Source: Rhodoferax sp. (lineage in GTDB: Bacteria > Pseudomonadota > Gammaproteobacteria > Burkholderiales > Burkholderiaceae_C). From it: a DNA stretch of 64,000 nucleotides. This document shows, one piece after another, positions 1 through 64,000 of this stretch; the first letter of the stretch is position 1; the number at the start of each line of letters is the position of its first letter. The stretch covers positions 1-64,000 of the forward strand of contig NZ_JAUSLE010000009.1 of NCBI RefSeq assembly GCF_030646845.1, given 5' to 3'. The notes under the pieces are model-generated. The model had not been told where the DNA came from and did no database searches. It saw nothing but the letters and a program-made list of their open reading frames with translations. The position numbers and the translations under genes were made by a program.

Positions 1-150
1 TACACCATCCAAAAGCTCTTGGGCCACACCCACATTGCTACCACCGGACGCTACTTGCATCTCATCAGTCCACAGTTTCGGCCACCCAAAGACATCGACC
101 CATTGGACCTGCTGGCAGGTTTGTATCCCGTCATAGATCCAGGCGGGTAG
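1..150 (+). CDS. Tyrosine recombinase, C-terminal fragment (cut by window edge)
   Basis: The first 49 codons are open in frame 1 and end at TAG. They contain the C-terminal part of a phage-integrase-type catalytic domain: LLGH followed by TTGRYLHL, where the H and the Y match the last conserved His and the nucleophilic Tyr. The C-terminus is not the one expected of an integron integrase (IntI proteins have a TTMIYTHV-like end), so I do not read it as intI. The gene stops 27 bases before the IS91 transposase and has the same direction. Some IS91 family elements carry an accessory tyrosine recombinase gene upstream of the transposase, and this fits that layout. The rest of the gene lies outside the window. 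Confidence 0.75.
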   Translation, partial: YTIQKLLGHTHIATTGRYLHLISPQFRPPKDIDPLDLLAGLYPVIDPGG

Positions 151-177
151 TCCTGCGCTACCCGCACCCGTACTGCC

Positions 178-1372
178 ATGGCAGGCACCGTAGCCCAGGT
201 GCTGCGCAGCTTCGGTGCGCAATATCTGGCAACACACACCCTGAACACCCCCCAGGCCAAAGCCTGGCGGGGTATCGTTGCCTGTCGCACCGAAGCCCTT
301 GGTGGCGACCGACTGGAGTGCGACCAGTGTGGTCACAACCACTGGCAATACCACTCGTGCCGTAACCGGCACTGCCCGCAGTGCGGCATGCGCGCCAAAG
401 ATGCGTGGCTACAGGGGCGCCTGAGTGAAGTGCTGGACGTGCCCTATGTGCACCTGGTATTTACCTTGCCGCACTGCTTGAACGCCTTGTACGCAGCCCA
501 CCCACGCTGGGTCATCGATACCCTGTTTACCTGCACCGCCCAGACACTAACGGAGTTTGCGGCGAACCCAAAGTGGATGGGGATGACTGGTGGCAAACCC
601 GCCTTCAGTTTGGTACTACATACTTGGACGCAGGACCTGCTGGTGCACCTGCATGTTCACGGGGTGATGGCTTGCGGGGTGTTGAATCAAGACCGGATAT
701 GGGCCACACCGGCGCGCGCCAGATTACTTGTTCCCGGTGGAGGCCTTGTCCAGTGTGTTTCGGGGCAAGTTTATGCAAGCGCTTGGACAGGCGCGTCGCG
801 CCGGCCAGATTGAACGCGATCCACAAGCCTCTGGGACGCTTTGGAATGAGCGCCAACGTCAACTCTACAAACACGCATGGGTTGTTTATGCCAAGGCCCC
901 GCTGGGTGGCACCGCCCAGGTGCTGGAGTACCTGAGCCGCTACACGCACCGCACGGCGATCAGCAATGAGCGTATTCGCACCATTACATCCGACGAGGTG
1001 GCATTCAATGTTCGCGTCAACGACCAGGGTGGGAAACGCCTGGAGCGTTTGGAGGGAGAAGAGTTTGTGCGCCGTTTCCTGTTGCACATCCTGCCCACCG
1101 GTCTCAAGCGTATCCGCCACTATGGGGTGCTAGCCTCAGCCTGCAAAGGAGTCCAACTCACAGCGGCCCGCCAGTCCCTGCACATGCCACAGCCCAGTGT
1201 GCGGGCCATAGAGTGCGCCCATGACTTCATGGCACGGGTGACCAGAATCGATCTGCGCTTGTGTCCATTTTGCAAGGTGGGGCAGTTGCAAATCACGGCC
1301 GTCTCACATGGACAGGCACGACTGCCCACGCCAGAGCACACCGTAATACCCACGAACCGGGGACCACCATGA
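178..1372 (+). pseudogene. IS91 family transposase, frameshifted
   Basis: Two overlapping ORFs (178-813 and 728-1372) together make one IS91-type (HUH, Y2, rolling-circle) transposase of about 400 residues. The first ORF has the N-terminal zinc-binding domain (CDQCGHNHWQYHSC, then CRNRHCPQCG) and the HUH-type motif HLHVHG. The second has the FRGKF block and the tyrosine-bearing YLSRYTHRTAIS block. The frame changes near 723-725: reading ...ATPARAR then YLFPVEAL needs one base of the ATTA to be skipped, so a single inserted T explains the break. A sequencing error or a real inactivating mutation are both possible. The second ORF ends with a cysteine pair (CPFC). It follows the recombinase fragment directly. 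Confidence 0.85.
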
Positions 1373-1618
1373 GGTGGCGGGTATTGGGATGGTTTGGCAT
1401 TGCAGCACGAGAGGCTGCGGGGTGCTGCTGCGCGTTGTATTGGAAAGACCACGCCAGGGCAGCGCAGATACGCATGCACTACGCCGGATTGCAAGGTGCT
1501 GCGCCGGATCGTCACGATCTTGACTGGCGGGCGTTGGTGCAAGCCGGGTCATAATTCGATTCAACACATGGGGTGAAGCTTTCAATCCCCTATAGCGACT
1601 GCCTCTGCAGGCGGTTCA

Positions 1619-1702
1619 GTCCAACATGGTTTATCAGCCGCGGGAGGCTTTTATGGTTTCTATCAGCATCGCAGCGCGGCGGATAAACGCTAATCGTTAG
1701 AC
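1619..1702 (+). repeat. attC-like integron recombination site (84 bp)
   Basis: The site starts with GTCCAAC (1619-1625, matching RYYYAAC) and ends with GTTAGAC (1696-1702, matching GTTRRRY). Inside the cores, TTTATCAGCCGCG (1630-1642) and CGCGGCGGATAAA (1675-1687) are inverted repeats with 12 of 13 positions matching, leaving a 32-nt central segment. The spacers between core and inner arm differ in length (4 and 8 nt), an asymmetry common in attC stems. The 84-bp size is within the usual 57-141 bp range. The cassette gene this site belonged to lies upstream and seems to have been replaced by the IS91 element. Confidence 0.8.
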
Positions 1703-1721
1703 CGACACCGCTGCGCGGCCC

Positions 1722-2417
1722 GTGAGTTCTCCATCCCGACTTCTGATCTTCGAGGGCATCATGGGTGCCGGCAAATCGACGGCCTCCCGCGCGTTTGGCG
1801 AACGAATTACAGCTGCGGGATTGCAGGTTGCGACCTATACCGAGGCGGCAGACCCTCACCCAGTGCGTGCCTCCGACGATCTCGCAGATTTCTTCCAGCC
1901 TTGGTTGGAAGTAGAACCGAGCGTACTTGCGTGCCGAGTCCGTGCGAAATGGGCGCGCTACGTAGACCGTCGACTGAATGATCGCGTCTTCACCGTCATG
2001 GACGGGCAGCTATTTCATGGTGATCAGACGCATCTGTTCATGATGGAGATGCGGGCGACTGATCTTAGGGCACACGTTGCGGAGTTGATGGGTGTTCTCG
2101 ACCCGTTGGGCCCGGTGGTGATCTACTTTCGTCACACTGATGTCCGGCGTGCCATCCACGCTGTCTTCGAGGCGCGGGGAGGCAAGTGGGAGTCCTACCA
2201 GCTTGATTGGAAACTTCGCTCGCCGTATGCTAAACATCGAAAGCTCGAAGGGTTGCTAGGTCTCACCACCATGTACGAGGAGTACCGAGGCCTCACCGAC
2301 TCGCTATTTGCATCGCTTAACTGCCGAAAGCTCACCATTGAAGCCGATGCTGGCGACTGGCATGGGTACTATACGAAGATCACCCAGCTTCTGGAGGAAG
2401 CGAATGTGCGCGTCTAA
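1722..2417 (+). CDS. Cassette-borne P-loop nucleotide kinase-like protein
   Basis: A 231-residue protein with a Walker A motif GIMGAGKST at residues 12-20, right after a first beta strand (LLIFE). This layout is that of small nucleotide or nucleoside kinases and related P-loop phosphotransferases. The substrate cannot be told from the sequence. The GTG start at 1722 is chosen because the next ATG (1760) would fall inside the Walker A loop; no clear ribosome-binding site is visible. The gene begins 20 bases after the GTTAGAC core of the preceding attC, and its TAA stop is part of the heptamer GTCTAAC (2412-2418). That is the normal structure of an integron gene cassette. Alternatives are an AAA-type or deoxynucleoside-kinase-like protein. 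Confidence 0.7.
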   Translation: MSSPSRLLIFEGIMGAGKSTASRAFGERITAAGLQVATYTEAADPHPVRASDDLADFFQPWLEVEPSVLACRVRAKWARYVDRRLNDRVFTVMDGQLFHGDQTHLFMMEMRATDLRAHVAELMGVLDPLGPVVIYFRHTDVRRAIHAVFEARGGKWESYQLDWKLRSPYAKHRKLEGLLGLTTMYEEYRGLTDSLFASLNCRKLTIEADAGDWHGYYTKITQLLEEANVRV

Positions 2418-2439
2418 CATGGCATATATGGACTCCCCC

Positions 2440-2718
2440 ACAAGTGCAAGAAACTGACCGATAGTTTGGCTGTTGGGGATGCGCCTGCAGTCGTATATCC
2501 GGCATCTAAGGTGGACTCTGTTGTGGTCCGTGCCGACATGGAATCTGCGTCACCGATGCGCCAGTCGATACGAACGGCAGGCAAGCTGCCGGAAGTGTTA
2601 TCGGCGTCAGTCGGTGTGGGGTGAACCCGGTTGGCCATGATGGTCGATCAATCTCGTCGCAACGCGTGATGGGTGTTCAAAACTTCTTCTTGGTGACGGC
2701 TGTTCTGGATGTTGGCAA
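2440..2718 (-). ncRNA. Candidate guide (bridge/seek) RNA region of the IS1111-type element
   Basis: About 280 bases separate the transposase stop from the right inverted repeat and hold no gene I can support. In IS1111-group elements the RNA that guides target choice is encoded in this position, downstream of the transposase, so a non-coding RNA on the minus strand is expected here. Short matches to the attC target flanks occur: TCAGTCG (2607-2613) matches the right flank, and GCCATG (2634-2639) is the complement of CATGGC in the left flank. CAGTCGA (2562-2568) and ACATGGAAT (2536-2544) are further near matches. These are 6-9 nt and could be chance. Limits and fold were not computed. Confidence 0.4.
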
Positions 2719-3804
2719 TCAAGCTGGCATCACAAAACTCTCCCTGCTGATCTTCTTGCCAAGCCGCACGGTTTGTTCACCAAACGGCTCCTTATCCCTG
2801 AGCGTGGCATAACAAATCCGCGCCAGCTTGTTGGCCAGCGCACACGCCGCCTTGTTGTGATTGCTTCTGGCCTGCACATCCAGCGCCCAGCGGCGCACAC
2901 CGCAGACTTCACGTCCTGCGTTGTCCGCCACCTTGGAGGCGCGCAATACGCTCCTGGCGCCGTGGGTCAACAACATGCGCAGGTAGCGGTCCCCCTTCTT
3001 GGAGATGCGCCCCAGGTAGCGGCTGTTGCCCGAGCTGTACTCCTTGGGTGTCAAGCCAAACCAGCTGGAGAAGTGGCGCGCATCCTTGAAGTGGCTCACA
3101 TCGCCCGAGGTAGCTGCCACCAGGGCGGTGGCGGTGAGCAGGCCAATGCCCGGAATCGACAGCAAGGTCGTGCAGGCCGGGCTCAACTTGGCCAGGGCTG
3201 CCAACTCACGCTCCAGTTGGGCGATCCGGCCTTCGAGCAGACGAATCTCTTCGACCAACAACTTGGCCGTGCCACGGATCAAATCGGGAATTGCGGTGCC
3301 CGGATCGGCCAGCACACGGCTGATCGCTTCAACGCCGGTACGCGCACCCATGGGGATGGCAATGCCGAACTCACGGCAAAAGCCACGCAAGGCGTTGATG
3401 CGGCTGGTGCGCGTACCCATCCAAAGGCTGCGGATGCGGTGCATGCCTTGCAGGGCCTGTTGCTCAACCGACTTGACGCGCACCGGGCGCATGTCAGAGG
3501 CCCGTGCCGCTTCCAGGAGTGCCGCCGCGTCTGCCGCATCGGTCTTGTTACGTTTGACATAGGCGCGGATGTACTGGGCCGGTAGTAGCCGCACCTCAAT
3601 GCCCAGGCCATTGAGCCAGCGGCCCCAGTGGTGCGCCGAGCCACAGGCTTCCATGATGACCAGAGACACTTCACGGTTCAAGAACCACCGTTCAAACTGA
3701 GTGCGGGTGAGGCGCTGTGTTTCAACCACACGCCAATGTTCATCGGCAACAGCGAGTTGAAACACGGACTTTGCAAGATCGACGGCAACAGTAGTAGCAT
3801 TCAT
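2719..3804 (-). CDS. IS110 family (IS1111 group) transposase
   Basis: A 361-residue DEDD transposase. The N-terminal RuvC-like domain begins VAVDLAKSVFQLAV, where the D is the first catalytic acid, and continues with NKTDAADAAALLEA. The C-terminal Transposase_20 domain has SIPGIGLLTATALVA, FSSWFGLTPKEYSSG and KKGDRYLRMLL, with a serine in the SSG block as in the family. The ORF track begins further upstream, but MNATTVAVD at 3804 is preceded by a good site (AAGGAGTCCGACATG), so I start there. Length is usual for the family. The gene looks intact, so the element may still be active. It runs opposite to the cassette genes. Confidence 0.9.
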   Translation of the reverse strand: MNATTVAVDLAKSVFQLAVADEHWRVVETQRLTRTQFERWFLNREVSLVIMEACGSAHHWGRWLNGLGIEVRLLPAQYIRAYVKRNKTDAADAAALLEAARASDMRPVRVKSVEQQALQGMHRIRSLWMGTRTSRINALRGFCREFGIAIPMGARTGVEAISRVLADPGTAIPDLIRGTAKLLVEEIRLLEGRIAQLERELAALAKLSPACTTLLSIPGIGLLTATALVAATSGDVSHFKDARHFSSWFGLTPKEYSSGNSRYLGRISKKGDRYLRMLLTHGARSVLRASKVADNAGREVCGVRRWALDVQARSNHNKAACALANKLARICYATLRDKEPFGEQTVRLGKKISRESFVMPA

Positions 3805-3964
3805 GTCGGACTCCTTACGTTTTAAAGAACTGCTCCCCACGCCAATGAAGACCAGTACGCAAATATTGCGCAAAAAAACGGGGGAGTCCATCCCATCAGT
3901 CGACGCGGACGTCCTTGCGGCAGGCTGTCGTCTGCCTATAGTCCGCCGGTCACTTCTAGGTTAA

Positions 3965-4429
3965 ATGGCCACATTCACCATGGCGAGAATTTCGCGATCC
4001 CCCATCGGCGCAACGCCGTACGAAAGAGTGATGGGCCACGCCCCTCACGTCTTGGAGCCGTGGTCAAAGCTTGAAGAAGTATTCTATTCTCGCTCTGTCC
4101 TTCCCGCCGATCTGCTGGAGCAGGTTCGCCGGACACTGGCACTTGGTCATGGCTGTGAGTACTGCATGGCCAAAGGCGGTCCGCCTGAGTCCATGCATGA
4201 GGCATTGCGCACCTCGCTAGCCGTCGGGCTGGCGCAGCTGTTCGCAGCCGACCACCGCGAAATCGATGAGACTCAACTCAACATCATGCGCGAGCACTTC
4301 TCCGAACCCGAACTCGTTGAACTCGTCGCTTTCATGGGGTTCATGTGGGCAGGCGGCACCTTCGGAAAGGTCTTCGGTATCCAGCCCATTGAATCGCCCG
4401 AAACGTCCATCCCCCGAACAGCCACCTAG
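3965..4429 (+). CDS. Carboxymuconolactone decarboxylase / AhpD-like protein, integron cassette gene
   Basis: A 154-residue protein of the CMD/AhpD fold. The redox-type CEYC pair (C64, C67) lies in the conserved helix RRTLALGHGCEYCMAKG, followed by helices resembling the second half of the domain. Members with CxxC act as alkylhydroperoxidase-like thiol enzymes; the exact substrate is unknown. The ATG at 3965 overlaps the last bases of the attC core GTTAAAT, so the gene starts at the cassette boundary; no ribosome-binding site is visible, as in many cassette genes. Met6 is an alternative start. After the stop, ACCTAGC is one base off the RYYYAAC core, but no second attC half follows, so the array seems to end here. 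Confidence 0.8.
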   Translation: MATFTMARISRSPIGATPYERVMGHAPHVLEPWSKLEEVFYSRSVLPADLLEQVRRTLALGHGCEYCMAKGGPPESMHEALRTSLAVGLAQLFAADHREIDETQLNIMREHFSEPELVELVAFMGFMWAGGTFGKVFGIQPIESPETSIPRTAT

Positions 4430-4474
4430 CCCTTCTTACGGCAGTGGCGCACCGACAGGGCGTTCTCGATCAGA

Positions 4475-5392
4475 TCAGGCAGTCCGTGCCACGTTGGCCA
4501 TCGCTTTGGTCACCTCGTTGGTGCCCTGCGCAGCGCCGCTTTGCGGCACTGTTTCCCCGGCACGATCAGTCACCTCGGCCAGACGCTCGGCCAGGCGCTC
4601 CGGGGCCTGCGCGTCGGTGCCAATCCAGGCGCCCTGTGTCATGGTGATATGGGCCGCCTCAAAGGTGCCGGCGCCCGCACACAGGATGGTGCGGGTGGGC
4701 GCGTCTTGCGAGGCCAGCACCAGCATGGCCGGCACCACGGCCTCGGGCTTGAGGGCTTCCAGAATGGCCTCGGGCATCAGGCCCTCGGTCATGCGGGTGG
4801 CGGCCGTGGGTGCCAGGCAATTGACACGAATGTCGTTTTTGGCGCCTTCAAGCGACAGGGTCTGCATCAGGCCCACCAGCGCCATCTTGGCCGCGCCATA
4901 GTTGGACTGGCCAAAGTTGCCGTACAGGCCGCTCGACGAGGTGGTCATGACAATACGGCCGTACTTCTGCTCATTCATGATGGCCCACACCGCCTTGGTG
5001 CAGTGCACGGCGCCCATCAGGTGCACGTCCACCACCAGTTCAAAGTCAGCCAGCTCCATCTTGGCAAAGCTTTTGTCACGCAGAATGCCCGCGTTGTTCA
5101 CCAGAACGTCCACACGGCCCCAGGCGTCCATCACCTGCTGCACCATGGCTTGCACCGCCGCAAAGTCGGTCACCGACGCACCGTTGGCCATCGCCTCGCC
5201 GCCGGCTGCCTTGATCTCGGCCACCACGGCCTCGGCGGCGCTCACCGAGCCACCGGAGCCGTCGCGCGCGCCGCCCAGATCGTTCACCAGCACCTTGGCG
5301 CCACGCGCCGCCAGCGCCAGGGCATGTTGACGACCCAGTCCGCCGCCGGCGCCGGTCACGATGGCCACGCGGCCTTTGAAATCAATAGTCAT
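4475..5392 (-). CDS. SDR family dehydrogenase, (3R)-hydroxyacyl-CoA dehydrogenase-like
   Basis: A 305-residue classical-type short-chain dehydrogenase/reductase. The NAD(P)-binding motif TGAGGGLG is at residues 13-20, NNAG follows, and the catalytic Ser and YGAAK lie in SSSGLYGNFGQSNYGAAK. The insertion after the first Rossmann unit (NDLGGARDGSGGS) resembles the dehydrogenase part of peroxisomal multifunctional enzyme type 2, which oxidises (3R)-hydroxyacyl-CoA. The C-terminus is longer than in simple FabG. The start is ATG at 5392 with GAGGGAG-type sequence upstream. It is divergent from the Nudix gene, with an inverted repeat between them. Role in acyl-CoA or side-chain oxidation is inferred. 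Confidence 0.85.
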   Translation of the reverse strand: MTIDFKGRVAIVTGAGGGLGRQHALALAARGAKVLVNDLGGARDGSGGSVSAAEAVVAEIKAAGGEAMANGASVTDFAAVQAMVQQVMDAWGRVDVLVNNAGILRDKSFAKMELADFELVVDVHLMGAVHCTKAVWAIMNEQKYGRIVMTTSSSGLYGNFGQSNYGAAKMALVGLMQTLSLEGAKNDIRVNCLAPTAATRMTEGLMPEAILEALKPEAVVPAMLVLASQDAPTRTILCAGAGTFEAAHITMTQGAWIGTDAQAPERLAERLAEVTDRAGETVPQSGAAQGTNEVTKAMANVARTA

Positions 5393-5430
5393 GGCTTTTT
5401 TTTCCTGATGTGAGGGAGATAAATTGAGGG

Positions 5431-5451
5431 CTGAGACTCTGATAGTCTCAG
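5431..5451. promoter_or_regulatory. Inverted repeat, possible operator between divergent genes
   Basis: CTGAGACT-ctgat-AGTCTCAG is a perfect 8-bp inverted repeat with a 5-nt centre. It lies in the 112-bp gap between the divergent SDR and Nudix genes, 38 bases from the SDR start and 53 bases from the Nudix start. Its size and place suit a dimeric repressor controlling both genes. No regulator gene is adjacent. Confidence 0.45.
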
Positions 5452-5504
5452 ACGACCAACCCTGTACTTTAATTCACTGTGCAGAGCCCAACTGAAAGCC
5501 GTCC

Positions 5505-6389
5505 ATGGAACTGAATTCTGAAGTCGTCTCCGCTCCACCCCGCGCGGCCGCCACCGTGGTGATGCTGCGCGACACGGACGACGGTGTCGCGGGCATCGAA
5601 GTTTTTCTGCTCAAGCGCCACGGTCTGTCCGACGTGCTGGGCGGGGCCTATGTGTTTCCCGGCGGCAAGGTGGACCCGTCTGACGCGCAGCTGGACATGG
5701 AGGCGCACCTGGACCAGCCCCTGCATGCGCTGCACGCGGGTCTGAATGAGCCTGACATTGAGCCCCTGACTGCGGCCAGCCTGTATGTGGCGGCATTGCG
5801 GGAGGCGTTCGAGGAATCGGGCATTCTGTTTGCGCACGGTGCCTCCGCTGAGCATGCAGCGCGGGCCGCCGAGCTGCTGCGCCAAGGTCGCGGCTTTGAT
5901 GCCGTGCTGTCACAGATGGCCTTGCGCCTGCAGAGCAGCAGCGTGCTGCCCTGGTCGCGCTGGATTACCCCGAGGATGCCGTCGGTGACGAACAAGCGCT
6001 TCGACACCCGCTTCTTTGTCTCGGCGGTACCCGCGGATCAGATTGCCAGCCATGACAACCACGAGACGACTGAAAGCGTCTGGCTCAGACCCCGCGCCGC
6101 ACTGGAGCAATACTGGCAGGGTCAGATCGAGCTCGCACCGCCGCAGATCATGAGTCTGATCCAGTTGGCCGGTCACGCCAGCGTGCAAAGCGTGCTGCAG
6201 GCCGCACGCGGTCGCCTGCCCCCGGTGATTGAGCCCGAGCCGTTCGAGCATGAAGGTTCGCGCGTCATTTGCTACCCCGGCGACGAGCGCCATTCGGTCA
6301 GCGCGCGCGCGCTGCCGGGCCCGACCCGGCTGATCTACCGCAACAAACGCTTTGAGCCCATGACCGGCTTCGACGGGCTGTTTGACTGA
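5505..6389 (+). CDS. Nudix hydrolase, NUDT19-like
   Basis: A 294-residue Nudix protein. The box is interrupted: GGKVDPSD lies near residue 55, and the matching REAFEESGILF follows only after an insertion of about 45 residues, the pattern seen in NUDT19-type enzymes. Those enzymes hydrolyse CoA and CoA derivatives; that substrate is inference here. The N-terminal strand AATVVMLRDTDDG and the motif LLKRHG are typical. The ATG at 5505 is followed at once by the conserved domain. The divergent neighbour is an acyl-CoA-type dehydrogenase, in keeping with a role in CoA metabolism. Confidence 0.8.
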   Translation: MELNSEVVSAPPRAAATVVMLRDTDDGVAGIEVFLLKRHGLSDVLGGAYVFPGGKVDPSDAQLDMEAHLDQPLHALHAGLNEPDIEPLTAASLYVAALREAFEESGILFAHGASAEHAARAAELLRQGRGFDAVLSQMALRLQSSSVLPWSRWITPRMPSVTNKRFDTRFFVSAVPADQIASHDNHETTESVWLRPRAALEQYWQGQIELAPPQIMSLIQLAGHASVQSVLQAARGRLPPVIEPEPFEHEGSRVICYPGDERHSVSARALPGPTRLIYRNKRFEPMTGFDGLFD

Positions 6390-6518
6390 CAGCCGGGAAA
6401 GGCGGTCGGCGCTGCCCGGCCGGCGCGGCCGTTCACCGCCATCAGTTTCGCGCCAAGCGCATCAGGGTCTTCACTAGTCAGGGGTGACCTGTATCAACGA
6501 TATGATGGATATATTGTT

Positions 6519-6534
6519 TACCGACCGGTCGGTA
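6519..6534. promoter_or_regulatory. 16-bp palindrome ahead of the paa operon, likely TetR (PaaR) operator
   Basis: TACCGACCGGTCGGTA is a perfect 16-bp palindrome, 57 bases before the paaI start. ACCGACCGGTCGGT-like sites are typical for TetR regulators, and phenylacetate operons of Burkholderiales are controlled by a TetR protein (PaaR) through such sites. The TetR gene at 12255 is in the same cluster. AT-rich sequence just upstream (GGATATATTGTTT) may contain the promoter, so binding here would block transcription. Confidence 0.65.
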
Positions 6535-6590
6535 GAGTATTGGTTGTTTCAGATCAATACGCGGCTATCCAACAATCGCCAGAGAACCTG

Positions 6591-7058
6591 ATGACTGAAT
6601 CCGACATGAACCCACAACAAATTGCCGATGCCGTGGCAGTTGGCATGATGGCCAAGGACCGTGCCTCTCGCGGCCTGGGTCTGCGTGTCACCCAGATCAG
6701 CCCGGGCTCGGCCCAGATCGAGATGCTGGTACGCGATGACATGCTCAACGGTTTTGACATCTGTCACGGCGGGTTCATCACCCTGCTGGCAGACTCTGCT
6801 TTTGCGTTTGCCTGCAACTCCTACAACGAACTCACCGTGGCTTCGTCCCTGACCGTCGACTTCATCGCGCCGGTGCGCGGCGGCGATGTGCTGACGGCGC
6901 GCGCAACCGAAGTCAGCCTGAGCGGTCGCACGGGTGTCTACGACGTGGAGGTGAGCAACCAGAACGGCGTGCGTGTGGCGGTTTTCCGTGGTCGCTCCTA
7001 CCGCATGAAGGGCAAGCCGGTGGTGGCCCTGACCGATCTCCCCATTTCAGCCAGTTGA
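6591..7058 (+). CDS. paaI: Hydroxyphenylacetyl-CoA thioesterase PaaI
   Basis: A 155-residue hotdog-fold thioesterase. The conserved active-site stretch NGFDICHGGFITLLADSAFAFACN has the HGG and the acidic residue after it, as in PaaI. PaaI removes CoA from dead-end ring-hydroxylated phenylacetyl-CoA species and so recovers CoA for the pathway. The ORF track begins at 6540, but I start at ATG 6591, which gives the family length and has AGAGAA ahead of it; ATG 6606 is another option. It is the first gene of the paa operon, with paaK 37 bases downstream, and lies behind the palindromic operator. Confidence 0.88.
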   Translation: MTESDMNPQQIADAVAVGMMAKDRASRGLGLRVTQISPGSAQIEMLVRDDMLNGFDICHGGFITLLADSAFAFACNSYNELTVASSLTVDFIAPVRGGDVLTARATEVSLSGRTGVYDVEVSNQNGVRVAVFRGRSYRMKGKPVVALTDLPISAS

Positions 7059-7095
7059 GCCCGGACAAACCTCGGCCATAAGGATTCACCCCACC

Positions 7096-8400
7096 ATGCC
7101 AGTCAAGACTCCCGCTCCAGGTGATCTGGAACACATCGAGAAGGCCAGCCAGGACGAATTGCAGGCCCTGCAAACCGAACGGCTGAAGTGGACGCTGCAG
7201 CACGCCTATGACAACGTGCCGCATTACCGTGCCGCTTTTGATGTCAGGGGCGTGCACCCTCGCGATCTGAAAACGCTGGCGGACCTGGTCAAGTTTCCGT
7301 TCACCACCAAACAGGACCTGCGCGCCAACTACCCGTTCGGCATGCTGGCGGTACCGAGAGAGCGGGTGGCGCGCATCCACGCCTCGTCGGGCACCACCGG
7401 CAAACCCACGGTGGTGGGCTACACGCTGAAAGACATTGACAACTGGGCCAACGTGGTGGCGCGCTCCATCCGCGCCGCTGGTGGCCGTCCCGGTGACATG
7501 GTGCATGTGGCCTACGGCTACGGTCTGTTCACCGGCGGCCTGGGCGCGCATTACGGCGCCGAGCGCGCCGGCTGCACGGTGATTCCGATGTCCGGCGGGC
7601 AGACGGAAAAGCAGGTGCAATTGATCCAGGACTTCAAGCCGGACATCATCATGGTCACGCCCAGCTACATGCAGGTGGTGATTGAAGAGTTCGTGCGCCA
7701 GGGACTGGACCCCCGGGCGTCCAGTCTCAAGGTGGGCATCTTCGGTGCCGAGCCCTGGACCGAGGCACTGCGCACCGAGATCGAAGCGAATGCCGGGCTT
7801 GACGCTGTCGACATCTATGGCCTGTCCGAAGTGATGGGGCCAGGCGTGGCCAGCGAATGCATTGAAAGCAAGGACGGCCCGGTGATCTGGGAAGATCATT
7901 TTTATCCTGAAGTCATTGACCCGGACACGGGTGAAGTGCTGCCGGATGGCTCGGAAGGCGAACTGGTTTTCACCTCGCTCACCAAGGAAGCCCTGCCGGT
8001 GATCCGCTACCGCACGCGTGATCTGACGCGCCTGCTGCCGCCCACCTCCCGCAGCATGCGCCGCATGGGCAAGATTGTGGGCCGCAGCGACGACATGCTG
8101 ATCATTCGCGGCGTCAACGTCTTTCCCACGCAGATTGAAGAGATCGTGCTGAAGCACGGCCAGCTGTCCGGCCAGTATCAGCTGGTCGTGACACGGGACG
8201 ACAGCCTGGACGCGGTGGAAGTGCGCTGCGAGTTGCTGCCTTCGGCGACCATCAGCGCGGATGAAGCACGCGACTGGGTTCGGGCCCGGATCAAGGCCTT
8301 CGTAGGCATCAGCACGCAGGTTACCGTGGGATTGCCCGACAGCATCGAGCGCACGCTGGTCGGCAAGGCCAGACGCGTGATCGACCTGCGCAAGATGTAA
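7096..8400 (+). CDS. paaK: Phenylacetate-CoA ligase PaaK
   Basis: A 434-residue AMP-forming ligase that activates phenylacetate with ATP and CoA, the entry step of the aerobic hybrid pathway. The P-loop-like motif SSGTTGKP is at residues 97-104; the acyl-adenylate motif appears in [20 protein letters not shown] and [21 protein letters not shown] mark the hinge and the mobile C-terminal domain. Length is normal for PaaK. AAGGATTCACCCCACC ahead of the ATG supplies the ribosome-binding site. It stands between paaI and paaA in one transcription unit. Confidence 0.93.
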
Positions 8401-8440
8401 CCCGCACCTCAGACAGAACCAACTTTCACAGGAGCTGCAC

Positions 8441-9463
8441 ATGTACACGCAATCCATGGACAACATGAGCCCGGAGGAAATCAGGGAACAGGCTGCAGCC
8501 AAGAAAATGCTGCGCAGCGCGGAAGACCTGCAGGCCGAGCAATCATTTGAAGCCCGCATCGACGCCGGTGACTTCATTGAAGCCAAGGACTGGATGCCCG
8601 AGCATTACCGCAAGACACTGGTACGCCAGATCAGCCAGCACGCCCACTCCGAAATTGTGGGCATGCTGCCCGAGGGCAACTGGATCAGCCGCGCACCCAC
8701 CCTCAAACGCAAGGCCATCCTGCTGGCCAAAGTGCAGGATGAAGGCGGACACGGTCTCTACCTGTATGCGGCGGCCGAGACCCTGGGCACCTCGCGTGAC
8801 CAGTTGCTTGACGCGCTGCATACCGGCCGCGCCAAATACAGCTCCATCTTCAACTACCCGACCCTGACCTGGGCCGACATGGGCGTCATCGGCTGGCTGG
8901 TAGACGGCGCCGCCATCATGAACCAGGTGCCGCTGTGCCGCTGTTCTTACGCCCCTTATGCGCGCGCCATGATTCGCATATGCCGCGAAGAGTCCTTTCA
9001 CCAGCGCCAGGGCTATGAGGCGCTGCTGACCATGATGACGCAAGGCACGCCCGCCCAGCGCGACATGGTGCAGGACGCGGTGAACCGCTGGTGGTGGCCG
9101 TCGCTGATGATGTTCGGCCCGCCTGACGCAGAATCCCCCAACACGGCGCAGTCCATGCGCTGGGGCATCAAGCGCATCAGCAACGACGACTTGCGCCAGA
9201 AGTTCGTTGACGCCACCGTGGAGCAGGCCAAGGTACTGGGCGTCACCCTGCCCGACCCGGCGCTGCGCTGGAATGAGGAACGCCAGCATTACGACGTGGG
9301 TCCCATCGACTGGGCCGAGTTCTGGCGCGTGGTGGGCGGCGACGGACCCTGCAACCGGGAGCGCCTGGCCGCGCGCGTCGACGCCTGGGAAGACGGTGCG
9401 TGGGTGCGCGAAGCAGCACTGGCCTATGCGGCGAAACATGCGCAGCAGGAACAAGCGGCCTGA
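8441..9463 (+). CDS. paaA: Phenylacetyl-CoA 1,2-epoxidase catalytic subunit PaaA
   Basis: A 340-residue ferritin-like di-iron oxygenase subunit. Iron-ligand motifs are visible: VQDEGGHG (E101, H104) and [11 protein letters not shown] (E184, H187). With PaaC it forms the core that inserts oxygen into the CoA-activated ring to give the 1,2-epoxide. The N-terminus is slightly longer than in some PaaA proteins, but ATG 8441 follows ACAGGAGCTGCAC, a good ribosome-binding site. Forty bases after paaK and forty before paaB, in the same operon. Confidence 0.93.
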
Positions 9464-9502
9464 CCCGCACTGCACCGCGCCAACAACTTCCAAGGAATCA
9501 AC

Positions 9503-9805
9503 ATGAGCAATACCCAAACTACCGCTGCCGAATGGCCTCTGTGGGAAGTCTTCGTTCGCAGCAAGGCGGGCCTGGACCACAAACACTGCGGCAGCCTGCA
9601 CGCCAGCGATTCCACCATGGCCGTCCAGCTGGCACGCGACGTCTACACCCGCCGGCAAGAGGGCGTCAGCATCTGGGTCGTTCGCTCCGACCAGATCGTC
9701 GCCTCCGACCCGGGCCAGAAAGGCAGCTTCTTCGATCCCATGGAAGACAAGGTGTATCGCCACCCCACGTTCTACGCGCTGCCCAAAGCCGTGGACCACA
9801 TGTGA
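9503..9805 (+). CDS. paaB: Phenylacetyl-CoA epoxidase subunit PaaB
   Basis: A 100-residue protein matching PaaB in size and sequence: WPLWEVFVRSKAGLDHKHCGSLHA at the start, then TRRQEGVSIWVVRS and GSFFDPMEDKVYRHPTFY. PaaB is the small subunit that bridges PaaAC cores in the epoxidase complex and is required for activity. It sits in the standard paaABCDE order. CCAAGGAATCAAC precedes the ATG. Confidence 0.93.
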   Translation: MSNTQTTAAEWPLWEVFVRSKAGLDHKHCGSLHASDSTMAVQLARDVYTRRQEGVSIWVVRSDQIVASDPGQKGSFFDPMEDKVYRHPTFYALPKAVDHM

Positions 9806-9822
9806 TGGATGGGAGTCATTCC

Positions 9823-10623
9823 ATGCAAGCCTCCTTGCCCCTGACCAGCGACGCGCAAGTCCGCTATGTGCTGCGCCTGGCCGACAGTTGCCTGATCCTC
9901 GCCCAGCGGCTGGGCGAATGGTGCGGCCATGCGCCCGCGCTGGAAGAAGACATTGCGCTGACCAATATGGCACTGGACCTGATTGGCCAGTCACGTGCGC
10001 TGCTCACCCGGGCCGGCCAGCTTGAAGGCCAGGGGCGCGACGAAGACCAGCTGGCATTTTTGCGGGATGAGCGGGACTACCTCAACCTGACCCTGGCAGA
10101 GCTGCCCAATTCGCTGCGCGGTGCGCGCACTGGTCGGGGAGACTTTGCCTTCACGGTGCTGCGCAATTTCGTCATGGCCACCCTGTTCAAGCAGCTGTGG
10201 CAGCGTTTGCTGACCTCCCGGGATACCGAGCTGGCGGCCATTGCCGGCAAGGCCCTCAAGGAATCGCGTTACCACCAGCAGCATGCGGGCGACTGGGTGG
10301 TGCGCCTGGGTGACGGCACCGAGGATTCGAGTCGCCGCATGCAGGATGCGCTGACGCTCATGTGGCCCTATGTCGCCGAGATGTTCGAGAACGATGCCGT
10401 CGACGATGCGGCCAGCCAGACTGGCCTGGGGCCGCGCTGGGGCGATGTGCGTGACGACTGGATGACAGAGGTGAGCGGCGTACTGAATGCGGCGGGCCTG
10501 CAACTGCCCAAACCGACCGCCTTTATCAGCACGGGGAAAACAGGCCGCCACAGCGAACACATGGGCTTCATTTTGACCGAGATGCAATACCTGCAACGCG
10601 CTTTCCCCGGAGGGATCTGGTGA
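9823..10623 (+). CDS. paaC: Phenylacetyl-CoA epoxidase structural subunit PaaC
   Basis: A 266-residue ferritin-like protein that pairs with PaaA but lacks the catalytic iron. Typical stretches are GEWCGHAPALEEDIALTNMALDLIGQ near the start and KESRYHQQHAGDWVVRLGDGTEDS in the middle. The long ORF of the track (from 9400) overlaps paaA and paaB out of frame. I start at ATG 9823 because GGGAG lies nine bases upstream; ATG 9805, overlapping the paaB stop, is a second choice. The end overlaps the GTG of paaD. Confidence 0.9.
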   Translation: MQASLPLTSDAQVRYVLRLADSCLILAQRLGEWCGHAPALEEDIALTNMALDLIGQSRALLTRAGQLEGQGRDEDQLAFLRDERDYLNLTLAELPNSLRGARTGRGDFAFTVLRNFVMATLFKQLWQRLLTSRDTELAAIAGKALKESRYHQQHAGDWVVRLGDGTEDSSRRMQDALTLMWPYVAEMFENDAVDDAASQTGLGPRWGDVRDDWMTEVSGVLNAAGLQLPKPTAFISTGKTGRHSEHMGFILTEMQYLQRAFPGGIW

Positions 10624-11144
10624 ACGCTGCCAGCCCCACGCAGACACCGCGTCTGGCGCAAGCCTGGGCGGTTTTGCAGACCGTGCTTGACCCCGAGGTC
10701 CCGGTCGTTTCGGTGTGCGAGTTGGGCATCGTGCGCGATGTACTGCTGCAAGGCAGTGGCCTGCACGTGGTGTTGACCCCCACCTATTCGGGCTGCCCGG
10801 CCACCGAGCTGATCGAGTCGAATGTCGTGGCTGCCCTTGAGGCCGCCGGCTTTTCGCCCGTGAGCGTGACATTGCAGCGCGCGCCGGCCTGGACCACCGA
10901 CTGGATCAGCGCTGAAGGCAAGACCAAACTGCGCGACTACGGCATTGCGCCGCCCGGACCAGTCGCCTCCGGCGAGGGCGTGGTCATGCGCTTCACGCCG
11001 CGCCACAAAGCCCCCGCGCTGGACTGCCCACGCTGTGGCAGCGCCAATACCGAGCGCATTTCGGCCTTTGGTTCCACCGCATGCAAGGCACTCTACCGCT
11101 GCCTGGCCTGCAAGGAGCCGTTTGAGCATTTCAAGCCCCTATGA
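10620..11144 (+). CDS. paaD: Phenylacetate degradation protein PaaD (PaaJ), epoxidase maturation factor
   Basis: A 174-residue protein with an N-terminal MIP18/DUF59-type domain (VLDPEVPVVSVCELGIVRDV, then TPTYSGCPATELIE) and a C-terminal zinc-ribbon-like tail (CPRCGSANTERISAFGSTACKALYRCLAC). PaaD is thought to help deliver or assemble iron-sulfur or di-iron centres for the epoxidase. The GTG start overlaps the paaC stop (GTGA) and follows CCGGAGGGATCTG. paaE begins 16 bases after the stop. Confidence 0.9.
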   Translation: MNAASPTQTPRLAQAWAVLQTVLDPEVPVVSVCELGIVRDVLLQGSGLHVVLTPTYSGCPATELIESNVVAALEAAGFSPVSVTLQRAPAWTTDWISAEGKTKLRDYGIAPPGPVASGEGVVMRFTPRHKAPALDCPRCGSANTERISAFGSTACKALYRCLACKEPFEHFKPL

Positions 11145-11160
11145 ACCGAAAGAACTGGCC

Positions 11161-12240
11161 ATGAGTACCCATTTCCATACCCTGCGCGTGAAGCAGGTGG
11201 AAGCCGACACCGACGAGGCAGTGATCGTTTCTTTTGAGGTGCCAGAGTCACTGAAGAACGAATACCGCTTCACCCAGGGGCAGCACCTGACGCTGCGCAG
11301 CCGGCTCGGCGGCGAGGAACAGCGTCGCTCCTATTCCATCTGCTCTGGCGTCGATGACGATGACCTGCGAATTGGCGTGCGCAAGGTGCCGGGGGGACTG
11401 GTATCGACCTGGATCAACGAGCAGTTTCACGTCGACGACAGCATCGACGTCCTGCCACCCGAAGGCCGTTTTTTTGTGCCGCTGGATGCACAGGCGGCTC
11501 GCCACTATCTGGGCATTGCCGGCGGCAGCGGCATCACGCCGATTCTGTCCATCATGAAGTCCGTGCTGGCCCGTGAGCCGCTATCGACCTTCACCCTGAT
11601 TTACGGCAACCGCCGGCAGAAATCCACCATGTTCAAGGAGGAGATCGAAGACCTCAAGAACCGTTACCTGACGCGACTGGAGTTGCACCTCGTGTTCTCG
11701 CAGGAACAGATGGACGCGCCGCTCAACAGCGGACGCCTGAATCAGCACAAGCTCGCCGAGTTCCTGGGTCCGGTGATTCAGCCGCAGCGCCTCGACCACG
11801 TCTTTGTCTGCGGCCCCTATGGTTTCAACGACGAGGCGGAGGCTGCCTTGCGCGCCGCCGGTGTGGCGTCCGAGCGCATTCACATCGAGCGCTTTGGCGT
11901 GCCGGCAGCCGCCGGCGGCCAGGTACCGGCGCAAGCCGTACTGGCGGGCGATGCGCCCCAGGCCAAAGTGTTGATCATTCGCGATGGTCTGAGCCGGGAA
12001 ATTGAATTTCGGACCGACCACGGCAACATTCTGGAGGCCGCAGCACAGGCCGGACTGGAAGTGCCGTACTCCTGCAAATCCGGCGTGTGCTGCACCTGCC
12101 GGGCCAAGCTGATCGAAGGCGAAGTGCGCATGGAGCGCAACTTTGCATTGGAAGCGCACGAGGTGGCAGCAGGCTATGTGCTGACCTGCCAATCCCACCC
12201 GCTCACCGAGCGTGTGGTCATTTCCTTCGACGAACGCTGA
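11161..12240 (+). CDS. paaE: Phenylacetyl-CoA epoxidase reductase PaaE
   Basis: A 359-residue oxidoreductase that passes electrons from NADPH to the PaaAC di-iron site. The N-terminal FAD-binding barrel has RRSYSICSG; the NADP domain has GIAGGSGITPILSI and VFVCGPYGF. The C-terminal plant-type [2Fe-2S] ferredoxin domain has CKSGVCCTCRAK and the distant fourth cysteine in VLTCQSHP. The track ORF starts at 10945 inside paaD; ATG 11161, after AAAGAACTGGCC, gives the correct N-terminus (STHFHTLRV). Confidence 0.93.
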   Translation: MSTHFHTLRVKQVEADTDEAVIVSFEVPESLKNEYRFTQGQHLTLRSRLGGEEQRRSYSICSGVDDDDLRIGVRKVPGGLVSTWINEQFHVDDSIDVLPPEGRFFVPLDAQAARHYLGIAGGSGITPILSIMKSVLAREPLSTFTLIYGNRRQKSTMFKEEIEDLKNRYLTRLELHLVFSQEQMDAPLNSGRLNQHKLAEFLGPVIQPQRLDHVFVCGPYGFNDEAEAALRAAGVASERIHIERFGVPAAAGGQVPAQAVLAGDAPQAKVLIIRDGLSREIEFRTDHGNILEAAAQAGLEVPYSCKSGVCCTCRAKLIEGEVRMERNFALEAHEVAAGYVLTCQSHPLTERVVISFDER

Positions 12241-12254
12241 GCGAACGACGACAC

Positions 12255-12923
12255 ATGGCCCGCGGACGCGCCCCCGGCTACGACACCCAGCGTGAGGACA
12301 TTCTGGCCCGCGCGGCCGAGCTGTTTGCCACCCGGGGTTACAGCAGCACCTCCATGAATGAGGTGGCCAAGGCCTGCGGCGTCTCCAAGCCCGCCCTCTA
12401 CCACTACGTGCGCGACAAATCGCAACTGCTGGCCGAGATCGCCACCAGCCACGTCTCCCGCCTGCAGACCGTGGTGGAGGAAGTGCAAGGGCTGGGTTTA
12501 TCCCCCGATGCCTGCCTGCGCCAACTCATTGAGCGCTTTGTCGAGGAATACGCCGGTGCACGCCACGCACACCGGGTCCTGACTGAAGACGTGAAATTTC
12601 TGGATCCGCAGGACCAGGACCGGGTCTTGTCCGTCCAGCGCAAAGTGGTCACCGCATTTGCCCAGGCCGTGGCGCTGGCCCGGCCTGAACTGGTGGCCGC
12701 CAGCCTGAACAAGCCATTGGCCATGCTGCTGTTCGGCATGATGAACTGGATGTTCACCTGGCTGCAGCCTGAAGGTAAGCTTTCCCACGCAGAGATGGCC
12801 CCTGTGGTGGCCGACCTGTTTCTGGGCGGACTGGGTGCCGTGCGGCTTGACCCAGCAACGCCCCCACCAACCCGCCGCACGCGATCCGCTTCGAAAACAC
12901 TTTTAACAGGAGACATGACATGA
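12255..12923 (+). CDS. paaR: TetR family regulator of the paa cluster (PaaR-like)
   Basis: A 222-residue TetR protein. The helix-turn-helix lies in the first 60 residues: ILARAAELFATRGYSSTSMNEVAKACGVSKPALYHYVRDKSQLL. The C-terminal half is a ligand-binding helical domain. Placed 14 bases after paaE and overlapping the start of the next gene (ATGA at 12920), it belongs to the same operon, so it should be autoregulated. In Burkholderiales such a TetR protein represses paa genes until phenylacetyl-CoA is made. The palindrome at 6519-6534 is its probable site. The symbol is by context and family. Confidence 0.8.
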   Translation: MARGRAPGYDTQREDILARAAELFATRGYSSTSMNEVAKACGVSKPALYHYVRDKSQLLAEIATSHVSRLQTVVEEVQGLGLSPDACLRQLIERFVEEYAGARHAHRVLTEDVKFLDPQDQDRVLSVQRKVVTAFAQAVALARPELVAASLNKPLAMLLFGMMNWMFTWLQPEGKLSHAEMAPVVADLFLGGLGAVRLDPATPPPTRRTRSASKTLLTGDMT

Positions 12924-14065
12924 CTTTCAAGAAAACTTTGACCCTGGTGGCCGCCCTGGTAGCCGCCACCCTGGCCCATGCCGACATCAACGTTGGCGTC
13001 ACCGTATCGGCCACCGGACCCGCCGCGTCACTGGGCATTCCGGAGAAAAACACCATTGCCTTGATGCCCACCAGCATCGGGGGCCAGAAAGTCAACTACA
13101 TCGTGCTCGACGATGCGTCCGACACCACGGCGGCAGTGACCAACACCCGCAAACTCATCAACGAACACAAGGTCGATGTGCTGCTGGGCTCCACCACCAC
13201 GCCCAACTCGCTGGCCATGATCGATGTGGCGGCCGAGTCGCAGACGCCCATGGTTTCCATGGCGGCGTCCGCCCGCATCGTGGAACCCCAGGATGCCAAG
13301 AAACGCTGGGTCTTCAAGACCCCGCAAAATGACATCATGATGTCACTGGCCATCGTGGCCCACATGGCCAGCAGCGGTGTCAAGACCGTTGGATTCATCG
13401 GTTTTTCTGATGCGTACGGCGAAGGCTGGTATCAGGAATTCAGCAAAATTGCCGCCCTGAAGAACATCCAGATCGTTGCCAACGAGCGCTTCAACCGCAC
13501 CGACACATCGGTGACCGGCCAGGTGCTCAAGATTGTTGCTGCCAAGCCCGACGCTGTGCTGATCGCGGGTTCTGGAACTCCGGCCGTACTGCCACAGCGT
13601 GCACTCAAGGAGCGCGGCTACAACGGCAAGTTCTACCAGACGCACGGCGTCGCCAACAACGATTTCCTGCGCGTGGGTGGCAAAGACGTGGAAGGCACGT
13701 TCCTACCCTCAGGTCCGGTCCTGGTGGCCGCCCAGCTGCCCGCCAGCCATCCACTGAAAAAATCGGCACAAGCGTACGTGGAAAAGTATGAAGCCGCCAA
13801 TGGGAAAGGATCAGTTTCGACCTTCGGCGCACACGCCTGGGACGCCGGCAAGCTGATGGAAGTGGCTGCTGCTGCTGCGCTCAAGAAAGCCAAACCGGGC
13901 ACCGTGGCATTCCGCGTCGCACTGCGTGACGAACTGGAAGCAGTCAAGGAACTGGCCGGTGCGCACGGCGTCTTCAACATGTCGGCTACCGACCACCTGG
14001 GCCTGGACCAGCGCGCACGCGTGATGGTCAAGATCGAAGGCGGCGCCTGGAAGTACCAGCCCTGA
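12920..14065 (+). CDS. ABC transporter substrate-binding protein, branched-chain amino acid type
   Basis: A 381-residue periplasmic binding protein of the LivJ/LivK type. The signal peptide is MTFKKTLTLVAALVAATLAHA with cleavage likely after AHA at residue 21. The mature part starts DINVGVTVSATGPAASLG and continues with the family's two-lobed pattern (KTVGFIGFSDAYGEGWYQEF). The gene overlaps the TetR gene by four bases and the permease gene by one. Proteins of this kind often bind aromatic acids in soil betaproteobacteria, so phenylacetate or a related acid is the likely ligand, by context only. Confidence 0.88.
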   Translation: MTFKKTLTLVAALVAATLAHADINVGVTVSATGPAASLGIPEKNTIALMPTSIGGQKVNYIVLDDASDTTAAVTNTRKLINEHKVDVLLGSTTTPNSLAMIDVAAESQTPMVSMAASARIVEPQDAKKRWVFKTPQNDIMMSLAIVAHMASSGVKTVGFIGFSDAYGEGWYQEFSKIAALKNIQIVANERFNRTDTSVTGQVLKIVAAKPDAVLIAGSGTPAVLPQRALKERGYNGKFYQTHGVANNDFLRVGGKDVEGTFLPSGPVLVAAQLPASHPLKKSAQAYVEKYEAANGKGSVSTFGAHAWDAGKLMEVAAAAALKKAKPGTVAFRVALRDELEAVKELAGAHGVFNMSATDHLGLDQRARVMVKIEGGAWKYQP

Positions 14066-15093
14066 TGGACCTGCAAATCGCCTTGCTGTTGGCGCAGGAC
14101 GGCATCGTGAACGGTGCCGTCTATGCCCTGATGGCGCTGGCGCTGGTGCTGGTGTTTTCCGTCACCCGTGTCATCTTCATCCCGCAAGGCGAGTTTGTCG
14201 CCTTTGGCGCCCTGACCATGGCAACGCTGCAGGCGGGCCGCAGCCCGGGCACCCTGTGGCTGTTGCTCGCGCTGGCGGCGCTCACCCTGCTGGTGGAAAC
14301 CATAAGGCACCAGCGCGGTGTGGCGGTTGACTGGAAATCAACCGCTGTGTGGGCCCTCATTTTCCCCGCCCTGGCCGCGGTCGTGGCTCTGGTGCTGGCA
14401 CCTGCTTCATTGACGGGGCAGGCCATCGCCACCCTGCTGGTGATCACCCCCCTGGGCCCCCTGCTCTACCGGCTGGCCTACCGGCCACTGGCGCATGCCA
14501 CGGTGTTGACGTTATTGATAGTGTCGGTTGCCCTGCACGGCGTACTGGTGGGACTGGGCCTGCTGTTTTTCGGTGCCGAGGGCTCGCGCACACCCCCATT
14601 TTCGGAACTGCGCCTCGATCTGGGCGGCATCCCGGTCAGCGGACAGTCGCTGGTGGTCATGGGTGTGGCCAGCGTGCTGGTCACCCTGATGTTCCTGTTT
14701 TTTGAACGCTCGATTGTCGGCAAGGCCTTGCGTGCCACGGCGATGAACCGCGTCGGCGCACGGCTCATGGGCATCCCCACGGAACTGTCGGGCGACCTGA
14801 GCTTTGCGCTGGCGGCGCTCATTGGGGCCGTATCTGGGCTGCTGATCGCACCACTCACCACGGTGTACTACGACACCGGCTTTCTGATTGGCCTGAAAGG
14901 CTTTGTTGCCGCCATCATTGGCGGCCTGGCCAGCTATCCGCTGGCGCTCGCCGGGGCGCTGCTGGTGGGCTTGCTGGAATCGTTTTCATCATTTTGGGCC
15001 AGTGCCTTCAAGGAAGTCATCGTGTTCACCCTGATCATTCCCGTGTTGTGGTGGCGCTCGCGCAACAGCCATCACGTCGAGGACGAAGAATGA
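14065..15093 (+). CDS. ABC transporter permease, LivH type
   Basis: A 342-residue inner-membrane permease with about eight hydrophobic segments. It begins DLQIALLLAQDGIVNGAVYALMALALVLVF, the usual LivH start, followed by TRVIFIPQGEF. GVASVLVTLMFLFFE and RATAMNRVGARLMGI match the cytoplasmic EAA-type loop region. Start and stop codons of neighbours overlap (TGATG before, AATGA after), so translation is coupled. An insertion around residues 75-115 makes it longer than the usual LivH of about 290-300 residues. Confidence 0.88.
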   Translation: MDLQIALLLAQDGIVNGAVYALMALALVLVFSVTRVIFIPQGEFVAFGALTMATLQAGRSPGTLWLLLALAALTLLVETIRHQRGVAVDWKSTAVWALIFPALAAVVALVLAPASLTGQAIATLLVITPLGPLLYRLAYRPLAHATVLTLLIVSVALHGVLVGLGLLFFGAEGSRTPPFSELRLDLGGIPVSGQSLVVMGVASVLVTLMFLFFERSIVGKALRATAMNRVGARLMGIPTELSGDLSFALAALIGAVSGLLIAPLTTVYYDTGFLIGLKGFVAAIIGGLASYPLALAGALLVGLLESFSSFWASAFKEVIVFTLIIPVLWWRSRNSHHVEDEE

Positions 15094-16910
15094 CACGGCG
15101 CCATCTCACACTCGGTGCCATCGCGCTGCTGCTGGGCATCTGGGGCTTCCTGCCCGAGTTCACCATCACCATGCTGAACTACATCGGCCTGTATGCGCTG
15201 GTCGCGGTCGGGCTGGTCATGCTCACCGGCGTTGGCGGCATGACTTCGTTTGGCCAGGCGGCTTTCGTCGGCCTGGGTGCCTATGCCACCGCCTGGTTCT
15301 GCACGGCACCCGCCGCTGCGGCACTGGTCGGGCTGGCGCCGGGCTCTGCACTGCTGCCCTGGATCGGGCTGCTCGTGGGACTTGCCATGAGCGCCGCAGT
15401 CGCCTGGTTCCTGGGCTCGGTGACACTGCGCCTGTCCGGCCACTATCTGCCGCTGGGCACCATTGCCTGGGGATTGAGCCTGTACTTCCTGTTCGGCAAT
15501 CTCGAATTCCTGGGTGGCCACACGGGCATGGCCGGACTGCCCGCCCTGTCGGTGGGTGCGATCGAGCTGAGATCTGTGCGGGAGCTGGGCCTCCTGACCT
15601 GGACCGTATTGCTGTTGACGCTCTGGGGACTGCACAACCTGCTGGACTCCCGGGAGGGCCGGGCCATTCGGTCACTCAAAACGGGCCGCGTCATGGCGGA
15701 AAGCATGGGCGTGGACACGGCACGCTACCGCATCAAGGTGTTTGTGCTGGCAGCCCTGCTGGCCAGTCTGTCAGGCTGGATGTATGCGCACTTGCAGCGT
15801 TTCGTCAACCCCACGCCATTCAACTTGAACATCGGTATCGAATACCTGTTCATGGCGGTCGTGGGTGGCGCCGGCCACTTGTGGGGGGCTGTGCTGGGGG
15901 CGGCGCTCATCACGCTGATGAAGCAGTACCTGCAGGATATCTTGCCCAGCCTGTTGGGCAGCAGCGGCAACTTCGAGGTAATCGTTTTTGGGCTTCTGAT
16001 GCTGCTCGTGCTGCAGCGCTTCCCTGAAGGTCTGTGGCCCAGCCTGGCGGTGCGCGTCAACCGCCACCTCAATCCGCAGGCCGCGACACGCAGCGGGGCG
16101 ATCCATCAACTCGCCGAACGCACGCTCCCGGCAAAAGGCAGTGTGGTGCTGGGCGCCACGGCAGTGAGCAAGCGATTCGGCGGTCTGCTGGCCAACAACA
16201 ACGTGAATCTGGATGTTCGCGCCGGTGAAGTACACGCCCTGATTGGTCCCAACGGCGCCGGAAAGAGCACCTTCTTCAACATGATCTCGGGCGTTGACGA
16301 TCCCAGCTCCGGCGTGGTCAGCCTGCTGGGGCGTGACATGAAAAACCAGCCGTCACGCGCATTTGCCGCAGGGGGACTGGGTCGCACCTTCCAGCATGTA
16401 CGTCTGCTGGGTACGCGCAGCGTGCTGGACAACGTGGCGCTGGGCGCGCACCAGCGGGGCCAGCGCGGCTGGCTGGCCGCCATGCTGCGTCTGGACCGTG
16501 CGGAAGAATCCGCATTGATGCAGGAGGCTCGCCGCCAGATCGAACGCTGCGGCCTGGGCGCGCATGTGCATGAGGCGACTGGCTCGCTGGCCCTGGGGCA
16601 GCAGCGCGTGGTGGAGATCGCCCGGGCACTGACGGGGCAACCGAGCGTGCTGTTGCTGGACGAGCCCGCGGCCGGCCTGCGACACCTTGAAAAACAGGCA
16701 CTGGCCAGGTTGTTGACGCAACTGCGGGACGAGGGGCTGGCCATTCTGGTGGTAGAACACGATATGGAATTTGTCATGAACATTGCCGACCGCATCACAG
16801 TGCTGGAGTTCGGCCAGGTCATTGCCCATGGGACGCCGGCCGAAGTGCAGGTCAATCCAGCGGTGTTGGCGGCCTACCTGGGCGGTGCAGACGGGGAGCT
16901 GGCAGCATGA
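15090..16910 (+). CDS. ABC transporter permease-ATPase fusion (LivM-LivG type)
   Basis: A 606-residue protein joining two parts that are often separate genes. Residues 1 to about 335 form a LivM-type permease (GVGGMTSFGQAAFVGLGAYATAW; VNPTPFNLNIGIEYLFMAVVGGAGHLWGA). From about residue 355 comes a LivG-type ATPase with Walker A GPNGAGKST near 386-394, signature SLALGQQRVVEIARAL and Walker B VLLLDEPAAGL. The signature has LALGQQ rather than the classic LSGGQ. There is no stop or frameshift between the two parts. ATG 15090 overlaps the previous stop; the track ORF starts earlier inside the LivH gene. Confidence 0.87.
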   Translation: MTRRHLTLGAIALLLGIWGFLPEFTITMLNYIGLYALVAVGLVMLTGVGGMTSFGQAAFVGLGAYATAWFCTAPAAAALVGLAPGSALLPWIGLLVGLAMSAAVAWFLGSVTLRLSGHYLPLGTIAWGLSLYFLFGNLEFLGGHTGMAGLPALSVGAIELRSVRELGLLTWTVLLLTLWGLHNLLDSREGRAIRSLKTGRVMAESMGVDTARYRIKVFVLAALLASLSGWMYAHLQRFVNPTPFNLNIGIEYLFMAVVGGAGHLWGAVLGAALITLMKQYLQDILPSLLGSSGNFEVIVFGLLMLLVLQRFPEGLWPSLAVRVNRHLNPQAATRSGAIHQLAERTLPAKGSVVLGATAVSKRFGGLLANNNVNLDVRAGEVHALIGPNGAGKSTFFNMISGVDDPSSGVVSLLGRDMKNQPSRAFAAGGLGRTFQHVRLLGTRSVLDNVALGAHQRGQRGWLAAMLRLDRAEESALMQEARRQIERCGLGAHVHEATGSLALGQQRVVEIARALTGQPSVLLLDEPAAGLRHLEKQALARLLTQLRDEGLAILVVEHDMEFVMNIADRITVLEFGQVIAHGTPAEVQVNPAVLAAYLGGADGELAA

Positions 16911-17650
16911 CGAACCCGGTACTGGAACTCAAACGTGTGAGCGTTTGCTATGGCGTGGTCGAGGCCGTCCACCAGGTCGATCTGATCGTCAATCCGGGCG
17001 AAATCGTCACTGTCATTGGCCCCAACGGTGCCGGCAAATCAACGCTGCTATCCGCTGCCATGGGCCTGCTGCCAAGCACGGGGGAGGTCTGGCTGGACGG
17101 CAAGCTGATTCTCCGCCCGACGGTCGAAGTGCTGGTGGCCAGTGGCGTCGGCCTGGTGCCCGAAAAGCGCGAGCTGTTCGGTGAGATGTCTGTCGAAGAC
17201 AACCTCTTGCTGGGCGGCTTTTCACGCTGGCGGCGGGGACAGCGCGATCAGGCCGATTGTCGGGACGAGGTGTTTGGCATCTTTCCCCGCCTGCAGGAGC
17301 GGCGGGCACAGATGGCATCGACCCTGTCCGGTGGCGAGCGGCAGATGCTGGCCATCGGCCGCGCACTCATGGCCCGGCCCAAGCTGTTGATGCTGGACGA
17401 ACCATCCCTGGGTTTGGCGCCCTTGATCGTGCGCGAAGTGCTGCAGGTGGTGGCTTCTCTGCGTGCCCGCGGTGTCGCCATATTGCTGGTGGAGCAAAAC
17501 GCACGGGCCGCACTGGCCGTCGCCGATCGGGCCTATGTGCTGGAGATGGGCAGCGTGGCACTCAGCGGCGCTGCCGGTGACCTGGCAAGCGACCCGCGCA
17601 TCATCGAAACCTACCTGGGCATTGGCGGGCGCAAGGCGCCAGCGCCCTGA
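16907..17650 (+). CDS. ABC transporter ATP-binding protein, LivF type
   Basis: A 247-residue ATPase, the second nucleotide-binding subunit of the importer. Walker A GPNGAGKST is at residues 38-46, the signature is STLSGGERQMLAIGRAL, Walker B is LLMLDEPSLGLAP, and the switch His region is VEQNARAAL with N in place of H, as is usual in LivF. The gene overlaps the fused permease/ATPase by four bases (ATGA) and is the last of the paa-linked operon; the next gene is convergent. Confidence 0.9.
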   Translation: MTNPVLELKRVSVCYGVVEAVHQVDLIVNPGEIVTVIGPNGAGKSTLLSAAMGLLPSTGEVWLDGKLILRPTVEVLVASGVGLVPEKRELFGEMSVEDNLLLGGFSRWRRGQRDQADCRDEVFGIFPRLQERRAQMASTLSGGERQMLAIGRALMARPKLLMLDEPSLGLAPLIVREVLQVVASLRARGVAILLVEQNARAALAVADRAYVLEMGSVALSGAAGDLASDPRIIETYLGIGGRKAPAP

Positions 17651-17670
17651 GATCACGCTGCTACGAATGT

Positions 17671-18555
17671 TCAGGGCTGCGCGGACGGTGTCGCCAACAA
17701 GGTCCGCGCATGATGCGCCAGATGGTCGGCCATGAACGTCGAAATGAAGTAGTAGCCGTGGTCATAGCCGGCGTGGCGGCGCAGCGTCAAGGGCTGCCCC
17801 ACCTGGGCGCAGGCAGCCTCGAACAGGTGCGGGTGGAGCTGCGTCGGCAGGAACTTGTCGGCCAGACCCTGGTCGATCAGGATGCCACCTGGGTACGGCT
17901 CGGTGCTGCGTTGGCTCATCAGGGCACTGGCGTCATGCGCTGCCCAGCTGCTGGGATCGGCACCCAGATAGCCGGCAAACGCCTTGTGGCCCCAGGGGCA
18001 ATGCGTGGGCGCGCAGATCGGCGCCAGGGCCGACACCGACTTGAACAACGCGGGGTGCCTGAGCGCCAGTGTCAGCGCCCCATGCCCACCCATGGAATGC
18101 CCAAAAATGCCCAGGCGCTGGGCGTCCACCGGCAGCTCTTGCGCCAGCAGCGGAATCAGTTCTGCAGTGATGTAGCTTTCCATGCGGTAGTGCCGTGACC
18201 ACGGAGCCTGCGTGGCATCGAGGTAAAAACCGGCGCCCACGCCAAAGTCCCAGCTGTCCGTCTCACCGGGCACAGCGGCACCGCGCGGGCTGGTATCGGG
18301 GGCAATCAGCGCCAGGCCCAACTCGGCCGCCATGCGCTGCGCACCGGCCTTGACCATGAAGGTTTCTTCATTGCAGGTCAGGCCCGCCAGATACAGCACG
18401 GCCGGTACCTTGCCGCCCGCCGCATCGATCTTGGCCTGCGGCGGCAAGTACACCGAGAACCGCATCGGCAAACCAATCTCCGTCGAGGCGTGCTGGTAAA
18501 AGCGCTGCATGCCGCCAAAACACCCGTGCTCACTCAGAAGCTCGAAAGCAGTCAT
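17671..18555 (-). CDS. fghA: S-formylglutathione hydrolase
   Basis: A 294-residue esterase-D-type alpha/beta hydrolase. The nucleophile is Ser154 in GHSMGGHGAL; the acid and His are expected in LIDQGLADKFL and GYDHGYYFI. Other family marks are YLAGLTCNEETF and SWDFGVGAGFYLDAT. It releases formate and glutathione from S-formylglutathione in formaldehyde detoxification. It is directly downstream of the dehydrogenase gene on the same strand, the two touching at 18555, so they form one operon. Confidence 0.92.
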   Translation of the reverse strand: MTAFELLSEHGCFGGMQRFYQHASTEIGLPMRFSVYLPPQAKIDAAGGKVPAVLYLAGLTCNEETFMVKAGAQRMAAELGLALIAPDTSPRGAAVPGETDSWDFGVGAGFYLDATQAPWSRHYRMESYITAELIPLLAQELPVDAQRLGIFGHSMGGHGALTLALRHPALFKSVSALAPICAPTHCPWGHKAFAGYLGADPSSWAAHDASALMSQRSTEPYPGGILIDQGLADKFLPTQLHPHLFEAACAQVGQPLTLRRHAGYDHGYYFISTFMADHLAHHARTLLATPSAQP

Positions 18556-19661
18556 CAGTACAGCACCACGCCGCGAATGGACTCACCACTCTTCATCAAC
18601 TCGAATCCCTTGTTGATGTCTTCCAGCGGCATGGTGTGGGTAATCAGATCGTCGATGTTGATCTTGCCTTCCATGTACCAGTCCACGATCCTGGGCACGT
18701 CGGTGCGGCCGCGGGCGCCGCCAAATGCCGAGCCTTCCCATTTGCGTCCTGTCACCAGCTGAAACGGTCGGGTGCTGATTTCGGCGCCGGCCTCGGCCAC
18801 GCCGATGATGATGCTGCGGCCCCAGCCCTTGTGCGTGCACTCGAGTGCCTGCCGCATCACCTGGGTGTTGCCGATGCACTCGAAGCTGTAATCGGCACCG
18901 CCGTCAGTGATCTGCACCACGGCATCGACCACGTTCTCGACTTCCTTCGGGTTGATGAAGTGCGTCTTGCCGAACTTGCGCGCCATCGCGTGACGCGCCG
19001 GGTTGATGTCCACGCCGATGATCTTGTCGGCGCCCACCATCCGGGCGCCCTGAATCACGTTCAAGCCAATGCCACCCAGGCCAAACACCACCACGTTGGC
19101 GCCGGCTTCAACCTTGGCCGTGAAGATCACTGCGCCAATGCCGGTGGTGACGCCGCAGCCGATGTAGCAGACCTTGTCGAACGGGGCGTCCTTGCGGATT
19201 TTGGCCAGCGAAATCTCGGGCGCCACGGTGTAATTGCTGAAGGTGCTGGTGCCCATGTAGTGAAAAATCGGTTTGCCGTCCAGGCTGAAGCGGCTGGTGG
19301 CGTCGGGCATCAGCCCCTTGCCCTGCGTGCCGCGAATGAGCTGGCACAAATTGGTCTTGCGGCTCAGGCAGAACTTGCACTGGCGGCACTCGGGCGTGTA
19401 CAAGGGAATGACGTGGTCACCCTTTTGCAGGGAGGTTACGCCCGGCCCCACATCCACCACAATGCCCGCGCCCTCGTGCCCCAGAATGGCCGGAAAGATG
19501 CCTTCCGGGTCGGCGCCCGAGAGCGTGTAGTAGTCGGTGTGGCAAATGCCGGTGGCCTTGATTTCGACCAGCACCTCGCCAAATTTCGGGCCTTCCAGGT
19601 CCACCGTTTCAATCGTCAGGGGCGCGCCTGCTTTCCAGGCAACTGCAGCTTTGGTCTTCAT
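18555..19661 (-). CDS. adhC: S-(hydroxymethyl)glutathione dehydrogenase / class III alcohol dehydrogenase
   Basis: A 368-residue zinc-dependent dehydrogenase. CHTDYYTLSGADPEG and GHEGAGIVVDVG hold the catalytic zinc ligands; CRQCKFCLSRKTNLC is the structural zinc loop; GLGGIGLNVIQGARMVGA is the NAD fold. It oxidises S-hydroxymethylglutathione, formed from formaldehyde and glutathione, to S-formylglutathione. The track ORF has 28 extra residues; ATG 19661 (MKTKAAVAWKAG) after GAGGAAATTCCC is the family start. fghA follows on the same strand. Confidence 0.93.
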   Translation of the reverse strand: MKTKAAVAWKAGAPLTIETVDLEGPKFGEVLVEIKATGICHTDYYTLSGADPEGIFPAILGHEGAGIVVDVGPGVTSLQKGDHVIPLYTPECRQCKFCLSRKTNLCQLIRGTQGKGLMPDATSRFSLDGKPIFHYMGTSTFSNYTVAPEISLAKIRKDAPFDKVCYIGCGVTTGIGAVIFTAKVEAGANVVVFGLGGIGLNVIQGARMVGADKIIGVDINPARHAMARKFGKTHFINPKEVENVVDAVVQITDGGADYSFECIGNTQVMRQALECTHKGWGRSIIIGVAEAGAEISTRPFQLVTGRKWEGSAFGGARGRTDVPRIVDWYMEGKINIDDLITHTMPLEDINKGFELMKSGESIRGVVLY

Positions 19662-19699
19662 GGGAATTTCCTCAATGGCAAGTAATAAAAGGACTGTAT

Positions 19700-20734
19700 C
19701 TAGTTTTGTGAATTGCAGCCGGGCACACCAGCACAAGCCAGCCACTGGTCAATGGCCGCCGGCTCATTGATGGTGCGCAGCGCCATATAGGCCACCTCAG
19801 CCTCCGGGTGGCGGCGACGCAGGAAGTTCAGCCACTGCTTGAGCCGCCCGGCTTGCTGGCGGCGCTCCAGCCGCGCGCACACCAGACGCCAGAAATCTCC
19901 GATCAGCGGCAACAGGGTTTGCCACTCCACCGCAGTGATCGTCGACCCATCGGAGATTGACCTCGAATGACTGGATGGACTGGCATGCAGCGGGTGCCGC
20001 TTCTCACGCATTGCAGTGGCGGCCTGAATCGCGAGCGCCAGTCCCGGGTCGGTGACCATGCCCCGGCCGAGCATCAACATGTCACACCCCGACTCCTGGC
20101 GGCAACGCATGGCGTCCTGCACATTCCAGATCTCGCCATTGGCAACCACCGGAATGTGTACAGCGGCACGAATGTCCGCAATGCGCTCCCAGTAAGCGGG
20201 TGGACGGTAAGCGTCCGCCTTGGTGCGGGCGTGCACCACCAGTTCACTGGCGCCACCGCCTTCGATGGCCAGCGCACACTCCACCGCGCGTGAATCGTCG
20301 TTGAATCCGAGGCGCATCTTGGCAGACACGGGCATGTGGGCCGGCACGGCGCGACGAACCGCCGCCACGATGGCATAAAGAAGTTCCGGCTCATCGAGCA
20401 AGGCCGCCCCGCCGCCATGGCGATTCACCACCTTGGCCGGGCAGCCAAAGTTCAGGTCGATGCCGTCGGGGCCCAGGGCAGCCAGGCATGCCGCGTTTTC
20501 CGCCAGACAGACGGGGTCGGAGCCCAGCAACTGGCCCCGCACGGGTACGCCGGCAAAGGTCCGTCCGCCGTTGAGCAACTCAGGCATGACACGAATGAAG
20601 ACGCGATCAGGCAGCAGAGTATTGGTAACGCGGATGAACTCCGAGACGCAGCGGTCCACACCACCCACACGGGTCAGAATGTCGCGCAGCACGAAGTCCA
20701 ACAAGCCCTCCATGGGCGCCAGAAGAATGGTCAT
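19700..20734 (-). CDS. dusC: tRNA-dihydrouridine(16) synthase, DusC-like
   Basis: A 344-residue FMN-dependent Dus protein. It starts LLAPMEGLLDFVLRDILT, with MEG in place of MAGVTD as in DusC, then has LNFGCPAKVVNRHGGGAAL containing the catalytic Cys, followed by KMRLGF, ELVVHARTK and VVANGEIW. DusC reduces U16 of tRNA. Length is a little above the E. coli protein. It lies upstream of adhC on the same strand with a 38-base gap but is functionally unrelated. U16 versus other positions is inferred from sequence type. Confidence 0.85.
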   Translation of the reverse strand: MTILLAPMEGLLDFVLRDILTRVGGVDRCVSEFIRVTNTLLPDRVFIRVMPELLNGGRTFAGVPVRGQLLGSDPVCLAENAACLAALGPDGIDLNFGCPAKVVNRHGGGAALLDEPELLYAIVAAVRRAVPAHMPVSAKMRLGFNDDSRAVECALAIEGGGASELVVHARTKADAYRPPAYWERIADIRAAVHIPVVANGEIWNVQDAMRCRQESGCDMLMLGRGMVTDPGLALAIQAATAMREKRHPLHASPSSHSRSISDGSTITAVEWQTLLPLIGDFWRLVCARLERRQQAGRLKQWLNFLRRRHPEAEVAYMALRTINEPAAIDQWLACAGVPGCNSQN

Positions 20735-20853
20735 TGAAAACAGGAAGAAAGGGGAAAGCGGGGCCGCTGGAAGTCAGGCTATCTTGACCTTCGTCAATAT
20801 GCCATTCTTGAAATGGAATAAGCTCTCATGTTGTCAATCAGAAAAGGAAAAGC

Positions 20854-21246
20854 ATGTCGCACTATCACGCCGTTGTCTGGCTCGATCACTCTGAAGCCCA
20901 TGTGATGCATATCACGCCCGACGATGTGGAGAAATCGGTGGTTCACCCATCCAAGCCGCATACCCATCTGCACGCCAAGAGCGGCGTCGTGGGTTCCGGA
21001 CGCCCGGCTGAAGACCAAGCCTATTATCACGCCGTCGCCGAGGCACTGAAGGGCGCCCAGGAGATACTGGTGGTTGGCCCTGCCCAGGCTAAATTGCAGC
21101 TGGTCAAGCACATCCTCAAACACGACCATGAACTATCCGACAAGATCATCGGCGTAGAAACCATCGACCATCCGAGCGACGCACAACTGGTGGCCTACGC
21201 GCGCAAGTATTTCGTTGCAAAAGACCGGATGCTGTCGCAATCCTGA
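20854..21246 (+). CDS. Hypothetical protein, eRF1 domain-like ("translational machinery" type)
   Basis: A 130-residue soluble, His-rich protein: HYHAVVWLDHSEAHVMHI at the start, then HTHLHAKSGVVGSGR, and EILVVGPAQAKLQLVKHILKHDHEL in the second half. This resembles short bacterial proteins named translational machinery proteins, related to the C-terminal domain of archaeal release factors; I recall the type but cannot verify it. No catalytic motif is visible. AAAAGGAAAAGC precedes the ATG. It stands alone between a divergent gene and a convergent one. Confidence 0.7.
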   Translation: MSHYHAVVWLDHSEAHVMHITPDDVEKSVVHPSKPHTHLHAKSGVVGSGRPAEDQAYYHAVAEALKGAQEILVVGPAQAKLQLVKHILKHDHELSDKIIGVETIDHPSDAQLVAYARKYFVAKDRMLSQS

Positions 21247-21268
21247 TCGGTAACGAATGCAATGGCCG

Positions 21269-21808
21269 TCAGGTGGTGGTTTTTTGCCCCACCAGATCGG
21301 CCAGCATCACGCTGGATTCGTCCAGCCGGCTGGCGAGGATGCGCGCAATATTGCGGTAGATGATGTGCGCGCTTTCGGGATTTGAGTCCACCAGTTCCCG
21401 ATAGAAGCGCATGGTGACCGCGTCACCCGTGGCACGCACTGTGGCGGATCGCAGATGGTTGCCGACCTGCGCCATCTCGCCAAAGCAGCTGCCGGCGCTG
21501 AGGCGGGCCAGTTCAACCACTTTGCCATTCGTGTTCTTCTCGACCAGCACCTCACCGGCGATGAGGACGAAGAATGAGTCGCCGATATCGCGCTCCTTGA
21601 ACACCACCTCGCCTGCCTTCACCGGAAAATACTCTGCGACGGCGAGCGTGCTCATCAGGCAGTCCGGCGTCATGCCGCTGAAGATCGGCACCTTTTGTTT
21701 GATCTTCTGAACGATGGCCCGGTCGAGCTTGATGCCTGTCGGCCGCACGAGCACTTCCGCGCGGACATTTTCGGCAAACATTTGGACAATGGCGGGATCA
21801 ACCTTCAT
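21269..21808 (-). CDS. Cyclic nucleotide-binding domain protein without DNA-binding domain
   Basis: A 179-residue protein with one CNB domain: IFSGMTPDCLMSTLAVAEYFPVKAGEVVFKERD, FFVLIAGEVLV and the phosphate-binding cassette SAGSCFGEMAQVGNHLRSATVRA. The last has GEM in place of GE[LIA]AL but keeps the Arg-Ser pair. No helix-turn-helix follows, so it is not a Crp-type transcription factor. The track start (TTG, 21832) lacks support; ATG 21808 is preferred, although no strong ribosome-binding site is visible. Partner unknown. Confidence 0.75.
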   Translation of the reverse strand: MKVDPAIVQMFAENVRAEVLVRPTGIKLDRAIVQKIKQKVPIFSGMTPDCLMSTLAVAEYFPVKAGEVVFKERDIGDSFFVLIAGEVLVEKNTNGKVVELARLSAGSCFGEMAQVGNHLRSATVRATGDAVTMRFYRELVDSNPESAHIIYRNIARILASRLDESSVMLADLVGQKTTT

Positions 21809-21981
21809 GGCCGCCAATGGTACACGGCCCAAATTCCGCGTTCGAGGCTGAAATCAATTCGTTACACAATGGGGGTGGTCCCAACAAGCTGCCAGAGGCA
21901 CCCTATACTTTGTGACAGCTACTTACCGAGAGTCCCCCGCGCTACCCACCACGATCCCCGTCAAAAATAAGCGAGCTTCTT

Positions 21982-22452
21982 ATGACCATCAATGTGAATA
22001 TCGATCTTGGCTACGAGTTTGAAGTCAAAGCCAGCGCCACCGAAGTCTTCGACGTTCTTGCGGACGTGCCCACCTCGGCCAGCTTCTTTCCCAAAGTCGA
22101 CAAACTGGTGGACCTCGGGGGTGGCGCCTATCGCTGGGAAATGGCCAAAATTGGCATCGCCCAGATCAACCTGCAAACGATCTACGCCTCAAAGTACGTT
22201 TCCAACAAGGCCAAGGGCAGCATCGTCTGGACGCCCGTCAAGGGTGAAGGCAATGCCCTGGTGTCTGGCAGCTGGAAGATCACCGACAAGAAGAAATCCA
22301 CCCACATCGTGCTGCAGATCACGGGGGACCTCACCATTCCCCTGCCCGGCCTGATGAAGATGGTGATTGCCCCCGTAGTGGAGGGGGAGTTCGAGAAAAT
22401 GATCGAACAGTACATCGCCAACCTGACCAAGCGCTTTGGCGGCGAGGTCTGA
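21982..22452 (+). CDS. SRPBCC family protein (START/CoxG-like fold)
   Basis: A 156-residue protein with the helix-grip pattern: a first strand (YEFEVKASATEVFDVLADV), the loop SASFFPKVDKLVDLGGGAYRWEM, a beta sheet, and a long C-terminal helix (VVEGEFEKMIEQYIANLTKRF). Such proteins bind hydrophobic ligands in a central cavity. The ligand is unknown. The ATG at 21982 follows AGCGAGCTTCTT, a weak site. It converges with the HD-GYP gene. Confidence 0.75.
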   Translation: MTINVNIDLGYEFEVKASATEVFDVLADVPTSASFFPKVDKLVDLGGGAYRWEMAKIGIAQINLQTIYASKYVSNKAKGSIVWTPVKGEGNALVSGSWKITDKKKSTHIVLQITGDLTIPLPGLMKMVIAPVVEGEFEKMIEQYIANLTKRFGGEV

Positions 22453-22466
22453 TCCGGCCGCGCAAC

Positions 22467-23612
22467 CTACGCCGGCGGTGCGGCGGAGAATCCGTACAAG
22501 CGCTCGGGCGGCAAGCGCATGAGCATCGCTTTGTCGGTCACGCTGGCCACAATCGCAAACGCGCTCTGCCCCGTGTCATGCCTCAGCGTCCGTGCGACGG
22601 CATGACCGGCGGTGTCCGTGATGGAGGCCACAATTGGCGCGCGCGCGTTGCCCGTTCGCTGCACCACAAGGCCGAGTTCACCTGAGGCGAGTCTGACGAA
22701 ATCACCGGGCGGATAGATCCCGAACTCCTTGATGATGGCCGTCGATATCGGCCCGCCCTTGTCCTCGCGATAAAGTTCGCGGATCGCCACCTGCGGCGAC
22801 AACGCCTCACGCAAGGCACGCGGGCTGATCTTCGCCATGAATACATCGGCCACCCGCAATGCCACGGCCAGTTCATCAAGCTCGGTGCAACCCAACGGAT
22901 AGCCGCTTCCATCAGGTCGCTCGTGGTGCTGGGCTATGGCAGTCAGCCAGTCCGCATCGGCAACCCCCACCTTCTCCAGCAGTTCAACGGCTTGGGCCGG
23001 ATGCCGGCGAATCGCCTCCCGTTGCTTGTCTTTCATCGGGACATCCTGCCCCGCCATTTGTCCCTGCAAGTCAAGCACCGTCAGGTTCATGGTCAGCGCC
23101 GCCTTGACCAGGCTCATCATGCGGTCCGGTGGCCATTCAAGATGACGCGCCATCAAGACGCACAGCGTGGCGGTATGCACCGAGTGGTAGTACCCGTAGT
23201 AGAAATTCTTGGCGTTGTCCTGGCGAACAATGCGGTAAATCGCAATATCCGCACCCAAGTCAACCAGCTCCACTAGATGACGCGCAAACTGATCCAGACG
23301 CGCGGCGAAATCCGGCTGTTGCGCCACCTCGCCCAGCAACTTGTGCAACTCGTCGGTGGTCCGGTCCCACAGGTCAAAGAGATTGGGCGGCGACACGATG
23401 GCCTTGGGTTGCGCAGGCTCGGCCTCCCGCGCCAACGCCTTGATTTCCTCGACATCGACAAAAGCGCCGCGCTGCAGCAAAAGCTCAAGCTGATGCTCGC
23501 TTTCGATGACATGGCCCTTCGACAGCAACAACAGACACTGCTCATCGCGCACGTTCCATGGCAAGGGCAGTCCGACCTGGACTTTCGCGCGCGGCAGTCT
23601 CAGCATTTTCAT
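22467..23612 (-). CDS. HD-GYP domain protein, likely cyclic di-GMP phosphodiesterase
   Basis: A 381-residue protein. The C-terminal HD-GYP domain has the HD region in SVHTATLCVLMARHL (H kept, the following D not obvious), then KDKQREAIRRHPAQAVELLEKVG, and the full HHERPDGSGYP signature. The N-terminal 100 residues resemble the DUF3391-type lead often found before HD-GYP. There is no receiver domain. ATG 23612 after GGAGGGGCTTCGACC is chosen over the longer track start. Hydrolysis of c-di-GMP is expected, but the altered HD pair leaves activity open. Confidence 0.8.
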   Translation of the reverse strand: MKMLRLPRAKVQVGLPLPWNVRDEQCLLLLSKGHVIESEHQLELLLQRGAFVDVEEIKALAREAEPAQPKAIVSPPNLFDLWDRTTDELHKLLGEVAQQPDFAARLDQFARHLVELVDLGADIAIYRIVRQDNAKNFYYGYYHSVHTATLCVLMARHLEWPPDRMMSLVKAALTMNLTVLDLQGQMAGQDVPMKDKQREAIRRHPAQAVELLEKVGVADADWLTAIAQHHERPDGSGYPLGCTELDELAVALRVADVFMAKISPRALREALSPQVAIRELYREDKGGPISTAIIKEFGIYPPGDFVRLASGELGLVVQRTGNARAPIVASITDTAGHAVARTLRHDTGQSAFAIVASVTDKAMLMRLPPERLYGFSAAPPA

Positions 23613-23764
23613 GGTCGAAGCCCCTCCATGTGGATCGCGGGACATCCAGCCTGCGTGAAGTCAGGAACATACGCCATGCTGTTCAGTGTATCCGGCTTGC
23701 TATATTTTGGATAGCTATCAGCGCTTATTCCGTGAGGGCTAGACCCCGATATTGCTTCAAACAA

Positions 23765-24682
23765 TCACGACCTCAACCGCTTCACCCCGGTCACACCGGC
23801 CATCACCACCGCCCCCGCCACGATGCCGGCAACGGCGTCGAGCGCCAACGACACAACCGGCTGCAGGGCCGCGCCGGCGACCAGGCTCAGATGCTCGATC
23901 ACGCCGTGTGCGCCCGGAATGCCGTGCGTCAGAATGCCGCCCCCGACCAGAAACATGGCGGCAGTACCGGCAATCGACAGTCCTTTCATGAAGTAAGGCG
24001 CCGCAATAAGAATGCCCCGCCCTGCACTGCGCTGCAGGCGAACCGCCACGTTGTCGCCGGCCCTCTGGCTGAGGTAGAGTCCGCCATCGTCGAGCTTGAC
24101 AATGCCGGCTACCAGGCCATAGACGCCGGCCGTCATCGCCACGGCAATGCCAGTGAGCACGGTCACCTGGGTCACCAGCGGGCTTGCCTGCACGGTGCCC
24201 AGTGTGATGGCAATGATCTCGGCCGACAAAATGAAATCGGTGCGCACAGCGCCCTTGATTTTTTCTTTCTCCAGCGCAACAAGGTCTATGGACGGGTCAG
24301 CCAGCGCCTGTACCAGTTCCTCGTGGTGAACTGCGTCCTCGGCGCCGCTGTGGAAAAACTTGTGGGCCAGTTTCTCAAAACCCTCAAAGCACAGAAAGGC
24401 ACCGCCAACCATCAAAAGCGGGGTCACCGCCCAGGGGATAAACGCACTGATGGCCAATGCCGCTGGCACCAGAATGGCCTTGTTGACAAACGAGCCTTTG
24501 CACACGGCCCAGACCACCGGCAACTCGCGGTCCACCTTCACGCCCGACACCTGCTGGGCATTGAGGGCCAGGTCATCACCCAACACACCCGCGGTTTTTT
24601 TGGCGGCCACTTTGGTCAGCAAGGCCACGTCATCGAGTACGGTGGCAATATCGTCAATCAGTGCAAGCAGGCTACTGGCCAT
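23765..24682 (-). CDS. DUF808 family inner-membrane protein (YedI-like)
   Basis: A 305-residue membrane protein with several hydrophobic segments. It begins with the family signature ASSLLALIDDIATVLDDVALLTKVAAKKTAGVLGDDLALNA and has FIPWAVTPLLMVGGAFLCFEGFEK in the middle. Function of the family is unknown. The ATG at 24682 lies at the edge of a 155-bp gap to the divergent KASIII-like gene. Confidence 0.88.
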   Translation of the reverse strand: MASSLLALIDDIATVLDDVALLTKVAAKKTAGVLGDDLALNAQQVSGVKVDRELPVVWAVCKGSFVNKAILVPAALAISAFIPWAVTPLLMVGGAFLCFEGFEKLAHKFFHSGAEDAVHHEELVQALADPSIDLVALEKEKIKGAVRTDFILSAEIIAITLGTVQASPLVTQVTVLTGIAVAMTAGVYGLVAGIVKLDDGGLYLSQRAGDNVAVRLQRSAGRGILIAAPYFMKGLSIAGTAAMFLVGGGILTHGIPGAHGVIEHLSLVAGAALQPVVSLALDAVAGIVAGAVVMAGVTGVKRLRS

Positions 24683-24837
24683 GGTTCAACGCTTTCATAG
24701 AGTGGGTGCAACGCACAAGCGCAGATTGTCGCCGCTGTGCACGAGCGCCGGCTTAAACCAGCTGGGGCCCGGATTCGGCCGATAATCACCCCCTTGTTGG
24801 ACGCCTCCAACCCAGAACTTTTTTCGGGACCTTCCTT

Positions 24838-25956
24838 ATGCATCGTGTCGCCATCAGCAGTACCGGCCTCTATATTCCGCCTGAGGTCATCACCAATGAA
24901 GAGTTGGTGACGGCCTTCAACAGCTTCGCTGAAAAGGAAAACGCGGCTCACGCAGCCGACATCGCGGCCGGCACGCGCCAGCCCATCCCCATGTCAAGCG
25001 TCGAGTTCATCGAGAAGGCGTCCGGCATCAAGCGCCGGTACGTGATGGAGAAGACCGGCGTGCTGGATCCGCAGCGCATGCGTCCACGCCTGCAGACCCG
25101 TCCTGATAGCGAGCTTTCCCTGATGGCCGAGATTGGTGTGGCGGCTGCGCGGGATGCGCTGGCACGTGCGGGCAAGAAGCCCGAGGACGTTGACGGCGTC
25201 ATCTGCGCCGCGGCCAACATGCAACGGGCCTACCCGGCCATGGCTGTGGAAATCCAGACCACGCTGGGCATCCAGGGCTTTGGCTTCGACATGAACGTGG
25301 CCTGCTCATCGGCCACCTTCGCCATCGAGATGGCGGTCAACGCGGTCAAGACCGGATCGGCCCGGGCCATCCTGGTGGTCGATCCGGAAATCACCTCACC
25401 CCACCTGGCCTGGAAAGACCGGGACTGCCATTTCATCTTTGGTGACGTATGTACCGCCATCCTCATTGAGCGGCTTGAGAACGCCCCGCCCGGCGCGTTT
25501 GAGGTCATTGGCACCCGCCTGCTCACCACGTTTTCCAACAACATCCGCAACAACGCGGGCTTCATGTCGCGTAGCGAGGACCGCGACCCTGACGACCGGG
25601 ACCAGCTTTTCTATCAGGAAGGACGCAAGGTCTTCAAGGAAGTCTGTCCGCTGGCGGCCGAGCACATCACCAGGCACCTCGCTGAGCATGGCCTGACGCC
25701 CACCGGGGTGCGCCGTTACTGGCTGCATCAGGCCAATCTGGCCATGAACCAGCTGATTGGCCGAAAACTGCTGGGGCGCGATGCCACAGCAGACGACGCT
25801 CCAGTGATTCTTGACGAATTTGCCAACACCGCCTCCGCGGGCTCGATCATTGCCTTTCATCGCCACCACGATGACATCAAGGCTGGTGAGGTGGGTGTGA
25901 TCTGCTCCTTCGGGGCCGGCTACTCCATCGGCAGCGTCGTGGTGCGCCGCACCTGA
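24838..25956 (+). CDS. Beta-ketoacyl-ACP synthase III-like protein
   Basis: A 372-residue thiolase-fold enzyme of the FabH type. The catalytic triad is present: Cys156 in DMNVACSSATF, His in HQANLAMNQLIG and Asn in EFANTASAGS. It is longer than housekeeping FabH (about 320), with an N-terminal insertion between residues 30 and 55, like the FabH-like synthases of pseudomonads that load medium-chain acyl groups. No fatty-acid operon surrounds it. CCTTCCTT precedes the ATG, so the ribosome-binding site is poor. Exact chain preference is unknown. Confidence 0.85.
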   Translation: MHRVAISSTGLYIPPEVITNEELVTAFNSFAEKENAAHAADIAAGTRQPIPMSSVEFIEKASGIKRRYVMEKTGVLDPQRMRPRLQTRPDSELSLMAEIGVAAARDALARAGKKPEDVDGVICAAANMQRAYPAMAVEIQTTLGIQGFGFDMNVACSSATFAIEMAVNAVKTGSARAILVVDPEITSPHLAWKDRDCHFIFGDVCTAILIERLENAPPGAFEVIGTRLLTTFSNNIRNNAGFMSRSEDRDPDDRDQLFYQEGRKVFKEVCPLAAEHITRHLAEHGLTPTGVRRYWLHQANLAMNQLIGRKLLGRDATADDAPVILDEFANTASAGSIIAFHRHHDDIKAGEVGVICSFGAGYSIGSVVVRRT

Positions 25957-25968
25957 TTCGCGGCGCGA

Positions 25969-26496
25969 TCAGCTCAGGTCGCGCTTCAGCCGGATTTCTT
26001 CCACCTTGACCGAGCCCATGGGCACGGTCTTGATGCTGGTCATCTCGCGTTTGAAGCCCGCCAGGTCGTGAAAGCGCAGCGCCCGCTCATTGCCCAGTGG
26101 CACCCACAGCGTCACCTTGTTGCAACCTTCTTCCAACAGGCCTTCGCGGGCCGCGTCCCACAGGGCCAGGCCAACACCCTTGCCCCAGTACGAGGGAGCC
26201 GCGTAGATCGCCCAGATCTCGCCCATGGTGTTGGGTGTGCCCTTGTCACGCGAACGGTCGAAGCCGACAAAGCCGACGACTTGCCCGTCATCGACCGCGA
26301 CAAGGACCTGAGGTTCGATGAACTCAATGGCGTCACGCCAGTAGGCCTGGCTTTTCTCGATGGAGACGGCGGGCATCTGCTCACCTGGCACGACGCTCTT
26401 GAAGGCAGCCTGACTGGCACTGACGTGGATTTCGGCAATCGCCTTGGCATCGCGCAAGGTAGCGGGGCGGACTTCGTAGTTGGACGTACTGGACAT
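25969..26496 (-). CDS. GNAT family N-acetyltransferase
   Basis: A 175-residue GNAT protein. It begins [21 protein letters not shown], has [29 protein letters not shown] as the acetyl-CoA-binding loop (motif A, GKGVG), and ends with [20 protein letters not shown] (motif B). Substrate not known; the layout resembles acetyltransferases of small amines. ATG 26496 is chosen; the 29 extra residues of the track ORF look unlike the family. Convergent with the KASIII-like gene. Confidence 0.8.
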
Positions 26497-26610
26497 GAAG
26501 AATGCCCGGGCGAACCAGGCGAATAGTAAAAATGGGAGTTGGATTGTCGCCGCAATCTTTTCCCTCAGTCGCCCAAGCTGCATTCCGATCGCATCAAAGT
26601 CAAAACTAGT

Positions 26611-26656
26611 TGGTATCGATAAATACCATGCAGTTCATATGGATACCTTACGGTAT
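26611..26656. promoter_or_regulatory. Two inverted repeats ahead of the fasciclin gene
   Basis: TGGTAT-cgataa-ATACCA (26611-26628) and ATACC-ttac-GGTAT (26643-26656) share the half-site GGTAT/ATACC and lie 64-109 bases before the fasciclin start, in AT-rich sequence between it and the divergent GNAT gene. Repeated half-sites of this kind suggest a regulator site or paired operators. Regulator unknown. Confidence 0.4.
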
Positions 26657-26719
26657 GTATATTCCACCCACGCCACATTTTTGGCGTCAACACTGCATCA
26701 GTCATTTTTGGAGATATTC

Positions 26720-27175
26720 ATGAAAAAGACCCTCATCGCATCCGTTCTGGCTCTTGGCGGCGCGTTTTCAGTCCAGGCCAAAGACATCGTTGACACCGCC
26801 GTTGGCGCCGGCAACTTCAAGACGCTGGCCACGGCCCTGACCGCGGCTGGCCTGGTGGACACCCTCAAGGGCAAAGGCCCCTTCACCGTGTTTGCACCCA
26901 CGGACGCCGCATTTGCCAAGATCCCCAAAGCGGATCTCGACGCATTGCTCAAAGACAAGGCCAAGCTGACGACCGTGCTGACTTACCACGTGGTGCCAGG
27001 CAAGGTCATGGCAGCGGATGTGAAAGCCGGCAAGGTCAAGACCGTGCAGGGCTCGGAGTTGACCGTCTCCACCATGGACGGCGTGATGGTGGACGGGGCC
27101 AAGGTCACCGCCACCGACATCGTGGCCGACAACGGTGTGATTCACGTCATCGACAGCGTGATTGTTCCGCGCTAA
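26720..27175 (+). CDS. Fasciclin (FAS1) domain exported protein
   Basis: A 151-residue protein with a signal peptide ([22 protein letters not shown], cleavage likely after VQA) and one FAS1 domain. The conserved H1 region is [17 protein letters not shown], the middle is [15 protein letters not shown], and H2 is [16 protein letters not shown]1 proteins act in surface adhesion or cell-envelope contacts; in bacteria their exact role is mostly unknown. ATG 26720 follows TTGGAGATATTC. A hairpin lies just after the stop. Confidence 0.9.
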
Positions 27176-27183
27176 GCGCCCAC

Positions 27184-27226
27184 GGAATGGCCGGAACGCA
27201 CGAAACATGTTCGATCCGGCCATTCC
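27184..27226 (+). terminator. Hairpin after the fasciclin gene
   Basis: GGAATGGCCGGA (27184-27195) and TCCGGCCATTCC (27215-27226) form a perfect 12-bp stem with a 19-nt loop, eight bases after the fasciclin stop. There is no T-tract behind it, so it may stabilise the mRNA 3' end or act as a weak terminator. Confidence 0.5.
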
Positions 27227-27301
27227 AGGCAGATTACAACGGATTCTTGCGTGAGGTAAGCGCGATACTTTCTCCAGAACCTGACACTGGAGACACCCCG
27301 C

Positions 27302-28924
27302 ATGAACCTCACCGAATCCCTGCTGCTGGCGCTGAAGGCGCACGGTGCCCGCCAGATCTTTGGCATTCCCGGCGACTTTGCGCTGCCCTACTTTCGAATC
27401 ATCGAAGAATCGAAAATCCTGCCGCTGTACACCCTGTCGCACGAACCCGGCGTGGGCTTTGCCGCCGACGCGTCGGCGCGCATCCAGGGCGGTCTCGGTG
27501 TGGCCGCCGTCACCTACGGCGCCGGGGCGCTGAACATGATCAACTCGGTGGCGGCGGCCTTCGCCGAGAAATCCCCGCTGGTCGTGCTCTCCGGCGGGCC
27601 CGGCAAGGGCGAATCACGCTCCGGGCTTCTGCTGCACCATCAGGCCAAGACGCTCGATTCCCAGTTTCAGATCTTCAAGGAAATCACCTGCGACCAGGTG
27701 CGCCTGGATAACGCAGCGCGCGCGCCGGCCGACATCGCCCGCGTGCTCGCCAGTTGCCTGCGCCGATCCGAGCCGGTCTACATCGAGATTCCGCGCGACA
27801 TGGTGGCCATGCCCTGTGCACCGGTCACCCCCGAAATCGAACTGCCGCCAGACCAGGACGCGCTCAATGCCTGCGTGGACGAGATTCTCGGTCGCCTGTC
27901 TCAGGCCAGGTCACCGGTGCTGATGGCGGGCGTCGAAGTCCGCCGTTACGGGCTTGAAGACAAGGTCGCCGCGCTGTCGCGCCGCCTCGGTGTGCCAGTG
28001 GTGACCAGCTTCATGGGCCGCGGCTTGCTGGCCGACCAGAATGCACCCCTCGTGGGAACCTACATGGGCGTGGCGGGTTTTCCGGAAGTCACCCAGCTGG
28101 TCGAAAGCTCGGATGGCCTGTTCCTGCTCGGCGAGATCATCTGCGACACGAATTTCGCCGTGTCCGAGACCAAGATCGACATGCGCAAGACGATCCAGGC
28201 GCTGGATGGCCGGGTCACCATCGGCTATCACACCTACTCGCAATTGCCGCTGGCGGCGCTGGTCGACCGCATGCTGGAGCGTCTTGGCGCGGACGAAAAG
28301 GTTTTCTCCGTGCAGCGTCAGACCTTCCCGCATGGACTGCTGGCCGATTCGGCCACGATCACGCCGACCGACATCGCCACCGCCGTCAATGATTTGATGG
28401 CGGAGCACGGCAAGATGCCGATTGCCTCGGACATGGGCGACTGCCTGTTTACCGCGATGGAGATCGAGCACACGACGCTGGTCGCTCCCGGCTACTACGC
28501 GACTATGGGTTTCGGCGTGCCTGCCGGCCTGGGTCTGCAGGCGGCGACCGGCCAGCGGCCGCTGATCCTGGTGGGCGACGGCGCGTTTCAGATGACCGGC
28601 TGGGAGCTGGGCAACTGCAAGCGCTACGGCTGGGACCCGATCGTGCTGCTCTTCAACAACGCCAGCTGGGAGATGCTGCGCACCTTCCAACCCGAGTCGT
28701 CATTCAATGACCTGGGCCACTGGGGCTTTGCCGAGATGGCGGCCGGCATGGGCGGCGATGGCGTGCGGGTCAACACGCGCGGCGAACTGAAGGCAGCGCT
28801 GGACAAGGCGATGGTCACGCGCGGGCGCTTCCAGCTGATCGATGTGACGATTCCAAGCGGCGTGCTGTCGGCAACGCTGGCGCGCTTTGTGGCGGGGGTC
28901 AAGCGGCTCAACGCCGTCAAATAG
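27302..28924 (+). CDS. ipdC: Indolepyruvate/phenylpyruvate decarboxylase, ThDP-dependent
   Basis: A 540-residue thiamin-diphosphate enzyme. The N-terminal PYR domain has FGIPGDFALPYFRIIEES and the catalytic Glu in LSHEPGVGFAADA; the C-terminal PP domain has the cofactor motif GDGAFQMTGWELGNC...NN. LLHHQAKTLDSQFQIFKEIT carries the HH pair typical of 2-keto acid decarboxylases. It is closest in layout to Azospirillum-type enzymes, which turn phenylpyruvate or indolepyruvate into the arylacetaldehyde. That would feed the phenylacetate pathway or auxin-like acids. Substrate choice between the two is not decided, and the symbol is tentative. Confidence 0.82.
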   Translation: MNLTESLLLALKAHGARQIFGIPGDFALPYFRIIEESKILPLYTLSHEPGVGFAADASARIQGGLGVAAVTYGAGALNMINSVAAAFAEKSPLVVLSGGPGKGESRSGLLLHHQAKTLDSQFQIFKEITCDQVRLDNAARAPADIARVLASCLRRSEPVYIEIPRDMVAMPCAPVTPEIELPPDQDALNACVDEILGRLSQARSPVLMAGVEVRRYGLEDKVAALSRRLGVPVVTSFMGRGLLADQNAPLVGTYMGVAGFPEVTQLVESSDGLFLLGEIICDTNFAVSETKIDMRKTIQALDGRVTIGYHTYSQLPLAALVDRMLERLGADEKVFSVQRQTFPHGLLADSATITPTDIATAVNDLMAEHGKMPIASDMGDCLFTAMEIEHTTLVAPGYYATMGFGVPAGLGLQAATGQRPLILVGDGAFQMTGWELGNCKRYGWDPIVLLFNNASWEMLRTFQPESSFNDLGHWGFAEMAAGMGGDGVRVNTRGELKAALDKAMVTRGRFQLIDVTIPSGVLSATLARFVAGVKRLNAVK

Positions 28925-29356
28925 ACACTGGTTCAGTGCAGGCTTTGGGGTATCCCGGACGCGGTCATCACGGAGGTCAGCGAGGGGGGCAACAACGTAA
29001 CGCCATGATGGCTTGATGGAATGCGTCCAGGCACTCCGCCATGGTATAGCGCGCCGCCGGCGTAGCAGTGCCAATTCCGCGAAGGTAGGTACTGGCAGGA
29101 GGGTGAATGGAGTCAGCATCACGTCGACAGACCAACTGTCACGTCAAGGCTTGGGCCACTGGAATGCAATGTTACTACTGTCGCCATGCTGATCATCTCT
29201 CATCCGTCCAAAACTCCACCCCAGGGCCTTGGTGACCTCGGTCACCGTCGCGGTCACGACGGCGCTTGACGCCAGGTCAGCATTCTGCGCCTCACGACTC
29301 AAACGCCTGCGCAGCAACGGACTTTAAAACAAGATGGGCGACGGGATAGCGCCTGA
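28925..29356. other. Intergenic region with a possible gene remnant
   Basis: No convincing gene in 432 bases. On the minus strand an open frame (29144-29317, TTG start, 57 codons) reads through AVVTATVTEVTKALGWSFGRMRD and has protein-like composition, but has no ribosome-binding site and no family I recognise. It may be the tail of a decayed gene. No tRNA or terminator was seen. Confidence 0.3.
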
Positions 29357-29779
29357 TCATGTCGCGTCTGGCGTATGCCCCGGTGTCAGGCCGGTCAGTT
29401 CTTCGATCATGAAGGTGCCATAGTGTTGCGCTGAGACCGCCTTCGTCGCACGCGCCACTGCAGCGACCCGTTCGGCCTGCGCGTCGTCGGGGGCGTGCAC
29501 GACCAGGAAACTGCATCCGTTTTCGGCCAAGACTCCATGCGCCTTGACCAGGTCCAGTTCATAGCCGAAGGATGCGAGCGGACTCGCAGTTTGCAGGTTC
29601 GCCTCGACTTGGACCGTCATTTCCGCTGGCGTGTAGCGGACCATGGTCGAGTCAGCGAACCCCTGCTCAAGCAAGGAATTCACCGCCGCCTGCATATCAG
29701 CAGCGGAGCGAAATGCGATCACGGTGGATCCCACTGGCTTGAAGACCCCAAATGCTTGTGGGGGATCAGTCTTATCCAT
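29357..29779 (-). CDS. Hypothetical protein, possible stress-related
   Basis: A 140-residue soluble protein. It has VGSTVIAFRSAADMQAAVNSLLEQGFADSTMVRYTP near the start, a pattern like the beta-alpha-beta unit of general stress proteins that handle a sequence pair, and ends with a Thr-rich tail. No catalytic motif seen. ATG 29779 is chosen because AGGAGATTTGC stands right before it; the track ORF begins 29 codons earlier. Neighbouring genes include other small stress-type proteins. Confidence 0.65.
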   Translation of the reverse strand: MDKTDPPQAFGVFKPVGSTVIAFRSAADMQAAVNSLLEQGFADSTMVRYTPAEMTVQVEANLQTASPLASFGYELDLVKAHGVLAENGCSFLVVHAPDDAQAERVAAVARATKAVSAQHYGTFMIEELTGLTPGHTPDAT

Positions 29780-30086
29780 GCAAATCTCCTGTGAATTGTC
29801 CAGTAAATCTAAGGCAACGGTTCTCTGGAAAGCCCGAAGCCTCACATGGAAACGACAGTAAGGCATCGACCGAAAGCCGTCTGTGCGGCACCGAACGCAG
29901 CAACTTCTCCTTGCCTGCTACCCGGCCAATTGATCTCTTCTTGTCAATAGCCTTGCCTCAAGAAAAATCCGCGTTGCCTGTGAATTCCGTTTCGTTCCCC
30001 GTTGCTGCGTTCGCCTGCGCACAGACGCCCGGCAAGGCTCGCGCAAGGATGAGGGACCGAATCTACGGTGCCTTCAGGAGATTGAG
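29780..30086. other. Intergenic region, promoters of divergent genes
   Basis: About 307 bases between the minus-strand hypothetical gene and the copper-protein gene. It should hold both promoters. I see no clear palindrome, terminator or small gene. Confidence 0.3.
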
Positions 30087-30413
30087 ATGCTTAGTCAGAT
30101 CGAGAAAGAATGCCTTGTTGCGTGTAACGAATGTGCCGCCGCCTGTCTTCAGTGTGCCAGCGCCTGCCTCAAGGAGGACGATTCCAAAGCAATGGTTCGC
30201 TGCATCGCGCTGGACATGGAATGCGCCGACATTTGCCGGCTTGCCGCGGCGTCGATCACGCGCGGCGATGAGCACATGAAGGCCGTGTGCTCCCTCTGCG
30301 CCGAGGTGTGCCACTCGTGCGCAACTGAGTGCGCCAAGCACGCGATGGTGCACTGCCAGCACTGCGCCGAGGCCTGCCAGCGCTGCGCCGACGCTTGTCG
30401 AGGCATGGCCTGA
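30087..30413 (+). CDS. Four-helix-bundle copper-binding protein (Csp/DUF326 family)
   Basis: A 108-residue protein with 19 cysteines, arranged in helix-spaced CxxxC and CxxCxxxC patterns (CLVACNECAAACLQCASAC; CSLCAEVCHSCATEC; CQHCAEACQRCADAC). This is the pattern of copper-storage proteins, four-helix bundles whose inward-facing cysteines bind many Cu(I) ions. There is no signal peptide, so it resembles the cytosolic Csp3 type. AGGAGATTGAG precedes the ATG. A role in copper buffering is inferred from the family. Confidence 0.88.
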   Translation: MLSQIEKECLVACNECAAACLQCASACLKEDDSKAMVRCIALDMECADICRLAAASITRGDEHMKAVCSLCAEVCHSCATECAKHAMVHCQHCAEACQRCADACRGMA

Positions 30414-30445
30414 CAATTTCCCGCCCTTCACGCAGGGTGAGATCG

Positions 30446-30577
30446 ATGGACCGGCGGCATCGGTACACCAACGAAATGGCCCGATTCAATCAGTGGCGCA
30501 TCGGCGAAAAAAATTCCACGCCGCTGGCCTACGGCGTGCAGCGCGGCGACAAGACGCACGCGTTCACGCCATGCTGA
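30446..30577 (+). CDS. Possible small ORF (43 residues)
   Basis: ATG 30446 follows AGGGTGAGATCG and opens a frame to TGA 30577 (MDRRHRYTNEMARFNQWRIGEKN...). It is 32 bases after the copper-protein gene and its end overlaps the tail of the minus-strand stress-type ORF. No family recognised. It may be only a chance frame. Confidence 0.2.
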   Translation: MDRRHRYTNEMARFNQWRIGEKNSTPLAYGVQRGDKTHAFTPC

Positions 30578-30938
30578 TGTCTTTGTCATCACCAACCGAG
30601 GCCTGGATGATTTCCCGTGCGATCGCAGTCTCCTCCTCCGTCCGGGCATCGACCACCGGCACAATTTGACCGCTTGCAATCGCATCGCGAACCAGCGCCG
30701 ATAACCACCCCTCCTTGCCCTCCTTGTTCCCGGCGTCGGGTGCTGGGCTGGCCACGGCGGTTCCGATGGTGCCGTCCACGACTATGTCTTTCAGCACCGC
30801 GTCACTTTCTGCTTTCGGTACGGGTGCGGACGCAGCCGAGTCGGCTTCTAAAATCTGCAGCCGTTCGCGCGCCAGTCCCCGCCCAAGGCGCGTGGAAAAT
30901 GCGCTTCTTGCATCGTCACGGTTGGCAAAAAAACCCAT
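30564..30938 (-). CDS. Hypothetical stress-type protein, probable N-terminal frameshift
   Basis: The 124-codon frame begins MGFFANRDDARSAFSTRLGRGL and ends with an acidic, Ala-rich part (RTEEETAIAREIIQASVGD). It has no ribosome-binding site of its own. Twenty-two bases further upstream, ATG 30960 has an excellent one (CCAAGGAGAAATACC) and starts MNEYRPTYGFF, which is in a different frame; the two meet at a run of seven T. With six T the product would read MNEYRPTYGFFANRDDAR without a break. So the true gene probably runs 30564-30960 with a one-base slip. The YGFFxNRDDA pattern resembles general stress proteins. Confidence 0.6.
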   Translation of the reverse strand: MGFFANRDDARSAFSTRLGRGLARERLQILEADSAASAPVPKAESDAVLKDIVVDGTIGTAVASPAPDAGNKEGKEGWLSALVRDAIASGQIVPVVDARTEEETAIAREIIQASVGDDKDISMA

Positions 30939-31110
30939 AAGTGGGGCGGTATTCGTTCATGGTATTTCTCCTTGGCAAAACCCGTGCAGGACGGAACCGC
31001 GTTCAAATTGTCTGGAATGCCTTAACACGTCTGTGGGTCGTCGTACAAGCGGGGTGGACAAACTGGCCACTTTGACCGCGGACGGGACATGCGTGACTGC
31101 GTGGAAGCGT

Positions 31111-32640
31111 TCACGATCCTGGCGCGCGCATCAGTGCGATGAGCGGCGGGACGCAGAACCAAAGGATGAAGGTGAGTGCCAACACAATTGCGCCGTCGAT
31201 GCGTTCGGGCATTTCACCCGCCGTGAATCGGCGCAGCCGCCGCACCAGCCAAACGCCATGGACAGCGCCGCCAGCGGCGCTCCAGCCCAGCAGCGCGGCC
31301 ATATCCGGTCGGGCCACTGACAACAGCGCCGCGAGGGCTGGCGCAGCGACGGTTGCCCCCATTGCCAGACGCGCGGTGCTGCGTTTGCCCAGGATGACCA
31401 CGAGCGTGCGCTTGGCAGCAGCCTGATCGGCATCGCGGTCTGGGCAACCAGCGAGCAGTATCGAAGGCAACACCGATAGCCCCAGGGGGAGCGCCAGCAG
31501 CCATGGCAGGCTGTCCGCCCAGCCGCCGCCCTGCGCCACGTAACCAGCCATGATTGCGCCGGCGCTGTGGGTAAGCGCCACATCGAGTTCGCCGAATCCG
31601 CGGTGCGAGAGCTTTAGCGGCGGGACGGTGTAGATCAGCGCGAGCGTGGCGAACACGGCATACAGCGCGGCGATCGCGATGGCCGATGCTGCTGGGGCGG
31701 CCGCGAGCAGGGCGACCAGCGCCGCCAATGCGGCCAGGAGCGACAGGCCGATTCCCTTGCGCATCGCCGCGCGGTCGAGCCGGCCATCCACCAAAACGCG
31801 CGAGCCGCCGGTGAACGGTCCGGCGTTTTGATTGCGCCGGTCGCTGTCGAAATCGAACCAATCGTTGAGGAAGACGGTCGCCACTTCGAGCAAGAACAGG
31901 GTAAGGTAGCCGAGCAGGTACGGTGCCATGGACATCGGTTTGCCCGCGCCAGCTGTGAGCGCGCCGACGGTGTAGGCGATCCACGTCATCGGGTAGAACT
32001 GCAGACGCAAGGCGGCGAGCCATGCAAAGAGCCGTTGCAGACGGCGCTGCGCTGGGGAGAGTGCGCCGTGAATCAGGCGCGAACCGCTGGACCGCGCGCG
32101 GTCCAGCCATCGGTTGCGTTGCGAGATGTCGGAGGCGACGACCGGCCCAAAGGTATCGACGCGCGCGGTGCGCAGGCCGCAATAACCGAGTGTGGCGCGC
32201 GCCAGCGCCTGGCGTCCCGGTGCCCGATAGACGAGCCGGTAGATGAGCGGCGGCGTGTCCATCGTCGTGATCAGGTCAACCGTGCGGCCAGCGAGCAGCT
32301 TGTCCCATTTGTCATGTGTGACATGGCGAAAGGCGAACCCCGGCGTCAGGACGCGGTCGAGGAAGCCCTTGAGCAGGGCCGGGAAGGTGCCCCACCACGT
32401 CGGGTAGATGAACACCAGGTGCTCCGCCCAAGCGATGTCGTGCTGGGCGCGCACGAGATCAGGCTCCAGCGGCTGCAGCTCGGGCGAGACCGTGTGGACA
32501 TCCGGATCGAACCTCATCTCGCTCAGGATCAGCTCCCGGTACTCCGCGCCAGCTTGCCGCGCCCCCCCGGCATAGGCATCAAAAAGTGCGCCGCACAGGC
32601 TGTCGCGGCGAGGATGGGCGAGGATCAGCAGACAGCGCAT
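31111..32640 (-). CDS. Fusion: flavodoxin-fold NAD(P)H quinone oxidoreductase plus UbiA prenyltransferase
   Basis: A 509-residue protein of two clear parts. Residues 1 to about 190 are an NAD(P)H dehydrogenase (quinone) of the KefF/MdaB flavodoxin fold: LLILAHPRRDSL, FIYPTWWGTFPALLKGFLDRVL and LGYCGLRTARVDTFG. From about 215 a membrane UbiA-type prenyltransferase follows: Asp-rich motif NDWFDFDSD at 259-267, second motif DRDADQAAAKRT, and about eight hydrophobic segments. No stop separates them. UbiA-family enzymes attach polyprenyl chains to aromatic acceptors; joined to a quinone reductase it could make and reduce a prenylated quinone. The acceptor is unknown. No other quinone gene is adjacent. 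Confidence 0.85.
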   Translation of the reverse strand: MRCLLILAHPRRDSLCGALFDAYAGGARQAGAEYRELILSEMRFDPDVHTVSPELQPLEPDLVRAQHDIAWAEHLVFIYPTWWGTFPALLKGFLDRVLTPGFAFRHVTHDKWDKLLAGRTVDLITTMDTPPLIYRLVYRAPGRQALARATLGYCGLRTARVDTFGPVVASDISQRNRWLDRARSSGSRLIHGALSPAQRRLQRLFAWLAALRLQFYPMTWIAYTVGALTAGAGKPMSMAPYLLGYLTLFLLEVATVFLNDWFDFDSDRRNQNAGPFTGGSRVLVDGRLDRAAMRKGIGLSLLAALAALVALLAAAPAASAIAIAALYAVFATLALIYTVPPLKLSHRGFGELDVALTHSAGAIMAGYVAQGGGWADSLPWLLALPLGLSVLPSILLAGCPDRDADQAAAKRTLVVILGKRSTARLAMGATVAAPALAALLSVARPDMAALLGWSAAGGAVHGVWLVRRLRRFTAGEMPERIDGAIVLALTFILWFCVPPLIALMRAPGS

Positions 32641-32671
32641 AGACAGGGCATTCCAAGCTGGCGACGACCGA

Positions 32672-33223
32672 TCAGGCGGTCTGCTTTTTCACCCAGGAAA
32701 CGTAGAGGTTCATCCAGTCCTGAAAGAACTTCTTGCTGTCGTCGCCGAAGTTGCCGGTCTCGTCGAACAACCCATCCTTGGCATGAATGAACGCTTCAGG
32801 TTGACCCAACGTGGACACATCCAGGTACGCAAGAATGTTACGCAAATGCTGCTGTGCCATGGACGTGCCGATGGCGCCAACCGAAGCCCCCAACACGCCG
32901 GCGGGCTTACCCTTCCAGGCACTTTGGCCATACGGGCGAGAGGCGTGATCGATGGCATTCTTGAGCACACCGGGCACCGAACGGTTGTATTCAGCCGTGA
33001 CAAAGAGAAGCCCCTGCGAAGCTGCGATTTCGCCCTTCAATCGTTTGACGGACTCGGCCGGGTTCGCGTCGTCATCCTGGTTGTACAGCGGCAGGTCGCC
33101 GATTTCTACTTGCTTGAACAAGAACTCCGATGGCGCCAACTTCACAATGGCGTTGGCCAATTTGCGGTTGAACGAATCGCGACGAAGGCTGCCAACAATA
33201 ACTGCTATCTGGTATTGGGTCAT
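32672..33223 (-). CDS. NADPH-dependent FMN reductase (ChrR-like)
   Basis: A 183-residue flavodoxin-like enzyme. It has the FMN-binding loop VGSLRRDSFNRKLANAI near the start and TAEYNRSVPGVLKNAIDHASRP, the hallmark of the NADPH-dependent FMN reductase family that includes chromate/quinone reductases. ATG 33223 with GAGGAGAAAAATC upstream replaces the track start. Downstream on the same strand, 31 bases away, is the quinone-reductase/UbiA fusion, so the two may be cotranscribed and both act on quinones. Confidence 0.88.
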   Translation of the reverse strand: MTQYQIAVIVGSLRRDSFNRKLANAIVKLAPSEFLFKQVEIGDLPLYNQDDDANPAESVKRLKGEIAASQGLLFVTAEYNRSVPGVLKNAIDHASRPYGQSAWKGKPAGVLGASVGAIGTSMAQQHLRNILAYLDVSTLGQPEAFIHAKDGLFDETGNFGDDSKKFFQDWMNLYVSWVKKQTA

Positions 33224-33645
33224 GATTTTTCTCCTCTGAACGTGGATGAAGCCTGTAAAGCGCCCGAGCATCATTCTGGGTGCCGGGTCAACAAGACATG
33301 GTGACGCGGAAACAGCCTGCTCCCCGCCAAGTGTCACAAGGCACGATACCGATGGACTGCACCTCAGTCTGTGCGGTGAACCACGCAGCGCGATTGCCCG
33401 GGCTGCTTACTTTGGCCGCGCACGCGACAGGCGTGGCTGCACCGCCACGTCCCGGTCCAGCGCCTCGTGACAGGTCGCATCGCGCTCGTCGCTTCCCGCT
33501 TGAGCCCCATGGTTTATGCGCCTTGAGGGGGTCCGTCTTTGCGTTCTCTCAATATGTAACTTTTTAACGCCTGATTGAATACGCAGTTGGGAGTGGCTCT
33601 TTCTCGAGGAGGCCTGATCAACTCCCATCAACTTTAGGAGTAAGC
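33224..33645. other. Intergenic region without recognised gene
   Basis: About 420 bases between the FMN reductase and the CsbD-like gene. Short frames on both strands lack ribosome-binding sites and family resemblance. TTGCGTTCTCTCAATATGTAACTTTTTAACG near 33540 is AT-rich and could hold the CsbD promoter. Confidence 0.3.
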
Positions 33646-33855
33646 ATGATCAACAAAAACCAGGTCAAGGGCGTAGTTAAAGATGTCGCCGGCAAAGTCC
33701 AGGAAGAAGCAGGGAAATTGGTTGGCAACAAGGAGCAAGAAGCGAAAGGTTTGAAAAAACAAGCCGAGGGCAAGGCCGAAAAGGCGCTTGGGGATGTCAA
33801 GGAAGTCGCCAAGGATGCCAAAGAGGCCCTGAAGGATGCTGTCAAAAAACAATAG
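33646..33855 (+). CDS. CsbD-like stress protein (69 residues)
   Basis: A short, highly charged protein of the CsbD type: INKNQVKGVVKDVAGKVQEEAGKLVGN, then repeats of K/E/A-rich helix ending in DAVKKQ. CsbD-like proteins are made in general stress; their role is unknown. TTTAGGAGTAAGC precedes the ATG. A second CsbD protein is at 43977. It is in a block of small stress genes that includes the collagen-like lipoprotein and DUF3309 genes next door. Confidence 0.85.
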   Translation: MINKNQVKGVVKDVAGKVQEEAGKLVGNKEQEAKGLKKQAEGKAEKALGDVKEVAKDAKEALKDAVKKQ

Positions 33856-34003
33856 GAAATTTTCTGCAAACCACGAATGGCGCGTACCCGAGCCCAGGGA
33901 CCTTGGGCGAATTTGTCAGTGAACCGACTTCTCAGGTGTGAGTGTTCTCCTGAGGATCTTGACGCCATCCGTGCCACGATTTTTCAACTTGAAAGGATTT
34001 CCC

Positions 34004-34237
34004 ATGAACCGCTCGATGCTGATTCTGGCGTTGCTTGCCACACTGACACTGGCCGCCTGTGACAGGAAGCCCACTGTCATCACTGTTCCCGCCGCGCCCG
34101 TCGCGGTGCCCGGACCTGCAGGTCCGCAGGGCGCCACCGGCGCCCAAGGCAGCGAGGGCAGTCAGGGGGCAACCGGCAAGTCCGGCGATGGCACCACCGT
34201 GATCGTGATGCCCCCCGCTTCAGCGCCGGCGAACTGA
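34004..34237 (+). CDS. Collagen-like lipoprotein, copy 1
   Basis: A 77-residue lipoprotein. Signal peptide MNRSMLILALLATLTLAAC with lipobox LAAC, so Cys19 should be lipidated. Then comes a short linker (VITVPAAPVAVP) and about eight Gly-X-Y triplets (GPAGPQGATGAQGSEGSQ...), and the tail VIVMPPASAPAN. The same plan and tail are found in the copy at 55735. GAAAGGATTTCCC precedes ATG 34004. The role is unknown; a thin surface-exposed stalk is a guess. DUF3309 gene follows after 31 bases. Confidence 0.85.
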   Translation: MNRSMLILALLATLTLAACDRKPTVITVPAAPVAVPGPAGPQGATGAQGSEGSQGATGKSGDGTTVIVMPPASAPAN

Positions 34238-34268
34238 GCCTACCTAGTCACAACTTCAAGGAAAAACC

Positions 34269-34427
34269 ATGAGTCTGGGAACCATACTGTTGATTGTCCT
34301 GATCCTGATGCTGATCGGCGTCTTTCCGACCTGGCCGCATAGCAGCAGTTGGGGCTACGGGCCCAGCGGTGTGTTGGGAGTGGTGGTGGTGATCATTGTC
34401 GTGATGCTATTGATGGGACGGCTATAA
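34269..34427 (+). CDS. DUF3309 family small membrane protein, copy 1
   Basis: A 52-residue protein too short for the ORF track. It reads MSLGTILLIVLILMLIGVFPTWPHS, then SWGYGPSG, then a second hydrophobic helix ending MLLMGRL. This is the DUF3309 pattern: two hydrophobic helices with a Pro/Gly-rich turn. CAAGGAAAAACC precedes the ATG. The neighbouring lipoprotein and this gene form a pair that is repeated at 55735-56173. Confidence 0.9.
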   Translation: MSLGTILLIVLILMLIGVFPTWPHSSSWGYGPSGVLGVVVVIIVVMLLMGRL

Positions 34428-34441
34428 CGGCTATTCACGCT

Positions 34442-34504
34442 CTGCAGCCGAACTGGACTGGCTGCAGCTGTTGACCGGTGAATGCCAACGGTCAACTATT
34501 TTCC
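34442..34504 (+). terminator. Rho-independent terminator after DUF3309 copy 1
   Basis: Two stems follow the gene: CTGCAGCC/GGCTGCAG (34442-34449 and 34460-34467), then GTTGACCG/CGGTCAAC (34470-34477 and 34489-34496) followed by TATTTT. The second stem with its T-rich tail is the likely terminator. Confidence 0.65.
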
Positions 34505-34602
34505 CGACTGTCGGCTGTGCAGACGCTGACTCTCGGGTGCGGCAATGGGATGGGCGCTAGCGGCCAACAATAGTCATGTCAAAGGTTCAGGACATATAGC
34601 CC

Positions 34603-37068
34603 TTGTCCTTCTGCATATTCTTTGCCCCTGCGTCGCTATGGACTCATGTCATTTGCGGCCCAGATAGCATTTTGTGGAGAAGGGATATTGATTCCCAGCT
34701 TGATTTGATTGCCGAGGGGAGAAGCAAGCCGCCAGAGCGTTTGACTTCGCTGTGGTCCGTGCGCGCTCTACTCCTTTGGTTGGCCCTCGCCTGCTTGCTT
34801 CCCGGCTTAATTGGCGCTGTCGTCCTGTTTGTTCATCGATATCAAGTCGAACGCGATCAACTTCAAAAAACCACGATGCAAACGGCCCACGCCCTGGTCC
34901 AGACGGTCGACGCGCAACTGAGTAAAGCCCAGGTTGTGGCGCAGGCGCTCTCGACCTCCAGTTATCTTGCAACGCAGGACTTTGCAGGGTTCCATCGCAG
35001 GGCACTTGAACTGCTGCAACAAGCGGACATCGGCAGCAACATCGTTCTGAGCGACAAAACCGGGCAGCAAATTGTCAACACCCTGCGCCCTTTTGGAGAA
35101 CCTTTGCCCCGCCATGGCAATCCCGAGCAACTCCGTCGCGTCTTCGCTACTAGACGGTCGGTCGTTTCCGACATCTTCCTCGGCGGCATAACGAGACGCC
35201 CCGTGATCAGTATCGATGTCCCGGTGTTGTCGAACAGCAAGGTTGTTTATGTCCTGAGTATCGGACTCGTCCCGCAGCACCTCACCGACATCCTGCGCGG
35301 CCAGCACTTACCGCCGGACTGGGTGGTCGGCGTTTTCGACCGCACGGGCACGACTGCTGCACGAACGCATGCCCCTGAAAAGTTCGTTGGGCAGAAGGGT
35401 CCCGTGGAACTTGTCCAGCGCATGCTGGCAGTGCCCGAAGGTTCCCTCGAAATCGTAACGCAAGAAGGGATCCCGACCCTTACCTTCTACAGCCGCTCGC
35501 CCCTCACAAATTGGAGCGTAGCCATCGGAATTCCCCGCCAGAGTCTGGAAGCGGAGCTGATGCGCACCGTCAGCCTCCTGGGTCTGGGCATTGCGATTCT
35601 GTTCGGCGTGGGCATCGGTCTGGCCTGGCGCATGGGCGGCAGGATTGCGAGCTCGGTTAACGCGCTGACGGCCCCGGCGATTGCCCTGGAAGCGGGTGAA
35701 GCGGTGGTTGCTTCCCAAGTCCACTTCCGCGAAGCAGATGCGGTCGCCCAGGCTATGGCGCGTACTGCGCGGCTATTGATGCAGCGCACGCAAGCGCTCC
35801 GTGAGAGCCTTGCAACGCTGCAGGAGCGCGAGGCCGAATTGGCGAAAGCGCAACGTATCGCTCAGCTCGGCAGTTGGCACTGGGACGCCAGCACTGACGC
35901 CGTCGAAGGGTCTGAGGAACTGCACCGGCTATTTGGGCGCGAGGTCATCCCGCCGTTTGCCGAACAGATGGACACCATTTATCCTCGTGCGGCGTGGCAG
36001 CAGCTGAACGCCGCGTTCCAGGAAGCAGTAGGAACTGGCATCGGTTACGACCTGGAAGTACCGGCGCTCCGCGGGGACGGCAGCGCGATGTGGCTCAATG
36101 CACGCGGTGAAGCGGTACGCAATGCCCGCGGTGAGGTCGTGGGATTGCGCGGCACGGTGCAGGACATCACCGAGCGCAGGCAGGCGGAGAGCGCGCAGCG
36201 TCTGGCAGCCTTGCTGTTTGCCAACATTCAGGACGGCGCGGTCGTGACCGACCCGAGTGGCACCATTCTGGCGATCAACCCGGCCTTCACCGCCATCAAC
36301 GGCTACGCCGAGGCCGAAATGCTGGGGCAGAACATGCGCCGCCTGCAGTCCGGACGGCATGGCGCAGACTTCTACCAGGAAATGTGGCACGCCATTCTGA
36401 CCACGGGCGGTTGGCAGGGCGAAATCTGGAATCAGCGCAACAACGGAGAGCTCTATCTGGCACGGCTTTCCATCAAAGCCGTGTATGACCGAAGCGGCAA
36501 GGTGGTCAACTACGTCGGCACGTCTTCCGACCTCACCCGCCTCAAGCATGCCGACCACATGGAATACCAGGCCCACCACGACGTGCTCACCGGCCTGCCC
36601 AACCGCCTGTTACTCGTGTCCCTGCTGGAACATGCCCTGGAGGCCAGCAAACGCCACCATAGCCAAGTGGCCGTCCTGTACTTCGACCTTGATCATTTCA
36701 AGGCGGTCAATGACACGTTGGGACACACGGCTGGAGACGAGCTGCTGCAAAAGGTGGGCCTGCGGCTCGTCGCGCATGTGCGCGACATGGATACCCTGGC
36801 GCGACTGGGCGGCGATGAATTCGTGGCGGTGCTGGAGGATGTCGAAGGGCCCGAAGGCGCCGCGAAGGTGGCCCGAGAATTCGTTCGACTGCTCAACCAG
36901 CCCTTTGTCATGGCTTTGGGGCAGGAAGTCTGCATTGGTGGCAGCGTTGGCATTGCAATGTTTCCCATGGACGGCGACAACGCCGAAATCCTCTTGCAGC
37001 GTGCGGATGCAGCACTCTACCGGGCCAAGGCGGCGGGGCGCAATACCTACCGCTTCCATTCGGGGTGA
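34603..37068 (+). CDS. Membrane PAS-GGDEF diguanylate cyclase
   Basis: Up to 821 residues. A hydrophobic segment (RALLLWLALACLLPGLIGAVVLFV) and a second one near 330 (LLGLGIAILFGVGIGLAW) enclose a periplasmic sensor region. Two PAS domains follow (AQRIAQLGSWHWDA; ILAINPAFTAINGYAEAEMLGQN), then a GGDEF domain with the catalytic GGDEF at 736-740 and, just before it, RDMD as an inhibitory I-site. It should make cyclic di-GMP and be feedback-inhibited. There is no EAL domain. The TTG start of the track is weakly supported; another TTG at 34672 or later is possible, before the first membrane segment. Confidence 0.88.
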   Translation: MSFCIFFAPASLWTHVICGPDSILWRRDIDSQLDLIAEGRSKPPERLTSLWSVRALLLWLALACLLPGLIGAVVLFVHRYQVERDQLQKTTMQTAHALVQTVDAQLSKAQVVAQALSTSSYLATQDFAGFHRRALELLQQADIGSNIVLSDKTGQQIVNTLRPFGEPLPRHGNPEQLRRVFATRRSVVSDIFLGGITRRPVISIDVPVLSNSKVVYVLSIGLVPQHLTDILRGQHLPPDWVVGVFDRTGTTAARTHAPEKFVGQKGPVELVQRMLAVPEGSLEIVTQEGIPTLTFYSRSPLTNWSVAIGIPRQSLEAELMRTVSLLGLGIAILFGVGIGLAWRMGGRIASSVNALTAPAIALEAGEAVVASQVHFREADAVAQAMARTARLLMQRTQALRESLATLQEREAELAKAQRIAQLGSWHWDASTDAVEGSEELHRLFGREVIPPFAEQMDTIYPRAAWQQLNAAFQEAVGTGIGYDLEVPALRGDGSAMWLNARGEAVRNARGEVVGLRGTVQDITERRQAESAQRLAALLFANIQDGAVVTDPSGTILAINPAFTAINGYAEAEMLGQNMRRLQSGRHGADFYQEMWHAILTTGGWQGEIWNQRNNGELYLARLSIKAVYDRSGKVVNYVGTSSDLTRLKHADHMEYQAHHDVLTGLPNRLLLVSLLEHALEASKRHHSQVAVLYFDLDHFKAVNDTLGHTAGDELLQKVGLRLVAHVRDMDTLARLGGDEFVAVLEDVEGPEGAAKVAREFVRLLNQPFVMALGQEVCIGGSVGIAMFPMDGDNAEILLQRADAALYRAKAAGRNTYRFHSG

Positions 37069-37152
37069 GCGGCAACCTGACCGCGTGAGTTCTCCGCATC
37101 GTCGTTCACACTCTTCCTGCCGTTGGCGACAGCCAAGACATGACTGCAAATA

Positions 37153-38529
37153 TCAACCCTCCACCCAGGCAAATTCACAAGTGAAATGCCTCAGGTACTG
37201 CGGCTGTTTGGTGATGCGCACACCCCGGATGCTGGCGGCTTTTTGCTTCACCTCATCAATCACCTCGGCGGCGTAGTCGAAGTGCGACTGGGTGTACATG
37301 CGCCGGGGGAAGGCGAGGCGCACCAGTTCCATGCTGTGATAAGTCTCGGTGCCGTCCGCCAGGCGCTTGCCGAACATGACCGAGCCGATCTCGACGCCAC
37401 GGATGCCGCCTTCCAGGTACAGCGCATTGCACAGCGCCCAGGCCGGGTAGTGCTGCACCGGCATGTCCGGCAGCACGGTGCGGGCGTCGATGTAGACCGC
37501 ATGGCCGCCGGTGGGCTTGACAAAGCCCACGCCAGAGGCTTCCAGCCGCTCGCCCAGGTATTCAGCAGTGCGCAGACGATAGCGCAGGTAGTCTTCCTGC
37601 ATGCCCTCCTCCAGCCCCACGGCCAGTGCCTCCAGATCGCGCCCGGCCAGGCCGCCGTAGGTGGGAAAACCTTCGGTCATGATCAGCACGTTGCGCACGG
37701 CGTCCATCCACTCTTCGCTGCGCAGCACGATGAAGCCGCCGATGTTGACCATGCCATCCTTCTTGGCGCTCATGGTGCAGCCGTCGCAATAGGAGAACAT
37801 CTCCTGCACGATGTCGCGGATGGACGTGTTTTCATAACCCGGCTCGCGCATCTTGATGAACATGGCGTTCTCCGAGAAGCGGCAGACGTCCATGATGAAG
37901 GGCTTGCCATGCTGCTTCAACAAAGCCGCGTAGGCCCGGATATTGGCCATGGACACCGGCTGGCCGCCACCGGTGTTGTTGGTCACGGTGATCATGCCAA
38001 ACGGGATGCGCTCGCCCTGAGTCTTGAGCAGCGCCTCGACCCGCTGCAGATCGATATTGCCCTTGAACGGATAGATCAGCGCCGGCTGCAGGCCTTCGGG
38101 AATCACCAGATCGACTGCCTCGACGCCGATGTATTCCAGGTTGGCGCGGGTCGTGTCGAAGTGGCTGTTGTTGGGCACCAGGTCGCCCTTTTTGCAGACG
38201 GCAGTGAACAGCACCTTCTCGGCCGCGCGTCCCTGATGCGTCGGCACGAAGTGCTTCATGCCGGTGATGCCCTGAATCACCGCCTCCAGCCGGTAGAAGC
38301 TGCGCGCCCCGGCGTAGCTTTCGTCGCCCTCCATGATGGCGCCCCATTGCCTTGACGACATCGCGCCGGTGCCGGAATCGGTCAGCCAGTCGATCAGCAC
38401 GTCCTCGGCGCGCAACTTGAAGACGTTGAGCTTGGCCGCTTCCAGCAGTTCCTCCCGCTCAGGCCGGGTGGTCATGCGGATGGGCTCGATGCTCTTGATG
38501 CGAAAGGGTTCAATCAGGGTTTTAGGCAT
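37153..38529 (-). CDS. tnaA: Tryptophanase (tryptophan indole-lyase)
   Basis: A 458-residue PLP enzyme of the tryptophanase/tyrosine phenol-lyase family: EPFRIKSIEPI, LTDSGTGAMS, PTHQGRAAE, GGQPVSMAN, the PLP lysine in SAKKDG and FPTYGGLAGRD. To choose between the two, I compared key positions from memory: HFDTT has Asp where E. coli TnaA has it (tyrosine phenol-lyase has Thr), and VEIGS has Ile where phenol-lyase has Arg. Both favour tryptophan cleavage to indole, pyruvate and ammonia. No tnaC leader or tnaB permease is next to it. Confidence 0.8.
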   Translation of the reverse strand: MPKTLIEPFRIKSIEPIRMTTRPEREELLEAAKLNVFKLRAEDVLIDWLTDSGTGAMSSRQWGAIMEGDESYAGARSFYRLEAVIQGITGMKHFVPTHQGRAAEKVLFTAVCKKGDLVPNNSHFDTTRANLEYIGVEAVDLVIPEGLQPALIYPFKGNIDLQRVEALLKTQGERIPFGMITVTNNTGGGQPVSMANIRAYAALLKQHGKPFIMDVCRFSENAMFIKMREPGYENTSIRDIVQEMFSYCDGCTMSAKKDGMVNIGGFIVLRSEEWMDAVRNVLIMTEGFPTYGGLAGRDLEALAVGLEEGMQEDYLRYRLRTAEYLGERLEASGVGFVKPTGGHAVYIDARTVLPDMPVQHYPAWALCNALYLEGGIRGVEIGSVMFGKRLADGTETYHSMELVRLAFPRRMYTQSHFDYAAEVIDEVKQKAASIRGVRITKQPQYLRHFTCEFAWVEG

Positions 38530-38835
38530 GGCGGTGAAGTCGTAGTTGCGGATGGAGACGCGAAGTTATCACTGCCGAAATCACCGTGGTGTCGGGTATT
38601 GCCAACAGCCCGAAAAAATGCCGGGTCCTGCGCGCCTGCGCGGATCACGAAGAATTTATAAGAAATCGGCCCCTGGCCCACGTGAAATAAGCGTTAGTAG
38701 CTATCGAAACTATAGCAGATGTGCAGCCGTTCTTTCCGTACAGACCGCATTCCGGCAGGTCGACTGTCCCGGCGGCTTCGGAAGGCGCATGGGTGCAAAA
38801 TTCAGGGACTCGATTCCCCATTCAAGTCTTACCCC
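38530..38835. other. Divergent promoter region between tnaA and the cytochrome gene
   Basis: About 306 bases, holding both promoters. AT-rich stretches are AAGAATTTATAAGAAATC near 38650 and TAGTAGCTATCGAAACTATAGCAG near 38697-38720. No tnaC-like leader peptide with a key Trp was seen, and no clear operator. Confidence 0.3.
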
Positions 38836-40755
38836 ATGCTTCGTTCTCTCGTTCGCTTTCATTTCATCGCCCTGCTCGCATGGCTGCCCCTGCAGGCCGT
38901 CTCTGCACCCAAATTCGAAGACACCATGGCCCAGCGCACGCTGGCCTGCACGGCCTGCCACGGCAAAGCAGGTCGTGCCGGGCCGGACGGCTATTACCCG
39001 AGGCTGGCGGGAAAACCGGCCGGCTACCTGTACAACCAGCTGTTGAATTTTCGGGACGGCAGGCGCCACTACGGTCTGATGACGGGCATGGTGGACCCGC
39101 TCACCGACGCCTATTTGATGGAGATCGCGCAGTACTTCTCCAAACTCGATCTGCCCTACCCTGCGCCCCCGCCCGCCGTGGCAACGGCACAGGTACTGGA
39201 ACGGGGCCGCATGCTGGCGACGCAAGGTGACGCCAGCCAGAAGATACCGGCATGCGTGCAGTGCCACGGCCCCGCGCTGATGGGCGTGGCCCCCAACATC
39301 CCCGGCCTGCTGGGCCTGCCGCGTGACTACCTGAGTGCCCAGCTCGGCGCCTGGCAAACAAGGCAACGCCGCGCCGCCGCCCCCGATTGCATGGCAAAAA
39401 TTGCCGGGCAACTGACGACCCAGGACGTGGCGGCCGTGGCCCACTGGCTGGCCGCACAACCCATGCCCGCCAACACCAAACCCCTCACGGCCCTGCCGCC
39501 CGCCCCCCATGGCGCACAGCGCATTGACTGCGGCAGCGCGCCCTTGCCCGACAAGGCGACACCCGCCGTGGCAGCGCCGGCCAAGCCCACCACGCCCCTG
39601 CTCGCCCAAGGCGCTTACCTGGCCCGGGCCGGCAACTGCATGGGCTGCCATACCGCGCGCGGCGGGACGCCATTTGCGGGTGGTCGCCCCATCGAAACGC
39701 CTTTCGGCACGGTGTTCTCCAGCAACCTCACATCCGACGCCGCCACCGGCATTGGCGGCTGGTCTTCCGCTGATTTCTGGCAGGCGATGCATGACGGCCG
39801 CTCGAAAGACGGCCGCCTGCTGAATCCGGCTTTTCCGTACACCAGCTTCACCCAGGTCACCCGGGCGGACTCGGACGCTCTTTTCGCCTACCTGCAGACA
39901 CTGCCACCTGCCAGCCAGCCCAACACCGCCCACGCCTTGCGCTGGCCCTTTGGCACGCAGAGTGCCATGGCCGTCTGGCGTGCCCTGTATTTCACGCCCG
40001 GCGTTTACCAGGCGGACGCCGCGCGGTCCGCCGAATGGAATCGGGGCGCCTACCTGGTGCGCGGCCTGGGGCACTGCGGCAGTTGCCACACCCCGCGCAA
40101 CGCGCTGGGCGCCAGCAACAGCGGGTTTGATCTGGCGGGCGGCATGATTCCGATGCAGAACTGGTATGCCCCGTCCCTGATGTCCAGCCTTGAAGCCGGT
40201 GTGGCTGACTGGAGCCCGCAGGACATTGCCGCGCTGCTCAAAACGGGGGTATCGCCGCGCGGGTCGGCCGCGGGCCCGATGGCTGAGGTGGTGCGCAACA
40301 GCACGCAATACCTGTCCAGCGAGGATCTTGGCGCGATGACCGGGTTTTTGAAGTCCTTGCCGGCCACGCCAGAGGCGCCGCGTGCCGAGCAGGCTGCGCA
40401 GAGCGCGCCGTCAGTGGCTGTGCCGGGCATCGGCGCCAAGCTGTATGAAACCCATTGCGCGCAATGCCACGGCAACCGTGGCGAAGGCGTCCGTGGTGCC
40501 TATCCCCCGCTGGCGCAGAACCGTGGGGTCACCCTGTCCGACACCTCCAACCTGGTCCAGATGGTGTTGTACGGCGGCTTTGCACCCGCCACAGAAGGCA
40601 ACCCGCGGCCCTTTGGCATGCCGCCGTTTGTGCTGCAGTTGAATGACAAGAGCACAGCGGCGGTCTTGACCTACATCCGCAATGCCTGGGGCAACAAGGC
40701 ATCCCAGGTGACCGAACTCGAAGTCAACCGGGCGCGCGGGCCACACGCCCGGTGA
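38836..40755 (+). CDS. Five-haem cytochrome c protein (c4-like part plus alcohol-dehydrogenase-type cytochrome subunit)
   Basis: A 639-residue exported protein. Signal peptide MLRSLVRFHFIALLAWLPLQAVSA is found at ATG 38836; the track ORF begins 39 codons too early. Five CxxCH haem sites are present: CTACH, CVQCH, CMGCH, CGSCH and CAQCH. The first two lie in a part like dihaem cytochrome c4; the last three match the three-haem cytochrome subunit of membrane alcohol/aldehyde dehydrogenases (CMGCHTARGGTPFAGG; NRGAYLVRGLGHCGSCHTPRN). It should carry electrons in the periplasm. No catalytic dehydrogenase subunit is adjacent, so its donor is unknown. Confidence 0.87.
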   Translation: MLRSLVRFHFIALLAWLPLQAVSAPKFEDTMAQRTLACTACHGKAGRAGPDGYYPRLAGKPAGYLYNQLLNFRDGRRHYGLMTGMVDPLTDAYLMEIAQYFSKLDLPYPAPPPAVATAQVLERGRMLATQGDASQKIPACVQCHGPALMGVAPNIPGLLGLPRDYLSAQLGAWQTRQRRAAAPDCMAKIAGQLTTQDVAAVAHWLAAQPMPANTKPLTALPPAPHGAQRIDCGSAPLPDKATPAVAAPAKPTTPLLAQGAYLARAGNCMGCHTARGGTPFAGGRPIETPFGTVFSSNLTSDAATGIGGWSSADFWQAMHDGRSKDGRLLNPAFPYTSFTQVTRADSDALFAYLQTLPPASQPNTAHALRWPFGTQSAMAVWRALYFTPGVYQADAARSAEWNRGAYLVRGLGHCGSCHTPRNALGASNSGFDLAGGMIPMQNWYAPSLMSSLEAGVADWSPQDIAALLKTGVSPRGSAAGPMAEVVRNSTQYLSSEDLGAMTGFLKSLPATPEAPRAEQAAQSAPSVAVPGIGAKLYETHCAQCHGNRGEGVRGAYPPLAQNRGVTLSDTSNLVQMVLYGGFAPATEGNPRPFGMPPFVLQLNDKSTAAVLTYIRNAWGNKASQVTELEVNRARGPHAR

Positions 40756-40883
40756 GCAGAATGCGACGCTGCCGCCTGCCCTCGAAGGCGGTAGACTTTG
40801 CGCAGGATGATGCCGTCCTGCGTGGATAATCAAATGTTCCGGCCTCAATTCGATTGGCTGGACATGCAACTCAGGAGCTAAAA

Positions 40884-41036
40884 ATGGCAAAAGGTCAGCA
40901 AAGCCAAAAAATGGTGAAGAAACCGAAGAAAGACACCGCACCGCCCAAGCCGGTGTCCCCCGACGCAGTGCGCCCCACGGTCACCACCGTGGTGCCAGTG
41001 CGCGGCAAACTGAAAAATGCGCCAACTCGCGGTTAG
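40884..41036 (+). CDS. Small basic hypothetical protein (50 residues)
   Basis: A short Lys/Pro-rich protein, MAKGQQSQKMVKKPKKDTAPPKP, followed by a Val/Pro tail. No fold predicted. ATG 40884 is preceded by CAGGAGCTAAAA, a good ribosome-binding site, which is the main reason to list it. A weak 7-bp hairpin (CGCAGGA/TCCTGCG, 40801-40822) lies upstream, after the cytochrome gene. Confidence 0.55.
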   Translation: MAKGQQSQKMVKKPKKDTAPPKPVSPDAVRPTVTTVVPVRGKLKNAPTRG

Positions 41037-41106
41037 TGGCCCGATTCGGCACCTTGTCTGCCGATGCAGTCTGGTTTGAGGTGAAACACGGGAAACCACC
41101 GCGCGT

Positions 41107-43254
41107 ATGACCACACCGTCCAAACGCAGGAGATCTCTCCTGCCCCCGCCAAAACGACCGGTCAGCATGCGCGGGAGTGCGAACAAGCAAGGTGTTCTTG
41201 CTGAAGGTTATTCCCTGCCGCAGATGGTTGAAGATCTGCGCAACTACCAGGCTGAACTGGAAATTCAGAACAAGGCGTTGCGGTACAGCCAGGCCGCAGC
41301 TGAGGGCGCCTCCGAGCGCTTCCTCACCCTGTTTTCAAACGTGCCGCTGGCCCTGATGGTGGTGGACGAAAACGGTCTGGTGCTGGAGAGCAATGCCATG
41401 GCGTTGCGGCTTTTCCGGCCCCTGGAGCACGATTCCCCATTGAACTTCCTGTTGCCGCTGGTGTGCGACGAACACGTCGACAAGGTGGCGCAGGCCTTCT
41501 CCATCGCCAAAGACACGGGGACCAGCGAAACAACCGAAGTGGTCTTTTCATGCGGCTCCAGCGGAGTTTTCACCGGGGACCTGCATATTGCGCAAATCGA
41601 GAACGCCCAGGACGAGCTGGCGCACTTCATTTGCGCCATCATCGACCAGGGCCCCTTGCTGGCGGAGCGGCGGGCCCTGCAGGCCAGCGCAGCCGCGCTG
41701 CAAGAGGGCAATGAAGAGCTTCAGCTGAGCAAGAACAGGCTGGCGTCCATCATCAATTCATCGCTCGACGCGATCATTTGCGTCGACAAAGACCACCGCA
41801 TCAGCATCTTCAATCCGACTGCGGCGGCGCTCTTCCAGTGCCCGTCTGCCGAAGCGCTTGGCAGTGACCTTGCACGCTTTCTGCCGGATGCCGTTGAAAC
41901 GCTGGGCTATTCGCATCTCACCAGCCATGCGCAACTCGGTGAAATGACAGGGCTTACCGCCAGCGGAAAGGCCGTTGCCATTGAGGTCAGCGTGTCTTTT
42001 GAGCATCATCCCGACGGGGATACCACCACCATTTTTGCCCGCGACCTCACTGCCCGCAAAAAGATCGAGGCGCACCGCAATGCGCTGGAATCGCAGCTGA
42101 GGGAATCCCACAAGATGCAGGCCGTGGGGACCATGGCGGGCGGTATTGCACACGATTTCAACAACATCATCGGCGCCATTCTTGGCAATGTGGAACTCGC
42201 CAAGCAGGATGCGGGCGCCACGTCGCCGGCCCTCGTCAGTCTGAACGAGATCGACAAGGCCGGGCGACGGGCACGCGATCTGGTGCGGCAGATTCTCACC
42301 TTCAGCCGCAATGAATCGCCCAAGCGGGTTCCCATTCAACTGGCCGAAGTCGTGGAGGAAACCGTGCGCCTGCTGAAAGTCGCTCTGCCGCCAACGGTGG
42401 AAATGCTGGTGGTCATTGACCCGGCCACACCGCCGGTACTGGCTGATGCCACACAGGTCGGGCAAGCCCTGCTCAACCTGTGCACCAATGCCATTCAAGC
42501 CATCGGCACCCAGCGGGGCACCGTCACCATTGAGCTCGGGCACAACGTGCGAGTCGGCACCGGCCAGGTCGAGCGCCGCAGCGGTGTGCGCGGCCAGCAC
42601 GTCAAACTGGCGGTTCGCGATACCGGCGGCGGCATTGACCCGGACACGCTGCAGCGCGTGTTCGAGCCTTTCTTCACCACCAAGCCCGTGGGACAGGGAA
42701 CGGGCCTGGGTCTGGCCGTCGTTCACGGGGTCATGCGCACCCACCTGGGCACGGTGGACGTGCAAAGCACACTCAATACCGGCAGCGTGTTTACGCTTTA
42801 TTTTCCAGTCGCCGACGCATCCGCAGTGCCCGCCACCCCGGAGGCCCCAAAACCGAAGGCCGTGCGGGGCATGGGCAAACACGTCATGTACGTTGACGAC
42901 GATGAAGCGCTGGTGTTTCTGATTGACCGCGCGCTGACGCGGCGGGGCTTCCGGGTCAGTACCTTCACGGATCCCCGCCAGGCGGTCGCTACCTTGCGAG
43001 CCCATCCGCGGGACTTCGACTTGCTGGTGACCGACTACAACATGCCGGGCTACTCTGGCATCGACCTTTTGCGCGAGGCCCGGACAATTCGCCCGGACCT
43101 GCCGGTGGCGCTGGCCTCCGGTTATGTCACCGCCGAGATTGAGCAGAGCGCGTTGACGGAGGGTGCCAGCGCACTGATTCACAAGCCCAACGACGTCGAC
43201 GAAATGTGCGAGACCCTGCAACGACTGCTCCAGCCCGTCGATGGGCCCGATTGA
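41107..43254 (+). CDS. Hybrid sensor histidine kinase/response regulator
   Basis: A 715-residue cytosolic protein. Two PAS-like regions (FLTLFSNVPLALMVVDENGLV; ASIINSSLDAIICVDKDHRISIFNPTAAALF) are followed by a HisKA domain with the phosphorylated His in GGIAHDFNNIIGAILGN, a HATPase domain (RDTGGGIDPDTL; GQGTGLGLAVVHG), and a C-terminal receiver with the Asp in LLVTDYNMPGYSG. This is the domain order of hybrid kinases of the NtrB-like class. No membrane segment, so it senses a cytosolic signal. It overlaps the next gene by 14 bases. Confidence 0.9.
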   Translation: MTTPSKRRRSLLPPPKRPVSMRGSANKQGVLAEGYSLPQMVEDLRNYQAELEIQNKALRYSQAAAEGASERFLTLFSNVPLALMVVDENGLVLESNAMALRLFRPLEHDSPLNFLLPLVCDEHVDKVAQAFSIAKDTGTSETTEVVFSCGSSGVFTGDLHIAQIENAQDELAHFICAIIDQGPLLAERRALQASAAALQEGNEELQLSKNRLASIINSSLDAIICVDKDHRISIFNPTAAALFQCPSAEALGSDLARFLPDAVETLGYSHLTSHAQLGEMTGLTASGKAVAIEVSVSFEHHPDGDTTTIFARDLTARKKIEAHRNALESQLRESHKMQAVGTMAGGIAHDFNNIIGAILGNVELAKQDAGATSPALVSLNEIDKAGRRARDLVRQILTFSRNESPKRVPIQLAEVVEETVRLLKVALPPTVEMLVVIDPATPPVLADATQVGQALLNLCTNAIQAIGTQRGTVTIELGHNVRVGTGQVERRSGVRGQHVKLAVRDTGGGIDPDTLQRVFEPFFTTKPVGQGTGLGLAVVHGVMRTHLGTVDVQSTLNTGSVFTLYFPVADASAVPATPEAPKPKAVRGMGKHVMYVDDDEALVFLIDRALTRRGFRVSTFTDPRQAVATLRAHPRDFDLLVTDYNMPGYSGIDLLREARTIRPDLPVALASGYVTAEIEQSALTEGASALIHKPNDVDEMCETLQRLLQPVDGPD

Positions 43255-43888
43255 AGTCACAGTGCTGTACGCCGACGAGGCCATGCTGGTGCTGGACAAG
43301 GCAGCCGGTCTGCTGTCGGTGCCAGGACGTGGCGAGGACAAGCAGGACTGCCTGAGCACACGGGTGCAGCGCCTCTACGCGGACGCACTGGTAGTGCACC
43401 GTCTTGACATGGCCACCTCGGGGGTTATGGTCATGGCGCGCAATCCGGCTGTACAACGCAGCCTCAACGACGCCTTTGCCAGCCGTGCGGTCACCAAACG
43501 GTATGTCGCGGTGGTGGACGGGATTCCGGCGGCTCCGGTGGAAGCTTGGGCACTCATCGACCTTCCGATCATTGTGGACTGGCCCAATCGGCCACGCCGC
43601 GTCATTGATCACCAGCTCGGCAAACCCAGCGTGACGCGCTGGCGCGTGCTGTCGCACAACGAGCGTGATCAGACTACCCGGGTCGAACTTGAACCCGTGA
43701 CAGGACGATCGCACCAGTTGCGGGTGCACATGCAGGCAGTGGGACATTCAATTGTGGGCGACGCCCTTTACGGCAGTCCTTTGGCTCATGCCACCGCGGA
43801 CCGGCTTCTGTTGCATGCGTGCACACTTGAGCTGATTCATCCCGTGACCGGTCAGGCCATGGGCTTTGTCAGCCGTGCTCATTTCTAA
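43241..43888 (+). CDS. RluA family pseudouridine synthase
   Basis: A 215-residue enzyme with the catalytic Asp in VHRLDMATSGVMVMARN, then KRYVAVVDG, and TGRSHQLRVHMQAVGHSIVGDALYG, all family marks. There is no S4 domain. The short length matches RluA-type enzymes, which modify 23S rRNA U746 and tRNA U32, but the substrate is not certain. The ATG at 43241 is inside the end of the hybrid kinase gene, so translation is probably coupled. Confidence 0.88.
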   Translation: MGPIEVTVLYADEAMLVLDKAAGLLSVPGRGEDKQDCLSTRVQRLYADALVVHRLDMATSGVMVMARNPAVQRSLNDAFASRAVTKRYVAVVDGIPAAPVEAWALIDLPIIVDWPNRPRRVIDHQLGKPSVTRWRVLSHNERDQTTRVELEPVTGRSHQLRVHMQAVGHSIVGDALYGSPLAHATADRLLLHACTLELIHPVTGQAMGFVSRAHF

Positions 43889-43926
43889 AAAATAACGCCC
43901 CGCGATTCTCGGAAGAACCCGGGGCG
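43886..43926 (-). terminator. Terminator for the minus-strand CsbD transcript
   Basis: CGCCCCG (43896-43902) and CGGGGCG (43920-43926) pair; read on the minus strand the hairpin is followed by TTATTTTTTAG. This is a good intrinsic terminator for the CsbD/BON side. On the plus strand it lacks the T-tract. Confidence 0.65.
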
Positions 43927-43976
43927 ACGACCCGCAAGCAGTTCACGCCCTTGTCAGGCGAAAACCAGCTGCGGCT

Positions 43977-44198
43977 CTAGTCCTTTTTGAACCAGGAATC
44001 AGTTGCCTTGCGTTCCCATTCGCTAACCTGCTTCTCGGCTTCGTCCTTGGCAACGCCATAGCGTTCCTGGATCTTGCCGGCAAGCTGGTCGCGGCGGCCG
44101 GCAACGACGTCGAAGTCGTCATCGGTCAGTTTGCCCCATTGCTCCTTGGCCTTGCCAGTAACTTGCTTCCAGTTGCCTTCAATTCGGTCCCAGTTCAT
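43977..44198 (-). CDS. CsbD family stress protein
   Basis: A 73-residue CsbD protein of the classic type: MNWDRIEGNWKQVTGKAKEQWGKLTDDDF, then VVAGRRDQLAGKIQERYGVAKDEAEKQV. ATG 44198 is the family start; the track ORF has 11 more residues. The CsbD family is induced by general stress. The BON-domain lipoprotein gene lies 54 bases upstream on the same strand, so both likely share a promoter and the terminator at 43886-43926. Confidence 0.92.
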   Translation of the reverse strand: MNWDRIEGNWKQVTGKAKEQWGKLTDDDFDVVAGRRDQLAGKIQERYGVAKDEAEKQVSEWERKATDSWFKKD

Positions 44199-44252
44199 AG
44201 GAATTCCCTTAACGATGGATTGAAAAAGCACGAGCGACGCTCGTGCGATGGA

Positions 44253-44567
44253 TCAAGGACGGATGGCAATCTCGTTCTTCACAGCCTTCACGCCGTTAAC
44301 GCCGCGTGCGATATTCTCGGCCGCGGACTTCTCGGTAGCGTTCTTGGCGAAACCGGACAGCATGACGGTACCGTTCAGAGTCTCAACGCTGATGGACGAG
44401 GCAGCGACCAGCTTGCTTTCGGCCATGCGTGACTTGACGAGGGTGGTGATGCCGGCGTCGTCAACGTAAGCGCCAACAGTTTCCTGACCGCGAACGACGG
44501 CACAGCCAGAAGCGGTGAGCAAAACAACGGCAGTCATGGCAGCGGCGAGAGTGGTGCGGATGTACAT
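44253..44567 (-). CDS. BON domain lipoprotein (OsmY-like)
   Basis: A 104-residue protein with a lipoprotein signal (MYIRTTLAAAMTAVVLLTASGC, lipobox TASGC) and one BON domain: GAYVDDAGITTLVKSRMAESKLV, NGTVMLSGFA and GVNGVKAVKNEIAI. BON domains bind phospholipid membranes and protect the envelope under osmotic or other stress. GGAGATTCACT precedes the start. It belongs with the CsbD gene downstream. Confidence 0.9.
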   Translation of the reverse strand: MYIRTTLAAAMTAVVLLTASGCAVVRGQETVGAYVDDAGITTLVKSRMAESKLVAASSISVETLNGTVMLSGFAKNATEKSAAENIARGVNGVKAVKNEIAIRP

Positions 44568-44656
44568 AGTGAATCTCCAGTAAAAGTTAATGCATGTCAG
44601 AAATTGACAGGGTGGTGATAGGCCCCACCACCCCAGGGCGCAAAACGGAAAGAGCG

Positions 44657-44737
44657 TCAGTCAGTGAGCCAATCGCACTGTGCCCACGCCACGACCAACG
44701 CGTACTGGCTGTTGGCAGGGTCAGTTTGGGCGGTCAT
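44657..44737 (-). CDS. Possible small protein (26 residues)
   Basis: ATG 44737, preceded by CCAGGAGCATTCC, opens a 26-residue frame (MTAQTDPANSQYALVVAW...). It ends 90 bases before the BON lipoprotein gene on the same strand. The longer track frame (to 44923) overlaps the glucan synthase end and is not supported. It could be a leader peptide or chance. Confidence 0.3.
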   Translation of the reverse strand: MTAQTDPANSQYALVVAWAQCDWLTD

Positions 44738-44900
44738 GGAATGCTCCTGGGTTGAAGGGATGGCCCGGCGCGTTGCTGCACCAAGCCGATGAGAGAACTT
44801 TAAAAGCAAGGGCCCGGTGCCACTATCGGCCCCAGCCGCCTGAGCGTGTAGGACGATGTCGCATGCCGGCGTCGGAAGTCGGGCGCGCACCATGGCCAAC

Positions 44901-47900
44901 TCAAGCTGGTGTGTCAGGCTCATCCAGCAACGGGATCACGAAGCAGGTGTCCGGTGCCAGGCCGGGCCAATGCAGCGACCGGCCGGGGCGCAGCAGCGCG
45001 GCACCCCATTGCGCCGTCCCTGCGAGCGCTGCCTGCGGGGTGGCGCGGACCAGGATGAAGCGCATGGTGCGACCATCGCGGACCAGCGTTAGTTCGGCCT
45101 CATGCCAATGCGAAGGCATGCAGGGTGTGAAACACAATTCCTGCGGGCCTTGACGCAGACCGAAAATCGATTCGATGGCGGCGCGATGCAGCCATGCCGC
45201 GGCACCCGTGTACCAGCTCCAGCCACCGCGCCCGACATAGGGCGACTGCGTGTAGACGTCGCCAGCCATCACGTACGGCTCGATGCCATACACCGCCCCA
45301 TGGGTCGGGTGGCGGGCGCGATGCGCAGGGCTCAGGTAAGTGAAGTAGCGGTAGGCGGCGTCGGTACGATCGCGTGAATACGGAAGATTTTTCGCAAAAT
45401 CGGCGAACGCCATCAGCGCCCACACGCCGGCGTGTGAATACTGGCCACCGTTTTCGCGCACACCCGGCGGATAGGCCTGAATGTAGCCGGCGCTCGGGAT
45501 TGCATGGACAAGCGGCGGGTCGAGCAGCCGGATCAACCCGGCCTCATGATCCACCAGATGCGATTCCACTGCGGCCAGCGCCATGCGCTGCAAGGCCGGC
45601 GGTGCCGCTTTGGAAAGCACCGCCCAGGCTTGCGCAATCAAGTCGATCCGGCCCTCGGGATTGGCCTGCGAACCCAGCGGCTGGCCGTCGTCAAAGAAAG
45701 CGCGCTTGAACCACTGCCCGTCCCATGCCGGGCCGTTCAGCGCCGCCTTCCAGCCCTGGGCGGCGTTCTCCCAGCGCAGTGCGCGAGCATCGTCACCGCG
45801 CTCCCGTGCCAGCGGCGCGAAGTCTGCCACCAGTTGACAAAGAAACCAGCCCAGCCACACCGACTCGCCGCGCCCTTCGATACCAACCCGGTTCATGCCG
45901 TCGTTCCAGTCGCCGCTGCCCATCAACGGCAAGCCGTGCACACCCACGCGCAGACTGCGATCGATGGCACGGGCGCCATGCTCGTAGACCGACGCTTCCA
46001 GGGGACTGACACCCGGCGTGTAATACGCATCCTCGGCACCCTCGGGGATTGCGGCCCCTTCGATGAACGGCACGTGTTGATCAAGCAGGCCGATGTCACC
46101 GGTCACGCGCAGGTAGTGAACACAGGCGTGCGCCAGCCACAACAAGTCGTCGGAGAAATGCGTGCGCACGCCAGCGCCCAGCGGTGCGTGCCACCAGTGC
46201 TGTACATCGCCTTCGACGAATTGGCGTGAGGCGCACAACACGATCTGCTGACGCAGCATGTCGGGTGCCGCCCAGGCCAGCGCCATCGCATCCTGCAATT
46301 GATCGCGAAAGCCGGTCGCACCACCGGCCTGGTAAAAACCGGACTTGGCCCACAAGCGGCACGACACAGCCTGGTACAACAGCCAGCGATTCACCATGAC
46401 GTCAAACAGCGGATCCGGTGTTTTCACCACGGTGGCGCCAAGCAGTCTGTCCCAGGTGCTGCGCACCTCCTCCATGCGCCGCCTGGCGGGCGTCGCCGCG
46501 GCCAGAACTGCAAGTTGCCGGGCAGCGCTCGCGCTCTCGGCATAGCCCAGCAGGAACACCCGTTCTTCCGCCCCGCCAGCCGGTAACGCGATGCGCGTCG
46601 ACAGCGCCGCGCACGGGTCCAGCCCGTCGCCGCTGCTCTGGCCGAAGTGATCAGGCAAAACCAGGCGGCCGCGCGCATCGAAACACTCACGCCGGTCGCA
46701 GGTCCAGTCGTCATCCTCGTCCGCCGCGTCCGCGAGGGCAAAGAAGGCCGTGCCATCACCGAAGCCGGCTGAGCGTTCCCGCTGCGTGCAAAGCAGCGCA
46801 GTGAGTTTCTGTCCCTGCAGGCTGTCAGGATCGGCGGCAGCCGACCCCGCCACCGACGACAACCGCTGGCGATACAGGGCCGTGCGCACCGTGCTGCGGT
46901 CGACCCGGTTCGCACCCATCATCCATTCGGCAATACCGATCACGCGCAGATGCAGCGTTCTGTGACCGTGGTTGAAGAACCGCAACTGGATCTGCTTGAC
47001 GGAATTCTGTGCATCCACACACCACGACGCTGTCACCTCGACAGCACCGCGGCGGTGGCTGATGACGCTGTAGCCCTGACCATGCGAAACGCGGTAGCTC
47101 ACGCTGTCGCCGCCGCAGGCGCTTGGCGTGACACTCCAGACCTCCATGGTCTGAGAGTCCTGCAACAAGAACCACTCGGACGGCGGGTCGACCACGGGAT
47201 CGTTCGACCAGGCGGTAAGCTGGTTCAAACGGCTGTTCACCGCCCACGTATAGCCGCCACCAGCTTCCGTCAACTGGGCTCCAAACGCGGGGTTGGCCAG
47301 CACGTTGATCCAGGGCCGCACCGGACGCAAATCCGCGCGGACTTCGAATCGGAACTCCCCCGAGGGTTCTGCAAATTCACCCACCGGCGCTGCAACGACA
47401 GCCGTGGCACCCGCGGCAACGGCCACCGCTGAGGTCGACCGGGCATGGCGCTGCTCGAATGCCTGCTCATGCAGCTTGATCCACTCCTGCACATGGAGCA
47501 CCAGCGGCCGGCCATCCGCATGAAGCCGCACGCGCGCGTGCGCTCGCAGCGTGCTCAATTCTTCACCCGATATTTCGTCGGCACGCAGCAGATGAAAGCC
47601 GGTTGTGGCGGCGCCGGCTTGCGCGCCGCTGTCGGCCAAATGCCGATCGCGCAACGCCGCAATTTCGCGCTGCAGCGCCATCAGATAGGAGGTGGGCTCG
47701 GCATTCACCACCACCAGATCGCAGGCGACGCCACCCCAGGACCAAAGGCTCAATGCCTGCGCCAGTGACCGCAGCAAGCCAAGACCCTGCATGACGTCGG
47801 CCGACACAAGGATGATGGGACGATCACCGGAGATGCCAAAGCGCCAAAGTAGTCGCCTGTCGCAGACCTCGGCCACATCACCCTCAAGGCGGGCCTCTCT

Positions 47901-50900
47901 GGCCCGGGGACGTGTCAGGCTTAGCATCAGCGCCGTGGTCAGCGTCTGGGCGGCCGCGAAGTTTTCGCCGCTGATGCGCAGGGCACGCAGGCGAATACCG
48001 GTCAGCGTGGCTGACATCAGCGACGCGCGTTGAACGTGGCTGCGCTGGCGGTACTTGTCGATCACGGCGAGCAGGGTGCCGCCGCTGTCCGACGCCGCTG
48101 TCGCGAAAGTCAACTGGGCCTTTGAGTTGGGCGCAATCCGTAGCTGCACGGCCAGGACGCAAACCGGGTCGAGGCCGGTATCAAGCGTCGTGCTCGCATC
48201 GGATGAAGCCTCCGGCAATGCGTCGAACGAGGCCAAGGGCTGGCTGGCGTCATGGTTGCGGCCCCGCCAGCGCTGTCGATCGGTGGACAGTCTCACACCG
48301 ACAACCTGCGGGTCGGTTTCAGCCAGGAAATGCGCCGCCTGCAATCCGCGCTCGGTGGCGAGTCGTGGCTTGCGTTCAAACAACAGGGCCTGATGGGTGC
48401 CCAGCCACTCGGCACGCACGAAGAGGTTCGTAAAAGCGGGGTGTGCTTCATCCGCGCGCGGGTCGGATAGCGTCACTTCGAAGGCCGATATCAGTTCGAT
48501 GTCGAGCGTTCGATCACTCAAATTGCGCAACTCAACCTGACGGAATTCAATGTCGTCTTCCGGACTGACCCACACCGTTGTGTGAGTCTGCCACTCGGGC
48601 CAGGTCGCGTCGAAACAGACGCGGTCCGCGTGGTAGGTGCACTGGTAATCAGCGGCCGGATCGGGCGCAGGGTGATGGGTGATCGAGACCGGCCGCTGCT
48701 GCGGGTCCTGACGCAGGTAGAAAAAGCTGCCATGAGCATCCCGTAGCGCATCGTCACGCCAACGTGAAATGCCAGTCTGACCCCAGCGGCTCCAGCCGGC
48801 GCCATTCGCCCGCAGCGACACGCTGTAACGCCCATTCGATAAAACATGGGTGGGTTCCAGCGCGGCCCCGCCCGGCGATACGTCGCGCAGCAGCCCGGGA
48901 ACACGCCTTCGTTGTCGCACCTGCGGAGGCGGATTGACGGGCTGGGTACGGAGCAACGGCACTTCCCGTGGCGCTCGTTCATGCAACAGGGAGATCACCG
49001 CCTCGATGTGCGCATTGGCCATGCCCCAGCGCTGCGCCGGACCGCCCAGCAGTACGTTCGCCAGCGCCACGATGCTCATACCCTGGTGGTGTGACATGAA
49101 CGTGCTGACCGGCGTGAACACCTCACCACTCACTTGCCGAGCCGCAGAGAAGTCGAGGGCCTCGATGAAACCGTAGCGCGCACGCGCTGCCAGTTTTTCC
49201 ATCGCAGCAAAGTTGGCACAGGCGAGATGGGGTGCGATCTGCGCTGCCAATGCCGTGGCATAGGGAGCGATCACCAACTCATCAGGCGGCGTGCGGCGCA
49301 ATGCCAGCCTGGGCACCCCTTGTGGCGCGTACTGGTAGGCTAGCGTGTAGTCGCTGCCGGCATAGGCCGACTCCGAGATGCCCCAGGGCACGTCTTGCGC
49401 TTGCGCGAAATCGATCTGCTCTCGAATGGCGGCACGGCAGGCCTCACGCAGCACGCTCCCATGCGGTTCATCCAGCACCAGGCCCGGCATCAGATATTCG
49501 AACATCGAGCCCGACCACGAACGCAGGCCCACGTTCGGCCCGACGGCGTAGAACAGCCGGCCGAGCGATGCCCAATGGCTCACCGGTGCGTCGCCCTTGG
49601 CCACGGCCAGCAAGCTGGTCAGGCGCGACTCCGACGCCAGCAAATCGTAGAAGCTGGCATCAAGCTCCTGCTCCGCGACCCGGTAACCGATGTGAAAGAG
49701 GTGGCGCTTGCGGTGGTACAGGAAGCTGTAATCGGCTTGCCATGCCAGCTTTTCGAATTCACCGGCCAGTGTCCGCAATCGCGCACTCGCCTCCTGCATT
49801 CCAGAAGCCCCGGACGCGTGCCCCGTGCTGCGCGCCTGCACGTCCAGCCAGGCGGAGCGCAGGGTCGCCTCATGGTCGACCAGGAGCCATAGCAGCTCGT
49901 CCTGGTGCGTCGGTTGGGCGGGACCGACGGGTTCAGTACTGCCGGACAGCAGGACATCCAGTTCCGCGGCGGCCTCGCGCAACAGAAGTTCGAACTGCGT
50001 AGCATTGTGGAGGCATTCGCCCAGCGGGTCCGGCATGGCCAGCAGGCGCGCCAGTGCAGAGTCACTCAGCAACGCTGGCGCCAGATCGGCCCACAGCGAA
50101 AGCAAGGGCGCCAGGCGTTGCCTTGAAGCCTGGATGGCATGCTGGGCGGCGCCTCCGTCATACGGCGCGTCAGCCAGCTCCAGGCAGGCCTGGGCCACTG
50201 TGAGCAAATGGCCGCTGAGGTTGCCGCTGTCCACGGTGGATACGTACATCGGAAGCAGTGGCGCCCGCGTTTGCGTGTCGTACCAGTTCAGAAAATGACC
50301 ATGGTGGCGCTGCAGAGTGAGCAGCGTCGCCAGTGTGGCTTCCATGCGCGTCAGCAACTCCTGCGTGCCGATCCAGCCAAACTGCCGGGCGCAGGCCACG
50401 CTCAGCAGGTACAGACCAATGTTGGTGGGCGAGGTACGGTGGGCCACCATGTCATGTGGCATGGTCTGCAGATTGTCGGGCGGCAGGTAGTTGTCCTCGG
50501 CGACGACGCAGCGCTCGAAAAACCGCCAGGTGTCGCGCGCCACGCCTTCCAGATAGGCGTGGTCCTGAGGCGGCAACGCAGCGTCCTTGCGCGCCGGGCA
50601 CGGCCGGCTGACCCACCACGTCCATACCGGTGATGCCGCCCACAAAAGGCAAAGAAGCAACGCCAGCGAAGGTGACGGTGTGGCTGCAGCCAGCAGCCCG
50701 ACCAGCAGCAGTAGCGACACCACGGGTAGACTCCAGTGCTGACGCGCCAGCGCCGCCAACCCCGTTTTTGCCGTCGCCTGCGCGCTCGCTGCCGTGGTCC
50801 ATTGCAAGAGGTGACGCCGGCTGATGGTCATGCGGTAGAGAGCACGCGCGATAGCGTCAACGGCCATCAGCGACTGCGTCAGCAACTGCGCCACATGCCA

Positions 50901-53588
50901 CAATCCGCCCCACAGCGCGCGTGCCAGGACCGTCCCGGCCTGGCCGTAGAAATAGCGCTTTGCCAGGTCGTCGCGGCTAGGCGACAGGCCCGCAACCGCA
51001 CCCATCAGCGGCCCGGCTGAAAACGCGGCCATCACAAGCAGCAGTGCGGCCCAGGGCGACACGACGGCGCCAGCCAGCGCCAGCAACAGCAGGGCCAGTG
51101 ACATGGGCGCGACGAGGGAGCGTCGCAAGTTGTCGAACATCTTCCAGCGATTGATGACCGGAAAGCGATAGCGGTGGGGCTGCAACAGGAACGGGAGCAA
51201 CTGCCAGTCGCCGCGGGTCCAGCGGTGAACGCGCGACGCTGCCACATCGGCATGAAACGGCGCGTCCTCAATCACCGTGATGTCTGTCACCGCTGCACAG
51301 CGTGCCATTGAGCCTTCGAGCAAATCGTGGCTCAGCACCTGACCATCCGGCAAACGGCCGGACAGTACCGCATGCATGGCGCGCACATTGAGCAACCCCT
51401 TGCCCGTGAAGGTGCCTTCACGAAACAGGTCCTGATAGACCTCTGAGCTCGCGGCGCTGTAGGGGTCGATACCGCATTGTCCGGAAAACAGCCAATGGTA
51501 AAGAGTGAACTCCCTGGGCGCTGGCAATGGCGTGGCCACACGCGGCTGCAAGATGCCGTAGCCCCCTACCACTGCGCTACCGGTGGCGTCGAGCCGCGGC
51601 TGGTTGTGGGGATGCGCGGCCACGCCGACCAGCTCGCGCAACCGTCCAGGCGGCAACTGGGTGTCGCTGTCAAGGGTCACGATGTACTGCGTGTCGGCGG
51701 CGATGCAGGACTCGGCCCCCAGGTCCAGGAAGGCGGCGCTCGAGCCCCCTGCCAACGCCGTGACGAGCAGCTCCAGCTTGCCACGCTTGCGTTCCCAGCC
51801 GATCCAGCGTTGTTCAGTCTCACTGAACAGTCGCTCGCGGTGCAAGATGATGAAGCGGGCTGCAGCGCCGGGCCCTTCTGCCTCGATGGGATAGCGCGCG
51901 TTGAGTTCCTGAATCTGCTGCCTCGCACTGGTCAGCAAGGCAACGTCCGAAGCCACATGCGCTGTGTCCGCGTCAGCCCAGTCCGTCAGCAGTGCGAACT
52001 GGGCATGGCGTTCCGGATTGGCGAGGTGATGCAATTCCAGCCTGTGCACCAGGTCCCCGATGGACGCGGCGCCTGTCAGCATCCCCGGGATCACCACCAT
52101 CACCCGATGCTCAGGTGGTATGCCACTCGCCAGGGCCATTCGCGGCAGGTGCTGGGGATGGGCCGACTCGCTGATCAGCCGGTTGATCAGCGCCACAACT
52201 GCCTCGGACGCCGGGAATATCATCAGCGCCGCTCCCAGCGCGGTCAGCCACGCCGAAGCGCCTGCACCGGCCGGCCCGACGCCATGACGCAGCAGCATCC
52301 ACGCCACCAGACCCAAAGTGCCCAGCAGCAGCGAACTCAGATAAACGGGCAAGGCGATACGGCGCGCAACGGTTCGCCAGGCAAGAAAAGCGTGTTCGTG
52401 CAGGTCAAGCGCCCGCATCAATGCTGGCCGCCCCGCGCCATGCAGCCAGTGGCTGGCCACCGCAGTGGCGCTGTCACCTCCATCGGCCGTCTTCATCAGA
52501 TCGAGCAGCGTTTGCGCCACCGAGACTTCACTGCGCCCACTGCGCCTGGCCAACAGTTCTATGCCATGCAGCGTCTGGTCGCGCGTGAGGGTGTGTTCGG
52601 CTTCGAACACGGGCGTGGTGAGCATCAGTCGCATCAGCGTGCTGCTGCGCGCGATAATCTCCGGCCAATCTGCCGCCCCGATGGCGCGCAAGGATGTGAC
52701 CGCATTGCTGACGCTGAGGTTGTCGGCGGCGCGGTCGACACTCTGCTGCGTCTGCGTCGCGACCCGATCGGGTAGCACGTTTTGGAGCCAATCGTGATAC
52801 AGCTCGGGGTGGGGGGCGGCATCAGTCGTGCGGCGGTCTTGAAGGCGTTGCGCCATTTGCGCCAGAAACATCCGACCGACCCCACGCTGATTGAGCAGCG
52901 CAAGCAGCTGGTCGAGCGTGTGCACGGTGTAGGTTCCAATGTGATCACAGCACAGGTTGGCCACCTCGCGTGCCGCCTTGTTGGTGGCCAGCCGCTCGGC
53001 CAGGCGCCGCAGGTTTTCGATCAGCACCACGCGCAGCGTGGTCGGCAGCGCCCACATCTCGTTAAGGTTCAGTTCACGTGATTCCTGGTAAGCGCTAAGA
53101 AAGTGCGTCAACAGCTCTTCGTCGAACGCACCATCGGTGTGAGCCACGAAGGCCCAGGCCACGCCATAGACGCGCGGCAGACCCGCCAAGGGTTCATCGA
53201 GAAGTACCGGGAGCGAACGAAAGTAGCTCCTCGGCAACCCTTCGCGGATTTCCTCGAACTGCGCCTCGATCAGGTGAAAGTTGTCGAGCAGCCATTCAGC
53301 GGCCGGGCTGATGTCGTAGCCGGTGGACGACTGCGCTCCGATATAGCTATGCGCTTCGCGCAGCACCTGAATATTGTTTCGCAGGCGCGGAAAGAAAGTC
53401 GGTGCGCGGAAAGTCGCCTTGGCCGCGCGGTGTGTTTCGCCGAGACTTCGCCCATGCTGGGCAAAACGCTGTGATCCGAAAATCTCGGAACGTATCGGCG
53501 CTTGCACCGAACCGCGCGTAGCGTCGAGGATGTCGGATAACGCCTGTGGCGCATTCGGCATCAAGCTCCGCAGTTCGGGTAGCCCCAT
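44901..53588 (-). CDS. ndvB: Cyclic beta-1,2-glucan synthase (NdvB/Cgs type)
   Basis: A 2895-residue membrane enzyme, the usual length for Cgs/NdvB. The N-terminal half has the GT84 glycosyltransferase (VTLDSDTQLPPGRL; HRWTRGDWQLLPF) flanked by membrane segments (LLLALAGAVVSPWAALLLVMAAFSAG). The middle carries the glycoamylase-like domain, and the C-terminus holds GH94 beta-glucan phosphorylase domains with the acid in GSGDWNDGMNRVG. It starts glucan on itself, elongates, trims and cyclises, making periplasmic osmoregulated glucan. The product role is known in rhizobia and Brucella; it also occurs in some betaproteobacteria. The small membrane-protein gene sits 3 bases upstream. Confidence 0.9.
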   Translation of the reverse strand: MGLPELRSLMPNAPQALSDILDATRGSVQAPIRSEIFGSQRFAQHGRSLGETHRAAKATFRAPTFFPRLRNNIQVLREAHSYIGAQSSTGYDISPAAEWLLDNFHLIEAQFEEIREGLPRSYFRSLPVLLDEPLAGLPRVYGVAWAFVAHTDGAFDEELLTHFLSAYQESRELNLNEMWALPTTLRVVLIENLRRLAERLATNKAAREVANLCCDHIGTYTVHTLDQLLALLNQRGVGRMFLAQMAQRLQDRRTTDAAPHPELYHDWLQNVLPDRVATQTQQSVDRAADNLSVSNAVTSLRAIGAADWPEIIARSSTLMRLMLTTPVFEAEHTLTRDQTLHGIELLARRSGRSEVSVAQTLLDLMKTADGGDSATAVASHWLHGAGRPALMRALDLHEHAFLAWRTVARRIALPVYLSSLLLGTLGLVAWMLLRHGVGPAGAGASAWLTALGAALMIFPASEAVVALINRLISESAHPQHLPRMALASGIPPEHRVMVVIPGMLTGAASIGDLVHRLELHHLANPERHAQFALLTDWADADTAHVASDVALLTSARQQIQELNARYPIEAEGPGAAARFIILHRERLFSETEQRWIGWERKRGKLELLVTALAGGSSAAFLDLGAESCIAADTQYIVTLDSDTQLPPGRLRELVGVAAHPHNQPRLDATGSAVVGGYGILQPRVATPLPAPREFTLYHWLFSGQCGIDPYSAASSEVYQDLFREGTFTGKGLLNVRAMHAVLSGRLPDGQVLSHDLLEGSMARCAAVTDITVIEDAPFHADVAASRVHRWTRGDWQLLPFLLQPHRYRFPVINRWKMFDNLRRSLVAPMSLALLLLALAGAVVSPWAALLLVMAAFSAGPLMGAVAGLSPSRDDLAKRYFYGQAGTVLARALWGGLWHVAQLLTQSLMAVDAIARALYRMTISRRHLLQWTTAASAQATAKTGLAALARQHWSLPVVSLLLLVGLLAAATPSPSLALLLCLLWAASPVWTWWVSRPCPARKDAALPPQDHAYLEGVARDTWRFFERCVVAEDNYLPPDNLQTMPHDMVAHRTSPTNIGLYLLSVACARQFGWIGTQELLTRMEATLATLLTLQRHHGHFLNWYDTQTRAPLLPMYVSTVDSGNLSGHLLTVAQACLELADAPYDGGAAQHAIQASRQRLAPLLSLWADLAPALLSDSALARLLAMPDPLGECLHNATQFELLLREAAAELDVLLSGSTEPVGPAQPTHQDELLWLLVDHEATLRSAWLDVQARSTGHASGASGMQEASARLRTLAGEFEKLAWQADYSFLYHRKRHLFHIGYRVAEQELDASFYDLLASESRLTSLLAVAKGDAPVSHWASLGRLFYAVGPNVGLRSWSGSMFEYLMPGLVLDEPHGSVLREACRAAIREQIDFAQAQDVPWGISESAYAGSDYTLAYQYAPQGVPRLALRRTPPDELVIAPYATALAAQIAPHLACANFAAMEKLAARARYGFIEALDFSAARQVSGEVFTPVSTFMSHHQGMSIVALANVLLGGPAQRWGMANAHIEAVISLLHERAPREVPLLRTQPVNPPPQVRQRRRVPGLLRDVSPGGAALEPTHVLSNGRYSVSLRANGAGWSRWGQTGISRWRDDALRDAHGSFFYLRQDPQQRPVSITHHPAPDPAADYQCTYHADRVCFDATWPEWQTHTTVWVSPEDDIEFRQVELRNLSDRTLDIELISAFEVTLSDPRADEAHPAFTNLFVRAEWLGTHQALLFERKPRLATERGLQAAHFLAETDPQVVGVRLSTDRQRWRGRNHDASQPLASFDALPEASSDASTTLDTGLDPVCVLAVQLRIAPNSKAQLTFATAASDSGGTLLAVIDKYRQRSHVQRASLMSATLTGIRLRALRISGENFAAAQTLTTALMLSLTRPRAREARLEGDVAEVCDRRLLWRFGISGDRPIILVSADVMQGLGLLRSLAQALSLWSWGGVACDLVVVNAEPTSYLMALQREIAALRDRHLADSGAQAGAATTGFHLLRADEISGEELSTLRAHARVRLHADGRPLVLHVQEWIKLHEQAFEQRHARSTSAVAVAAGATAVVAAPVGEFAEPSGEFRFEVRADLRPVRPWINVLANPAFGAQLTEAGGGYTWAVNSRLNQLTAWSNDPVVDPPSEWFLLQDSQTMEVWSVTPSACGGDSVSYRVSHGQGYSVISHRRGAVEVTASWCVDAQNSVKQIQLRFFNHGHRTLHLRVIGIAEWMMGANRVDRSTVRTALYRQRLSSVAGSAAADPDSLQGQKLTALLCTQRERSAGFGDGTAFFALADAADEDDDWTCDRRECFDARGRLVLPDHFGQSSGDGLDPCAALSTRIALPAGGAEERVFLLGYAESASAARQLAVLAAATPARRRMEEVRSTWDRLLGATVVKTPDPLFDVMVNRWLLYQAVSCRLWAKSGFYQAGGATGFRDQLQDAMALAWAAPDMLRQQIVLCASRQFVEGDVQHWWHAPLGAGVRTHFSDDLLWLAHACVHYLRVTGDIGLLDQHVPFIEGAAIPEGAEDAYYTPGVSPLEASVYEHGARAIDRSLRVGVHGLPLMGSGDWNDGMNRVGIEGRGESVWLGWFLCQLVADFAPLARERGDDARALRWENAAQGWKAALNGPAWDGQWFKRAFFDDGQPLGSQANPEGRIDLIAQAWAVLSKAAPPALQRMALAAVESHLVDHEAGLIRLLDPPLVHAIPSAGYIQAYPPGVRENGGQYSHAGVWALMAFADFAKNLPYSRDRTDAAYRYFTYLSPAHRARHPTHGAVYGIEPYVMAGDVYTQSPYVGRGGWSWYTGAAAWLHRAAIESIFGLRQGPQELCFTPCMPSHWHEAELTLVRDGRTMRFILVRATPQAALAGTAQWGAALLRPGRSLHWPGLAPDTCFVIPLLDEPDTPA

Positions 53589-53591
53589 GCC

Positions 53592-53834
53592 CTACGACAC
53601 CAGAGAAGCGATACCGATCAGCAGCGCAGCCACCACCAGCGTGGTCACAAAGCGCGCCGCCACGAAGCCGTGCATGGTCTGTGCGACGCAATGCAAACCG
53701 AACAGGCGCCCGCGTGATCCCTTGCATAGATCCAGATGCTCGCCCAGAGCCGACAATTCCATCGGCGATGTGTCCGCGTTGTCACCGAACGATGCGGTGC
53801 TCCAGTACGGAGTGTTGATGATCTTGGTATTCAT
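53592..53834 (-). CDS. Small hypothetical membrane protein upstream of ndvB
   Basis: An 80-residue protein with a hydrophilic N-terminus (NTKIINTPYWSTASFGDN) and one C-terminal hydrophobic helix (ARFVTTLVVAALLIGIASLVS). ATG 53834 follows CCAGGAGCTTAT, a good ribosome-binding site. The stop is only 3 bases before the ndvB start, so the two are cotranscribed; it may assist the synthase. No family recognised. Confidence 0.6.
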   Translation of the reverse strand: MNTKIINTPYWSTASFGDNADTSPMELSALGEHLDLCKGSRGRLFGLHCVAQTMHGFVAARFVTTLVVAALLIGIASLVS

Positions 53835-54145
53835 ATAAGCTCCTGGCGTCAGGCCGAAAAACCGAACGCGTGAATGAGGGGACAGGGTGCAACCTTGAGA
53901 ACGGCGTCCTGGAACCGGACCGCAACAAGGTGATCTGCAAATGGTACAAAAAACGCCTTGCCGCGTCTGTCAGACAGCGCCCCTGGACGTGTAGGACAAG
54001 TTCTTCCAGGCAGCAGGGCTGTGCGACTGACGACTGGTACGGACATGAGATCCCTTGCGAGGTCCGAAGTCTGAGCCGACCGCATCGTGAACCGATTCGG
54101 TTCACAATTGGCGCAATCACGAGCATGTCCTAGGAGAAGCACGCC
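53835..54145. other. Divergent promoter region between the ndvB unit and fumC
   Basis: About 311 bases holding both promoters. I see no small gene or strong palindrome. CGTGTAGGAC near 53989 also occurs near 44847 (see rejected items). Confidence 0.3.
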
Positions 54146-55543
54146 ATGACCAATACGCGCATCGAATCCGACAGCTTCGGTCCCATCGACGTGCCCCGTG
54201 AGGCCTTGTGGGGCGCCCAGACAGCACGCAGCCTTCGATTTTTCGCCATCGGCGAGCAGCGCATGCCGCTGGAGGTGATCCATGCATTGGCCTGGATCAA
54301 GTGGGCCGCGGCCGGCGTGCATCGCGATCTGCACCTGCTTGATGCAGGCAGGGCGCAAGCCATCACCGAGGCGGCGCAACGCGTCGCGATGGGCGAGTTC
54401 GACGCGGAGTTCCCGCTCTCCGTGTGGCAGACCGGCTCGGGCACACAGAGCAACATGAACGTCAACGAGGTCGTGGCCAACCTGGCCTCGCGCGCGCTCG
54501 GTGGCGGTGTGGGCGCAGAGCGACTGGTTCACCCCAACGACGATGTCAACCTCGGGCAGTCATCCAACGATACCTTTCCCTCCGCCATGCATATCGCAGT
54601 GGCGCTGCAAACCCGAGACAGTCTGTTACCGGCACTTGAAGAATTGCGCGTCGCCCTTGCGGCCAAGGCCCGGGAGTTCGCCGCCGTGGTGAAGATCGGA
54701 CGCACACACCTGCAGGACGCGACGCCAGTGACGCTGGGACAGGAATTTGGCGGCTATGAGGCACAGATCGCCCTCTGCCAGCAGAGTATTTCCCATGCGC
54801 TGGGCGCCGTTCACACACTCGCCATTGGCGGAACGGCGGTGGGCACGGGCCTGAACACGCACCCCGAATTCGGCAGCCGTGTGACGACCCTGCTGGCCAC
54901 AAAGCTTGGACTTCCGCTGGTGCAGGCTGACAATCTTTTTGCGGCGATGGCCGGCCATGAAGCGCTGGTGGCGTTTCATGCCGGTTTGAAGATGCTGGCC
55001 ATCGCCTTGACGAAGATCGCCAATGACATCCGCCTGATGGGCAGCGGGCCGCGCGCAGGGCTGGGCGAACTGCAGTTGCCAGAGAATGAACCCGGCAGCT
55101 CGATCATGCCCGGCAAGGTGAACCCGACGCAAGTTGAAGCCTTGACCATGGTCTGCGCCCAGGTGATGGGCCACGACGCAACAATTGGCTTCGCCGCAAG
55201 CCAGGGGACGTTCGAGCTCAATGTCTACAAGCCGCTCATCGCACTGGATACCATCGACAGCCTGAAACTGCTGGCTGACGCAATGCGAAGTTTCGGGCAG
55301 CATTGCGTTAACGGCATCTCGGTCAACGAGGCGCGGATTCAGGAACTGCTGCAAGGGTCCCTGATGCTCGTGACCGCATTGACGCCGCACATCGGCTACG
55401 ACCGTGCGGCACAGATTGCCAAACACGCCCACGACCAGAGCACGACGCTGCGCGAAGCAGCACTGGCGCTTGGTGCCGTGAGCGCAGAGCAGTTTGACGC
55501 CTGGGTTGATGCTCGCCGAATGCTCGGTCCGCAAACAGATTAA
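54146..55543 (+). CDS. fumC: Fumarate hydratase class II
   Basis: A 465-residue class II fumarase: TRIESDSFGPIDVPREALWGAQTARS at the start, TGSGTQSNMNVNEV and GRTHLQDATPVTLGQE for substrate binding, and the flexible signature GSSIMPGKVNPTQ. It converts fumarate and malate in the TCA cycle without an iron-sulfur cluster and so stays active under oxidative stress. TAGGAGAAGCACGCC precedes the ATG. It is a single gene within the stress-rich region. Confidence 0.95.
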   Translation: MTNTRIESDSFGPIDVPREALWGAQTARSLRFFAIGEQRMPLEVIHALAWIKWAAAGVHRDLHLLDAGRAQAITEAAQRVAMGEFDAEFPLSVWQTGSGTQSNMNVNEVVANLASRALGGGVGAERLVHPNDDVNLGQSSNDTFPSAMHIAVALQTRDSLLPALEELRVALAAKAREFAAVVKIGRTHLQDATPVTLGQEFGGYEAQIALCQQSISHALGAVHTLAIGGTAVGTGLNTHPEFGSRVTTLLATKLGLPLVQADNLFAAMAGHEALVAFHAGLKMLAIALTKIANDIRLMGSGPRAGLGELQLPENEPGSSIMPGKVNPTQVEALTMVCAQVMGHDATIGFAASQGTFELNVYKPLIALDTIDSLKLLADAMRSFGQHCVNGISVNEARIQELLQGSLMLVTALTPHIGYDRAAQIAKHAHDQSTTLREAALALGAVSAEQFDAWVDARRMLGPQTD

Positions 55544-55734
55544 GGACAGGTCTCGTCATATCTCGCGCGGAACGCAGCAAAAGACCGCTGGTATGTTCGC
55601 CACCGCACAGAAATTAGCGCGGCATGCAGATACTCTGAGGGCATTCCGATTGCGACAACCCAAGTCGTGCCGGTTTTTTCGCGGCTGACTCAAAACCAGC
55701 CGCATCACGATTTTCCACTTTTCAAGGATTCCCA

Positions 55735-55983
55735 ATGAAACATACGATGCTTATTTCCGCCTTGCTCGCCACGCTGACCCTGGCCGCTTGTGACCGACCC
55801 ACCGTGGTCAATGTTCCTGCCACGCCGGTGGCTGTGCCCGGACCCGCTGGCCCGACTGGAGCCACCGGCAGCCAAGGCGCAACTGGTACCCAGGGCGACG
55901 AAGGAAGCAAAGGCGCAACCGGAAAAACGGGAGACAGCACCACGATCATCGTGATGCCACCGGCTTCAGCACCAGCGAACTGA
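55735..55983 (+). CDS. Collagen-like lipoprotein, copy 2
   Basis: An 82-residue lipoprotein: MKHTMLISALLATLTLAAC (lipobox LAAC), a linker VVNVPATPVAVP, about ten Gly-X-Y triplets (GPAGPTGATGSQGATGTQ...), then TTIIVMPPASAPAN. Compared with copy 1 at 34004, signal, linker and tail are almost the same and two triplets are added. CAAGGATTCCCA precedes the ATG. Followed by the DUF3309 gene after 31 bases, the same spacing as in copy 1. Confidence 0.88.
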   Translation: MKHTMLISALLATLTLAACDRPTVVNVPATPVAVPGPAGPTGATGSQGATGTQGDEGSKGATGKTGDSTTIIVMPPASAPAN

Positions 55984-56014
55984 ATCGTTTTACTAAATAC
56001 GCAAGGAAATACTC

Positions 56015-56173
56015 ATGAGCTTGGGCACCATACTGCTGATCGTCCTGATTCTGATGTTGATCGGCGCCATTCCGAGTTGGCCACATAGCCGCGGCTGGGG
56101 CTATGGACCCAGTGGTGGCATTGGCCTCGTGGTGATCATCATTGTCATACTGTTGTTGACCGGACGGCTTTAA
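56015..56173 (+). CDS. DUF3309 family small membrane protein, copy 2
   Basis: A 52-residue protein not in the ORF track: MSLGTILLIVLILMLIGAIPSW, then RGWGYGPSG, and a second hydrophobic helix ending LLLTGRL. It differs from copy 1 at only a few residues and has the same length. CAAGGAAATACTC precedes the ATG. A strong hairpin follows. Confidence 0.9.
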   Translation: MSLGTILLIVLILMLIGAIPSWPHSRGWGYGPSGGIGLVVIIIVILLLTGRL

Positions 56174-56191
56174 GCGCTGACACGCGACCAC

Positions 56192-56229
56192 GCTCAACCT
56201 CACCATCTATCTGAATGGTGAGGTTGAGC
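56192..56229 (+). terminator. Strong hairpin after DUF3309 copy 2
   Basis: GCTCAACCTCACCAT (56192-56206) and ATGGTGAGGTTGAGC (56215-56229) form a perfect 15-bp stem with an 8-nt loop, 19 bases after the stop codon. No T-tract follows. It likely ends or protects the transcript. Confidence 0.65.
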
Positions 56230-56395
56230 ATGCCCGATGGGCGGTAAATTTCCGAATGGCCGAATCCATCACCCCTGGACTCAGTATGTGATCGCGACCC
56301 CTGCCTGGTCAGACACGGCATCTGCTGATTGCGGCCGCCTGCGCACGCCCGGTGCCGCAGATGCCGGTATTTTGGTCTGGCGCGTCGCCTTGAAG

Positions 56396-56677
56396 CTATC
56401 GTCGATTGCGCGAACGGCCCAACAGGCTGATCAATGCCATCACTGCCGCACCGGCGGCTGCGGCGATCAGGAGTGCCTTGACTGGCTCATCCTTCACGTA
56501 GCTCACCGTACTGTCCGAGACGCGCAGTGCTCCGTCACGCAGATGTTTTGACGTATTGACGACGCCGTCCACACCACGATGCGCCAGTGCGCTGACTTGT
56601 TCGTTGGCACGATTCAGCACGGTTGAGGCCTGATCCGCGAGGTGGTGATATTGTTCCGATGGCTTATTGGAAAACAT
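56396..56677 (-). CDS. ElaB/YqjD/DUF883-like membrane-anchored protein
   Basis: A 93-residue protein with a long helical N-terminal part (SEQYHHLADQASTVLNRANEQVSALAHRG) and a C-terminal membrane anchor (AVKALLIAAAAGAAVMALISLL-type, ending GRSRNRR). This is the layout of the stress-induced ElaB/YqjD group that anchors ribosomes to the membrane in E. coli. The family link is by layout. ATG 56677 has GGAATCATC upstream. Part of the small stress gene block. Confidence 0.82.
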   Translation of the reverse strand: MFSNKPSEQYHHLADQASTVLNRANEQVSALAHRGVDGVVNTSKHLRDGALRVSDSTVSYVKDEPVKALLIAAAAGAAVMALISLLGRSRNRR

Positions 56678-56771
56678 GATGATTCCTTCAATTTGGGATG
56701 AGTTCGACAGGGTTCCGGTAGCTCAAGCGCCGGTAGGGAAATGACACTTCACAGGCTGTTAGGCCATGGCT

Positions 56772-56936
56772 TCAGCGCTTTTTGATAAGCCCAAACAGAA
56801 AGCTGGCTACAGCCAGGATCGCAAAGACAATAAACAGAATCTTGCCGATTTCCACGGCGCTGGCGGCAATGCCGCCGAATCCGAACAAGGCAGCGATCAG
56901 TGCAATAACAAAAAAGACGACGGCGTAGTGCAGCAT
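56772..56936 (-). CDS. DUF1328 small membrane protein (YtjA-like)
   Basis: A 54-residue protein: [53 protein letters not shown]. Two hydrophobic helices and the FGFGGIA turn are the DUF1328 signature. ATG 56936 follows CCAGGAGCCTTGCC; the track ORF adds 25 unrelated residues. Function unknown, induced in stress in several proteobacteria. Confidence 0.92.
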
Positions 56937-57142
56937 GGCAAGGCTCCTGGTCTGACGGGGGAACATCCGCCCGGGTAGATGAAGTTCGCAGGGTGTTCCA
57001 CTGCGATGCATCGAGTGTGATCCCAGGCGCAGTTACCGGCGATAGGCTGCCCCGCCGCAATACTGTCGGGGAAGTTCGTGAACCCACGTAGGACGGCGCT
57101 GACAGCTTGCCAAAGGGAGCGTGACACGGGACTCTTGACCGT

Positions 57143-58516
57143 CTACGGGTTCAAGGGCTCCCGTTCAGCGCTGAGCGTCGAATTTGGCAGCCTCGCTTGA
57201 ATTAGCGTGCCGCGCCCAGGCGAGGACACCACCACCAGGGTCCCTCCTTGGGCCTCGACACGGAATCGCATGCCCACCAGTCCATACGCAGAACTTGGTG
57301 GTACGGTGGTGTCGAAGCCGACGCCATCGTCGCGAATCGATATCTCCACGCAGTCCTCCCGCTTGGCCAGGCTGACCCATACGTGGCTCGCCCGGGCGTA
57401 CTTGGTGATGTTGGTAATGGCTTCCTGGACCAGGCGATAGACCGTCAATTCGGCAGTCGGCTCCAGGTCGACGGGCTCCAGCGCGCATTGGACTTCGACG
57501 CCTGAGTGATCGGCGAACTCGCGCGCCAGGATTTCCAGTGTCGCCGCCAGCCCCAGATTGCTCAGTGCCGAAGGTCGCAGATCCTCGATGATGCGACGCC
57601 CCAGGGCAATGCCGCTGTTAAGTGTTTCAACCAGATGGGCAAGCAAAGCCAGGGCCTCGGGTGCCGTGCCGGCGAGCCGTGACTTGATGCGGGCCGCGTC
57701 GAGCTTGGCTGACGTCAGCAGAGCCCCCAGCTCGTCGTGCAAGTCCCGCGCCAGGCGGTGGCGCTCGTCTTCACGTGCAGTTTGCAGATGGTGGGTCAGT
57801 TCGGTCAACTGCGCTGTCCGGTGTTTCACCTCGGATTCCAGTAGGTCGCGCTCCGCCTGCACCTGGCGTCGCTGCCCCTGTTGCCGCCTCTCGATCGCGA
57901 AAGGCCGCCTCAAGACCATGAACAGGGCAAACAGGCTGAGGGTGCTCAACAGGACTACGCCAATGCGGTTGAGTCTGAGCGTCTGAAGGAGGTCGTCGCG
58001 CTTGGCCGCCACATGCCGAGCCTCATGCTCCTGCAACTCGGCGCTAATCGTCCGGATGGCATCCATCTGCTCCTTGCCGATGTCGCTCAAAACGATTTCC
58101 CTGGCCGAGTCAACCCTGCCTTCTTCATACAGGCGGATCGTCACCGCAATCTCCGACAGCCTGGTTTCGATCAAGGCATGCAGCTTTTTGAGCGCATCCC
58201 TTGAAGCCGGTTCTTGGCCGTAATACCGATCCAGCACCAGAAACGACTCGTCAATTTGTTTACGCGCATTGGCATAGGGTTGGAGGTATTCCTTGCGGCT
58301 GGTCAGCAAATAGCCACGCTGACCGGTCTCGGCGTCCAGAATGCTGCGCTGCAAGGCATTGATGCTGGTATGGGCCGCCCCGGTGGCGCCCATTTCGTTT
58401 AGCGTCCCGACCGATTGCCAATACGAGCCTTCGCTGATGAATACCATCGCCGCCGCTGCCACACAGGCCAGCGGGAAGATAATCGGGTAACGTTTGACGA
58501 CCTTGAACACATCCAT
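57143..58516 (-). CDS. CHASE3-domain sensor histidine kinase (NarL-partner type)
   Basis: A 457-residue kinase. A first membrane helix (RYPIIFPLACVAAAAMVFI), a CHASE3 sensor (QRGYLLTSRKEYLQPYANARKQIDES...EIVLSDIGKEQMDAIR), a second helix (IGVVLLSTLSLFALFMVL), a coiled-coil, the HisKA_3 dimerisation domain with the His in LARDLHDELGALLTSAK, and HATPase (IRDDGVGFDT; YGLVGMRFRVEAQGG). ATG 58516 has GAGGGCTGAAG before it. It is divergent from the NarL-type regulator at 58573, 56 bases away, which should be its partner. Confidence 0.9.
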   Translation of the reverse strand: MDVFKVVKRYPIIFPLACVAAAAMVFISEGSYWQSVGTLNEMGATGAAHTSINALQRSILDAETGQRGYLLTSRKEYLQPYANARKQIDESFLVLDRYYGQEPASRDALKKLHALIETRLSEIAVTIRLYEEGRVDSAREIVLSDIGKEQMDAIRTISAELQEHEARHVAAKRDDLLQTLRLNRIGVVLLSTLSLFALFMVLRRPFAIERRQQGQRRQVQAERDLLESEVKHRTAQLTELTHHLQTAREDERHRLARDLHDELGALLTSAKLDAARIKSRLAGTAPEALALLAHLVETLNSGIALGRRIIEDLRPSALSNLGLAATLEILAREFADHSGVEVQCALEPVDLEPTAELTVYRLVQEAITNITKYARASHVWVSLAKREDCVEISIRDDGVGFDTTVPPSSAYGLVGMRFRVEAQGGTLVVVSSPGRGTLIQARLPNSTLSAEREPLNP

Positions 58517-58572
58517 CTTCAGCCCTCGCCCCAAAATATGGGATCATTCACCATGAACCTGCATCCCACATC

Positions 58573-59205
58573 ATGATTCGAATCGCCATTGTTGACGACC
58601 ATGCCATGGTTCGCGCCGGGTTGCGCCAATTTTTTGCCGATCAAATGGACTTCTCCGTGGTAGCCGAAGCGGCAAACGGTCGCGAGGCGCTTGACATCGC
58701 GCGCAAGGGGGAGATCGATGTAATCGTCATGGACATCTCCATGCCGGACCAAAGCGGTGTCGATGCGCTGGTAGCCATCAGAGCCCGCGCCCCCGATCTG
58801 CCGGTACTGATCCTGAGCGGGTTCCCGGAAGAGCATTACGCCACAACGTTGCTGCGCCAGGGCGCCAGCGGCTATCTGAACAAGGACTGCGACCCGGAAG
58901 AAATCGTCAAGGCGATCCGAACGGTCTGTCGGGGCCGAAAATACATCACTGCGGGCGTGGCCGAGCGGCTGGCGGAGGGGTTGAGCGGGGGTGGCGACAT
59001 GCCGCTTCATGAACATCTTTCCGAGCGCGAGTTGCAGGTATTCCTGCGACTGGCCAAGGGCGAAACCATCGGCCACATGGCCGTCAGCATGTCGCTCAGC
59101 GTCAAAACGGTCAGCACCTATCGCACCCGTGTGATGGAGAAGATGAAACTCGAATCAAACAGCGACCTGACCTATTACGCACTAAAAAACGGCTTGATTC
59201 AGTAG
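58573..59205 (+). CDS. NarL/LuxR family response regulator
   Basis: A 210-residue regulator: receiver domain with the acidic pair in AIVDDHAMVRAG, the phosphorylated Asp in VIVMDISMPDQSG and the Lys in GYLNKDCDPEE, followed by a LuxR-type helix-turn-helix (LSERELQVFLRLAKGETIGHMAVSMSLSVKTVSTYR). Its divergent neighbour is the CHASE3 kinase with a HisKA_3 domain, the class that pairs with NarL regulators. Target genes unknown. Confidence 0.92.
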   Translation: MIRIAIVDDHAMVRAGLRQFFADQMDFSVVAEAANGREALDIARKGEIDVIVMDISMPDQSGVDALVAIRARAPDLPVLILSGFPEEHYATTLLRQGASGYLNKDCDPEEIVKAIRTVCRGRKYITAGVAERLAEGLSGGGDMPLHEHLSERELQVFLRLAKGETIGHMAVSMSLSVKTVSTYRTRVMEKMKLESNSDLTYYALKNGLIQ

Positions 59206-59211
59206 GCACGC

Positions 59212-59613
59212 TCAGACCAATGCGCCGTGCCCGGTTTCGCCGGCTGCCAGCCGGCCACAATACACGATCAACGCATCTATCTCGTTTGACTTGTCGAATA
59301 CTTTGTCCGCACCCAGTTCCAGACATTTTCGTCGAATATCCTGCGTGGCGTAGTTGCTCAGCACCACCACGTTGTGACGTTCTGCCAACCCGTTCATGGC
59401 CCTGAGCACACCCAGGCCAGAGCCACGTTTCAGGAAGATGTCGACGATCACCAGATCGACATGACTGCCCGGCTGCGTGAGCCACTGCACAGCGGTCAAC
59501 TCGTCCTCGGCCGTCCCCACCACCTCGACCGGCACGAGTTCCTCCAGCGCGGCGATCAGGCTTTCGCGAATGACAGGGTTGTCTTCAACGATATAGGTCT
59601 TGAGCTGGGGCAT
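59212..59613 (-). CDS. Stand-alone receiver domain protein (CheY-like)
   Basis: A 133-residue receiver without output domain: YIVEDNPVIRESL (acidic residues), LVIVDIFLKRGSGLGVL (Asp to be phosphorylated), VVVLSNYA (Ser at the Thr position) and KVFDKSNE (Lys). It converges with the NarL-type regulator, their stops 6 bases apart, so it may be a phosphate sink or an adaptor in the same system. That link is only by location. Confidence 0.87.
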   Translation of the reverse strand: MPQLKTYIVEDNPVIRESLIAALEELVPVEVVGTAEDELTAVQWLTQPGSHVDLVIVDIFLKRGSGLGVLRAMNGLAERHNVVVLSNYATQDIRRKCLELGADKVFDKSNEIDALIVYCGRLAAGETGHGALV

Positions 59614-59879
59614 GAAATTGCAGTGCTTCTGAAGAAACCGGCGGCTGAGTTTTCAATCCTGCAAGGCAGCAATGGTCATTGCCGAGACAATTGGTCGCTG
59701 GTGGAATGCAAGGCATGGATAAGACATAAAAACTTGACCTGAGTATGCCTTCGATATGCCGGTCAGGCGATTGTTCGCCAGCGCGTCTGCTTGTCAGACA
59801 ATTCCTACGCCGCCTGACTTTTGTGCATCACCAGTGGCCGGCGCCGGCTATGGCAGACAACGTTCCGGTACCATTCAGC

Positions 59880-60635
59880 ATGACTCAACATCTCTACATC
59901 CTCACTGGCGCGTCACGTGGCATGGGGCTGGCCATGGCAGAGCAACTTCTGTCAGCCAATCACTTTGTACTTTGCATTTCCCGCCATACGAACGACGCCC
60001 TGGCAGCCCATGCTGTCAAGGTGGGCCGTCAACTTGAACAATGGCCACTGGATCTGGAACGCAGTGTCGAGGCTGCGGCCACGTTGGCACAGTGGTTGAA
60101 CCGCTGCAAGACGGGTTCATTTGCCAGCGCAACGCTCATCAACAATGCGGGCGCCATACCCCGTATTGCGCCACTGAGTGCGTCTGATCCTGGCGATCTG
60201 GCCCGGGCACTGCGCGTGGGCCTGGAAGCTCCCCTGCTGCTCACCGCAGCGTTTTTGGGCGCGACGGAACCATGGAACATACCGCGCAAAGTGCTCAACA
60301 TTTCGTCCGGACTGGGCCGCCGAGCCATGGCCTCACAGGCTGCCTATTGCGCTGCCAAGGCTGGTATGGACCACTTCACCCGCTGTCTCGTGCTGGACGA
60401 AGCACTCAAACCCAACGGCGCAAAAGCCTGCTCGCTCGCACCGGGCGTGATCGATACCGACATGCAGGTACAGCTGCGCCATGCCGACGCGGCGGATTTT
60501 CCGGATCAGGGGAGTTTTGTTGCCCTCAAGGCCAACAGCCAGCTGGCATCGCCGGCCGACGCAGCGGCGCAGGTGCTCGCCTACCTTGCGCGACCGGACT
60601 TTGGCCGCAACCCGATTGGCGACGTACGCGACTGA
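59880..60635 (+). CDS. SDR family oxidoreductase
   Basis: A 251-residue short-chain dehydrogenase/reductase: TGASRGMGLAMAEQL for cofactor binding, NNAG, Ser in LNISSGLGRRA and catalytic YCAAK. The C-terminal part (SLAPGVIDTDMQVQLRHAD) resembles sepiapterin-reductase/benzil-reductase-type SDRs, such as yeast-like IRC24 proteins. ATG 59880 (MTQHLYILTG) is chosen; MADNV at 59850 is another start. Substrate unknown. It precedes the thiolase by 139 bases. Confidence 0.82.
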   Translation: MTQHLYILTGASRGMGLAMAEQLLSANHFVLCISRHTNDALAAHAVKVGRQLEQWPLDLERSVEAAATLAQWLNRCKTGSFASATLINNAGAIPRIAPLSASDPGDLARALRVGLEAPLLLTAAFLGATEPWNIPRKVLNISSGLGRRAMASQAAYCAAKAGMDHFTRCLVLDEALKPNGAKACSLAPGVIDTDMQVQLRHADAADFPDQGSFVALKANSQLASPADAAAQVLAYLARPDFGRNPIGDVRD

Positions 60636-60774
60636 CAGCCCGACCGGCAATCAATGCAGAAGGTGCGGCTTGGGTGGCCCTGCTTTCGAGGCAAATGATC
60701 AGTAAGATCTCGCTATCCGTTTTGTCGCACATTGTGCGAAGGTTTCTACACATTTATCACTTTAGGAGATTGCC

Positions 60775-61962
60775 ATGGGTCGTGAAGTTGTTGTGGTCAG
60801 CGGTGTGCGCACCGCCATTGGCACCTATGGCGGCAGCCTGAAGGATGTTCCGCCCACCGAGCTGGCCGCTCAGGTCGTGCGTGAGTCACTGGCACGAGCC
60901 CATGTGGCCGGCGCCGATGTCGGTCATGTGGTGTTTGGCCATGTGGTCAATACCGAGCCGAAGGACATGTACCTCTCGCGCGTGGCAGCAGTGAACGGCG
61001 GATGCGCTGAGGGCACGCCGGCGTTCAACGTCAACCGGCTGTGCGGCTCAGGCCTGCAGGCCATCATTTCGGCCAGCCAGTCCATTTTGCTGGGCGACAC
61101 CGACATCGCCATCGGCGGCGGTGCCGAAAACATGAGCCGTGGCCCCTACGCCAGCCTCACGGCCCGCTGGGGGGCTCGCATGGGCGATACGAAGATGGTC
61201 GACATGGTGGTTGGCGCATTGCACGACCCCTTCCACACCATTCATATGGGCGTGACCGCCGAAAACATCGCCGCCAAGTGGGGCATCAGCCGTGAAGACC
61301 AGGATGCACTGGCAGTCGAAAGCCATAACCGGGCACAGCGCGCGACCGAAGCCGGTTACTTCAAGGACCAGATCGTGCCGGTCATGCTCAAGAGCAAGAA
61401 GGGCGAAGTCGCCTACACGACCGACGAGCACTTCCGCGCCAACTGCACCCTGGCCGACATGGCCAAGCTAAAACCTGTATTCATCAAGGAAAACGGCACG
61501 GTGACGGCCGGCAACGCCTCGGGCATCAACGACGCCGCAGCCGCCGTGGTGCTGATGGAGGCCGGCACTGCCAAGGCGCGAGGCCTGAAGCCGCTCGCGC
61601 GCCTGGTGGCCTACGCCCATGCTGGCGTGGACCCTAAATACATGGGTATTGGGCCGGTCCCTGCCACGCAAAAGGCATTGCAGAAGGCAGGACTCACCGT
61701 GAACGACCTTGACGTGATTGAGGCCAATGAAGCCTTTGCCGCACAAGCCTGTGCCGTCACGCGTGACTTGGGGCTGGACCCGGCCAAGGTCAACCCGAAC
61801 GGTTCAGGCATCTCGCTGGGTCACCCCATTGGCGCCACCGGCGCGCTCATCACCGTCAAAGCGCTGTACGAACTGGAACGTGTGGGCGGCCGTTACGCGC
61901 TGGTCACCATGTGCATTGGTGGCGGTCAGGGCATTGCCGCCATTTTTGAACGCGTTTCCTGA
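60775..61962 (+). CDS. bktB: Beta-ketothiolase / acetyl-CoA acetyltransferase (BktB-like)
   Basis: A 395-residue thiolase. It begins [24 protein letters not shown] and closely follows Cupriavidus BktB along its length. The nucleophile Cys90 is in NRLCGSG; the other active-site residues are in [17 protein letters not shown] and CIGGGQG. BktB condenses acetyl-CoA with propionyl-CoA or acetyl-CoA and supplies PHA precursors; it can also run in the thiolytic direction. TTTAGGAGATTGCC precedes the ATG. No phaB or phaC is next to it. Confidence 0.9.
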
Positions 61963-61990
61963 TCTCGACGACGGCAGCCGGAGCCGGACC

Positions 61991-63913
61991 ATGACGATTC
62001 ACAAGCACTGGAGTCTGGGCGCCAAGCTGGCGCTGGTGGGCGCGCCCTTCCTGCTGCTTGCCTTGCTGTCAACGGCTGCCACGCTTTGGGTGTCCTGGCA
62101 ACTTGACGGCGGCGCTGCCGCCGTCAATGAGGCCGGCCGGATGCGGATGCAGTCCTACAGAATGTCCTTGTCCATTGGCACGGGCGAGACCAGTGCACTG
62201 GCTGAACAAGTCATGGAATTTGACCAGAGTCTGGCCGTACTGAGAAGTGGTGACCCTGAGCGTCCGCTGTTTGTGCCTTGGGACGACACCGTGCGCGCAC
62301 GGTTCGAGACGGTCGAAAAAGACTGGGCGAGCTTCCGGTCGCGCTGGATTGACACGAAGCCAAGCAGTGTGCGTGATTTGCGCTCCGACACGGTCGCCTT
62401 CTCGTCGCACATCAATGCCCTGGTCACGGCCATTGAGTCCCATATGGCTCACTGGACTGCCATGCTTCACTTGCTGCAGATGACCATGCTGGCGATGGCC
62501 ATTCTGGGCGCGGCAGTGGTGCTGTTCACAGGGTATCTTTTTGTTCTGGAACCGGTGGGTCAGCTCAAGCAGGCGATTGACAAGATCCAGCTCGGTGATC
62601 TTGGCGCCCGCGTGGAACGGGTGACCAGTGATGAGTTCGGCACGCTGGCTGACGGGTTTAACGGCATGGCAGAGCACCTGCAGTCCATGTACCGCCATCT
62701 GGAACGCAAAGTGGCGGAAAAAACCGCTCAACTCGAAGAGAAACATGAGCGACTGGAGAGCCTGTACGAGGTAACGGCCCTGGTCGCGAAAGCCACCTCG
62801 CTGGACGAACTGGCTCAGGGTTTTGTAAAAAGCATCACCCGGATTGCCCACGCCGATGGGGTCGCTTTGCGTTGGTCGGACCAGGCCAACCAGCGCTACC
62901 TGATGCTGGCGGCCCATGGCCTGCCAAACTCCATGGTGGACGCCGAGCTATGTATTGACAAAGGAGACTGCCATTGCGGAGCAGTATTTCCCGAGGCGGG
63001 ATTGCGGGTTATTCCCATCCAGTCGATGGTGGAGCCGTCACTGCAGCATTGTGCAAAAGCCGGCTTTGAAACCGTGGTCAACATCCCCGTGCGTCTGCAC
63101 GAACGGCCAATGGGAGAAGTGGACCTGTTCTTTCATGCCAGAGTCAACCCTTCACCAGCGGAGCGGTCTCTCCTGGAAGCACTCAGCAGCCATCTGGCCG
63201 GCGCCATGGAGAATCTGCGTCTCAATGCGCTGGAGAAAGAAGCGGCCGTATCGCAAGAGCGGCATTTGCTGGCGCGGGAGTTGCACGACTCGATCGCCCA
63301 GTCGCTGGCGTTCCTCAAGATTCAGGTGCAGCTGATGCGCGACGCAGTGCAGTCCGGCAATTCGGCAGAAATCAAACAGGTACTGGAAGAAATTGACGCC
63401 GGGGTGCGCGAGAGCTACGGCGACGTGCGCGAGTTGCTCATCCACTTCCGTACCCGCACCAACACCGAAGACATTGAACCAGCGCTGGCCACGACCCTGC
63501 GAAAATTTGAACACCAAAGCGGCATGAAAGCGTCACTGACCATGCAGGGACAGGGCATGCCCCTGTCTCCAGACCTGCAAATTCAGGTACTGCACATTGT
63601 TCAGGAAGCATTGTCCAATGCCCGAAAACACGCCCGGGCGTCGCAAGTCTGGCTTGATGTGCAGCAGCAACCCGCATGGCGCTTTGAGGTGCGCGACGAC
63701 GGCGTCGGTTTTCAACCCAACAACGATCAGCTCGACGAAACCCATGTGGGTCTTCGTATCATGACCGAGCGTGCCCAGCGCATTGGCGCCGATCTGGACA
63801 TCATCTCAACCCCGGGTCATGGCAGCTCCATCATTCTTACTTTGCCACTACCGGCCCACCCCATGCCCATGACCTCGCCAGTCACGCGCGATTCTGGCGC
63901 TGTCGCAGCATGA
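61991..63913 (+). CDS. NarX-like sensor histidine kinase
   Basis: A 640-residue membrane kinase. A first helix (LALVGAPFLLLALLSTAATLWVS), a periplasmic four-helix sensor with the NarX/NarQ P-box-like motif EAGRMRMQSYRMSL, a second helix (LAMAILGAAVVLFTGYLFV), HAMP, a GAF-like domain with a Cys-rich spot (DKGDCHCGAVF), HisKA_3 with the His in LARELHDSIAQSLAFLK, and HATPase (EVRDDGVGFQ). The P-box suggests nitrate or nitrite as ligand. ATG 61991 replaces the early track start. The regulator gene overlaps its end. Confidence 0.87.
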   Translation: MTIHKHWSLGAKLALVGAPFLLLALLSTAATLWVSWQLDGGAAAVNEAGRMRMQSYRMSLSIGTGETSALAEQVMEFDQSLAVLRSGDPERPLFVPWDDTVRARFETVEKDWASFRSRWIDTKPSSVRDLRSDTVAFSSHINALVTAIESHMAHWTAMLHLLQMTMLAMAILGAAVVLFTGYLFVLEPVGQLKQAIDKIQLGDLGARVERVTSDEFGTLADGFNGMAEHLQSMYRHLERKVAEKTAQLEEKHERLESLYEVTALVAKATSLDELAQGFVKSITRIAHADGVALRWSDQANQRYLMLAAHGLPNSMVDAELCIDKGDCHCGAVFPEAGLRVIPIQSMVEPSLQHCAKAGFETVVNIPVRLHERPMGEVDLFFHARVNPSPAERSLLEALSSHLAGAMENLRLNALEKEAAVSQERHLLARELHDSIAQSLAFLKIQVQLMRDAVQSGNSAEIKQVLEEIDAGVRESYGDVRELLIHFRTRTNTEDIEPALATTLRKFEHQSGMKASLTMQGQGMPLSPDLQIQVLHIVQEALSNARKHARASQVWLDVQQQPAWRFEVRDDGVGFQPNNDQLDETHVGLRIMTERAQRIGADLDIISTPGHGSSIILTLPLPAHPMPMTSPVTRDSGAVAA

Positions 63914-64000
63914 ACCCTGTCGTGCGGGACGCCAATCTGCCCCCCATCCGGATTCTGGTGGTGGACGACCACACCCTGTTTCGGCGCGGCTTGACGGCGC
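63910..64000 (+). CDS. NarL-like response regulator, N-terminal fragment (cut by window end)
   Basis: Thirty codons of a receiver domain are visible: IRILVVDDHTLFRRGLTA, with the acidic pair DD near residue 19. The ATG overlaps the NarX-like kinase stop (ATGA), so the two form one operon and a two-component pair. The rest of the gene is beyond the window. Confidence 0.85.
   Translation, partial: MNPVVRDANLPPIRILVVDDHTLFRRGLTA

Follow-up and report, generated by a model that had tools for sequence, protein, structure and literature searches.

A chromosomal integron remnant without an integrase, probably with an IS91-family element as its first cassette

Introduction

A group of integron-type core sites at the beginning of a bacterial contig, lying among two transposase genes and a kinase-like gene, raises the question of whether these sites are what is left of an integron and, if so, how the transposons relate to them. 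The window, by which we mean the whole 64-kb stretch of DNA analysed, comprises the first bases of contig C1 (base 1 onward) of a draft assembly of 4.35 Mb in 88 contigs. The original prediction, made from this DNA alone, had read the region as integrase-less gene cassettes disrupted by two transposon families. Comparison with relatives leads us to a reading in which the locus is probably what remains of a sedentary chromosomal integron after the loss of intI, with an IS91-like unit as its first cassette.

Results

All four cores named in the original prediction, GTCCAAC, GTTAGAC, GTCTAAC and GTTAAAT, were present where it had placed them, and both of its transposon families were recovered, the window containing two transposase types, Y2/IS91 and DEDD/IS110. 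As had been predicted, the 64-kb window has no intI; the search of the flanking contig that had been proposed, widened to the whole 4.35-Mb assembly, revealed none at or above the TIGR02249 cut-off (best score 79.5 bits, cut-off 265). Among 251 sampled genomes of the same family, 106 contain intI. Rfam and tRNA scans of the window returned no matches.

Using a family attC covariance model built from 20 attCs picked in relatives' integron loci, we recovered attCs from 20 integron loci, well over 100 in all and most of them scoring 30–73 bits, and obtained no real match in the window. With filters off, the site at 1619–1702 scored 5.3 bits, and the half-site at 3893–3985, split from its other half by an IS, at most 3.6 bits. 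The original prediction had named failure of attC models at its two sites as grounds for dropping it, and formally the models do fail at both; at 2412...3966 there is no usable model score because the site is split by the IS. In a mechanical scan of the 64 kb for R''/R' core pairs with a symmetric fold, 1619–1702 was the sole good candidate (symmetry 0.57; others at most 0.33).

The second site and its surroundings comprise the following features:

1697–3960, plus strand: gene cassette with a kinase-like ORF, inserted IS included, with cores at both ends
1722–2417, plus strand: 231-aa P-loop kinase-like ORF, its TAA stop within core GTCTAAC
2412–2424, plus strand: 5' piece of the split attC, R'' GTCTAAC (2412–2418) and 6 nt, with an insertion point common to 41 relatives
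2425–3898, minus strand: IS1111-attC-group insertion sequence, assigned from its sTIRs, extensions and transposase relatives
2428–2439 and 3880–3891: sTIRs of the IS1111 element
2440–2718: NCR of the IS1111 element
2719–3891, minus strand: IS110/IS1111 transposase ORF (PF02371, 2.1e-27; PF01548; NF033542, 311.8 bits, cut-off 140)
3899–3966, plus strand: 3' piece of the split attC, L'' GAC(G)CGG (3902–3908), L' CCGGTC (3946–3951) and R' GTTAAAT (3960–3966)

The kinase-like ORF had no Pfam match at 0.001 and only weak P-loop/thymidylate-kinase matches (NF005250 PRK06761, E 1.8e-22, 79.7 bits against a cut-off of 270). We found no relatives in 250 other genomes of the family and no useful ones in GTDB genomes, while plasmids gave one weak match. 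Two details of the original prediction held up here: the stop codon of this ORF lies in core GTCTAAC, and GTTAAAT overlaps the start of the next gene (ATG at 3965).

The inserted element carries sTIRs ATGGACTCCCCC/GGGGGAGTCCAT and, in transposase orientation, a 7-bp end TGATGGG and a 3-bp end ATA; it is present as a single copy in the genome and has no target duplication. Its DEDD transposase, sTIRs, 7/3-bp extensions and defined position in attC are those of the IS1111-attC group (ISPa25, ISKpn4, ISPst6; Tetu & Holmes 2008; Post & Hall 2009; PMC11187229), with which it also shares insertion between R'' and L'' and an NCR downstream of tnp. Among plasmids it matched ISPa25 best, an IS1111-family element known to target attC (PMC11187229; Post & Hall 2009); the copy matched is a neighbour of blaOXA-17 within a class 1 integron. 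It differs from the group in coming from a betaproteobacterial clade, its transposase being 46% identical to that of ISPa25, and in sitting in an intI-less chromosomal remnant. Polaromonas, Rhodoferax and others carry transposase relatives with as much as 95% identity. In 41 IS copies the flank consensus ends in TTGAn on one side of the IS and reads CGnnnnGTTAGGC on the other, that is, R'' and about six bases, the IS, then L''. The position of the element is expected, because members of this group target attC sites.

We judged the rebuilt 2412...3966 site by counting pairs across emptied sites. Its cores, GTCTAAC and GTTAAAT, fit RYYYAAC/GTTRRRY, and the L''/L' stem with its unpaired base, GAC(G)CGG/CCGGTC, is paired in 95% of its cells across 11 emptied sites. 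An alignment of the rebuilt window site and ten further emptied sites, of which five share its subtype, had 89.6% of its structure cells paired, a value reached by 0 of 500 shuffles, and sliding the partners by 1–3 bases lowered pairing to 19–40%. Judged by this pairing and by the 41 IS copies, 2412...3966 is a real attC split by the IS, in line with the predicted interruption 3' of the kinase-like gene.

The first site belongs to a different context, with these features:

1–1695, plus strand: IS91-like element, putative first cassette, cut at the contig start
1–150, plus strand: 3' end of an IntI-like tyrosine recombinase gene that is accessory to the IS91-like element, truncated at the contig start
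178–1372, plus strand: IS91-family Y2 transposase, frameshifted (ORFs 178–813 and 728–1372; PF14319, 1.2e-30; PF04986, 3.2e-38)
1571–1591, plus strand: hairpin GGGGTGAAGCTTTCAATCCCC near the right end, putative part of oriIS, read from the sequence and found as a core or relic in relatives
1611–1696, plus strand: right terminus of the IS91-like element, an attC-like site ending in TAATCG at 1696
1619–1625, plus strand: R'' GTCCAAC
1629–1641, plus strand: L'' of the right-end site
1676–1688, plus strand: L' of the right-end site
1696–1702, plus strand: integron core GTTAGAC, the junction with the next cassette, with exchange point G/TTAGAC taken from the flank consensus

In keeping with the original prediction, this site has attC-type cores and an inner inverted repeat, GTTTATCAGCCGC/GCGGCGGATAAAC, with 12 of 13 positions paired. 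Its two spacers differ in length (3 and 7 nt, the 5' one being short), and the covariance model does not recognise it (5.3 bits). The same site lies downstream of the IS91-like transposase gene in 17 of 17 relatives (at least 45% identity, downstream DNA available), with R'' 243–258 bp and R' 308–324 bp beyond the end of tnp. A closed genome of the same genus, G122, carries three copies of a near-identical 2.57-kb unit that includes the site, and the copies diverge directly after GATAAACGCTATTCGTT. Searched as DNA against 301 family genomes, 1596–1745 matched in 29; the longer matches (72–94% identical) mostly span about 1610–1702 and end at the core. The stem is 94% paired across 22 sequences, yet mostly invariant. 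Flanking 40 distinct right ends, the core positions read G in 40 of 40, T in 37, T in 37, A in 32, G in 33, G in 25 and C in 25, so that the majority base at every position spells GTTAGGC. Many solo right ends adjoin ordinary chromosomal genes.

By these comparisons 1619–1702 is not an ordinary attC but a constant terminal part of IS91-like elements, also in other genera. In the version derived from the original prediction it would be the ordinary attC of a lost upstream cassette, with the IS91 element inserted beside it. The good cores and the palindrome would suit such a history, which is nevertheless very unlikely, since the site keeps its distance from the transposase in relatives of other genera, is part of the G122 unit and goes unrecognised by the attC model; we rejected a simple cassette attC on the same grounds. 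An attI was likewise rejected, the site being tied to the IS91-like transposase in relatives; upstream of 30 intact intI genes, no convincing motif of this type was found (only two matches, each with 6 mismatches). A related full palindrome lies beside the attI region of locus L238 in genome G102.

The transposase, a Y2 enzyme with a Zn domain according to PF14319 and PF04986, places the element in the IS91 family, and relatives with an intact frame of about 400 aa exist. Full-length relatives (L225, L186, L194, L195 and L245) carry the recombinase gene upstream of it. The best NCBIfam model for their recombinase is TIGR02249, at 144–168 bits against a cut-off of 265, and the IntI-specific patch is absent; by its sequence the accessory recombinase is IntI-like but not IntI. 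Positions 1–160 of the window recur at C41:7864–8023, where only the recombinase 3' end is present, so a second IS91 copy elsewhere in the genome was rejected. Because only the last 150 bases of its recombinase gene remain and its transposase is frameshifted, the window copy is probably inactive.

The left end of the element, GTTGAACTAAACCGC, was exact in 8 of the 9 relatives in which it was found, with one mismatch in the ninth, and forms a terminal inverted repeat with GCGGTTCAGTCCAAC. It contains GTTGAAC, a GTTRRRY core; together with the right-end site, which lies at a core, this means that both ends of the element coincide with integron cores. The layout is that of a gene cassette, with a GTTGAAC start, an attC-like end and the next unit at G/TTAGRC, the attC being atypical and failing the model.

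The contexts of the relatives point in the same direction. Across 37 loci, regular attCs within 3 kb of the element lay downstream on the same strand (17), never on the opposite strand (0), and once upstream. In two of the G122 copies (L225 and L226) the left flank consists of an intI N-terminal remnant, the truncated genes being 62% and 53% identical to intI, and an attI-like sequence; in L225, cassettes with attCs come after the element. The left flank of L186 is also an intI N-terminal remnant, and that of L195 is an attC-like sequence that reads as a complete attC. On the Escherichia coli IncC plasmid pM216_AC2, a relative with 51% transposase identity lies inside a class 1 integron, where it sits precisely at the boundary of the aac(6')-IIa attC and aadA4, the latter starting at G/TTAGGC. 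With the GTTGAAC of the element as R', the aac(6')-IIa attC scores 44.9 bits in the family model, which detects the neighbouring attCs and misses the right-end site. The third G122 copy, L227, is found at GTTTCAC, away from any attC, so the element can also occur outside integrons.

It is conceivable, if rather unlikely, that the element is instead an ordinary rolling-circle transposon whose own Y2 transposase inserts 5' of GTTAGRC in attI or in the R' of attC, the palindrome at 1611–1695 being just its oriIS end. IS91 elements insert next to GTTC-like tetranucleotides, a rule that is resembled by right ends that always abut G, mostly GTT; the terminal inverted repeat, the internal hairpin and the L227 copy outside any recognisable integron would also fit. 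A transposon of this kind sits less well with a flank consensus that extends over all seven core positions, with attCs that follow downstream on the same strand only, with two ends that are both integron cores, the right one retaining attC-like stem geometry, or with the exact placement between two cassettes of a class 1 integron. Because of the shared G, IntI exchange and insertion by the element's own transposase lead to one and the same joined sequence. On balance we favour the cassette reading; the low model score (about 5 bits), the uneven spacers, L227 and the solo right ends count against it.

The two ends of the array involve these features:

3961–4429, plus strand: start of the third cassette, a 154-aa ORF (3965–4429), distantly carboxymuconolactone-decarboxylase (CMD)-like
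4475–5392, minus strand: chromosomal SDR gene at the array end, conserved in L253 and L254, two loci of the same genus

In the genome, the left end of the IS91-like element occurs only at C80:119–141, facing off the contig end, and the only IS91-like transposase and right end are both in the window. The 86-bp C80 flank aligns with the intI-adjacent attI-like flank of L225 at a score of 80 (shuffles: mean 21, s.d. 4.3, maximum 39), and intI is gone there; an attI-like sequence has thus probably been retained beside this left end, in agreement with both same-genus loci in which intI remnants persist next to such a sequence. The simplest join would be C80, a gap and C1. It is unproven because of the second recombinase 3' end on C41, to which C80 could instead join.

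At the other end, the 154-aa ORF is 45% identical to a Legionella plasmid protein and 40–43% identical to Priestia CMD-family proteins. No attC comes after it, and there is no GTTRRRY between 4430 and 4475. In L253 and L254 the SDR gene is conserved together with a Nudix gene, and the SDR 3' end is followed by gcvP, a name assigned by eye from the translation and from the match to it; here gcvP is 355 bp from the start of contig C38, so the locus has been rearranged.

Chance cores at ordinary IS junctions, with no integron behind them, would agree with the lack of a real family-model match in the window. Such a coincidence is extremely improbable in view of the IS1111-attC insertion context, the pairing of the rebuilt site, the attI-like C80 flank and the cassettes with attCs in L225 of the same genus.

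Discussion

Two unrelated transposon families are tied to the recombination sites of an intI-less integron. The original prediction had cast both as disruptors, which fits the IS110-type element, since it splits an attC; the IS91-like element is better described as the preceding cassette. In the proposed order, attI on C80 would be followed by cassettes 1, 2 and 3 and the chromosomal SDR gene. Cassette 1 would consist of the IS91-family transposase and the IntI-like tyrosine recombinase, with core TTGAAC at its start and an attC-like site of its own (1619–1696) at its end. Cassette 2 would be the kinase-like gene with the attC split by the IS1111-attC-group element, and cassette 3 the CMD-like ORF without attC. 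The cassettes would most likely have been set beside attI by G/TT exchange, as IntI does, by an integrase now gone. The IS91-like element may have come in cassette form or have inserted at a core; its mover, like any present activity, is inferred. The IS1111 element would have inserted later, between R'' and L'', a position confirmed by comparison with relatives, and published work on its group suggests guidance by a seekRNA.

The locus resembles a CALIN (PMC9024848) in having cassettes and attC sites without a nearby intI. Measured as at least two attCs with no intI nearby, it has one regular attC, which is split, and one atypical attC, in an assembly without intI; it further differs in the attI-like sequence that is probably retained. 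The original prediction had left open a CALIN-like cluster or part of a larger chromosomal integron. The integrase-less cassettes stand, and the attI-like flank beside the left end, with intI lost, would make this an intI-less integron rather than a bare CALIN.

For IS91 elements associated with attI or attC, the only remark that we found in the literature is that of a Shewanella survey, in which the IS91-like ISShvi3 adjoining an attC was called 'a new gene cassette structure' (PMC9229058). Both cases involve an IS91-family transposase in an integron array, where element and attC form a cassette-like unit. Beyond this, in elements of the window type the attC-like site and the GTTRRRY left end stay constant over many genera, and copies lie next to attI in integrons that lack intI and, in one case, inside a class 1 integron. 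ISCR elements near class 1 integrons likewise bring an IS91-related transposase close to integron cassettes. ISCR1 lies beyond the 3' conserved segment and is not known to have an attC-like end, and the transposase of the E. coli relative matches the ISCR model at only 25 bits.

Since the attC model missed the terminal site both in the window and on the E. coli plasmid, attC-based annotation may undercount such cassettes. The findings bear on how cassettes enter integrase-less chromosomes and how they pass between environmental and clinical integrons. We tentatively suggest that a widespread IS91-family element with an IntI-like recombinase might be a gene cassette that moves by IntI or by rolling-circle transposition, using the same end. 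It could then carry neighbouring cassettes out of integrase-less places or seed them there, thereby connecting the chromosomal integrons of the environment with clinical class 1 integrons; the transposon cassette has close relatives across the bacterial family and one in a clinical class 1 integron. If this is true, ends that double as transposon ends and integron recombination sites would give cassettes a direct, testable route.

The proposed IS91-like cassette in relatives and on a plasmid

In the window, a frameshift near position 720 splits the transposase of the IS91-like element (178-1372), the frame of which is open in relatives (~400 aa). On the E. coli plasmid pM216_AC2 (NZ_AP018145; L245:4358-6998), the IS91/recombinase unit is placed like a cassette in a class 1 integron, with aac(6')-IIa on one side and aadA4 on the other; this plasmid is the only PLSDB entry carrying the full unit at near identity. 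The closed same-genus genome G122 contains two attI-like sites (L225 and L226), each with a truncated intI, and at both the first element is an IS91-like cassette.

Relatives of the IS91-like right end also occur without the transposase, as full palindromes (CTAACGGAAAGCGTTTATC...GATAAACGCTTTCCGTTAG) in L238 (~6185-6300) and L185 (~8300-8410); in L238, where the integron is intact, the palindrome sits just past the attI region and resembles an ORF-less mini-cassette. At another locus, L183:7576-8856, a 359-aa ORF that looks RelA/SpoT-like by eye lies between two copies of the right-end site in inverted orientation. In L190, the first gene past a solo right end, ~110 bp after the site, encodes a product that appears SEFIR-like by eye and is possibly a defence gene.

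The array in the source genome

Outside the window, the source genome carries a regular attC remnant (contig C44:57273-57330, L078/L070; 43 bits), and no intI above the cut-off was found in its assembly. In two same-genus genomes the SDR gene and gcvP are neighbours, an arrangement that is interrupted here (contig C38:1-355; window 4430-4475). This break, together with the position of gcvP at a contig end, suggests a rearrangement at the array.
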